DNA of 38,008 nucleotides from positions 1-38,008 of the forward strand of contig CAIWKE010000001.1 of assembly GCA_903913215.1 (NCBI GenBank). The letters are read 5' to 3'. Of the stretch, positions 1 through 38,008 are shown in pieces. The stretch is from an uncultured Holophagaceae bacterium (GTDB lineage: Bacteria; Acidobacteriota; Holophagae; Holophagales; Holophagaceae). Under the pieces are notes generated by a model. The model saw nothing but the letters and a program-made list of their open reading frames with translations, did no database searches and was not told the origin of the DNA. The first letter of the stretch is position 1. Every line of letters begins with the position of its first letter. The position numbers and the translations under genes were made by a program.

Positions 1-3000
1 GCCCGCCAGACCCTGCTCATTGACTACCGTCAGACGATAGATCACCACACCCTCGCTCAGACCAGGAACGAGGGCAGGAGTCACCCTGATGTCCACGCCA
101 CTGTATATGGGCAATCGGGCCCCTGAGGGATCCTCGACATAGCCAGTCCCGCCCGTGAAGATGGCATACAATTCTACGGACTCACCCAGGAAAAGGGTCC
201 CCGGGAGTGCGTTGAAACTGGTAATCACGGGAGCCGAGGAAGCTACCGTCACGGTCGTTGTTGCCGTGACGCTACCTGCAGCATTGGTGGCCGTCAGCAT
301 GTAGGTGACCGTTGTGGTCGGTGCAACGTATTTACTCGACAGACCGGTTACATCGCCGATGCCATGATCCAGGCTCAAGTTGATGGCTCCGCCAACAGTC
401 CACGAGAGCGTCGTTCCTGATCCATTGATGATGGTCGGCGATGCTGCCGTGAAGGAGGAAATGACTGGCAGGAGTGGTACAACGTCGTTCACGGTGATGG
501 CCAACGAAGCCGTCGCGCTGCCACCGTCGTTGGTGGCGGTCACTATGTAGGCGGTGGAGCCTGATAAGACCGTGGGCGTCCCCGTCACGATACCGGTTGT
601 CGTGTCCAAGTGCAGACCTACAGGCAAATTTGGGAAGACGGAATAGGATTTGACGAGTCCGCCAGACACAGAAGGAACATTGGGCGTGATGGCCGTTCCT
701 GTTCTGTAAGTCGGTGTGCCTTCGCTATAGATCAGGTCGCTCGGAGGAGGTCCCGCCACGGCCATCTTGTAAAACTCCGGGGAACCGGAGCAGGTAGTCA
801 GGACCTTCCCATCGCGAAGGAGCCCACCGGAGCAATAGTCCCCAAGAGCATTGCTGCTCCCCGCCTGAGACCACAACTGGGTCGCCATGTCGAAAACTTC
901 TGCTTTCTGCACATCGCTGCCTCCTACCACCAGCACCTTTCCGTTCGAAAGCAGGGTACAGAAACAGGCAAACCGGCCATTGGCGAGGTTTCCGATGGAG
1001 GCCCAAGCATTCGTAATTGGATCATAAATCTCGCAACTGGAGAGCCGTGCTGCAGCATTACTGCTCCCCCCAACGATCAGAACTCTGCCGTCGTTGAGTC
1101 TTACCGCCCTGTGGAACTCACGCGCTTGGATCAGCTTTCCAGCTTGTGACCATGTGTTTGTTGACGGGTCATAGAGCTCTGAACTAGAGAGGATGGTTCC
1201 GGTTGAGGCGTCATAGCCACCAGTCACCAGGACCTTTCCATTGGGCAGGAGGGTGGCTGTGTGCATGGCCCTGGACACAAGTAGGTCAGGTGCATCGGAC
1301 CAGGTTTGAGTGGCCGGATTGAACCGCTTCACGCTCTTCGTGGTATTCCAAGGTGGGGCAATGCTCCCTATCTTTCCCCCCACGACGAGTACACTACCGT
1401 CCAGAAGAAGAGTTGCGGTATGTCGATTCCGCGCGGGGTATAGGGCTCCAGCATTGGACCAGGCATTGGTCGCAGGGTCATAGAGTTCCGTGGAGGGCTC
1501 CATATCGCCACCCACCAACAAAACCTTCCCATCGAGAAGAAGAGTGGCTGAGTGCATATCCCGCCAGGATTGGAGTGGCGGCCCGCTTGACCAGACCTTG
1601 GAAGTCGGATCATAGATCGCCGTGCTGCTGACCGGGTTAGAAAGTTTGTCAATTCCACCAGCAACAAGGACCTTCCCGTCAGAAAGAACCGTTACCGTAT
1701 TCCGAGAGCGCCCGAGATCGATGCTTGAATCCACCAGGAATTGGTTCTCGACAACCTGCAGTGCAACGGTCTCAGCCGCAGTATCTCCTGCCTGGTTCTG
1801 CACGGCCACGGAGAGTTGGCAATCGCCAGTATTTGGATTAGTACTATAAACAATCGAATTCGATTGGTTACCTGTTGTGATTAAGCCGCCTGAAGTGCCA
1901 TTCGTGATGGTCCACATATAGGTCATGCTCGACTGGTCAGGAACCGATGCCACTAGGCCTGCCTCGTCGTAGAAGACCTTACCTGGAGAATGAATTCCGG
2001 CCACTGGGGCTTCTACCACGGTAGCGTTGACACTAACGCTGGCATTCCCGACAGCATTCGTGACGGTAACATTAGCCACGAGGCTACCCTTAGATCCTGC
2101 CGTGAAGAAGATGGACCGGGTGCCCTGACCAGCCGTGATCGTACCATTCTCTAATGTCCATAGGTAGCTGGCTCCCTCGCCCTGGACCTGGGTTGTAGCC
2201 GGCAGTCCAACCTTGCCAGCGGTCAGGAAATCGGCGATGGTCACGACCGGAGTGACGGGGGGACTCGTGGGTACAGCAACGACGGAGATTTTTACGGGAC
2301 ACGAGGTAATTCCTCCTGAGTTTGAACCGGTCACCGTGTAGATGGAGGCAGACACCACGACGGTGGGCATCCCGCTGATGACACCGGTCGCGAGGTTCAG
2401 GCCAAGGCCCGATGGCAAGGCCGGACTCACGCTGTAGGACACCACTGCCCCGCCGGTGCTGGTGGGCGTATTCGGGGTGATCGCCATCCCTATGGTGTAA
2501 ATTGCGGGATTCTGGCTGTAGGACAGACTGCCGGGCGGGGTTTCGTTGACTGTGATGGTCAGAACAGCGGTGGTGCTACCGCCGCTGTTCCGGGCCGTTA
2601 CCGTATAGGGGGTGGCAGCCACCACGACCGTGGGTATCCCGCTGATGACACCGGTCGTAAGGTTCAGGCCAAGGCCCGTTGGCAAGGCCGGGCTTACGCT
2701 GTAGGACACCACAGGCCCACCAGTGCTGGTGGGACTGTTCGGGGTGATTGTTACCCCTCTGGCGTACACCGCTGGATTTATCGAGTATGACAATCCGTTA
2801 GGGGACACATCGCCCACTTTGACCGTGGCAGATCCTGTTGCCGACCGAGTTCCCGCAGCATTGGTGGCAATGCAAGTGAGCCTGAGGATTCCAATCGCAT
2901 CCGCTGTGAAGGTGATCTGGTTCGTTCCAACTCCAGTCGTGATGGTTCCGCCGGTGATCGTCCAAATAAACGTACAGCCGGCCTGGTTCGGGGCCGAGGC

Positions 3001-4452
3001 CAGCAGTCCAGTCGTGCCAACCGTGGTGTTGACAGGAGCCGTGATGACCGGGGTGACTGGGGCTGCGACGATGCTGGCACTGGCGATGCCTGGCGTAGAA
3101 CTCGTTCCAGCAGCATTGGTGACGATGCAGCTAAGGTTCAAGGTTCCCACCGGTCCTGATGTGAATGTGATCAAGCGCGTACCGCTCCCGGCAGTGATGG
3201 TTCCGCCGAAGATCGTCCAGGCATAGGTACAGCCTGACTGGGCTGGCACTGAGGCCTTCAATCCCGCATCCCCCGTGGTGACTGGTGTGGGAACGGTTAT
3301 GACTGGTGTCCCTGGGACCACAACCACTGCAACTGTTTTAACACTGGTGCTGGAATGAGTCCCCGCAGCATTGGTGGCAATGCATGTAAGCCTGAGGGTT
3401 CCCACCGCCACTGCTGTGAAGGCGATTTGGTTTGTTCCGGCACCTGCCGTGATGATTCCGCCGGTGATCGCCCAAGTGAACGTGCATCCAGACTGTTCCG
3501 GGGCCATGGCCACCAGCCCCGTCGCACCCACCGTGGCGCTGGCAGGAGCCGTGATAACGGGAGTAACTGGGGCGGCGACGACGGTGACGCTGGCGATGCC
3601 TGGCGTGGAACTCGTTCCAGCAGCATTTGTAACGATACAACTTAAGTTCAGAGTCCCCACCGGTCCTGCGGTGAATGTGATCAAGCGCGTACCGCTCCCG
3701 ACGGTGATGGCTCCGCCGGTGATCGTCCAGGCATAGGTGCATCCCGACTGGGCTGGCACTGAGGCCTTCAGTCCCGCATCCCCCGTGGTGACTGGTGTGG
3801 GAACGGTTATGACTGGTGTCCCTGGGACCGCAGCCACGGCGACCGTCTTCACTCCGGTGCTGGAATGAGTCCCCGCAGCATTGGTGGCAATGCAAGTGAG
3901 CCTGAGGGTTCCCACCGCCCCTGCTGTGAAGGTGATCTCGTTCGTTCCGACACCAGCCGTGATGGTTCCGCTGGTGATCGTCCAACTGAATGTGCATCCA
4001 AACTGTTCCGGGGCCGAGGCCAGCAGTCCAGTCGCACCCACCGTGGCGCTGGCAGGAGCCGTGATGATGGGAGTAACTGGGGCGGCGACGACGGTGACGC
4101 TGGCAATGCCTGGCGTGGAACTCGTTCCAGCAGCATTGGTGGCGATGCAGCTAAGGTTCAAGGTTCCCACCGGTCCTGCCGTGAATGTGATCAAGCGCGT
4201 ACCGCTCCCGGCGGTGATGGTTCCGCCGGTGATCGTCCAGGCATAGGTACAGCCTGACTGGGCTACCACTGAGGCCTTCAATCCCCCAACCCCAGTTGTG
4301 ACCAACGCGGGTGCGGTGATCACCGGTGTCTGAGGGGGCACAGGCGCAGCAGACACCGTCAGAGTTGCTGACGCGCTTAGCACTACAAGAAGAATGGGTG
4401 GGAAAATTACCAATCCCGAAAGGACCGAGAGAAGACGGTGTCGCATTCTCAT
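1..4452 (-). CDS. Secreted Ig-repeat / Kelch-propeller surface protein (C-terminus beyond window)
   Basis: The frame stays open from ATG at 4452 to the window edge, at least 1484 residues. The N-terminus (MRMRHRLL, a hydrophobic run, then SASA) looks like a type I signal peptide, so export is likely. In order: six Ig/PKD-like repeats of about 85 residues, each with a Cys pair (GCTYAWTI ... LSCIATNAAG); two He_PIG-type putative Ig domains (about residues 545-725); two diverged Ig-like repeats; about seven Kelch repeats (GKVLVVGG, ELYDPATNAW; about residues 905-1235), enough for one beta-propeller; another He_PIG domain; and at least two more Ig-like domains. Such proteins usually act at the cell surface in adhesion or glycan binding, but no substrate can be read here. 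I sampled codons along the frame and saw no frameshift. There is no strong Shine-Dalgarno before ATG 4452 (only GGGTGA nearby). The ligand is unknown. Confidence 0.85.
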   Translation of the reverse strand, partial: MRMRHRLLSVLSGLVIFPPILLVVLSASATLTVSAAPVPPQTPVITAPALVTTGVGGLKASVVAQSGCTYAWTITGGTITAGSGTRLITFTAGPVGTLNLSCIATNAAGTSSTPGIASVTVVAAPVTPIITAPASATVGATGLLASAPEQFGCTFSWTITSGTITAGVGTNEITFTAGAVGTLRLTCIATNAAGTHSSTGVKTVAVAAVPGTPVITVPTPVTTGDAGLKASVPAQSGCTYAWTITGGAITVGSGTRLITFTAGPVGTLNLSCIVTNAAGTSSTPGIASVTVVAAPVTPVITAPASATVGATGLVAMAPEQSGCTFTWAITGGIITAGAGTNQIAFTAVAVGTLRLTCIATNAAGTHSSTSVKTVAVVVVPGTPVITVPTPVTTGDAGLKASVPAQSGCTYAWTIFGGTITAGSGTRLITFTSGPVGTLNLSCIVTNAAGTSSTPGIASASIVAAPVTPVITAPVNTTVGTTGLLASAPNQAGCTFIWTITGGTITTGVGTNQITFTADAIGILRLTCIATNAAGTRSATGSATVKVGDVSPNGLSYSINPAVYARGVTITPNSPTSTGGPVVSYSVSPALPTGLGLNLTTGVISGIPTVVVAATPYTVTARNSGGSTTAVLTITVNETPPGSLSYSQNPAIYTIGMAITPNTPTSTGGAVVSYSVSPALPSGLGLNLATGVISGMPTVVVSASIYTVTGSNSGGITSCPVKISVVAVPTSPPVTPVVTIADFLTAGKVGLPATTQVQGEGASYLWTLENGTITAGQGTRSIFFTAGSKGSLVANVTVTNAVGNASVSVNATVVEAPVAGIHSPGKVFYDEAGLVASVPDQSSMTYMWTITNGTSGGLITTGNQSNSIVYSTNPNTGDCQLSVAVQNQAGDTAAETVALQVVENQFLVDSSIDLGRSRNTVTVLSDGKVLVAGGIDKLSNPVSSTAIYDPTSKVWSSGPPLQSWRDMHSATLLLDGKVLLVGGDMEPSTELYDPATNAWSNAGALYPARNRHTATLLLDGSVLVVGGKIGSIAPPWNTTKSVKRFNPATQTWSDAPDLLVSRAMHTATLLPNGKVLVTGGYDASTGTILSSSELYDPSTNTWSQAGKLIQAREFHRAVRLNDGRVLIVGGSSNAAARLSSCEIYDPITNAWASIGNLANGRFACFCTLLSNGKVLVVGGSDVQKAEVFDMATQLWSQAGSSNALGDYCSGGLLRDGKVLTTCSGSPEFYKMAVAGPPPSDLIYSEGTPTYRTGTAITPNVPSVSGGLVKSYSVFPNLPVGLHLDTTTGIVTGTPTVLSGSTAYIVTATNDGGSATASLAITVNDVVPLLPVISSFTAASPTIINGSGTTLSWTVGGAINLSLDHGIGDVTGLSSKYVAPTTTVTYMLTATNAAGSVTATTTVTVASSAPVITSFNALPGTLFLGESVELYAIFTGGTGYVEDPSGARLPIYSGVDIRVTPALVPGLSEGVVIYRLTVVNEQGLAG
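2810..4340 (-). repeat. Tandem repeat, ~510 bp period made of two ~255 bp Ig-domain units
   Basis: Nearly identical DNA recurs at 2851, 3361 and 3871 (CCGCAGCATTGGTGGCAATG), giving an exact 510 bp spacing. Each 510 bp unit encodes two alternating Ig-like domains, type A (SGCTYAWTITGG) and type B (GCTFSWTITSG). Similarity is high at DNA level, so the array arose by recent duplication or is homogenised by recombination. It lies inside the N-terminal half of the Ig/Kelch gene. Confidence 0.85.
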
Positions 4453-4654
4453 AGTTCACCCAGTTATCAAAAAAGAAAATAACGACCAAACATAGGTCTT
4501 ACTCGTCTATTTTTCAATGGAGAAACATGGACTTCCCCCCGACACGTCCTCGGAACACCAATTCCAGTCGGCAGGGTGGATCTTGTTTACCCTTGTGTTA
4601 CCTAACGTCCGGTTTTGCTGTCTGTACCGAAGGCTCGTTGCGCCCACTTGGACC

Positions 4655-4806
4655 AAGTCGAGGTCTCTCGAATGGCAGCATCTCCTCTGAAGATCCTATG
4701 TCGCAAGGCACCAGGCGGTTCAGGATCGCCGTGGCCAAGACCGCATTGCCGAACACCTCGCCCCTATTGTCCACGGGCTGATTTCTGGTGAGGATCTGCA
4801 GGCCCA
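4655..4806 (-). pseudogene. IstB-type (IS21 family) transposition helper, C-terminal remnant
   Basis: Read on the minus strand, the DNA encodes LQILTRNQPVDN followed by GEVFGNAVLATAIL and NRL, which matches the C-terminal core of IS21-family IstB ATPases (typical form TSN...WGEVFGD..VATAILDRLLHH). After NRL the similarity continues in another frame (IFRGDAAIRET, compare the usual IRGxSYRLRE), so the remnant is frameshifted as well as truncated. No IstA, P-loop or terminal inverted repeats are visible. It sits between the two Ig-repeat genes. The call rests on a short motif match. Confidence 0.55.
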
Positions 4807-4843
4807 GATCTGCTGGGAGCCGCGACTCTTCCCTGGAATGCAT

Positions 4844-4870
4844 GTGGCCCGGGGCTGCGCCCCGGGCCAC
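4844..4870 (-). terminator. GC-rich hairpin 3' of the Ig-repeat lipoprotein gene
   Basis: GTGGCCCGGGGC and its exact complement form a 12-bp stem around a 3-nt loop (4856-4858), 26 nt beyond the stop codon at 4896. No T tract follows on the minus strand, so it is terminator-like rather than a canonical intrinsic terminator; it could also stabilise the mRNA end. Confidence 0.5.
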
Positions 4871-4895
4871 TGGTCCTAGCTCCGGCGAGAGCCCG

Positions 4896-7800
4896 TTATT
4901 GCCGGTTGTGCGTGATGATCCCGGCGGGATACCAGTCCGAGTTGTTGAGGGTCACGAGCTGGTTGAGGTTGGCAAAGGCCGCCGAGTGGTAGTGGGGATT
5001 GCCTCCGATAAACCCCATCCGAGTGCCCGATCCACCGCAGGAGGTGTAGTCCGTGTAGTGGGCCGAGCAGGTGAAGATGATCTCCCCTGCGTGGGTGAGG
5101 TCGTTCAGGGAACCAAGGCTGGTGAAGGTCCCCTCGTGATGGGCGATGACCTTGTTGTAGTAGATGCAGTTGACGCCACTGCCCAGGTAGATCAGGTCAT
5201 ACGTGAAGGTGCCGTTGGCGTAGAAGGTGTAGAAGCTGCCGTAGCTGTTGCCATCAAGATCCGGGAAGCCGATCCACTTCCAGGAACCCACCAAGCGGGA
5301 ATCGAAGGTGGGTGCCGGGGCGCTGACGGTGAGGCCGGTGTGACCCGTGACCCCAGCGGAGGTTGCGCTGAGGGTGGCCGTGCCCGCGCCGACCGCCGTG
5401 ACGATGCCCCAGGTGGCATCCACGGTGGCCACAGAGGCCGGGCTGACGGACCAGCTCACTCCGGTGGAGAGCTGGTGGCCGGTGCCGTCGGAGAAGGCAC
5501 CCAGGGCCGTGTATTGGGAGGTGGCCCCCACTGCGAGGGTCTGGTTGGCGGGCGTCAGGGTGATGGAGGTAAGTGAAGTCGCAGCATTGACGGTGATGGC
5601 GGCCGTGGCGGTGAAGGCGCCGAGGGTGGCCGTGATGGTGGCCGAGCCCGCACCCTGGGCGGTGACCACGCCGGTGTAGGCCACCGTCGCCACGGCATTG
5701 TTGCTGGAGGTCCACACAGAGGCCAGCGTGAAGTCCGCGGTGTGCCCGTCCGCGTAGGTGCCCGTGACGACCAAGCCCTCGGTGCCGCCCACCGTCATGG
5801 TGCTGGTGGCGGGCGCGATGGCCAGGCTCGTAAGGGGCGCTGCCGCCACGTTGAGGGTGACGTGGCCGGTGACGATGGTGGTGATCGAGCCACTGCTGAG
5901 GCTGGTGAAGGTGGCGGTGATGGTGGCCGAACCCGCAGCCACGCCCGTGACGGTGCCGGCCCCAACCAGGGAGGCGATGGCGGCAGAGCTGGTGGACCAG
6001 GCTGCGGGACCGGACTGGTCAGTCACGTGCCCATCGGACCAGGTGACACTGGCGGTGAGTTTGAGGCTGGCGCCCACGGCCACAGAGGGCGTGGCGGGCG
6101 TGATGACCAGGCTGGTGGGGATCGGCGCGTTGTTGATGATCGTGCCCGCGGCCGACAGGGCTCCCAGCGTGGCCGTGATGGTGGCACTGCCGTAGGTCGC
6201 GCCCCCGGTCACCACGCCCGTGGTGGCATTGACGGTGGCAATGGCCGTGTTGGTGGAGCTCCAGGTCACGGCGGTGGGTGCGGTGGAGCCGTCCGAGTAG
6301 GTGCCCACGGCGGCGAACGTATAGGTGCCGCCGTTCGACACCACCGCCTGAGTGGGCGTGACGGCCAGAGCCGTGAGGGTGGGCAGGCTGACCGTCACCT
6401 GGCTCGTCCCGCTGAGGCCACTGAGGCTGGCGGTGATGACCGCGCTTCCCCCCGCCACCCCCGTCACCAGCCCCCCGGCGGTGACGGAGGCAATCCCCGG
6501 CTGACTTGAGGACCAGGTGACAGATCCGGTGAGGTCCTTGCTGCTGCCATCCGAATAGGCGCCTGTGGCTGTGAGCTGACGTGTGGCGGACCGGGCCACG
6601 GTGACCGTAGCCGGGCTCACCGTGATGGCTGACAGGGTCGCAGGCAGGGCCGTGACCGTCAGGTCCGCGGTGCCGGTGATCGCGCCCAGCTTGGCGCTGA
6701 TCGTGGTCCTCCCGGCGGCCAGGGCCGATACAGTGCCAGTGGTGGACACCGTGGCCACGGCGCTGTTGCTGGAGGACCAAGCCACGCTGCCCGTGAGGTT
6801 CGCGGTGTGGCCATCCCCGTAGGTGCCCGTGGCCGTCAGGGCGAGGCCGGTGCCAACGCCCACGCTCCCTGTGGCAGGGCTCACCGCCAGGCTCTGCAGC
6901 AGAGAGGTGTTCACTGTGAGGGTGGTGCTGGCCGTGACTTGGTTCGTAATGGAGCCACTGCTCTGGCTGCTGAAAGTGGCGGTGATGGTCGCAGAACCGG
7001 CTCCCACGCCGGAGACGGTGCCACCCACCACGGTCGCGATGGCAGGCGCACTGGTGGTCCAGGTGGCGGGGCCGGACTGGTCGGTGACGTGCCCATCGGA
7101 CCAAGTCACGGAGGCATTCAGCTTCAGCGTGGCGCCCACCAGCACCGAGGGCGTGGCGGGGGTGATGACGAGGCTGGTGGGGATGGGCGCCTGGTTGATC
7201 ACCGCACCCGTGGCGCTCAGGCTGCCCACCTGGGCCGTGATGGTGCTGGTACCGTAGGCGGAACCGCCTGTCACAAGGCCGGTGCTGGCGTTGATGGTGG
7301 CGATGGCGGTGTTGCTGGAACTCCAGGTGGCGACTACCGGGGCCGTGGTGAGATCTGAGAAGGTGCCCACCGCGGTGAGGGTGGCAGTGCTGCCGGTGGA
7401 GACCGTCACCTGCACAGGCGAGACGGCCACGGAGCTGAGTGTGGCGGCCGTAACCGTCACCGTGCCCGTGGAGCCGTAGCCTCCCAGGCTGGCGGAAATG
7501 GCGGAAGTGCCCGCGGCCAGCCCCGTCACCAGCCCCCCGGCGCTCACGGAGGCCACTGAGGGCGTGCCCGAGACCCAGGTGACCGAGGCGCTGAGGTCCT
7601 TGCTGCTGCCGTCGGTGTAGGTGCCAGTGGCCTTGAACTGCTGGGTGCCGGACTTGGGCAGGGTCAGGGTCGCAGGGCTCACGCTGAGACCGGAGAGGGT
7701 GGCTGCCGGGGCCGCGCTCACGGTCAGGGTCGTGGTGCCGGCGATGGCCCCCAGGTTGGCGGAGATCACCGTTGTGCCGCTGGCGAGGCCCGTGGCCAGG

Positions 7801-8072
7801 CCCCCGGCCGTGATGGTGGCGGCAGCAGGGCTCGCCGAATTCCAGGTCACGGAAGCGCTGAGGTCCTTGGCACTGCCATCGGAATAGGTCCCCGTGGCCT
7901 GGAACTGAGTGGATGCTCCCACCAGGAGGCTGGGACTGGCGGGGCTGAGACTCAGGGCGCTGAGCGTGGCGGCAGCGGGAGTTCCGTTGCCCCCGGAGCC
8001 CGTGGCCCCACCCCCCCCGCCGCAGGCGATGAGCAGCAGGAGCGCGAAGCAGGCGAAGAGGGAACGGAACAT
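4896..8072 (-). CDS. Lipoprotein with ten Big_2-type Ig repeats
   Basis: This 1058-residue protein starts at ATG 8072 with GGAG five nt upstream. MFRSLFACFALLLLIAC followed by poly-Gly is a lipoprotein signal peptide with a clear lipobox, so surface or outer-membrane anchoring is expected. Residues about 33-915 hold ten bacterial Ig-like group 2 domains of 85-95 residues (pattern SPA..V..G....L.ATGTYSDGS..D....VTW.SS...IA.V...G.VTG...G...ITA). A C-terminal domain of about 140 residues (from about 918, GSWKWIGFPDLDGNSYG) is rich in aromatics and has four Cys, including TSCGGSG; I do not recognise it. Domains 2-5 and 6-9 resemble each other in order, which points to a four-domain block duplication. 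A role in adhesion or as a surface stalk is inference. Its start faces the MocR-type regulator across a shared 185-bp region. Confidence 0.85.
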   Translation of the reverse strand: MFRSLFACFALLLLIACGGGGGATGSGGNGTPAAATLSALSLSPASPSLLVGASTQFQATGTYSDGSAKDLSASVTWNSASPAAATITAGGLATGLASGTTVISANLGAIAGTTTLTVSAAPAATLSGLSVSPATLTLPKSGTQQFKATGTYTDGSSKDLSASVTWVSGTPSVASVSAGGLVTGLAAGTSAISASLGGYGSTGTVTVTAATLSSVAVSPVQVTVSTGSTATLTAVGTFSDLTTAPVVATWSSSNTAIATINASTGLVTGGSAYGTSTITAQVGSLSATGAVINQAPIPTSLVITPATPSVLVGATLKLNASVTWSDGHVTDQSGPATWTTSAPAIATVVGGTVSGVGAGSATITATFSSQSSGSITNQVTASTTLTVNTSLLQSLAVSPATGSVGVGTGLALTATGTYGDGHTANLTGSVAWSSSNSAVATVSTTGTVSALAAGRTTISAKLGAITGTADLTVTALPATLSAITVSPATVTVARSATRQLTATGAYSDGSSKDLTGSVTWSSSQPGIASVTAGGLVTGVAGGSAVITASLSGLSGTSQVTVSLPTLTALAVTPTQAVVSNGGTYTFAAVGTYSDGSTAPTAVTWSSTNTAIATVNATTGVVTGGATYGSATITATLGALSAAGTIINNAPIPTSLVITPATPSVAVGASLKLTASVTWSDGHVTDQSGPAAWSTSSAAIASLVGAGTVTGVAAGSATITATFTSLSSGSITTIVTGHVTLNVAAAPLTSLAIAPATSTMTVGGTEGLVVTGTYADGHTADFTLASVWTSSNNAVATVAYTGVVTAQGAGSATITATLGAFTATAAITVNAATSLTSITLTPANQTLAVGATSQYTALGAFSDGTGHQLSTGVSWSVSPASVATVDATWGIVTAVGAGTATLSATSAGVTGHTGLTVSAPAPTFDSRLVGSWKWIGFPDLDGNSYGSFYTFYANGTFTYDLIYLGSGVNCIYYNKVIAHHEGTFTSLGSLNDLTHAGEIIFTCSAHYTDYTSCGGSGTRMGFIGGNPHYHSAAFANLNQLVTLNNSDWYPAGIITHNRQ

Positions 8073-8107
8073 GGGGACTCCGGGAGGGTCCTCACAGCCT
8101 CCGGCCC

Positions 8108-8185
8108 CAGGTCTGGACCGAACAGGTCCACTTTTAAAAAAGCGGCAGGTCCACTCGGGTTTCGCACGCCAATAAAACTGGACGC
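8108..8185. promoter_or_regulatory. Direct-repeat operator of MocR/PdxR type in the divergent promoter
   Basis: CAGGTCCACT occurs at 8123-8132 and again at 8146-8155, 23 bp apart in the same orientation. With its flank, the first copy reads AAAAGTGGACCTG on the minus strand, close to the AAAGTGGWCTA-like sites known for PdxR-type MocR regulators. A related AAAACTGGAC lies near 8174-8183, and CTGGACC at 8113-8119. The sites lie between the Ig lipoprotein start (8072) and the MocR-type gene (8258), where such regulators normally bind. Sites are seen; the regulator assignment is inference. Confidence 0.55.
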
Positions 8186-8257
8186 AGCCAAAGGGCAGCC
8201 CCGCTCCACCCGCGAGTCGCCTAGACTGAAAGCCCCCCCTTACATGATGGAGCCCCC

Positions 8258-9730
8258 TTGGGCGGTTGGACGCTCTCGCTCTTCCTCGATCCCCAGAGCC
8301 GGGACCCGGTCTACCTCCAGATCGCCCATGCCCTGATGCAGGAAATCCACCGCGGGCGCCTCCGCCCGGGGGACCCTCTGCCAGGGCAGCGGACCCTGGC
8401 CGAGCAGCTGGGGGTGAGTCGGAACACGGTGATGGCCGCCTTCCAGGAGCTCCAGGCCGAGGGCTGGCTGGTCGCCAGGACCGGCGAGGGCAGCCTGGTG
8501 GCCCCCACGCCCCCGCTGCGCTTGCCCCCAGGGATGGGCCCGGAGGTTCCTGCGGAGCGGAGTCAGCTTGAGCGGGGCATGGGCTTCGACCTGAGCCAGG
8601 GCCCCGAGCCTCCCTCGGCCCCAGGTTTGGGCCTGCTCCGGGCCGGCACGGGCATTCCCGACCCGCGCCTGTTGCCGGGCGCCGAGCTGGCCCGGGCCTA
8701 CCGCCGAGCGCTCACCCAGCACGGCCAGAGCGCCCTCAACCTCGAGGACTCCCAGGGCCACCCGCGGCTCCGCGAGGCCCTGGCCCGGATGCTCTCCGAG
8801 GCCCGGGGCATCCCGACCACAGCCCAGCGGATCCTGGTGACGCGGGGCAGCCAGATGGCCGCCTTCCTCACGGCCCAAGCCCTGGTCCGGCCCGGGGATG
8901 TGGTGGCCGTGGAAGCCCTGGGGGACCGCCGGGCCTGGGAGGCCTTCACCCACGCGGGGGCCCGCTGCCTGCCCCTGCCCGTGGATGCGGCGGGCCTCGA
9001 CGTCGGGGCCCTGGAAGCCCTGCTGGCCCAGACCCCGCTGCGTGCCGTGCTGGTGACGCCCCGGCGCCAGTACCCCAGTCTCGCAGTGCTCAGTCCGGAG
9101 CGCCGGGCCCGGCTCCTGGACCTGGCCCAGACCCACCGCTTCGCCATCCTGGAGGTGGACCAGGACAGTGAGTTCCAGTTCGAGGGCCGAAGCCTGCCCC
9201 CACTGGCCGCCCAGGATCCCGCGGGCGTGGTCATCCATATGGGCACTCTCAGCAAGATTTTCAGCCCGGGGCTCCGTCTGGGCTTTGTCCACGGGCCTGA
9301 GCCCTTGCTCCAGCGCATGAAGCAGCTGCGCCTGGTCTTCGACCGCCAAGGGGACATGGTGCTGGAGCGGGCCATGGCCGAGCTCATGGAGGACGGCGAG
9401 ATCCAGCGCCACCTGAACCGCATGCAGCAGGTCTACCGGCGGCGGCGGGACGCGGCTGGCGAGGCCCTGAGCCGTGCCCTGGGGGATCGCGTGAGCTTCG
9501 AGGTGCCGCCTGGCGGGCTGGCCCTCTGGATCCGGGCGGAACCAACCCTGGATGTGGACGCCTGGGCCACCCGGGCCCTCGAGAAGGGTGTGGTCTTCCA
9601 GCCGGGCCGCCAGTTCGCCTTCGAGTCCGGGCCCGTACCGGCGCTGCGCCTGGGCTTCGCCAACCACGATGAAGCGGAACTGGAGGAGGTGGCCAGGCGC
9701 ATGGCCGCCGCCCTGGAGGGAATGCCATGA
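8258..9730 (+). CDS. MocR/PdxR-like GntR-family regulator with PLP aminotransferase domain
   Basis: The product (490 residues) has an N-terminal GntR-type winged helix (about residues 14-82; PVYLQIAHALMQEI, LAEQLGVSRNTVMAAFQEL) joined to a fold-type I aminotransferase domain (about 110-488). The PLP-binding lysine is K333 in GTLSKIFSPGLRLGF; DQDSEF and TPRRQYPS match other conserved MocR positions. Members of this family use PLP as effector and often control vitamin B6, GABA or taurine genes; no such gene lies beside it here. The start is TTG at 8258, with GGAG at 8249-8252; the ATGs at 8244 and 8247 are out of frame and an in-frame TAG lies at 8222. The stop overlaps the next start by ATGA, so translation is probably coupled to the kinase. 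Likely autoregulated through the direct repeats at 8123-8155. Confidence 0.9.
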   Translation: MGGWTLSLFLDPQSRDPVYLQIAHALMQEIHRGRLRPGDPLPGQRTLAEQLGVSRNTVMAAFQELQAEGWLVARTGEGSLVAPTPPLRLPPGMGPEVPAERSQLERGMGFDLSQGPEPPSAPGLGLLRAGTGIPDPRLLPGAELARAYRRALTQHGQSALNLEDSQGHPRLREALARMLSEARGIPTTAQRILVTRGSQMAAFLTAQALVRPGDVVAVEALGDRRAWEAFTHAGARCLPLPVDAAGLDVGALEALLAQTPLRAVLVTPRRQYPSLAVLSPERRARLLDLAQTHRFAILEVDQDSEFQFEGRSLPPLAAQDPAGVVIHMGTLSKIFSPGLRLGFVHGPEPLLQRMKQLRLVFDRQGDMVLERAMAELMEDGEIQRHLNRMQQVYRRRRDAAGEALSRALGDRVSFEVPPGGLALWIRAEPTLDVDAWATRALEKGVVFQPGRQFAFESGPVPALRLGFANHDEAELEEVARRMAAALEGMP

Positions 9731-12700
9731 GCCTGATCCTGTCCGCCTTGGACGGTCGCGTCGTCCTCAAGGGCTTCCTGGGCGAGGGGGGCATGGGGCA
9801 GGTTCACCGGGCCTGGGACCAGGCCCTGGAGCGGGCCGTGGCGGTGAAGTTCCTCCGGGGCACGGACCCTCGGGAAGCCGAGCGCCTGCTGCTGGAGGCC
9901 CGCCTGCAAGCTCGGGTAGAGCATCCCCATGTGGTGAAGGTCCATGAGGTGGGCACCCTGGAGGGCCGGCCCTGTATCGTCCTGCAACTGGTGGAGGGCC
10001 GCAGCCTAGCCGCCCTGGCGCCGGAGCTGACCCAGGAGGCCAAGGTCGAGCTGGTGCGCCAGGCGGCCGAGGGGCTCCACGCCGCCCACCGCCAGGGGCT
10101 GCTGCACCGGGACATCAAACCCGCCAACATCCTGGTGGAGGAGACCCCGGGCGGCCGCCGGGCCCTGGTCTCGGACTTCGGCCTGGCGCGGGACCAGGAG
10201 GTTGGCCAGAGCCGCGGCGCCTTCCCGGCGGGGACCCTCGACTTCATGAGCCCGGAGCAGCTGCTGAGCCAGGGGCCCCTGGGCCTCCAGTCGGATGTCT
10301 ACGCCCTAGGCGCGACGCTCTACTGCGTACTGGCCGGTCGCTATCCATTCAGGGACAGCCTGAAGGCCACCTCCCCGGATCGCGATACGCCGCACTCCCA
10401 AACCGGCCATGAGGATCCCGCCCAACTGCTGCGGCGCATCCTGGAGGAGGAACCGGCTTCCCTGGCCGTCGTGATCCCCGGCCTTCCCCGGGAACTGCCC
10501 CTGATCGTGGCCAAGGCCATGGCGAAGGAGCCCAGCCTCCGCTACACCACCGCCGAAGCCTTTGCTGAGGACCTGGGCCGCTTCCAGCGGGGTGAGGCCA
10601 TCCTGGCCCACGCCCCCGGCGCAGTGGAGCAGCTCCAGAAGTGGGCCCACCGGAACCGCATGGCCGCCCGCATCACCCTCGGGGCCGCGGCCCTGCTGGT
10701 GTTGGGCCTGGGCTACACCGCCTTCGCCGCCCGGCGGGCCACCCGGCGCGCCCTGGACAGCGCCCGCATGGGGGGCCGGGCCGCCGCCATGGAATACGCG
10801 CTGACGCGGGAGTACCTCCTGCCCAGCCATGATTTGCGCCCTGCGCTGCAGGCGCTGCGCCAACAGCTCGTCGCCCTGGCCGCCGATACTTCCGGCGCCG
10901 AGGCCCCCCGCGCCTACGCCCTGGGCCGGGGTTACCAACTGCTGGAGGAATGGCCCGAAGCCCGCGTCCAGCTGGAGCGAGCTCGCACCCTGGGATTCCG
11001 GACCCCCGAGGGCGAACTCGCCTATGGGCTGGTCCTGGCGGAGCTCTACCAGCAGGGCCTGCGACAGGCCCGGACCATCCCCGACAAGGCCCAGCAGCAG
11101 AAGCGCCTGGAGGCCCTCCGCCAGGAACTGCTGATCCCCGCCGTGGCCGCCATTCAGGCACAGGTGCAGGCCATGCCGGAGCACGCCCACAGCCTGCTGG
11201 GCCAAGTGGCCCTGATGGAGGGTCGCCTGGATGAGGCCCTCGGCCATGCCCGGGCGGCCCAGGCCAAGCCGCAGGAGCAGGCCGAGGGCCTCCTGCTGGA
11301 GGCCAAGGTCATCGAGGAGCAGCGCCAGATCCTCTATGTCCGGCACGCCCACCAAGAGGCCCTGGTGGCCCTCACGGCGGCGCGCCAGGCCCTTGAGGCC
11401 GTCCAGCACATCGCCCGCAGCGACCCCCGGGCCGCCGAAGGGCTGGTGCAGTGCAGCCTGCTTGGCGCCAGCCACCTCCGCTCCCTGGGGCAGCCCACGA
11501 CGGAAGCCCTGGCCCAGGCTCAGACCGATCTGGACGCCGCTCGGGCCCTGCACGGCGACGAGGGCCGCCTGGCCGTCCTCGAAGCCACCCTGCTGCAGCG
11601 CCTCGGGATGACCAAAAAGGACGTGGGCCAGAGCGCCGTCCAGGAGGACACCCGTGCCCTGCAGCTCCTGCGCGAGGCCGCCGCCCAGCACCCCGGCAAC
11701 CTGGAGTTGCAGCGCTTCCTGGTCAATGGGTGGTACAGCTACTGCTACGCCAAGGTCGCGGCCGGGGAGAACCCCGGGGACAGCTTCACCGAAGGCTACC
11801 TGGCCGTGGACTCAGCCCAGCGACTCGCGCCCCAGGACTGGCGCATCCCCTACACCGGCTCCCTGCTGGCCTACCCGCAGAGCCTCTATCTGAACAACCG
11901 GGGACTGGATGCCCGGGCCACGGCCCTGCGGGGTGTCCGTTACGCGGAGCAGGCCCTCAGCCTCGGGGCCGCCGCCAATGCCCGCGGCAGCCGCGCCGAC
12001 TGCCGCGCGGAGCTGGCCAAGGCCCAATATGCCGCCGGTGAGGATCCCCGCAGCGCCATCGCCCAGCTCCTGGAGGACAACACCCAGAGCCTCCTGCTGG
12101 CCCCGGCGGACCAGATCCTGCGCATCAACTCGGCGGCGAGCGCCATCCAGGCGGCCCACCTGCTGCAGCGCCTGGCGGCAGATGCAGGACCCACGCTGGC
12201 CCTGGCAGCGTCCTGGAGCCAGGGGAACAACCCCAAGTACCTCGAGGCCCAGCGGAACCTCCTGGACATCCAGCTGCTCCAGCGACACAACGCGAGTGAG
12301 CCTGCCGCTGCGGAGCTCCAGGCCTGCCTGGCCCTCAACCGGGACTGCCAGGCCATGGAAAAGCAGTTCAAGACCGTGCTCCCCTTCCAATGCGGCTCCG
12401 CCCTGGTGCTGGTGGCGCGGGCCCAGGCCCGCAGTGGCGCGGATCCATCCAGCGCCTTCCACGAAGCTCAGCAGCGCTTCCTCAAGATGGAGCAGGAGGA
12501 TCCTGGAAACGTGCAGGCCCCGGCGGAGTCGGCCCTGGCTGGCCTGGAGGAGGCCCGCTGGCGCCTCTCGCGCAACCTGCCCGTGGCACCGGCCCTCGCG
12601 GTGGTGCGGGCGGCCCAGGCCCGCTCCCGCCGGGTGCAGCCTGAACAGGCGCTGCTCCTGGCTCTGGAGGCTGCAGCCCTGGGCCTGGAGGCGGAGCATG

Positions 12701-12825
12701 CAGTTCCTGACCTGCAGCGCAGCCTCCTCCAGCAGGCCAAGGCGCTCTGGGCGGAGGCCTTGAAGCGCAATGCCAACCTGAAGCTCCATCCGGCCTTCGC
12801 CCGCACCCTGGCCCAGCTAGCCTGA
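9727..12825 (+). CDS. Membrane Ser/Thr protein kinase with tetratricopeptide-like C-terminal region
   Basis: The product (1032 residues) begins with a Hanks-type kinase domain (about 9-290). The glycine loop is GEGGMGQV, the ATP-binding lysine is K41 in VAVK, the catalytic loop is HRDIKPAN with D129, and DFG has D150; GTLDFMSPEQ is the activation-segment end. All catalytic residues are present, so it should be active. One transmembrane helix follows (about 316-335, ITLGAAALLVLGLGY). The remaining ~690 residues are Ala/Leu-rich helices with TPR-like repeats (for example ARGYQLLEEWPEARVQLERA-type units) and probably bind partners. The topology predicts a cytoplasmic kinase and an outward-facing helical domain. 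ATG 9727 overlaps the end of the MocR-type gene, an unusual pairing. The substrate is unknown. Confidence 0.9.
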   Translation: MSLILSALDGRVVLKGFLGEGGMGQVHRAWDQALERAVAVKFLRGTDPREAERLLLEARLQARVEHPHVVKVHEVGTLEGRPCIVLQLVEGRSLAALAPELTQEAKVELVRQAAEGLHAAHRQGLLHRDIKPANILVEETPGGRRALVSDFGLARDQEVGQSRGAFPAGTLDFMSPEQLLSQGPLGLQSDVYALGATLYCVLAGRYPFRDSLKATSPDRDTPHSQTGHEDPAQLLRRILEEEPASLAVVIPGLPRELPLIVAKAMAKEPSLRYTTAEAFAEDLGRFQRGEAILAHAPGAVEQLQKWAHRNRMAARITLGAAALLVLGLGYTAFAARRATRRALDSARMGGRAAAMEYALTREYLLPSHDLRPALQALRQQLVALAADTSGAEAPRAYALGRGYQLLEEWPEARVQLERARTLGFRTPEGELAYGLVLAELYQQGLRQARTIPDKAQQQKRLEALRQELLIPAVAAIQAQVQAMPEHAHSLLGQVALMEGRLDEALGHARAAQAKPQEQAEGLLLEAKVIEEQRQILYVRHAHQEALVALTAARQALEAVQHIARSDPRAAEGLVQCSLLGASHLRSLGQPTTEALAQAQTDLDAARALHGDEGRLAVLEATLLQRLGMTKKDVGQSAVQEDTRALQLLREAAAQHPGNLELQRFLVNGWYSYCYAKVAAGENPGDSFTEGYLAVDSAQRLAPQDWRIPYTGSLLAYPQSLYLNNRGLDARATALRGVRYAEQALSLGAAANARGSRADCRAELAKAQYAAGEDPRSAIAQLLEDNTQSLLLAPADQILRINSAASAIQAAHLLQRLAADAGPTLALAASWSQGNNPKYLEAQRNLLDIQLLQRHNASEPAAAELQACLALNRDCQAMEKQFKTVLPFQCGSALVLVARAQARSGADPSSAFHEAQQRFLKMEQEDPGNVQAPAESALAGLEEARWRLSRNLPVAPALAVVRAAQARSRRVQPEQALLLALEAAALGLEAEHAVPDLQRSLLQQAKALWAEALKRNANLKLHPAFARTLAQLA

Positions 12826-12993
12826 CCGCCGGGCGCGAGGCCCCTGCCCTGGATCAGCCAGGACCAAGGCTGTCCGCACAAATCCAGATAGCGGCAAGGC
12901 TCCAGGCGGCTCGGCGCAGTTGTGAATCCGATTCCCGCCGATTGGTGGTTTCATGGAAGCCCCCAGGCTTCGACTGCCCCAAGCGGAGACCCC

Positions 12994-13824
12994 ATGAGCC
13001 ACCTGCCCGCCGATTCGCGTTCTCGCGTCACCCTGCCCCAGCTGCATGGCTGGCATCATGCCGGTCGAAAACTGGTGATGGTCACGGCCTATGACTCTGT
13101 CACGGCCCGCATTGCCGACGCCGCCGGGGTGGACATCATCCTGGTGGGCGACAGCGTGGGGAATGTCTGCCTGGGCTTCGAGAACACCCTGCCCGTGAGC
13201 ATGGCCATGATGAACCACCACTTCGAGGCCGTGGCCCGCACCCAGCCTACAGCCCTGCTGGTGGCGGACATGCCCTACCTGAGCTTCCACCTGAGCATCG
13301 AGGACACCATCCGGAACGCTGGCAGCTTCGTGCAGCGGGGCGCCCAGGCCGTGAAGCTGGAGGGTGGGGCCAAGCGCTTGCCGATGATCCACGCCCTCAT
13401 CGATGCCGAGATTCCCGTCATGGGGCACCTGGGCCTCACGCCCCAGAGCGTGAACCCCATGGGCGGCTTCAAGGTCCAGGGCAAGCACAAGGCCGATGCG
13501 CTGCGTCTGGTGGAAGACGCCCAGCGGCTCCAGGATGCAGGCTGCTTCAGCATGGTCCTGGAAGGCATCCCTGCGGAGTTGGCCGCCAAGGTGACCGAGA
13601 CGGTGCAGATCCCCACCATCGGCATCGGCGCTGGGCCGCACTGCTCAGGACAGGTACTGGTCTTCCACGATGTGCTGGGCCTGCTGCCCGGCAGCTCACC
13701 GAAATTCGTTCGCCGCTATGCCCAGGGCTTCGATGATCTGACGGGGGCACTGACCCGCTGGGCCGGGGATGTACGGGACGGCGGGTTCCCCGATGACCGG
13801 GAATCCTATAAGGCAGCACGCTAA
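12994..13824 (+). CDS. panB: 3-methyl-2-oxobutanoate hydroxymethyltransferase
   Basis: PanB transfers a hydroxymethyl group from 5,10-methylene-THF to alpha-ketoisovalerate, giving ketopantoate for pantothenate and CoA synthesis in the cytosol. The product (276 residues; family about 265) shows VTAYDS, the metal-binding ILVGDSVGNV and LLVADMPY, VKLEGG, GHLGLTPQS, LEGIPAELA and TIGIGAG. It is a TIM-barrel enzyme throughout. I chose ATG 12994 because GGAG lies six nt upstream; an in-frame ATG at 12922 would add 24 residues unlike PanB. panC follows after 131 bp in the same direction. panD, the third gene of this branch, lies 5.9 kb away beyond accessory DNA. Confidence 0.96.
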   Translation: MSHLPADSRSRVTLPQLHGWHHAGRKLVMVTAYDSVTARIADAAGVDIILVGDSVGNVCLGFENTLPVSMAMMNHHFEAVARTQPTALLVADMPYLSFHLSIEDTIRNAGSFVQRGAQAVKLEGGAKRLPMIHALIDAEIPVMGHLGLTPQSVNPMGGFKVQGKHKADALRLVEDAQRLQDAGCFSMVLEGIPAELAAKVTETVQIPTIGIGAGPHCSGQVLVFHDVLGLLPGSSPKFVRRYAQGFDDLTGALTRWAGDVRDGGFPDDRESYKAAR

Positions 13825-13955
13825 AACCCGCATTCTCAGGAAGCTGGAGGATCGCATTCTTCTAACTGCGGTCGCACTTGCCCTTAGCCGGTGGCCCCCT
13901 TTAGGTCCGCTGCGGTTATGCTGGAGGTTGCCCTGAAAGGTTCCCGCGTTTGTCT

Positions 13956-14825
13956 ATGAGAGTTGTCCGCTCTATTGCTGATCTCCGTGCCCTGCTTCGT
14001 CCCCTGAAGGCGGAAGGCAAGCGGATCGGATTTGTGCCCACCATGGGCTTCCTGCACGAGGGCCACGGGGCCCTCATCCGCCAGAGTGCAGCTCGCTGTG
14101 ACGCCACGGTTGTATCTATCTTCATTAATCCCACGCAGTTCGGCCCCAGCGAAGACCTGGCCAACTACCCCCGGGACCTGGAGCGGGACCAGAACCTCTG
14201 CCTGGAGGCGGGCACCTCGGTACTCTTCATGCCGGACGTCAATGAGATCTACCCCACGGGCTTCCAGACCCATGTGGAACCCGGTCGCCTGGCCGAGACC
14301 CTTTGCGGGCGCTTCCGCCCGGGACACTTCCGGGGCGTGGCCACGGTGGTGGCCAAGCTCTTCAACATCGTCCAGCCGGACCTGGCCTTCTTCGGTCAGA
14401 AGGACCTGCAGCAGACCGTGGTGGTCCGCCGCATGGCCCGGGACCTGAACATGCCCGTGGACCTGGTGGTGGTACCTACCATTCGTGAGGCCGACGGCCT
14501 CGCCCTCAGCAGCCGCAACATCTACCTCAACGAGGATGCCCGTGGTCGGGCCCTGCAGCTTAGCGAGGCCCTGCTGGCCGCCAAGGCCGCCTTCGACGGG
14601 GGTGAGCGTGAGGCGGACAAGCTCCTGAAGCTGGCCTACAGTGCCCTGGCCGGTGTGGACTCGGTGCAGTACCTGGAGCTGGTGGACGTCCAGAACCTGG
14701 AGCCCATCCAAGGCCCCGTGGACAAGGCCGCCGCCCTCTGCGTCGCCGCCTATGTGGGCAGCACCCGGCTCATCGACAATGTCCTGCTGAGCCCTTCGGC
14801 TGGGGATATCACCCAGAAGAGCTAG
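13956..14825 (+). CDS. panC: Pantoate--beta-alanine ligase
   Basis: PanC activates pantoate with ATP and joins it to beta-alanine to give pantothenate. The product (289 residues; family about 280) has the nucleotidyltransferase signature VPTMGFLHEGH (H34 and H37), FINPTQFGPSED, GHFRGVATVVAKLFNI, the FFGQKD motif and LSSRNIYL near the KMSKS-like loop. The start is ATG 13956; a TTG two codons upstream (13950) has better spacing from AAAGG at 13936-13940 and may be the real initiator. The gene follows panB closely. Its 3' neighbour is a toxin-antitoxin remnant rather than panD, which supplies the beta-alanine. Confidence 0.96.
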   Translation: MRVVRSIADLRALLRPLKAEGKRIGFVPTMGFLHEGHGALIRQSAARCDATVVSIFINPTQFGPSEDLANYPRDLERDQNLCLEAGTSVLFMPDVNEIYPTGFQTHVEPGRLAETLCGRFRPGHFRGVATVVAKLFNIVQPDLAFFGQKDLQQTVVVRRMARDLNMPVDLVVVPTIREADGLALSSRNIYLNEDARGRALQLSEALLAAKAAFDGGEREADKLLKLAYSALAGVDSVQYLELVDVQNLEPIQGPVDKAAALCVAAYVGSTRLIDNVLLSPSAGDITQKS

Positions 14826-14927
14826 CTGGGCACAGGTTTGTTTCGAATCCAGGCTGGGTGGATGGCTTACCCAGTTCAGATGTTTCGAGGACACCCCTCT
14901 GGGCCCGGCCGTAACCCATATAAAAAC

Positions 14928-14961
14928 ATGTATCCCATGGTTTACATATCGTGAGCCATGG
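14928..14961 (+). promoter_or_regulatory. Possible operator at the toxin start
   Basis: ATGTA (14928-14932) and TACAT (14943-14947) form an inverted repeat just before the toxin GTG. CCATGG occurs at 14935-14940 and again at 14956-14961. Toxin-antitoxin operons are usually autorepressed at such sites. The elements are short, so this is tentative. Confidence 0.3.
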
Positions 14962-15265
14962 CTATCGTTTTAAGATAAAGACGATCCTGACCACCGACAA
15001 ATTCGATGCTTGGTTGAGTGGCCTGAAGGATTCGAGGGCAAATAAGCGAATCACGGCCAGGATCCATCGAATGGAGGACGACAATTTCGGTGACTGTGCT
15101 CCCGTTGGCGACGGTGTTTCGGCGTTGAGAATTCATTGCGGGCCAAGCTATCGCGTCTATTTCATCCCGAACGGGATTGAAATCATCATCCTGCTTGCTG
15201 GGGATGACAAGTGCACGCAAGACAAGGACATTCAGGCCGCCATCGACCTTTCGAAGGAACTTTAG
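14951..15265 (+). CDS. HigB/RelE-superfamily (Gp49-like) addiction-module toxin
   Basis: The product (104 residues) matches the phage-derived Gp49 / RelE-StbE killer family: FDAWLSGLKDSRANKRITARI, then GDCAPVGDGVSALRIHCG, YRVYFI and IILLAGDDKCTQDKDI. Family members are ribosome-dependent mRNA interferases; the length is normal. The only start in frame is GTG 14951 (an in-frame TAA lies at 14921), and it has no clear ribosome site. The gene order, toxin first and HTH antitoxin after, is usual for this family. Here the antitoxin frame is broken (see 15266-15559), so the toxin may be weakly expressed, inactive, or held by another antitoxin. Confidence 0.85.
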   Translation: MSHGYRFKIKTILTTDKFDAWLSGLKDSRANKRITARIHRMEDDNFGDCAPVGDGVSALRIHCGPSYRVYFIPNGIEIIILLAGDDKCTQDKDIQAAIDLSKEL

Positions 15266-15559
15266 GAGGAAACCAAGGGACTCAAACTGAACAAATGAAA
15301 ATTTGAGGACTACCTCCGAACCGAGGAGGACATTGCCGAATACTGGGCTGCCTGCCTGATTGAGGGTGGAGACGATCCGGCCTTCCTCACCAAGGCGCTT
15401 GGAGAGATCGCTAGGACTCGGGGCATGTCCCAACTAGCCCGGGACACAGGCATCAGCCGAGAGGGCCTCTATAAGGCCTTGTCTGGCGAGGGCAACCCAG
15501 CGTTTGCAACTGTCCTGAAGGTGATAAACGCGCTCGGGCTCAAGCTACGGGCAAGCTGA
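15266..15559 (+). pseudogene. HigA-type HTH antitoxin with disrupted N-terminus
   Basis: From 15299 the frame reads KFEDYLRTEEDIAEYW, then TKALGEIARTRGMSQLARDT, GISREGLYKALSGEGNPAF and KVINALGLKLRAS, the full Xre-type antitoxin partner of Gp49 toxins. No normal start exists: an in-frame TGA at 15296-15298 cuts off LKLNK, which looks like the family N-terminus, and the nearby ATG at 15295 is one base out of frame and ends after three codons (ATG AAA ATT TGA). A ribosome site TAGGAGG overlaps the toxin stop. Either TGG became TGA or a base was gained in the A run after 15297. The first in-frame ATG is 15425, which would give only 44 residues covering the HTH. Confidence 0.7.
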
Positions 15560-15599
15560 CAAGTCAAAACGGTCTTGCCTCCCATAATGACAATCGGGC

Positions 15600-16409
15600 C
15601 TACCCCTCTATCTCGGAAATATCTGCCGACATAAGGTTTGCGTCTGTTCCTTGGGACTTTTCCCTATGTGCCCGGAAAGCGCGGTGATCATGCTCGGCCA
15701 TGGCAATGACGGTAGGTAGTTTTGGCCAATCATGGCCAAGATTTATTGCTGCAGAATTCAGATGTAATTTAATCGGGTTCCCGTAAGCAAAAAAATCAGC
15801 GTTTCCCCTTGCACCAAGATCTTGGCGACTTGGCGTTTCAAGAATACATAATTTAATTTGGTCAGCAGAAGTAATTTCAGCCAACCAATAGAGCATATTT
15901 GTCGTTGGCAATTTTGGTTCAATTAATATATTTTCATTAGGACCTGAACCACTTTGCGACCCAGTCTTTCTTTTTTCACCAACTAATTCAGGCAAGGTGA
16001 GCCATTTTTTACATATTAAAACATTATTGTTCCATAATCTAAGATGTTTTTTTTGTAACTCAGGATCTATTGAAGTAAAATCTGATTTTTCTACTATTTT
16101 CTCTTCAAACCTAAGTGTTTTTGAATTGAATGTTGCTTTGAGCTTTGATATAAATGCGTCTTGAATTTTATTATCGTATTCAATATACCTCGCCTCTTCA
16201 GTCCGTATCCAGACAGCCCATGCTGATAAGACTTCTTGTGGAAATGGAGTTATTGGTTCCCACCAACCATACATATAGACGCCTGCTTTCCAACGTTCCC
16301 ATATTTTTAAATTTATATCATCAAACCAAAAAGGATAAGTGTCGAAATCATACTTATAATTACTTCCCCGTGCCCAAACCGGAAGAAATTCATTTCTATT
16401 TGTGACCAT
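15600..16409 (-). CDS. Unknown Trp-rich protein from low-GC accessory cassette
   Basis: I do not recognise this protein (269 residues from ATG 16409). It is rich in Trp and other aromatics near the N-terminus (FDTYPFWFDDINLKIWERW, YMYGWWEPI) and polar afterwards; no membrane segment or catalytic motif is evident. The frame extends upstream to 16721, but that part overlaps the relaxase-like gene. ATG 16409 gives a 14-nt overlap with that gene's end at 16396, typical of coupled genes. The DNA is clearly more AT-rich than both flanks, with homopolymer runs, so it was probably acquired from another source. Being third in the 83-residue / MobF-like / unknown cassette, it may act with them. Confidence 0.65.
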   Translation of the reverse strand: MVTNRNEFLPVWARGSNYKYDFDTYPFWFDDINLKIWERWKAGVYMYGWWEPITPFPQEVLSAWAVWIRTEEARYIEYDNKIQDAFISKLKATFNSKTLRFEEKIVEKSDFTSIDPELQKKHLRLWNNNVLICKKWLTLPELVGEKRKTGSQSGSGPNENILIEPKLPTTNMLYWLAEITSADQIKLCILETPSRQDLGARGNADFFAYGNPIKLHLNSAAINLGHDWPKLPTVIAMAEHDHRAFRAHREKSQGTDANLMSADISEIEG

Positions 16410-18258
16410 GAGAGGGGCCCTTTTTCCCAAGATTATTGGTGAGGGGGTCGGTACGTTCCCGATTTGGGTCAATGGTTGGTAAGAGAGAGCTTTTTTTATG
16501 CGACCTTCTCTGACCTGGTTCCGAAAATGGTTGCGGCCCCGATTCGGGCGCTTCGCCCTCTTGAGTCTTTTTTCGCTGAACAGGCCGGGCCCGGGGATGA
16601 AAAACCTCATCTGACTGAAGCGCTGATTCAGCGAGGACACCTGGGAGGTCGAATTGCCTGTCCCGGTATTCTTCCCACCATTGAACGTCTGGAAGACAGG
16701 GGGTGGATTTCTCAATCCCAATGGACCGAATCCATTCGCCTGCCGCCACTACACGACCAAGGCGCCGGAAGACCATTAGATCACCTTGGACACCGATGCC
16801 TGCCATCTTGAGGCGTCCCCGGACCACCGCGGCCGTGGCTGCATTCTCAGAGACCAGAGATTGGAGCAAAGTGAGGGCTTTCTCAATATCCTGCCGCTCC
16901 TTTTGGCCTCGGAGTAGGCGCTCCTTCCCCGCGAGGCTCAATCGGTAGGAGAACGTGCCATGTTCGCGAACATCCTCAAGTATGAAGGCCTTGCGGAGCC
17001 TCTGAAATGTCTCCCGATCCACCAGCGTCTGAGTTGCGAGGTCACGGCTGTCCATGCCAGCGCCGACGAGTTCCAGGGCTTCCTCATACCGCTTGAGCCA
17101 GCAAATCTTTGCCACCAAATCATTTGGTCGGATGTCAGGGAATTTATCCTGCAGCTTGCCACGACGGTATCCGACCAGATCTGAGGCAGGTTTACCCTCG
17201 AGAAATGGAAGGTCTTGCAGACTTGCCTGAACGACTGCCATGGCTGATTCGATTTTTTTCATAACCGGAAGGAGCTTGGATTTGATCCGACCGTCCGTTT
17301 CCAGCAATCCAAGCGTCTTCAGTTTTGCGAGAAACACACCATAGGGCTTGGTTCCGAGCCTCCCCGGAGGCATTTTCCCTGAGTATTCCATTACCAAATC
17401 AAGTTGAACATCAGTGAGGGGTGGGGCGCCAAGTTCCCGTTTCAGTTCTCGATTGCAGAGAATCACGGCCCCTCTTTTCCTGGCAACGGAACCGGGGTAG
17501 ATCACATCCCCATTGGGGCATGTAACTTTCGCACCATTGGAACCGGGCGTTGAACTCATCCCGAGGTCCATCTCCACCAGGTAACCGTGCACGGCTGCTT
17601 CTTCAATGCAGGCCATAGATATCAGATATCTACCGCCGCCTGGCAGGTTGATCTCCAGAACATATGCCGTATTTTCGAACGATCGCCATTTTGAAAAAGG
17701 ATCCAAGACTGGAGAAAAAGTAAACGCGTGAAGGTGGATGTGAATTTCCAATTCATCATTTGTGCCATGAAAGTAGGCAACTGTTAGCGTATCGGCGCGC
17801 CACCGCTCGTAGGTACCATCCTTCCATGTTTTCTTCGCAGCTTGTTTCTGGAGCTCAGCCACATAGGCACGAAGCATAGCCAGTAGAATTTTGTATGCGA
17901 CGGCAGGGTTTCCCTTCAGTGCCTCCGACAATTCGCATGGAAGAGCAATCACGAATTCCTTCGGTGCGCGGAAAAGTCCGGTCCGGGTGAGTTGGGCCCC
18001 CAATGCCGTCATGCCTTGGCAAAGCTGGAAAACGAGCTTGTCAGATGGTTGGCTAAACCGATGGTCTTGACCAACAAGGTGCCAAAGGAATGGGTTTACG
18101 AATACAGGAACAACTTTCCCATTTCGATCGAGGTACCCATCAAGACCAAGAAAAAGCCCAGCTTCACGAGGATTCTGGTGGTGGATCTTCAACTGGGAAA
18201 GAAAGCCGCTAGGACTGTGCCCCAAACTGCCACGAGTAAACCCACCCCAAAACTTCAT
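16396..18258 (-). CDS. MobF relaxase-like HUH protein lacking N-terminal catalytic tyrosines
   Basis: Residues 1-230 of this 620-residue protein resemble the TrwC/TraI (MobF) relaxase domain. TRTGLFRAPKEFVIAL fits the FSAPKSVSL region. H164, H175 and H177 (FHGTNDELEIHIHLHAF) have the same +11/+2 spacing as the metal-binding triad of TraI (H146, H157, H159). SKWRSFENTAYV fits the following KWRAL..... segment. The catalytic tyrosines expected near residues 15-26 are absent: the first tyrosine is in GLDGY, about residue 42. No helicase motifs follow; instead there is a possible winged helix (about 395-440) and a charged tail. The start ATG 18258 overlaps the preceding stop as TGATG, with GGAG eight nt upstream. 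It may be an inactivated relaxase reused as a DNA-binding or nuclease-like factor; that is inference. Confidence 0.6.
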   Translation of the reverse strand: MKFWGGFTRGSLGHSPSGFLSQLKIHHQNPREAGLFLGLDGYLDRNGKVVPVFVNPFLWHLVGQDHRFSQPSDKLVFQLCQGMTALGAQLTRTGLFRAPKEFVIALPCELSEALKGNPAVAYKILLAMLRAYVAELQKQAAKKTWKDGTYERWRADTLTVAYFHGTNDELEIHIHLHAFTFSPVLDPFSKWRSFENTAYVLEINLPGGGRYLISMACIEEAAVHGYLVEMDLGMSSTPGSNGAKVTCPNGDVIYPGSVARKRGAVILCNRELKRELGAPPLTDVQLDLVMEYSGKMPPGRLGTKPYGVFLAKLKTLGLLETDGRIKSKLLPVMKKIESAMAVVQASLQDLPFLEGKPASDLVGYRRGKLQDKFPDIRPNDLVAKICWLKRYEEALELVGAGMDSRDLATQTLVDRETFQRLRKAFILEDVREHGTFSYRLSLAGKERLLRGQKERQDIEKALTLLQSLVSENAATAAVVRGRLKMAGIGVQGDLMVFRRLGRVVAAGEWIRSIGIEKSTPCLPDVQWWEEYRDRQFDLPGVLAESALQSDEVFHPRARPVQRKKTQEGEAPESGPQPFSEPGQRRSHKKSSLLPTIDPNRERTDPLTNNLGKKGPSHGHK

Positions 18259-18509
18259 CAGCCATTCTCCGGACATGCCTTGCGAAGCTGAGTTCGGACC
18301 TTCCTCGCACTGGAAGCTATCAGCAGCGCGAACAGCTGGACATCTTCAAGGTCGGAGCCCTTTGAAGCATCAAGAATCGTTTGCCAGGAATCTGCCACCG
18401 AACCGGTGAGCCTTAGCTTCAATAGAACCGGCGCTGGAGCTGATCCTTTTAGTAGTTTCATGGCTTTCCTCCGTAATGCGGTTAGAAGTTCTTCTCGTGA
18501 TTTCGACAT
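18258..18509 (-). CDS. Small helical hypothetical protein, first gene of the relaxase-like cassette
   Basis: The product (83 residues) starts at ATG 18509 with GAGGG four nt upstream. It is predicted to be helical and basic (REELLTALRRKAMKLLKGS, ARKVRTQLRKA); no family is recognised. The frame could extend to TTG 18635, adding a segment with three Cys (CQYSNCPIRAC), but the ribosome site favours 18509. The stop overlaps the start of the MobF-like gene as TGATG, so the two are translationally coupled and probably work together. Upstream at 18579-18588 is a perfect ATTGCGCAAT palindrome. Confidence 0.6.
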   Translation of the reverse strand: MSKSREELLTALRRKAMKLLKGSAPAPVLLKLRLTGSVADSWQTILDASKGSDLEDVQLFALLIASSARKVRTQLRKACPENG

Positions 18510-18578
18510 CGCACCCTCTTGAATCAGGCCTACCCAAAACCTTACCAGCCGGTTTGGCCTAATCTTTTGAGCGGGCTC

Positions 18579-18588
18579 ATTGCGCAAT
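18579..18588. promoter_or_regulatory. ATTGCGCAAT palindrome upstream of the relaxase-like cassette
   Basis: A perfect 10-bp palindrome lies 70 nt before the start at 18509. Its core TTGCGCAA recurs at 29238, 29962 and 29973 in the second accessory patch, next to an XRE regulator. It may be an operator for a shared regulator. Confidence 0.4.
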
Positions 18589-18635
18589 AAGCACGCCCGG
18601 ATCGGACAATTACTGTATTGACATGTTTCCTTCAA

Positions 18636-19239
18636 TTTCTCCGTAGAGCCACGTATTTGCTGAACATTTCATGTTTGTTTTTGTCGCCAAACGGCTTCCA
18701 CCTTTTGCGCATCTATTGTATTGAGCAGGTTGGTTCGATTGCGCACCTTGTCCACTACCCCAGTCTCCCTTGGGCACACAACGTGGGAGAACCCCTTGGG
18801 CATTGCTCTAAGGAAAGCGGGAGGAAACCACATCGAGGGTGCCAAGAGAAGGGACTGTAGGTCGCCTTCCATTACCCCTCATAGGTGAGGGCTTCCTGGA
18901 AGTTCATGTCCGCCACCGCCATCGTGGCGTCCAAGCAAATTGAGGAGGCACCGGCACTCTCATCCGGGAATCGGCCTTCAATCACCCGAACGGGCAAAGG
19001 ACATCCTTGGACCAGGGACTCCCAGTGAGCATGATCACCTCTCTGGCTTCAGATGAAATGCAAGGCAGGCATGCGACCTTGGCCATTCTCATAACGGCCA
19101 GAAGACCAATCCCCTCCGTTGGTGTCTGCATTCCCTGTGCCTGGGAGTTGTTCCGAATCCTCGCAGCCTTCAATCCGGACCGGGAAGCATCAACTAATTT
19201 GAGACAGCTGTGATCTGAGTAATCTCCCCGACCCAGCCG
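18636..19239. other. Gene-poor accessory DNA
   Basis: Short open frames occur on both strands here (for example 19007-19213 plus and 18982-19290 minus), but none has a good ribosome site, a recognisable domain or codon use like the neighbours. I see no gene. It joins the relaxase-like cassette to copy 1 of the 150-bp repeat. Confidence 0.5.
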
Positions 19240-19389
19240 CTGCGGAGAGCCGCCGTGGCCATGGACAGCCTGCGGATTGCCTGGCGGCAACGGCCCGCTG
19301 GCCCGCCTTTCAGGTCCTCAGCCTGACCACAGCTCCTTGGAAAACGCTGCGCGTTTCCCACACCTCACCGCAGAAAGCGATCAGCAGCA
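19240..19389 (+). repeat. 150-bp interspersed repeat, copy 1
   Basis: This segment aligns along its whole length with 30040-30190 (roughly 85% identity by eye, one or two single-base gaps), same orientation. Conserved landmarks are CTGCGGAGAGCCGCC, GCCTGCGGATTGCC, CCTGACCACAGC, TTGGAAAACGC and a 3' block CACACCTCACCGCAGAAAGC. Two hairpins keep their stems while the loops vary: TTGCC/GGCAA and GGAAA.CGC/GCG.TTTCC. On the minus strand both copies encode LIAFCGEVWETRSVFQ before the frames diverge, so a decayed coding origin is also possible. It lies 299 bp upstream of panD. Confidence 0.75.
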
Positions 19390-19688
19390 TCATGTGGTTA
19401 GTCCCCCCTAATCTAATAGGTTGGTTCAGACCGGCTAGAGAATTGTAGATGCACCATGAATTGCTCCCTCCAGCCGGTGGCCCAACATGCCGTTGGGAGC
19501 AGGTGGTCACGATCTGTGACCGCCTGCTCTCAAGGGCCAGGTTTTCGGGTGGTGTCTCCCCCAATTGCCCCCAAAGGCATATAGAAATGGCGGCATCTGA
19601 GAAAAAATCGAGGATGGACCTAGGGTAATCCTGGGTCCATTCTTATGCGTTGGCTGGGACTCCCCTTGGAGCCTGGACCGGAGGATGC
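19390..19688. other. Intergenic region upstream of panD
   Basis: Between repeat copy 1 and panD I see no convincing gene. A minus-strand frame at 19310-19564 runs into the repeat but has no recognisable product. The panD promoter is probably here; I cannot place it with confidence. Confidence 0.4.
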
Positions 19689-20087
19689 ATGCTGCGCCAC
19701 TTTCTGCTCGGGAAGATCCATCGCGCCACCGTGACGAGGGCCGATCTGGACTATGTGGGGTCGATCACGCTGGATCCCCTGCTCATTGAAGCCGCCGGCT
19801 TCATGGAGAACGAGAAGATCGACATCTACGACGTGACCAATGGGTCCCGCCTGTCGACCTACGTCATCCCGGGCATCCCCGGTTCCGGCGAGGTCGGCAT
19901 CAATGGTGCTGCCGCCCATCTGGTGCAGGCCGGCGACCTGGTCATCATCGCTGCCTATGGCTGGATGAGCGCCGAGGAGGCCGAGACCGTGGCCCCCAAG
20001 GTGGTCTTCGTGGACGAGCGGAACCGCATCACGGAGCTACGCACTCAGGAACGGACGCCGCTCTGCGTGGCCGCGTTCACGGACTAA
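19689..20087 (+). CDS. panD: Aspartate 1-decarboxylase proenzyme
   Basis: PanD decarboxylates L-aspartate to beta-alanine, the second substrate of PanC. The product (132 residues) is collinear with the family: [16 protein letters not shown] with K9, then YVGSITLD, where self-cleavage between G24 and S25 makes the pyruvoyl cofactor; [10 protein letters not shown] and [12 protein letters not shown] follow. ATG 19689 is preceded by GGAGG at four nt; an in-frame start at 19650 would add 13 residues not found in PanD. Accessory DNA of about 4.9 kb separates it from panB-panC, so it is probably transcribed on its own. The hairpin at 20108-20140 is its likely terminator. Confidence 0.96.
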
Positions 20088-20107
20088 GCCCACGATTCGA
20101 CCTGGCT

Positions 20108-20140
20108 CAGACAGGCCCATCCCTGGGGTGGGCCTGTCTG
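20108..20140 (+). terminator. Terminator-like hairpin after panD
   Basis: CAGACAGGCCCA (20108-20119) pairs perfectly with TGGGCCTGTCTG (20129-20140) around a 9-nt loop, 21 nt after the panD stop. No T run follows, so efficiency is uncertain. Confidence 0.55.
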
Positions 20141-20295
20141 GGTACAGCCCGGGTGCTTTAGGACTGAGCCCTCTCTGTGGCCCTGTTTCCCTGCCCCTTG
20201 GACCAAAGGTGGGGGGAAATGCGACAATGAGTCAGCGGATGGTTTGGCCGAGCCGAGGCAGCGCTGCAGCGTGGAATGTCTGAGGAGCCCCATCC

Positions 20296-21150
20296 ATGAG
20301 TCCAAGCAAGGTGCTGGAAGGCGAGAAGCGAGGCTTCATCATTCCCATCGGCGGCGCCGAGGAGAAAGAGCACGATCCCCGCATCCTGAAGCGGTTCGTG
20401 GAGCTCTGCGGTGGGCCCGAGGCCGACATCGTGATCATCCCCACTGCCAGCCGCCTGCGGGACACGGGCAGCCGGTACGAGACCATCTTCAAGGACCTGG
20501 GCGCAGCCCAGGCCACCTCGCTGGACTTCGACACCCGGCGCGACTGCTTCGAGCAGAACCGCCTGGATCGCATGGAGCAGGCCACCGGCATCTTCTTCAC
20601 CGGCGGCAACCAGCTGCGGCTGACCACCATCCTCGGCGGCACCCCCATGGCCAAGCTGGTGCGCAGCCTCAATGCCCGGGGCGTCCACACCGCCGGCACC
20701 TCGGCCGGGGCCAGCTTCCTCAGCGAACACATGATCGCCTTCGGCACCGAAGGCGCGGTGCCCACCCTGGGCTGCGTGAGCTTGGCGCCAGGCCTGGGCC
20801 TCACCAACCGCTTCATCATCGACCAGCACTTCCGCCAGCGGGACCGCCTGGGGCGGCTCCTGTCGGCGCTCGCCTTCAACCCCTTCTCGGTGGGCCTGGG
20901 GCTGGATGAGGATACGGCGGCCTTCATCGGTCCCGACAACCTCCTCGAGGTCGAAGGCAAGGGCGGCATCACGGTGGTGGATGCGGCCAACATTGAGTAC
21001 TCCGGCATCGACGATACGGATCCGGGTCAGCCCGTCTGCATGCTGGGCCTCACGGTTCACATCCTGGTCGCCGGCGCCTCCTTCAACCTCCACACCCGGC
21101 AGGCCTTCCCCGGGCCCGATGCGCGCTCCTGGGTGCGGGCCAGCACCTGA
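20296..21150 (+). CDS. cphB: Cyanophycinase (peptidase family S51)
   Basis: CphB hydrolyses cyanophycin, the multi-L-arginyl-poly-aspartate nitrogen reserve, to beta-Asp-Arg dipeptides. The product (284 residues; family about 270-290) has the nucleophile elbow GTSAGAS with S136, the FFTGGNQLRL motif, and a likely catalytic H178 in DQHFRQRDRLGRL. GLGLDEDTA follows, as in the family. No signal peptide is seen, so it acts in the cytosol. It lies 178 bp before cphA in the same direction, so breakdown and synthesis genes are adjacent, a common arrangement. The start ATG 20296 has GGAG at nine to twelve nt upstream. Confidence 0.93.
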   Translation: MSPSKVLEGEKRGFIIPIGGAEEKEHDPRILKRFVELCGGPEADIVIIPTASRLRDTGSRYETIFKDLGAAQATSLDFDTRRDCFEQNRLDRMEQATGIFFTGGNQLRLTTILGGTPMAKLVRSLNARGVHTAGTSAGASFLSEHMIAFGTEGAVPTLGCVSLAPGLGLTNRFIIDQHFRQRDRLGRLLSALAFNPFSVGLGLDEDTAAFIGPDNLLEVEGKGGITVVDAANIEYSGIDDTDPGQPVCMLGLTVHILVAGASFNLHTRQAFPGPDARSWVRAST

Positions 21151-21328
21151 GGACCAGGTTCCCCGCTGAATACTGCGGGATCCCGCTGGAGATCATGGAC
21201 CCAGGCCTCCGTGCCGATCACGCGGTAACGGCCTAGTTGTCCACATTTGCAAGCCCCGCCGCTGGGCCCCCAGACCTTATTGTGGAACCCAGTCCACCCC
21301 CCATCGTCAGCCGGATAAGGAAAGCCCC

Positions 21329-24130
21329 ATGCGCATCCTCGACCGATCCGTCTACGTAGGCCCCTCCCTTTACGCTCACTTCCCCGTGATCCGCCTCGAC
21401 CTGGATCTCGAGGAGCTGGAGCAGTGGCCCACGGCGCGACTGGGTGAGGGCTTCATCGATGGCCTGCTCCTGGCCCTGCCGGGGCTGCATGAGCACGGCT
21501 GCAGTTATGGCGAGCCGGGCGGCTTCGTCCGCCGCATGCGGGAGGACACGGGGACCTGGCTGGGCCATGTCCTGGAGCACGTGGCCATCGAGCTGCAGAA
21601 CGTGGCGGGTGAGCAGGTGACCTTCGGGAAGACCCGCGGCGCGGGCCGAGACGGGGTCTACACCGTGGTCTACGAGTACGCCCAAAAGGAGGAGGGCATC
21701 GAGGCCGGGGAACTGGCCATGCGCCTGCTCTGCTCGCTGCTGCCCGAGGCGATCCGCCCCGAACGCAGTGTGCCCGAAGGCTGGGAGTGGGCCACGGCTC
21801 GGGACGAATACATCCGTTACGCCCAGCGCCGCGCCCTGGGGCCTTCCACCATGTCCCTGGTGCGGGCGGCCGAAGAGCGCGACATCCCCTGGATGCGCAT
21901 GAACGAGCAGTCCCTCGTCCAACTGGGCCACGGCAAGTACCAACAGCGCATCCAGGCCACCGTGACGGGGAAGACCTCCCACATCGCGGTGGAATTGGCC
22001 GGCGACAAGGAGGAGACCAACAAGATCCTGGCCAGCCTCGGCCTGCCCGTCCCCCGCCAGGAACTGGCCCAGAACGAAGAGGGTGCCATCCGGGCCGCCC
22101 GGCGGATCGGCTATCCCGTGGTCACCAAGCCCTACAACGGCAACCACGGCCGGGGCATCTCCATCCGCCTCACGACCGAGGAGGAGGTGCGGGCGGGTTT
22201 CCTCGCTGCGAAGGAACATAGCCGGACGGTCATCGTAGAGACGTTCGTCGAAGGAGATGACCACCGGCTGCTGGTGGTGAATGGCGAGCTGGTCGCCGCC
22301 ACCCGCCGTACCCCTGGCCACGTGGTGGGCGACGGGGTCCGCACGGTCAAGGCGCTGGTGCATGAGGTCAACGAGGATCCCCGCCGCGGGGTCGGCCACG
22401 AGAAGGTGCTCACCCGCCTTGTGCTGGACGCTCAAGCGGAGCTGATGCTTTCCCGTCAGGGCTTCACCGAGACCTCAGTGCCGCCCGCAGGCATGATCGT
22501 GGCCCTGCGTTCCACTGCAAACCTCAGCACGGGAGGCACAGCGACGGACGTGACCGACATCATCCACCCCGACAACCGCGATATGGCTACCCGCGCCATT
22601 CGCGCCATCGGCCTGGATGTGGGCGGCGTGGACTTCCTCAGCCCCGACATCACCGAGAGCTACCGCACCGTGGGCGGGGCCATCTGCGAGGTGAACGCCG
22701 CGCCTGGGTTCCGCATGCACGTGCACCCCAGCGAAGGCACGCCCCGGGACGCCGCTGGCCCGGTGATCGACATGCTGTTCCCAACAGGCACACCGTCCCG
22801 GGTGCCCGTCGCAGCCCTCACCGGTACAAACGGGAAAACCACGACAGCCAGGATGCTGGCCCATATCGCCAAGATGGCTGGCTATACGCCTGGGCTCACG
22901 ACGACGGATGGCGTCTACATCAACGGGCAGCGCACCGTAGAGGGCGACATGACGGGACCAGTGGCCACCCGCATGGTGCTGGCTGATCCCCACATCGACA
23001 TGGCGGTGCTGGAGATCGCCCGCGGGGGCCTGCTGCGGGCGGGCATGGGTGTTCCCTTCGTCAATGTCGGCGCCGTGCTCAACGTGCAGTCCGACCACCT
23101 GGGCCTGAAAGGCATCGACACCCTGGAGCAGCTGGCCGAGGTGAAGCGCATCCTTGTGGAGGTGGCCCGGGACTGCGCAGTCCTCAACGCCGACGATCCG
23201 CAGGTCGTGAAGATGTCCGCCTATACCGAGGCCAAGACCATCTGCTACGTCACCATGAATCCCCAGCATGCCCTGGTGAAAGAGCACATCCGGGCGGGAG
23301 GCCGGGCCTGCGCCCTGGAGGCCGGCATCAACGGCCAGATGATCACCCTCTACGACAAGGGCAGCCACATCCCCCTGCTCTGGACGCACCTGATCCCCGC
23401 CACCATGGAGGGCCGCGCCCTGCACAATGTGCAGAACGCCATGTTCGCCGCGGCCATGGCCTTCTCCATGGGCATCAAGCTGGACGCCATCCGCATGGCG
23501 CTGCGCACCTTCGACACGACCTTCTTCCAGGCCCCGGGTCGGATGAACGTCTTCGACAAGCACCCCTTCAAGGTGATCTTCGACTACGGCCACAATGCCC
23601 ATGCCGTGGGGGTGATGGCCGACCTGGCCTGTGCCCTGGAGGTGACTGGCCGCCGCATTGTCGTGCTCGCCGGACCCGGCGACCGCCGCGACGAGGACCT
23701 TGTGGCCATCGCCGATACCGTGGCGGGCCGCTTCGACCATTACATCTGCCGCCGGGACGATGGCCTGCGGGGCCGCGATGGAGACGAGGTCCCCCGCATC
23801 ATGGCCAAGGCGCTGGAGGCCAAGGGTGTTCCCGTTTCCGCCATCAGCATCATCCCCGACGAGCAGGCCGCCACTGAGGCCGCCCTGCGCATGGGCCAGA
23901 CCGGCGACCTCCTCCTGGTGTTCGCCGATGCCCTGACCCGCTCCTGGAAACAGATCATCAAGTTCAAGCCCGAGGGGACCTCAAAGCCCAGTGCGACCCC
24001 CGATCCATCCAGATCCTTCGTGCCCGAGGCCCCTCTGGCAGCCACCTCGCAGGAAGACCTGGCCCACGAACTGGAAGGCCTCATCCGCGATGAGCGCGGC
24101 GTGCGCTTCGCCCGGGAAAGTGACGATTGA
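21329..24130 (+). CDS. cphA: Cyanophycin synthetase
   Basis: CphA polymerises aspartate into a backbone and attaches arginine to each side chain using ATP. The product (933 residues; family about 870-900) has an N-terminal domain (1-165; VYVGPSLYAHFPVIRLDLDLEEL, HVLEHVAIELQ), an ATP-grasp domain (about 215-485; VTKPYNGNHGRGI, ETFVEGDDHRLLVV, GGVDFLSPDI) and a Mur ligase domain (about 490-880) with P-loop GTNGKTTTARM (K503), LEIARGGLLR and DYGHNAHAVG. All three functional parts are present. A C-terminal extension of about 45 residues may explain the extra length. AAGGA lies upstream of ATG 21329. The stop overlaps the next gene's TTG start (TTGA). Confidence 0.96.
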   Translation: MRILDRSVYVGPSLYAHFPVIRLDLDLEELEQWPTARLGEGFIDGLLLALPGLHEHGCSYGEPGGFVRRMREDTGTWLGHVLEHVAIELQNVAGEQVTFGKTRGAGRDGVYTVVYEYAQKEEGIEAGELAMRLLCSLLPEAIRPERSVPEGWEWATARDEYIRYAQRRALGPSTMSLVRAAEERDIPWMRMNEQSLVQLGHGKYQQRIQATVTGKTSHIAVELAGDKEETNKILASLGLPVPRQELAQNEEGAIRAARRIGYPVVTKPYNGNHGRGISIRLTTEEEVRAGFLAAKEHSRTVIVETFVEGDDHRLLVVNGELVAATRRTPGHVVGDGVRTVKALVHEVNEDPRRGVGHEKVLTRLVLDAQAELMLSRQGFTETSVPPAGMIVALRSTANLSTGGTATDVTDIIHPDNRDMATRAIRAIGLDVGGVDFLSPDITESYRTVGGAICEVNAAPGFRMHVHPSEGTPRDAAGPVIDMLFPTGTPSRVPVAALTGTNGKTTTARMLAHIAKMAGYTPGLTTTDGVYINGQRTVEGDMTGPVATRMVLADPHIDMAVLEIARGGLLRAGMGVPFVNVGAVLNVQSDHLGLKGIDTLEQLAEVKRILVEVARDCAVLNADDPQVVKMSAYTEAKTICYVTMNPQHALVKEHIRAGGRACALEAGINGQMITLYDKGSHIPLLWTHLIPATMEGRALHNVQNAMFAAAMAFSMGIKLDAIRMALRTFDTTFFQAPGRMNVFDKHPFKVIFDYGHNAHAVGVMADLACALEVTGRRIVVLAGPGDRRDEDLVAIADTVAGRFDHYICRRDDGLRGRDGDEVPRIMAKALEAKGVPVSAISIIPDEQAATEAALRMGQTGDLLLVFADALTRSWKQIIKFKPEGTSKPSATPDPSRSFVPEAPLAATSQEDLAHELEGLIRDERGVRFARESDD

Positions 24131-25941
24131 GCGACCTGCAAGGACTGCCCTTTGAAGACAGTCGGCGCCTGACGGGTCCAAATCTCTGGTTCGGCTCCTG
24201 TGGTGCATCGCTGGAAGCCCTCCTTCCCGGGGCTCACAGGGAGCAGGCCCGTCTCCGCTGGATGTCCCTGGTCCGGGCCCTGTGCCAGCGCCTCGGTTGG
24301 GTCGACGGCCCCCTGTGTGCCCGGGTCCACGCCAAGGGTGCCACCCTGGCCTTCGCTGCACCGGAAGACCAGCTCTTTACGGCGACGGAACTCAACGAAT
24401 GGGCCTGGCAACAGGCTCTGGAGGAGACCCAGGCGCAACCTGCGGCGGCTCCCTGGCCAAGGCTCTACGCCCCCGGACATCCGGTTGTGGGGGACGAGCG
24501 CTCGGCCGCCGCGACCCTTCTTGCCTTAGCGGTTGCGGAGGCCAGACCTGAGCTCATGGCACTCCTCCAGGAGGCCCGGCTTCGCCACCTTCCCGCCTAC
24601 CTTGATGAGGACCTGCTCTCCCTGGGGGCTGGCTGCGGCCATGAAGCTTGGCCGGTGGATGCCCTGCCGAGTCTGGTGGAGGTTCCCTGGGAGCGCCTGC
24701 ATGGCATTCCGACGGCCCTGGTGACTGGGTCCAACGGCAAGACTACGACGACTCGCCTGCTGGCCGCCATGGTTGCAGCCCAGGGGTTATCCGCCGGCTA
24801 CACCTGCACCGATGGCATCTGCATCCAGGGGGAGCTCCTCGAGACCGGTGATTTCTCCGGCCCCATGGGGGCTCGGGCCGTGCTCCGCGACCGGCGGGTG
24901 GAGGTCGCCATCCTGGAGACCGCCCGGGGGGGGCTCCTCCGGCGGGGTCTGGCGGTGGCTCAAGCCGAGGTGGCGGTGGTGACCAATGTGAGCGCGGATC
25001 ACTTCGGCGAGTACGGCGTCCATACCCTTGAGGACCTGACGGCCGTGAAGCTCGTGGTCGCGCAGGCCGTGACTGAGGGGGGCCTGCTCGTCCTCAATGC
25101 CGATGACGACCAGCTTGCCGCTATGGGCCCGCTCCAGACCGGTGCCCTCGGCTGGTTCTCCCTGAAGGATGACCACCCGCTCCTCCTGGGCCATCGTCGC
25201 CTCGGCGGGGCGACCTGCGGCCTCCGGGAAGGGCATCTCCACCTCTTCTGGCAGGGTGAGCACCACGAGCTTGGCGAGGTGGCCGCCATGCCCCTGAGCA
25301 TGGAGGGCCGGGCGGCCTATAACGTCTCGAACCTGGCTGGTGCAGCGCTGGCTGCGCGGGCGCTGGGGGTCCCCCCCCCAGTCATCGCCAATGTCCTCCG
25401 CAGCTTCGGCTCCGCGCCCGGCGACAACCCCGGACGGCTGGAGGCCTGGGCGGTCGGCGGCATCCGGGTCTACCTGGACTATGCCCACAACCCCGAGGGC
25501 CTTCAGGGGCTCCTGGACGTGGCGGTCGGCGGGGGCAGGCCCGCCCGCCTCGGCCTGCTTCTCGGCCAGGCGGGGAACCGGGAGGATGTCGCCATCCGCG
25601 AGCTGGCTGCCACGGCTGCACGTCAGGCTCCGGATCTTGTGATACTAAAGGATATGGACGGTTATCTTCGGGGGCGGGAACCCGGTGAGGTGCCGGACAT
25701 CCTCCGGGCGGAGCTCATTGGCTGCGGCCTCCCGGGTGAACACCTACGGACGATCCTCTCCGAGGAGGCGGCGGTACTTGCCCTCCTGGAGTGGGCGAGG
25801 CCCGGAGATCTGCTGGTGCTGCCCGTTCATGGGTCCAGGGCCAAGGAGACCACCCGGTCCTGGCTGGATCAGCTCGCGGCCGAGGGCTGGCGAGCGGGAG
25901 ACCCGGTCGCCTTCATACCCGGGACTGACGAGGCGGGCTGA
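24127..25941 (+). CDS. Cyanophycin synthetase-like Mur ligase without ATP-grasp domain
   Basis: The product (604 residues) starts at TTG 24127, overlapping the cphA stop by TTGA. Residues about 185-600 match the Mur ligase half of CphA: P-loop GSNGKTTTTRLLA (K205), YTCTDGICIQGE, LETARGGLLRRGLAV, NVSADHFGEYG, and DYAHNPEGLQGLLD. The first ~185 residues open with SRRLTGPNLWF, like the CphA N-terminal domain, but the ATP-grasp domain that extends the aspartate backbone is missing. By analogy with CphA, the Mur half joins an amino acid to a carboxylate side chain. It is therefore not a CphA2-type enzyme, which needs the ATP-grasp site. It may decorate cyanophycin or act with CphA. Tight coupling to cphA is clear; the reaction is inference. 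Confidence 0.85.
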   Translation: MSDLQGLPFEDSRRLTGPNLWFGSCGASLEALLPGAHREQARLRWMSLVRALCQRLGWVDGPLCARVHAKGATLAFAAPEDQLFTATELNEWAWQQALEETQAQPAAAPWPRLYAPGHPVVGDERSAAATLLALAVAEARPELMALLQEARLRHLPAYLDEDLLSLGAGCGHEAWPVDALPSLVEVPWERLHGIPTALVTGSNGKTTTTRLLAAMVAAQGLSAGYTCTDGICIQGELLETGDFSGPMGARAVLRDRRVEVAILETARGGLLRRGLAVAQAEVAVVTNVSADHFGEYGVHTLEDLTAVKLVVAQAVTEGGLLVLNADDDQLAAMGPLQTGALGWFSLKDDHPLLLGHRRLGGATCGLREGHLHLFWQGEHHELGEVAAMPLSMEGRAAYNVSNLAGAALAARALGVPPPVIANVLRSFGSAPGDNPGRLEAWAVGGIRVYLDYAHNPEGLQGLLDVAVGGGRPARLGLLLGQAGNREDVAIRELAATAARQAPDLVILKDMDGYLRGREPGEVPDILRAELIGCGLPGEHLRTILSEEAAVLALLEWARPGDLLVLPVHGSRAKETTRSWLDQLAAEGWRAGDPVAFIPGTDEAG

Positions 25942-26163
25942 GCGTTCCTGGCCACAGGTAGCGGCGTCCAAACCAGCCTCACCCTTGAACGGGGCTTGCG
26001 AGGCCAGGATGAGGGCAGAATAAAAACTCTTCTTGGAACCTTTGCCCCTTGGCGCGGCATCCAAGGGTCATGGTAGAACTGAAGCACCCCACGGCCTGGT
26101 ACGGCCCCGGGGCCCGCGTGGAGGGCATGGCGCCTGACCGCAAAGTTCTGAAAGGTTGGTTCC

Positions 26164-27690
26164 ATGGAAGTCCGCAAGTCCCTGGTGGTCAATTCGACCC
26201 CTCTGGAGACGCGCATCGCCCTGCTTGAGAACGGTCAGCTCTGTGAACTGTTTCTTGAACGGTCGATGAACAAAAGCCAGGTGGGGGATGTCTATAAAGG
26301 CCGTGTGGCCAAGCTGTTGCCGGGCATGCAGAGTGCCTTCGTCAACATCGGAGGGGTCAAGGACGGGTTCCTTTACCTGGATGACCCCGTGGCCCAGCGC
26401 ATGGGGGCTGACCTTTCCGCCGAAGAGGATGGCGAGGAGGTCTCCGAGGATCTGCCGCCGCCACCGCCACCCCTGCCCCCCCTGAAAGAGGGCGAGGAGA
26501 CCCTGGTCCAGGTGGTGAAGGATCCCATCGGCTCCAAGGGGCCCCGCCTCTCCCGGCACCTGAGCTTCCCGGGCCGCTTTTTGGTCTTCATGCCCGGCAT
26601 TGACCACATCGGCATCTCCCGCAAGATCACGGACCCCGCCGAGCGGGACCGCCTCCGGGAACTGATCCGCAGCCATGCCCTGCCCGGCGAGGGCTACATC
26701 GTCCGCACCGCCGCCATCGGGGAGAAGGACGAGGACCTGGTGGGTGACGTGGCCTTCCTGCGCCAGATGTGGCAGGAGATCGAGGCCAAGGCCACCACCG
26801 TGCCCGCCCCGGGTCTGGTCTGGCAGGACCTGCGCCTGCTCCAGAAGGTCCTCCGCGACATCTTCCGGGAGGAGGTCTCCACCTTCTGGGTGGATGACGC
26901 CCAGGCTCATAGCGAAGTCCTGGCCTTCCTGGAGAAGCTCCATCCCGAGTGGGCCAACCGGGTCAAGCGGTTCACCTCGGACCTGCCCATCTTCGACGCC
27001 TTCGGCATCGAGGCTGAGATTGACTCGGCCCGCCAGCCCAAGGTCTTCCTTCGGCACGGTGGCTCCATCGTGCTGAACCAGACCGAAGCCCTGGTCAGCG
27101 TGGATGTGAACACCGGCAAGTTCGTGGGGAAGAAGGATCTCGAGGAGACCGTCTACCTCACCAACCTAGAGGCGATCCCCGAGATCGTGCGCCAGCTGCG
27201 GCTGCGCAATCTGGGTGGCATCGTGGTCATCGACTTCATTGATATGGTGGAGGCGGCCCACCGTGACGAGGTCCTGGCCCGGCTTCAGGAGGAGCTACGC
27301 CGCGACCGTAACCACGCCCGAGCCGGGGGCATCTCCGAATTCGGCCTGGTGGAACTCACCCGCAAGCGCACGGGTCCATCCCTAGAACGGCAGCTCACCC
27401 AGCCCTGCCCCGCCTGCAACGGCGTGGGCCGCGCCCAGAGCCCCGAGACCTCCCTGCTCAAGGCCTACCGCGAGCTCGTGCGCCTGGGCGAGCGCCTGCG
27501 CGGTGCCGAGGTGCGCCTGACCCTGCACCCAGAGCTTTCCGCCGGCCTCAACCAGGAAGCCCGTGAAGGCCTCATGCAACTGGCCCGCCTCCTGGGTGCC
27601 CGCGTGTCGTGGATCGAGCGGGCTGACACCCCGCGCCAAGCCGTGGTCATGGATCTGCAGCTACCGGGGCAGGACAGCGCCAGTGCCTAG
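26164..27690 (+). CDS. rng: Ribonuclease G (RNase E/G family)
   Basis: RNase G is an endoribonuclease that matures 16S rRNA 5' ends and decays mRNA in the cytosol. The product (508 residues; family about 490) has an S1 domain (about 37-135; GDVYKGRVAKLLPGMQSAFV), an RNase H-like and DNase I-like catalytic region with metal-binding D314 (SVDVNTGK) and D357 (VIDFIDM), and the Zn-link CPACNG. The S1 domain carries an insert of about 30 residues, acidic then almost pure proline (PPPPPPLPPL, about 99-108), not usual in the family. It lacks the long C-terminal scaffold of RNase E. ATG 26164 is preceded by AAAGG. The hairpin at 27692-27739 follows the stop directly. Confidence 0.93.
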   Translation: MEVRKSLVVNSTPLETRIALLENGQLCELFLERSMNKSQVGDVYKGRVAKLLPGMQSAFVNIGGVKDGFLYLDDPVAQRMGADLSAEEDGEEVSEDLPPPPPPLPPLKEGEETLVQVVKDPIGSKGPRLSRHLSFPGRFLVFMPGIDHIGISRKITDPAERDRLRELIRSHALPGEGYIVRTAAIGEKDEDLVGDVAFLRQMWQEIEAKATTVPAPGLVWQDLRLLQKVLRDIFREEVSTFWVDDAQAHSEVLAFLEKLHPEWANRVKRFTSDLPIFDAFGIEAEIDSARQPKVFLRHGGSIVLNQTEALVSVDVNTGKFVGKKDLEETVYLTNLEAIPEIVRQLRLRNLGGIVVIDFIDMVEAAHRDEVLARLQEELRRDRNHARAGGISEFGLVELTRKRTGPSLERQLTQPCPACNGVGRAQSPETSLLKAYRELVRLGERLRGAEVRLTLHPELSAGLNQEAREGLMQLARLLGARVSWIERADTPRQAVVMDLQLPGQDSASA

Positions 27691-27691
27691 G

Positions 27692-27739
27692 TGAAGTAAG
27701 ATCCTCACCCCCAGAAAGGGCTGTGAGGATGCTACTTCA
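27692..27739. terminator. Hairpin between rng and the decayed accessory ORFs
   Basis: TGAAGTA (27692-27698) pairs with TACTTCA (27733-27739), and ATCCTCAC (27701-27708) with GTGAGGAT (27723-27730), with a small AG/GC internal loop: 15 bp in all. It starts one nt after the rng stop and also lies at the 3' end of the convergent minus-strand ORFs, so it could terminate from both sides. No long T run is seen. Confidence 0.6.
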
Positions 27740-27839
27740 GCGAGGGGAGGGTGATTTCGACACCATCCTCGAATAATTCTCTGCCCGCTGCGCGACTCTA
27801 GACCGCGATCAGATCGTTGATTGTCAGGCCATTTTTCAT
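27732..27839 (-). pseudogene. Small ORF remnant interrupted by TAG
   Basis: ATG 27839 has a good GGAGG site eight nt upstream and reads MKNGLTINDLIAV, then TAG at 27798-27800, then SRAAGRELFEDGVEITLPSL in the same frame to a stop at 27732. The good start with an in-frame stop suggests a decayed small gene. Its ATG overlaps the stop of the preceding Fic-like fragment (ATGA). No family is recognised. Confidence 0.3.
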
Positions 27840-27990
27840 TGGGATTTCCTCCAAGCAATTACTTGCCCCCCGCTGGAGTCGGCGATGGACTGCGGCCTTT
27901 GCGGCGTTTTGTCGATTTCTACCCCCTCAATGGCAGAGGTTGCCACGGTCTCCTCGGCGATCAGATTGGATCTGCCGCCCGATGAACGCC
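27836..27990 (-). pseudogene. Fragment resembling the N-terminal motif of Fic family proteins
   Basis: The minus strand encodes SNLIAEETVATSAIEGVEID, close to the EE..ATSAIEGE.L motif found ahead of the Fic domain in DUF4172/Fic_N proteins (the inhibitory-helix region). The frame opens only after a stop near 27991 and ends 31 codons past the motif; no HPFxxGNGR catalytic motif follows. It is a remnant or a chance match to a short motif. Confidence 0.4.
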
Positions 27991-28063
27991 TTAAGCTCGG
28001 AACACTGTCGCTGAAACCACTCCAGGTAATCCGTGGTCGGCATCCGGTCGCTCACTTGGTCCT

Positions 28064-28225
28064 CTAGATCTTGTTCCGCTTTCGGTGGCCTTGCCGGGCA
28101 TGCTCGGTCGCATTCTCGTTCCGATGCCACTCGCAATATGAGCACTTTGCCCGCAGTTGCTTGTACCGCCTACGTTAGACCGCAAGGTTCTCCATTGCGT
28201 CCAGTTCCCCCTTCGGCCTGCTCAC
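28064..28225 (-). pseudogene. Small C2H2-zinc-finger-like ORF interrupted by TAA
   Basis: GTG 28225, with GAGG five nt upstream, reads SRPKGELDAMENLAV, then TAA at 28175-28177. The same frame continues RRRYKQLRAKCSYCEWHRN and ends 28064; the Cys/His spacing (C-x2-C-x10-H-x4-H) is zinc-finger-like. It starts 35 bp after the 310-residue gene. It looks like a third, decayed member of that operon. Confidence 0.35.
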
Positions 28226-28259
28226 TTCTTCCTCTTCTTCTTCTTCGACCTCGGCCCAA

Positions 28260-29192
28260 CTACTGCTGATGGAAACCAGCACCAAGAACACTACTCACCA
28301 CATCCAATGCTTGGCCAGAGGCCTCCGCAACGGCTCGGACCAGTTCATCTCCTTCAAAATATTGCGCAAAACGTTGTGCGCATTCACGAACGAGGGTCAG
28401 GACTTCCAGCGAATACTCCTTCCGGGTTCGAAAGTCAGCAACAAGTCGATCAGTTACCATCGGGTGCATTCCTCGGGTCAAAGCAAAGCGGGACTTGATC
28501 TCCTCATCAGAAATTCCCTGCGCAATGAAGTTGCGAATCGCTACCTCTGCCTCTTGGCGATTAACCATGACCTGATTGAGACGAGGGGTCGGCTGAAAGG
28601 GCTTGGTCTGAAACCGTTCGCTATGCTGCAGACCGACAATAGCCTCTTCGAGAGTCATCCCGATGAAGGGGTTGGTCCAGATGCGGTGACCAACCTCTGA
28701 GTAGACCTCCATAACGATCGGTTCTGAGATCGACCAAGGGCTGGTGGTGGTGAAGAATCGGACTCGCCCAAGGGCAATAACCTTCACAGGCTTGTACATG
28801 ATCGTTGCCAACAACTCGCGCGCCACGTGCAGTTCGTAGCTGGGAGTGTCCAAGCCCTCTCCAAGCGGCACGATCAGTGGGACACCGAGTTTCTCGTCTC
28901 GAAGCCGCGTTGGGTAGACCATGGTCGCCGACCCGACCGGATTGCGCACTTTCTGGATGAGCTGGAGAAACCGCAGGGCAGGCTGGTTCGCCTTGGCGCC
29001 AAGATAGACCTGCCAGGTTGGCAGTTCGATGGGTTTCCTAGTGATGGCATCCTGGGTATCAGGGCTGGTGCCGGTGCCCTTAGGAATGCCTTGGCCGGGA
29101 TGCAACTCTCCGAATCCGGTATAGATAGTTGCTCCCTCGATAAGCGCAGGTAGCACCACGTTGCTCAGTCGCTCAGTCCAGTCCACTTGCAT
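28260..29192 (-). CDS. Unknown protein of the XRE-regulated accessory module
   Basis: I do not recognise this 310-residue protein. I chose ATG 29192 because GGAG lies five nt before it; ATG 29216 would add eight residues without a ribosome site. The N-terminal ~190 residues look mixed alpha/beta (GVPLIVPLGEGLDTPSYELH, VKVIALGRVRFFTT). The C-terminal third looks helical (EAEVAIRNFIAQGISDEEI, RECAQRFAQYFEGDELVRAV). No signal peptide, membrane segment or catalytic motif is evident. It follows the 75-residue Cys-rich gene in the same direction with a 126-bp gap holding a TTGCGCAA palindrome. GC content is lower than in the flanking core genes. Confidence 0.65.
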   Translation of the reverse strand: MQVDWTERLSNVVLPALIEGATIYTGFGELHPGQGIPKGTGTSPDTQDAITRKPIELPTWQVYLGAKANQPALRFLQLIQKVRNPVGSATMVYPTRLRDEKLGVPLIVPLGEGLDTPSYELHVARELLATIMYKPVKVIALGRVRFFTTTSPWSISEPIVMEVYSEVGHRIWTNPFIGMTLEEAIVGLQHSERFQTKPFQPTPRLNQVMVNRQEAEVAIRNFIAQGISDEEIKSRFALTRGMHPMVTDRLVADFRTRKEYSLEVLTLVRECAQRFAQYFEGDELVRAVAEASGQALDVVSSVLGAGFHQQ

Positions 29193-29233
29193 GTTTTCTC
29201 CGATGAAACCTGCCATGGGCAGTGGCCCATGCG

Positions 29234-29247
29234 CCTATTGCGCAAAG
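29234..29247. promoter_or_regulatory. CCTATTGCGCAAAG site upstream of the 310-residue gene
   Basis: This 14-mer, with the palindrome TTGCGCAA at 29238-29245, lies 42 bp upstream of the start at 29192. The identical 14-mer recurs at 29958-29971. It may be an operator. Confidence 0.4.
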
Positions 29248-29318
29248 TTGCTGGGCTGGGGCCCCAAGCACCCTGCTAGATGCTTGGGGACAGTTCTAGT
29301 GGCTTCCCGCTCGATCGA

Positions 29319-29546
29319 TCAGGTGTGGGCCGGGGAGCGCTCGCGGCTTACCGGCACGACAGAAATTCCCGTCTCGGGCGAAGTGCTCAACCACTCCCCG
29401 CGGGCCGAAAAGCCGAGCGCTTCCCCCGAACTGGGGCAAAGGAAGTAGAGCGGTTCTCGGGGAGCAGGCTTGGCTAGCCCTTCTAGCGCGAAGACGTGTT
29501 CCGATTGGCAGCCACACCAACAGGGTTCAGGTCCGTTGTAGTGCAT
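29319..29546 (-). CDS. Small Cys-rich protein divergent from the XRE regulator
   Basis: ATG 29546 has a near-perfect AAGGAGG ribosome site five nt upstream, which makes this 75-residue gene convincing. The N-terminus carries PCWCGCQS (C9, C11, C13) and a fourth Cys at 37 (FLCPSSGEAL), so a small metal-binding fold is possible. Nothing else is recognised. It shares a symmetric promoter/operator with the XRE gene and precedes the 310-residue gene in the same direction. Confidence 0.65.
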   Translation of the reverse strand: MHYNGPEPCWCGCQSEHVFALEGLAKPAPREPLYFLCPSSGEALGFSARGEWLSTSPETGISVVPVSRERSPAHT

Positions 29547-29577
29547 CTCTTCCTCCTTGGGTTGATTACCCGTTGGC

Positions 29578-29608
29578 TTCAGAATAGTCTATTTTGGACT
29601 ATTCTGAA
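29578..29608. promoter_or_regulatory. Symmetric divergent promoter/operator
   Basis: TTCAGAATAGTC (29578-29589) and GACTATTCTGAA (29597-29608) form a perfect 12-bp inverted repeat with a 7-nt spacer. By symmetry both strands read TTCAGA, 16 nt, TATTCT, so weak -35/-10 pairs for the XRE gene (start 29646) and the Cys-rich gene (start 29546) lie exactly on the repeat. Another AGAATAG follows at 29610. Binding by the XRE protein would block both promoters; that is inference. Confidence 0.65.
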
Positions 29609-29645
29609 ATAGAATAGAAAGTGACCCCTGGAATGGCTGGGGTCG

Positions 29646-29933
29646 ATGGAAAAATCAAAATTCAGCGGCGAGTACGAATTGCTCATCACCCTTCTCCGGG
29701 ATGTTCGGAAGAGATCCGGCACTACCCAGGCGCAGATCGCGGATCGGCTAGGGTGGACCCAGAGCGTCATCTCCAAGTGCGAGCGTGGAGAGCGAAGACT
29801 GGACGCAATCGAGTTAAGGCGTTGGGTTCTAGAACTTGGACTTTCCTTCTCAGACTTTCTCCAGGAATACGAAGGCATCCTAGATAAGAGTCAACCAGTC
29901 GTCAGCACCCTAGACGGACCCAGGAAAGATTGA
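29646..29933 (+). CDS. XRE-family HTH regulator
   Basis: The product (95 residues) is a single HTH_3 (Cro/C1-type) domain: LLITLLRDVRKRSGTTQAQI, ADRLGWTQSVISKCERGERR, LDAIELRRWVLELGLSFSDF (about residues 12-72), then a short tail. Such proteins repress their own and adjacent genes. It is divergent from the Cys-rich/310-residue genes, and the 31-bp inverted repeat between them is the natural operator. TTGCGCAA sites occur before the 310-residue gene and just after its own stop. The start ATG 29646 has only a weak GGGG upstream. It could also be an antitoxin, but no toxin-like gene is recognised beside it. Confidence 0.85.
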   Translation: MEKSKFSGEYELLITLLRDVRKRSGTTQAQIADRLGWTQSVISKCERGERRLDAIELRRWVLELGLSFSDFLQEYEGILDKSQPVVSTLDGPRKD

Positions 29934-29957
29934 CTTCCTCCCCAACTGAAAGGTCAT

Positions 29958-29980
29958 CCTATTGCGCAAAGATTGCGCAA
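29958..29980. promoter_or_regulatory. Tandem TTGCGCAA palindromes 3' of the XRE gene
   Basis: ATTGCGCAAAG is directly repeated at 29961-29971 and 29972-29982 (with G at the junction), placing two TTGCGCAA palindromes 11 bp apart, about one helical turn. That spacing favours cooperative protein binding. They lie between the XRE gene and repeat copy 2. Confidence 0.45.
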
Positions 29981-30039
29981 AGAGACCGTCTCACCAGAGA
30001 CTCTGCTGCACCTGGGATTCACACTAGGTTCAACCCCAA

Positions 30040-30190
30040 CTGCGGAGAGCCGCCGGGGCTATGGCCAGCCTGCGGATTGCCAGGTGGCAACAGGCCGATG
30101 ACCTGCCCTCAGGGTCCTCATCCTGACCACAGCCCACTTGGAAAACGCTTCGCGTTTCCCACACCTCACCGCAGAAAGCGATCAGTAGCA
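30040..30190 (+). repeat. 150-bp interspersed repeat, copy 2
   Basis: Full-length partner of 19240-19389 in the same orientation. The small hairpin TTGCC-AGGT-GGCAA matches TTGCC-TGGC-GGCAA of copy 1, and the 3' hairpin loop reads TTC here against TGC, with stems unchanged. It lies at the right edge of the second accessory patch, 167 bp from the HAD gene, as copy 1 lies near panD. Confidence 0.75.
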
Positions 30191-30356
30191 GGAAAATCAG
30201 CATTCCAAATCATACGGAATGGCACCACTCCCAGATAAGGCATGGTGGAACAGCATCCCAATTGGCAAGCAGAGCCATGCGACCGTAGGTCTTCGGCCTA
30301 GTTACGTGCCTAGTCGGCCCATTTTCACGGGAGAAACAACGCCGAAAGCCGAGCGG

Positions 30357-31037
30357 TTACCCCAGGCAGGTCGGGCAGCGCATCCCATCCTGCAAGCCCT
30401 GGATAAGCTCAGGCAGGTAGCTCAGGTCACGGACCTCGTAGATCAGGGCATCGGCGTCATGCGAGGGCCTGGGTAGAGCCTCGCGGTTCACCCATATGGC
30501 CGTCCAGCCTGCTTCCAGAGCGCCTTCTACATCGTCCTTCCAGCTATCGCCCACCATGGCGAGGTTACCGGGGAAGAGGCCCAGCTTCCTCTCCATCGCC
30601 TCAAAGGCCGCTGGCTCAGGCTTGAGGGCTCCGATCTCGGCGCTCAGCATGCGAACCCTGATGCGCTCAGCGATGCCCAGGCGGTCAAGGAGTTCCAGGC
30701 CGAAGGTCTGGGTATTGGAGAGCAGGGCCACCCGGGCCAGGTCCCGCACTGCGGCCACGGCTTCCGGAGCCCCCTTGAAGCACTGAGCCTGGTCCCCGGC
30801 TTCCAGGAAGGCCAGGGCCATGGCTTCCACCTGGGCCTCATCCAACCCCACGGGCCCACGCCAGGCCTCCAGGAAGGCCTGCACCGAGGGATAGGGCCGG
30901 ATCATGCCGTCCCGCGCCAGACCGTCAACCCGCTCCACCTGATCGGGATGCAGCAAGTCCTTCATGCGCTGGAAGGGGCTTCCCGCCGGGCTGAAGACCA
31001 GCGTGTTCCAGAGATCGAAGACGACGGCGCGAATCAT
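30357..31037 (-). CDS. HAD-superfamily hydrolase
   Basis: The product (226 residues) has motif I FDLWNTLVF with nucleophile D8, motif II LLSNTQTFGLELL, motif III Lys in LKPEPAAFEAM, and motif IV MVGDSWKDDVEGALEAGW, so it is a HAD-IA enzyme with a helical cap (about 15-90). The second motif I Asp, usually the general acid, is Trp, as in several dehalogenase-like and phosphatase subgroups. The substrate cannot be named. ATG 31037 starts the conserved domain; longer in-frame starts upstream overlap the next gene. It is the last gene of queD-LEA2-HAD, 40 bp after the lipoprotein gene. Confidence 0.85.
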   Translation of the reverse strand: MIRAVVFDLWNTLVFSPAGSPFQRMKDLLHPDQVERVDGLARDGMIRPYPSVQAFLEAWRGPVGLDEAQVEAMALAFLEAGDQAQCFKGAPEAVAAVRDLARVALLSNTQTFGLELLDRLGIAERIRVRMLSAEIGALKPEPAAFEAMERKLGLFPGNLAMVGDSWKDDVEGALEAGWTAIWVNREALPRPSHDADALIYEVRDLSYLPELIQGLQDGMRCPTCLG

Positions 31038-31077
31038 GATGGGCTCTAGGCTGTGAACTGAAGGCTGTTGGTTCGTG

Positions 31078-31578
31078 TCATCGGCCGCTCTCCTTGGAGG
31101 TCTTGAAGGGGACGCCGAACTCGATGCCCATGATCTCGAAACGGCCTTCTCCGGCCAAGGTCCAGGTGGCGGGTTCCTGGCGCAGCACCGCATGGGAGAG
31201 GGGTCCCCAGGCGGACTTCAGGTCCGCATAGCCGAAGCTGACATCCACTCGCAGGGTGGTTCGCCCCTTGGGGGCCAGATCCGCTCCCTCTGGGAAACTC
31301 ACCTGCCCGATGGCGTGGTTCTCACCCTGGGACTGCATCCGCAACTCGCCCGTGACCCGGCGGCTGCGCAGGCGCTGCTCACTCGGGTTGTCCACACCCA
31401 CGTCCAGACGCAGGCGCAGGCGGGACTGCTCAAGGGGGAAGGCCAACTCCACACGAGGTTCGACTCGATCCAGGGTGAAGCGCAGCTGTCGGGCTGCCTC
31501 CTCATAACGCAGGGCCGGATTGAGGGCGTTGCAGCCGACCAGACCCAGCAGCGCAGGGATAACCAGCCAGCGGCGCAT
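31078..31578 (-). CDS. LEA type 2-like lipoprotein
   Basis: The product (166 residues) starts at ATG 31578, overlapping the queD stop as TGATG. MRRWLVIPALLGLVGC is a lipoprotein signal with lipobox LVGC. The mature part (VELAFPLEQSRLRLRLDVGV, DNPSEQRL, GQVSFPEGADLAPKGRTTLR) resembles the LEA2/water-stress beta-sandwich domain found in bacterial envelope lipoproteins. Function is unknown. Coupling to queD is probably positional rather than functional. Confidence 0.75.
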   Translation of the reverse strand: MRRWLVIPALLGLVGCNALNPALRYEEAARQLRFTLDRVEPRVELAFPLEQSRLRLRLDVGVDNPSEQRLRSRRVTGELRMQSQGENHAIGQVSFPEGADLAPKGRTTLRVDVSFGYADLKSAWGPLSHAVLRQEPATWTLAGEGRFEIMGIEFGVPFKTSKESGR

Positions 31579-31925
31579 CAGACGCCCCGGTATATCACAC
31601 AGTTGTCGGTGGTCTCGTAGACCTCGATCTGGCAGAGCAGGGGCAGAAACGGCTTCAACTGCTCCCAGATCCAAACGGAGATATTCTCCGCCGTGGAGAG
31701 AGGAATCAGGTCATTGAGGAAGCGGTGGTCCAGCTTGGCGATGACCCGATCCACGACCACCTTAGACAGGTCATCGAAGTCGATGATCATGCCGGTCTCG
31801 GGGTTCACGGTCCCCTCCAACAGCACGAACAGCTTGTAACTGTGGCCGTGGAGGTTGCGGCACTTGCCCGGGTGGTTGTAAATGAAGTGGGCGGCTTCGA
31901 ACCAGTATTCTTTGCGCAGGATCAT
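31578..31925 (-). CDS. queD: 6-carboxy-5,6,7,8-tetrahydropterin synthase
   Basis: QueD converts 7,8-dihydroneopterin triphosphate to 6-carboxytetrahydropterin, the second step of queuosine and 7-deazaguanine synthesis. The product (115 residues) has zinc ligands H13, H26 and H28 (FEAAHFI, CRNLHGHSY), the Cys nucleophile C22, LDHRFLN, STAENIS and VYETTDNC with the catalytic Glu. ATG 31925 is preferred; GTG 31934 would add three residues and touch the upstream terminator. No other queuosine gene is in the window. The strong hairpin ending 12 nt upstream is notable (see findings). Confidence 0.93.
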   Translation of the reverse strand: MILRKEYWFEAAHFIYNHPGKCRNLHGHSYKLFVLLEGTVNPETGMIIDFDDLSKVVVDRVIAKLDHRFLNDLIPLSTAENISVWIWEQLKPFLPLLCQIEVYETTDNCVIYRGV

Positions 31926-31936
31926 GGCACTCACGA

Positions 31937-31964
31937 AGAAAAGGCCCCGCGAGGCGGGGCCTTT
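31937..31964 (-). terminator. Intrinsic terminator after the SLBB exporter gene
   Basis: AAAGGCCCCGC (31940-31950) and GCGGGGCCTTT (31954-31964) form an 11-bp stem with a 3-nt loop. On the minus strand it continues TTTTCTTC, a canonical intrinsic terminator, 32 nt after the SLBB stop. The other side has TTT, so some bidirectional use is possible. Confidence 0.85.
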
Positions 31965-31995
31965 CCAGTGTAATCCAGGAATCGGGCCGTCAAGC

Positions 31996-34767
31996 CTACA
32001 AGTGGCCCGAGCTGGCTAAGGCATTCAGGATCAGTGCCAGTGGAGTTAGGGCCTGGAGGTTCTCCTGCCAGTTGGTGTCGCGGCGGAAGCGCTGAGGCAC
32101 CAAGACGGTGTCGCCGGGCTCCACAGGCTTACCTTCCACCCAGCTGTCCAGAATTCTGCCATCGGCCTTGAGCAGGCGGATATTGGAGGAGTCCGCATTG
32201 CGCGTAGTGCCGCCCGCCAGCTTCAGCAGGTCAGAAACCTTCATGCCCTTTTCCACCCGGTAGGTTGCGAAGGGGCTGGCGGTCTCGCCCACAACGTAAG
32301 CAGCCTCCGTGGCACGGGGGATGATGAGTTCGTCCCCATCCAGCAGTTCCACATCCGCTTGGGCGTCGCCCTTCAGGGCCTGCTCAAAGTTCACCACCAT
32401 GCGACTGATGCTCTTCACGGAGAGGCTGTGCAACAGGGGGTTGCGCTCCAACTGCCCAGTGGTGGGCTGGCGCTTGGTCTCGTTGAGGCGCTCCAGGATC
32501 TCGTTGATGCCCTTGGCCGTGGGGTCCTTGGTGCCCAAGCCTGAGGCCTCGGCTGCGGCGTCCAGAGCTGAATCCGATTTGCTCAGGCGGCGCAGGAATA
32601 TGCCCGCCTTGGGCATGGCCTCGCCGGTGAGACCACCAGCACGAAGCACAAGGCTGCGCAGGGTGGGCCGCACTGCATCCAGAGTGTATGTGCCCGGGCG
32701 GACCACCTGACCTGAGATCTTCACCGTGCGGTGCACCTTGAAGTCCGGCTTTTCGAAGAGGCTCAGCTGGTCATCGGCCTGGATGCGGGGGTTCACCTCA
32801 TCATCCAGGAGGGCGACAGGACTGTTCTGCTGGGTGGAGAGCAAGCGGGAGAGATCCAGCCGAATGACCTCGCTGGCCTTGCCTTCGGTGCTCCGGGCCA
32901 ATTCGGCCACGAGACGGTCAGCAGCCTTCTGGGGCACGCCGGCCCGGAAGATCAGATCCGAGGCTCGCATGCCCTCGTGGAACCGATAGGTGCCGGCGCG
33001 AGTGACGGGGCCCAGAACTGTAACGAAGGTGGGTAGGCGCAGATCCTCCAGGCGGAACAACTCCACCCGGTCCCGGTCCTCCAGCAGTAGATTGTGGGCA
33101 GTATCCCCCGCCAGGGCCTTGTCCACATCGAAGCTCTGGAAGCGGGTGGTGCCGTCCGTGGCAGTGTGCACCACTTCGCCCCGGGCCCGGAAGGTGTCGG
33201 GCAGTATCTGCTCGTCACGCTTGAGCAGGTCGGCAATGCGCATGCCCTCGGTGCGGGCAAAGGCACCCGGGATCCGGATCCAACCGGACAGTTCCACGAC
33301 GGGCCCGGTTCGCTCGCGGCGCACTGGGGCCGACAGCACATCGCCACGCCCAAGCTTGACTTGGGCGACCTGAGCGATGGCCACATCCTGGCCCCGGGTC
33401 ACGCCTGAGGCATCCAGATGCCGCAGGCTTAGTGTTCCCTCGCCAGCCTCGCCTGCGAATCCCCCAGCGAAACGCAGGGCGTCGGCAGCGGTCTCCCCTG
33501 TCTTCATTTCGAACTGCAAGGCCGGGGCCTTTCCGGTCCGCTCCCAGGACTGCAGCCAAGTGGGACGGGTATCATCACCTCTGGCGCCAAGCACGGGCAT
33601 CTCGGTCGTCTGGTCGATCTGGATGCGATGGTCACTCACCGGGACTTCCTTCAGGGTCACGGCCTGGCGCTTTAGGAGGAAAAGTCGATCTTCCAGAGCA
33701 GCCCGTTCCCCAAGACCAAGGGGTGCAGGCTTGGCCACCTGGAGCTCTCCCGCTCGCACAGTCCGTTCCTGGTCCTCGCCTTGTGTCTGGCTTGGGTTCA
33801 ATTGGAGGTCTATGGCTCGGATTTCCCGCTGGACCCGCTCCCGCTGCTCCTTCATGGGGTCCAGGTCCTTTACTTCATCATCGTAGGAGCGGCCCTTCTC
33901 CTTAGCGTCCTCAGGAGTGGCCACCACCCGTTGGAAGGCGCCTTCCAGCAATACCTGGTTCTGGGCCAGGGGCACGAAGATCGTGTCCCCGCTCTGCAGG
34001 GCCACGTTGGGATTGCCCAAGCCCTCAGCTCGCAGGGGATAGAGGTCCAGGCTGTACACCGGGTGCCCGCCGCGCATGACGCGGATGTCCCGGTAGCTGC
34101 CCACGGCCGTGGGGCCGCCCGCCATGCTGAGAACGTTCACCAGGGAACTAAGGCTGGAGACCAAGTAGCTCCCGGGCTTGTAGACCTCACCCATCACGAA
34201 GACCCGCACCTCACGGAGCTTGATGACCTGCAAATCCACCGTGGAACGGGAGAAGTTGCGGCCCACCAACCCCTGCACCACAGCCTTGGCCTTGCCCAGG
34301 CTGAGCCCACCCACCTTGGCCGTGCCTACCTTAGGGATGACGATCTCGCCGCGGCCATCCACCTGGACCGGGAGATCGAACGTGGCACTGCCGAAGACGT
34401 TGAGATTCAGACGATCCCCTGTACCCAGCACGTAGTCCTCGGCGATGCCACCTTCCGTAGCTGCCGAGCCCCGCTGCCGCACGGCAAAGAGATCAGAGGC
34501 GAAGCGCTTGGGCCCCTTCTCCCGACGTCTGATGGCCTGGATCTCCTGATCCTGCTTCTCGTCCTCGGTTTTCAGACGCACTACCTCTTCAAGCGTTGGC
34601 GCATTCGCAGCTGCACCCGCCGTTGGCTTGGTGGGCACCGCCTCGGCAGCCCCGACGGTTCCCTGGCCTGCCGCCTGTTTCAGGGCCTGAAGATCCAGGC
34701 CTTGAGGAAGTTGGGCCATGAGGGCTGCGCTAGCCAGCCATGGGACAAGGTAAGAAGCGATGCGCAT
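31996..34767 (-). CDS. Wza-like polysaccharide export protein with multiple SLBB domains
   Basis: The product (923 residues) starts at ATG 34767 with AGGA seven nt upstream and has a signal peptide (MRIASYLVPWLASAALMAQ). A Poly_export domain (about 108-190; YVLGTGDRLNLNVFG, GEIVIPKVGTAKVGGL) is followed by at least five SLBB-type segments: VFVMGEVYKPGSYLV, VELSGWIRIPGAFART, VTVLGPVTRAGTYRFHEG, VKISGQVVRPGTYTLD and AYVVGETASPFATYRVEKG. A charged coiled region (about 285-350) separates the first SLBB from the rest. Wza-type proteins (about 380 residues) form the outer-membrane channel for capsule or exopolysaccharide; longer multi-SLBB versions are common outside Proteobacteria. No lipobox Cys is seen. 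It follows the initiating transferase gene on the same strand. Confidence 0.9.
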   Translation of the reverse strand: MRIASYLVPWLASAALMAQLPQGLDLQALKQAAGQGTVGAAEAVPTKPTAGAAANAPTLEEVVRLKTEDEKQDQEIQAIRRREKGPKRFASDLFAVRQRGSAATEGGIAEDYVLGTGDRLNLNVFGSATFDLPVQVDGRGEIVIPKVGTAKVGGLSLGKAKAVVQGLVGRNFSRSTVDLQVIKLREVRVFVMGEVYKPGSYLVSSLSSLVNVLSMAGGPTAVGSYRDIRVMRGGHPVYSLDLYPLRAEGLGNPNVALQSGDTIFVPLAQNQVLLEGAFQRVVATPEDAKEKGRSYDDEVKDLDPMKEQRERVQREIRAIDLQLNPSQTQGEDQERTVRAGELQVAKPAPLGLGERAALEDRLFLLKRQAVTLKEVPVSDHRIQIDQTTEMPVLGARGDDTRPTWLQSWERTGKAPALQFEMKTGETAADALRFAGGFAGEAGEGTLSLRHLDASGVTRGQDVAIAQVAQVKLGRGDVLSAPVRRERTGPVVELSGWIRIPGAFARTEGMRIADLLKRDEQILPDTFRARGEVVHTATDGTTRFQSFDVDKALAGDTAHNLLLEDRDRVELFRLEDLRLPTFVTVLGPVTRAGTYRFHEGMRASDLIFRAGVPQKAADRLVAELARSTEGKASEVIRLDLSRLLSTQQNSPVALLDDEVNPRIQADDQLSLFEKPDFKVHRTVKISGQVVRPGTYTLDAVRPTLRSLVLRAGGLTGEAMPKAGIFLRRLSKSDSALDAAAEASGLGTKDPTAKGINEILERLNETKRQPTTGQLERNPLLHSLSVKSISRMVVNFEQALKGDAQADVELLDGDELIIPRATEAAYVVGETASPFATYRVEKGMKVSDLLKLAGGTTRNADSSNIRLLKADGRILDSWVEGKPVEPGDTVLVPQRFRRDTNWQENLQALTPLALILNALASSGHL

Positions 34768-34876
34768 TTAAATGTCCTAAAAAAATCACCCGGAGCGATC
34801 AGGGGCCAAGTGGCAACAGGCTGCCCTCTTCCGAGTATGCCGCAGCCACATCATAAATCAGGGCCGAATCGCCCAT

Positions 34877-35953
34877 TCAGAGCTTCAGATGGGAGCCCGA
34901 CTCACGGAGAGCGTCCGGGAGCATGAAGGGAATTTCCCGGCGCACCACAGCCTGGGGTTTTCTCCTGGTGTGCTTAATGGCGCGATCCCAGAAAACCTTC
35001 AATGCCAACGCAAGAAGGGCAACGAGACCCGCAGCGGACAGGAGGCGATGGCTGGGAAAGTGTGTCGATTGCAACATGGGGAGCACCCCCAACCCGAGCA
35101 GGATGGGCGTCGCGACCCAGGCACGCCCATGCACATGTTCCATCATCCAATGGTGGAGATGGCTCCGGTCAGCCACACCCAAGCCCTGCCCCTTCCACTT
35201 CCGGATGGACACCACGAGGGTCACATCGATGATGGGATAGGCAAACACCCAGAGCAGCATGTTTGGGTCCCGACCACCAAAGGCTTGGAGGCCCAGAATG
35301 GCAAACAGGGTTCCCAGCATCAGGGCTCCGCAATCCCCCAGGAAGTGATGGGCCTTGGGGAAGTTGAGAAGCAGCACCGCAACCAGTCCTCCCCAGGCCA
35401 GGGGGGACTGAATGCCTAAGCTCAAGCTCAGCACGCCAAGCAGTAGGGCCGCGAACCCCATAGAGAGTCCATTGATACCGTCGATGAGGTTGTAGGCCTG
35501 GGGAATGGCCCAAAACCAAAGCATCACAAGTGGGGCAACCAGAGCAGTGTTGGCCGCCAGGGAAAAGCCCAGGAACGTCACATGCCCAAGCGATTGGCCC
35601 ATCGAACGGAGGATATGAGCCGTCAGCAGGATGGACACGGCCAATCCCGCCATGGCCTTATAGCGGGCCCTGAGGTTAAAGCGATCATCCAGCAGGCCGA
35701 TAAAGGCCATGACATGAATGCCAATCCAATCAGGTAGATCCAGCCCAAAAAATCCACGCCCAGACATTTGGATGGCGATCAGGCCCACCCAAAGCGCCAT
35801 CCCCCCTGTCCGTGGCGTGGGTCGGGCATGGTGCTTGCGGTGCTTGTCCGGCCGGTCTATCCAACCCAGCGGTGCCACCCAACGGATCAGCGCCAAGGAT
35901 AGCAAGAAGCCCCAAGCACTACCGATGACAACCTGGATCCAAGTGGCTTGCAA
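34877..35953 (-). CDS. WecA/MraY-family undecaprenyl-phosphate sugar-1-phosphate transferase
   Basis: This membrane enzyme (358 residues, about ten helices) should transfer a sugar-1-phosphate from a UDP-sugar to undecaprenyl phosphate, starting a surface glycan. Family motifs are RPTPRTGGMAL, the Asp pair in GLLDDRFNLRARYK, NLIDGINGLSMG, FLGDCGALMLG and the carbohydrate-side DRSHLHH loop. DRSHLHH fits the WecA/TagO side rather than MraY. The start is TTG 35953 with GAGGG four nt upstream; no ATG lies near. The SLBB exporter follows after 109 bp, fitting a polysaccharide locus. Confidence 0.9.
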   Translation of the reverse strand: MQATWIQVVIGSAWGFLLSLALIRWVAPLGWIDRPDKHRKHHARPTPRTGGMALWVGLIAIQMSGRGFFGLDLPDWIGIHVMAFIGLLDDRFNLRARYKAMAGLAVSILLTAHILRSMGQSLGHVTFLGFSLAANTALVAPLVMLWFWAIPQAYNLIDGINGLSMGFAALLLGVLSLSLGIQSPLAWGGLVAVLLLNFPKAHHFLGDCGALMLGTLFAILGLQAFGGRDPNMLLWVFAYPIIDVTLVVSIRKWKGQGLGVADRSHLHHWMMEHVHGRAWVATPILLGLGVLPMLQSTHFPSHRLLSAAGLVALLALALKVFWDRAIKHTRRKPQAVVRREIPFMLPDALRESGSHLKL

Positions 35954-35973
35954 GTGACCCTCGATTCTTCAAT

Positions 35974-35982
35974 AGCATACCA
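35974..35982 (-). promoter_or_regulatory. Possible extended -10 promoter for the transferase gene
   Basis: On the minus strand TGGTATGCT is an extended -10 element about 20 nt upstream of the TTG start, leaving a short leader with GAGGG. No good -35 is seen. Confidence 0.3.
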
Positions 35983-36269
35983 GCGACTCGCCTGTGACCG
36001 TCCCAATTGTTTAGGCAAAACCGAACACGTACTTTCCCACTTCCGCCAAGCCAAAACAAGGAAATTTCATGCATTCCAGGTTACAGATTCGTTGCCTGGA
36101 TCCCACCCGGGGTGTCCTCAATGGAATCCGGCTCAGGCCAATTGAAGTCCCTGCTACCATGGGGATTGCCGATTTTCACCTCCTCCCCTTCGGCGGCGAC
36201 CTCTGCAGGAAGCCCACCTCCCCCTCCTGATCCAGGACTAGGCGGACGGGTTTCATGGAGCGATCGCGG

Positions 36270-36311
36270 GAGACCCGGAATGTGATCCGGGCTCAGGGGA
36301 GCCCTTTGGGC
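36270..36311 (+). promoter_or_regulatory. Hairpins in the pnp leader
   Basis: GAG.CCCGGA pairs with TCCGGG.CTC (36270-36294), followed by GCCC-TTT-GGGC (36301-36311), ending about 10 nt before the AGGAG of pnp. In enterobacteria pnp is autoregulated through a structured leader; whether that applies here is unknown. The rest of 35983-36269 shows no gene. Confidence 0.3.
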
Positions 36312-36331
36312 CTGCGGGTCCAGGAGCATTC

Positions 36332-38008
36332 ATGAACGCATTGAAATTCAACCCCACCACAGTCTCGGTGGACCTGGGCGGCACGCCCATCAGCATTGAG
36401 ACTGGCCGCATCGCCAAGCAGGCTCACGGCGCCGTGATTGTCCGCCAGGGCGACACTATGGTCCTCGTGGCTGTGTGCTACGGCACCCCCCGGGAAGGCA
36501 TCGACTTCTTCCCTCTCACCGTGGATTACCGCGAGCCCGTACTGGCCGCCGGCAAGATCCCCGGTGGCTGGTTCAAGCGCGAGGGTCGTCCCACCACCAA
36601 GGAAACCCTCACCAGCCGCCTCATCGACCGTCCCCTGCGCCCCCTCTTCGAGGAAGGCTACAACGGCGACACCATGGTCACCGCCCAGGTGCTGAGCTAT
36701 GACGGCCAGCACGCCCCCGAAGTGCTTGCCATGGTGGGTGCCTCTGCGGCTCTCATCATCAGCGAGATCCCCTTCGTGAACCCCATCGGCGGCGTCCGCG
36801 TGGGCCGCGTCAATGGTGATCTCGTGGTGAACCCCACGGTCGAGCAGCGGGCCGGCAGCGACATCGACCTCCTGGTGGCGGGCACCTCCGACGCCCTGGT
36901 GATGGTGGAGTGCGGCGCCAAGGAAGTCCTAGAAGCCGACATGGTCAAGGCCCTTGCCTTCGGCCACGAGCAGATCAAGACCCTCGTCAAGCTTCAGCAG
37001 GACCTGCAGGCCAAGGTCGGCAAGACCAAGGTCCAGGCCGTCAAGGCTGTCAGGAACGAAGACCTCTACAAGCAGGTCGCCGCCAGCTTCGCCGAGAAGC
37101 TCTTCACCGCCCTGACCATGAAGGTAAAGATCGAGAGCTACAAGGCCATCGACCTCCTCAAGAAGGAAGCCGTGGCCCAGTTCTGCTCCGAGAAGCCCGA
37201 GCTGAAGAAGGAGCTGGTGGCCTGCTTCGACGAGCTGAAGGAGACCCTCTTCCGCAATGCCATCCTCAAACAGGGTGTGCGTCTGGACGGCCGCAAGTTC
37301 GACCAGATCCGCCCCCTGAACATCGAAGTGGGCGTCCTACCCTCGGCCCACGGCAGCTGCCTCTTCACCCGCGGCGAGACCCAGGCCCTAGTCACGGCCA
37401 CCCTCGGCACCATCCAGAACACCCAGATCATCGACGGCCTGGAAGAGGAGTACCGTAAGAAGTTCTACCTGCACTACAACTTCCCTGGCTACAGCGTGGG
37501 CGAGTGCAAGCCCAACCGCGGGCCCGGCCGTCGCGAGATCGGCCACGGCATGCTGGCGGAGCGCTCCATCTTCGCCGTGTTCCCCACCCCCGAAGAGAAC
37601 CCCTACACGGTGCGCGTCGTCTCCGACATCACCGAGAGCAATGGTTCTTCCTCCATGGCCACCATCTGCGGCGGCACCCTCGCCCTCATGGATGCCGGCA
37701 TCAAGCTCCAGTCCCCGGTGGCGGGCGTGGCCATGGGCCTCGTGAGCGACGGTGACAAGTTCGTCGTCCTCTCCGACATCGCCGGCCAGGAAGACCACTA
37801 CGGCGACATGGATTTCAAGGTTGCCGGCACTGAGAAGGGCATCACCGCCCTCCAGATGGACATCAAGATCGGCGGCATCACCACCGAGATCCTCACCAAG
37901 GCCCTTGACCAGGCCAAGGCCGGTCGTCTGCACCTGCTGGACCTCATGGGCCAAGTGCTCGCCGCTCCCCGCGCCGAGTTCGCCAGCAACGCCCCCCAGA
38001 TGCAGAGC
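36332..38008 (+). CDS. pnp: Polyribonucleotide nucleotidyltransferase (C-terminus beyond window)
   Basis: PNPase degrades RNA 3' to 5' with phosphate and is a core mRNA decay enzyme. The frame is open from ATG 36332 (AGGAG five nt upstream) to the window end, 559 codons. The first RNase PH domain (about 10-145; QGDTMVLVAVCYGTPREG, DYREPVLAAGKIPGGWFKRE, RLIDRPLRPLF), a helical linker (about 240-310) and the second RNase PH domain (about 320-545; RLDGRKFDQIRPL, LFTRGETQALV, SDITESNGSSSMA) with the catalytic region LSDIAGQEDHYGDMDFKVAG are present. The KH and S1 RNA-binding domains would lie beyond the edge. No rpsO precedes it; the neighbour is the divergent transferase gene. With rng, two RNA decay enzymes are in this window. 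Confidence 0.96.
   Translation, partial: MNALKFNPTTVSVDLGGTPISIETGRIAKQAHGAVIVRQGDTMVLVAVCYGTPREGIDFFPLTVDYREPVLAAGKIPGGWFKREGRPTTKETLTSRLIDRPLRPLFEEGYNGDTMVTAQVLSYDGQHAPEVLAMVGASAALIISEIPFVNPIGGVRVGRVNGDLVVNPTVEQRAGSDIDLLVAGTSDALVMVECGAKEVLEADMVKALAFGHEQIKTLVKLQQDLQAKVGKTKVQAVKAVRNEDLYKQVAASFAEKLFTALTMKVKIESYKAIDLLKKEAVAQFCSEKPELKKELVACFDELKETLFRNAILKQGVRLDGRKFDQIRPLNIEVGVLPSAHGSCLFTRGETQALVTATLGTIQNTQIIDGLEEEYRKKFYLHYNFPGYSVGECKPNRGPGRREIGHGMLAERSIFAVFPTPEENPYTVRVVSDITESNGSSSMATICGGTLALMDAGIKLQSPVAGVAMGLVSDGDKFVVLSDIAGQEDHYGDMDFKVAGTEKGITALQMDIKIGGITTEILTKALDQAKAGRLHLLDLMGQVLAAPRAEFASNAPQMQS

Follow-up and report, generated by a model that had tools for sequence, protein, structure and literature searches.

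In light of the N-terminal tyrosine kept by 12 of 14 family members, the oriT-like hairpin in six of 13 upstream regions and the integrase and tRNA-Glu 3' end found close to three loci, the protein family described here looks like the DNA-processing part of a mobilization system. We propose, with rather more confidence than doubt, that a three-gene cassette in the window (the whole stretch of 38,008 nucleotides analyzed) is a stranded copy of such a chromosomal mobilization module; the window copy itself is most likely a derivative that can no longer nick DNA, as judged from its residues and surroundings. For the family as a whole, we give about even chances to a broader reading, namely that it comprises helicase-less MobF-type relaxases with an oriT of their own, so far found only in Holophagaceae, that travel in part on tRNA-Glu islands, that is, as MobF-type integrative and mobilizable elements (IMEs), and that carry a +1-nested gene at eight of 14 loci, one of these with two in a row.

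The cassette consists of three overlapping minus-strand genes coding for proteins of 83, 620 and 269 amino acids (Table 1); genes 1 and 2 have one base in common (TGATG), and the overlap of genes 2 and 3 spans 14 nt. An earlier note on this DNA had read them as one unit, and its coordinates, lengths and both overlaps were all reproduced. The GC content of the cassette is 0.488 against 0.640 in the remaining window, which is a single contig of a 41-contig assembly, and the flanking genes are panC (13950-14825) and panD (19650-20087), both identified by eye from the sequence. Elsewhere in the same genome, on contig C13, a gene 2 paralogue of 35% identity lies within an identical gene order; this repetition, together with the match of the 14-member profile to solved structures given below, indicates that the cassette is more than a chance arrangement.

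Table 1. Features of the window cassette and its upstream region
Feature	Position	Strand	Remarks
gene 1	18258..18509	-	83 aa
gene 2 (protein P0002)	16396..18258	-	620 aa; relaxase domain of MobF type, then a winged helix and a tail modeled at low confidence
gene 3	15600..16409	-	269 aa, Trp-rich
relaxase domain, gene 2 residues 1-263	17470..18258	-	structure comparison of predicted model
winged-helix domain, residues 382-467	16858..17115	-	MarR/PadR-like, Z up to 9.8
metal-site histidines H164, H175, H177	17728..17769	-	family alignment
codon CAG = Gln22	18193..18195	-	Tyr in same column in 12/14 members
GTGCTTATT, nic-site remnant?	18586..18594	-	no stable hairpin before it

Both structure prediction and profile comparison support the derivation of P0002 from a relaxase with the MobF fold. 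Residues 1-263 of its predicted model superimpose on TrwC (1zm5) with a VIA Z of 16.4 and an rmsd of 3.5 over 227 residues, and TrwC/TraI also head the Foldseek matches (best E 4.5e-6); the model was built from four sequences and has a mean pLDDT of 58, with block means of 64-93 across residues 31-230 and values of about 40-67 in the winged-helix region. Compared with solved structures, a profile of the 14 members matched TraI/TrwC (E 1.1e-9), and, of the individual members, 12 matched TrwC (PF08751) in Pfam and 13 matched MobF (NF041492) in NCBIfam at E<=1, the L017 protein yielding nothing against the latter at E<=0.01. The relaxase ancestry suggested by the earlier note is thus borne out by the profile and the predicted fold. 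Taken alone, P0002 scores 16.4 bits (E 0.0053) for MobF and 15.9 bits (E 0.0052) for the IS91 transposase in NCBIfam, barely over noise and level with each other, a point that counts against our preferred explanation; in Pfam it leaves TrwC unmatched at E<=5. The curated NCBIfam MobF cut-off of 100 bits is reached neither by P0002 nor by the nine relatives scanned (best 63.3), and in the genome of the window only the C13 paralogue attains the TrwC cut-off. A helicase, whose absence the same note had remarked upon, is missing both from the family matches of P0002 and from the seven Pfam families that the 14 members hit at E<=1.

The segment FHGTNDELEIHIHLH contains H164, H175 and H177 at a spacing of +11 and +2, preceded by RAPKEFVIAL and followed by SKWRSF, and the proposed likeness to the TraI/TrwC metal triad and the order of these segments therefore both stand. 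H164 and H177 are kept in all 14 members and H175 in 13, with Gln replacing it in L017. In TraI and TrwC the catalytic residues are Y16 and Y18, respectively. The corresponding family column holds Tyr in 12 of 14 members (the 14 including the window copy), Leu in L029 and Gln22 in the window copy. Alignments to the MobF model (L016 residues 18-202 to model positions 12-197, L022 16-232 to 10-225 and L025 22-214 to 13-199) place the Tyr of these three proteins at model position 16, provided that no gap intervenes. As had been claimed, residues 1-41 of P0002 are free of Tyr, the first being Y42. The CAG codon of Gln22 is two bases away from either Tyr codon, so a single-base error does not explain the residue.

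Related loci, 15 in number, were found in 12 of 77 Holophagaceae genomes. Among 396 genomes sampled across the phylum Acidobacteriota, matches at E<=1e-10 occurred only in Holophagaceae, and a scan of genome contigs by way of two short peptide patterns gave three loci; the three contigs with names all belong to Holophagaceae. A plasmid search gave nine weak matches, every one a MobF or relaxase-domain protein, and searches of phages and of viral contigs gave zero matches. With L020, which is cut by a contig end, left out of the residue counts, 14 loci remain, divided between a short type (six: the window copy, L016, L017, L018, L019 and L021) and a long type (eight), in which gene 2 has 742-1223 codons. 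Among the matches listed in literature searches on MobF/Acidobacteria, Geothrix, IMEs and overlapping genes, which reach few subscription papers, no title names this Holophagaceae relaxase family.

We observed a hairpin followed directly by the motif G[T/A]AnnGTGCTT upstream of the cassette in six of 13 loci (L016, L018, L019, L022, L025 and L029), the upstream regions of L020 and L028 having none and one base, respectively, and that of L026 having 619. These sites lie 43 to 670 bases ahead of the first cassette gene, on the same strand, and their hairpin arms vary between loci while the single-stranded part is constant; the other seven regions have no site combining hairpin and motif. The six sites fold at -10.1 to -15.6 kcal/mol against -4.3 (z 0.22) at the matching place in the window, and the shuffles folding at least as well numbered, per 200, 12 for L018, 11 for L022, two for L029 and zero for the other three. 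The pattern, which was derived from the same sites that it counts, occurs at nine sites against 2.2 in mononucleotide shuffles, six of the nine with a strong hairpin. In L016 the hairpin is followed by GTAGGGTGCTTA, a putative nic segment, and nic is predicted to fall about eight nucleotides past the hairpin; in the relaxase targets described in the excerpted text of PMC4814116, nic likewise lies 3' of a hairpin, with eight nucleotides between arm and nic. Upstream of the window cassette, GTGCTTATT may be a remnant of such a site. We further record the motif TTGCGCAA, to which we assign no meaning.

Genomic context points to mobility for some members. In L016, L018 and L019 the gene of a related tyrosine recombinase follows gene 3 at a distance of 0.1 to 2.8 kb (the L016 recombinase matches Phage_integrase, with identities to it of 64% in L018 and 85% in L019), and the 3' end of a tRNA-Glu(TTC) gene precedes the recombinase gene by about 130-160 nt. 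By their sequences, these three loci appear to retain the Tyr, the His triad and the hairpin site together. A more distant tyrosine recombinase occurs about 5 kb upstream in L024. The attL or other end was not located for the L016, L018 and L019 islands; at L117, an 11-kb island that encodes a related recombinase is delimited by the complete tRNA-Glu gene and a duplicate of that gene's 3' end. A search for the empty site of the L016 island recovered the right-flank gene in four relatives (67-73% identity) with no common left side. Of the models for helper functions, the single VirB4-type model PF03135 matched none of the 12 carrier genomes, as against one of 14 controls. The TrwB-type PF10412 matched three of the carriers, one of these at the cut-off, and had no match in the genome of the window, so that no helper is in sight; moreover, PF10412 was positive in seven of 14 control genomes, so its matches need not be conjugative.

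Relatives of gene 1 precede gene 2 in L016, L018, L019, L021 and L022 (E up to 2.9e-6), with a weaker one in L024 (E 0.60), whose own relative occurs in L028. Family searches with gene 1 gave no match apart from one chance-level Pfam hit. Based on a strand-helix-helix pattern recognized by eye, its product is probably an accessory protein or autoregulator of the ribbon-helix-helix type. Gene 3, with 12 Trp among 269 residues, has relatives in L016-L020; it showed no family match and no usable fold match, its predicted structure (pLDDT 35) being unusable. Comparison with solved structures returned only annexin-type matches for gene 1, and annexin-type, hormone-type and one VPS72-type match for genes 1 and 3 together, all taken as chance. 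A candidate gene 3 relative at L021:8919-9521 proved to be unrelated and was left out of the gene 3 alignment.

In all eight long relatives the relaxase gene encloses, in its +1 frame, a second gene of 241-371 codons, and the codon-position GC pattern switches from frame 0 to +1 near codon 450. The nested genes start with ATG in seven cases and TTG in one, behind an AGGAG/AAGGA-type site; such a Shine-Dalgarno sequence stands ahead of eight of eight nested starts, which were picked after inspection of the upstream sequence, against a background of 10 of 244. Further start candidates bearing a Shine-Dalgarno sequence lie downstream in L024, L026 and L027. A programmed +1 frameshift could be invoked in place of a nested gene, and it is the Shine-Dalgarno sequence at all eight starts that favors separate initiation. 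Frame 0 is free of stops across the nested gene, where synonymous permutation of the nested codons predicts 2.1-8.8, the chance of an open frame 0 ranging from 0.089 down to 0/5000 for relatives that are not independent of one another. Of 67 ordinary ORFs (at least 300 codons, with the GC3 signature), one is open in that relative frame throughout its first 300 codons, and five contain an open run of more than 300 codons somewhere. Between L024 and L028 identity amounts to 47% in the nested frame against 29% in frame 0 and 33% in the third frame, so that conservation falls on the nested frame, and frame 0 is kept open rather than conserved. L052, whose contig is as long as that of L022, carries another nested ORF (284 codons; no stops against an expected 8.2) with a TTG start and no Shine-Dalgarno sequence. 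The L024 genome is listed with one contig; hence the nesting there does not stem from contig breaks. No family above the cut-off was matched in Pfam by the five of the eight nested proteins scanned, and a profile of all eight found no solved structure. Homology of the nested protein to gene 3 was rejected, the hhalign probability being near zero. To our knowledge, these would rank among the longest conserved nested genes, lying on the same strand as their host gene, that have been put forward for bacteria.

We posit that the gene 2 protein of this family acts as a helicase-less MobF-type relaxase, which would use its N-terminal Tyr and three-His metal site to nick just 3' of the hairpin upstream of the cassette and would remain covalently attached to the cut strand. 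The gene 1 protein, probably of the ribbon-helix-helix type, would bind near the nic site and regulate the operon, and gene 3, or the nested gene in the long relatives, would supply a helper. Some copies would travel on tyrosine-recombinase islands at tRNA-Glu and would then need the mating apparatus of a helper element. The window copy, which retains three open frames and the His triad and shows no integrase, att site, hairpin or Tyr (Gln22), would probably no longer nick and perhaps still bind DNA. In this account, fold, residues, neighbors and hairpins come from sequence or prediction; nicking, transfer, the ribbon-helix-helix fold and the loss of activity are inferred.

The position of the window copy was examined in 38 genomes of the genus with panC and panD paired on one contig in one direction. 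Cassettes lie between the two genes in G000, G012 and G015, each time in antiparallel orientation to panC, and the gaps measure 4867, 4213 and 2972 bases as against 135-2410 in the other 35. At the loci sharing this spot, L017 and L021, gene 2 shares only about 34% identity with that of the window, in contrast to 80-95% for panC and panD; this suggests that the window copy need not go back to the decay of a tRNA-Glu island and may have arrived by another route. Compared with 22 loci, the window spacer showed no DNA similarity (E<=1e-3) beyond panC, panD and one dispersed repeat. No integrase was apparent by eye among the window ORFs between 14.5 and 20 kb, no tRNA gene was found in the window, and the tRNA-Glu 3' end is absent from it with up to three mismatches allowed. 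Toxin-antitoxin-type genes occur at window positions 14951-15559, and L048 has, by eye, an AbiE-like pair at the panC-panD spot.

The open 620-codon frame argues for some retained use of the window gene, which counts against reading it as a dead copy. One alternative, which we regard as unlikely, is that it has been domesticated as a Tyr-less DNA-binding regulator or interference factor that still binds metal and DNA and acts by blocking or repressing related elements. The absence of Tyr from an open frame with an intact triad would suit such a role, as would the Gln in place of H175 in L017 and the company of toxin-antitoxin-type genes at the panC-panD spot (those of the window and the pair of L048); however, L021 at the same spot keeps both Tyr and triad, and PADLOC had zero matches for the three cassette proteins. 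The earlier suggestion of reuse in a non-transfer role is possible for the window copy, which is without Tyr or helicase and has no TrwB- or VirB4-type match in its genome, and is unlikely for the family, which keeps Tyr in 12 of 14 members, the hairpin in six of 13 regions and an integrase at three loci. It is improbable that the window protein still nicks through Y42 or another residue: the Y42 column holds Tyr in 13 of 14 members, but it lies beyond the canonical Tyr column, and a stable hairpin is absent from the matching place upstream. More improbable still is a self-moving transposase-like HUH element (IS91/ISCR-like) targeting panC-panD, as could be argued from the IS91 model score of P0002, the single orientation of the three cassettes and near-identical 14-mers at 15592 and 18522 that bound the window cassette, since the best fold matches are TrwC/TraI, the relatives conserve a Tyr that precedes the HUH motif, the order seen in relaxases, and two further 14-mer pairs in the same output are equally good; the 14-mers bounding the cassette were judged chance. 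IS91 transposases have their catalytic Tyr C-terminal to the HUH motif.

If the stranded mobilization module is the correct reading, it would extend the MobF relaxases to helicase-free integrative elements in Acidobacteriota. The predicted nic site lends itself to assays with oligonucleotides, the nested genes, preceded by a Shine-Dalgarno sequence in all eight long relatives, offer a testable case of long bacterial overlapping genes, and the window copy would exemplify a relaxase that lacks a catalytic residue and yet has an intact frame.

MobF relaxases are mainly relaxase-helicases of conjugative plasmids. Like TrwC of R388, TraI of F and TraI of pCU1/pKM101, the family has the +11/+2 His triad, an N-terminal Tyr (12 of 14), a hairpin with a putative nic (six of 13) and, over residues 1-263 of the window protein, a similar predicted fold. 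It differs in lacking the helicase, with a predicted winged helix in the window protein instead, and the window protein and the nine relatives scanned fall under the NCBIfam MobF cut-off; the window protein moreover lacks the Tyr, and its genome has no coupling-protein (PF10412) or VirB4-type (PF03135) match. For the nested genes the nearest precedent found is mobB of RSF1010 (IncQ), likewise a gene embedded in a different frame of a relaxase gene, being nested in mobA/repB according to the excerpted text of PMC2200642; the long relatives differ in their MobF-like relaxase and in nested genes of 241-371 codons, whose products gave no family match above a cut-off (Pfam, five of the eight) and no solved structure (profile of all eight). 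The likeness to IMEs lies in L016, L018 and L019, which appear to unite a relaxase, an oriT-like site, a tyrosine recombinase and a tRNA 3' end, and in the single VirB4-type model matching none of the 12 carriers; the window copy differs in having no integrase. The known canonical IMEs encode MobP, MobQ, MobV or MobC relaxases and none of the MobF or MobH type, as stated in the excerpted text of a 2017 review (PMC5704250).

Within the long relatives of the cassette, in which the relaxase-like gene 2 runs to 742-1223 codons, the 3' half of this gene holds a nested gene of 241-371 codons in the +1 frame, and in every one of the eight loci considered (L022, L023, L024, L025, L026, L027, L028 and L029) this nested gene is preceded by a Shine-Dalgarno sequence. 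The locus L022/L052 has two nested genes, one after another.

The cassettes lodged between panC and panD (those of the window, L017 and L021) all carry TTGCGCAA at most 500 bases upstream, and it was absent from the 500 bases upstream of the 10 other cassettes for which that much upstream sequence exists. The L017 and L021 loci also contain the 177-bp dispersed repeat of the window, of which contig C25 holds a short, weak copy. A possible toxin-antitoxin pair lies next to the window cassette; the frame of its second gene has no ATG, GTG or TTG at its beginning.

Features in the window and elsewhere in its genome
Feature	Location	Remarks
Putative toxin-antitoxin pair, first gene	window 14951-15265	Gp49 matched weakly, at E 0.018, short of the cut-off
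Putative toxin-antitoxin pair, second gene	window 15299-15559	HTH-like, judged by eye
TTGCGCAA	window 18580-18587	
Dispersed repeat, 177 bp	window 19216-19392	
Dispersed repeat, other copy	window 30040-30190	
Dispersed repeat, other copy	G000:C38:41392-41559	
Tandem repeat, 219-bp unit, 2.4 copies	L016 8309-8837	upstream of paralogous cassette

Islands combining a tRNA-Glu 3' end with a tyrosine recombinase akin to those near the L016, L018 and L019 cassettes were observed at L115, L116 and L117, in whose genomes the cassette was not found; for L117 both bounding ends were located, within 11 kb.

As read by eye, an AbiE-like two-gene pair adjoins the L022 cassette, and another such pair occupies the panC-panD spot of genome G026 (L048).
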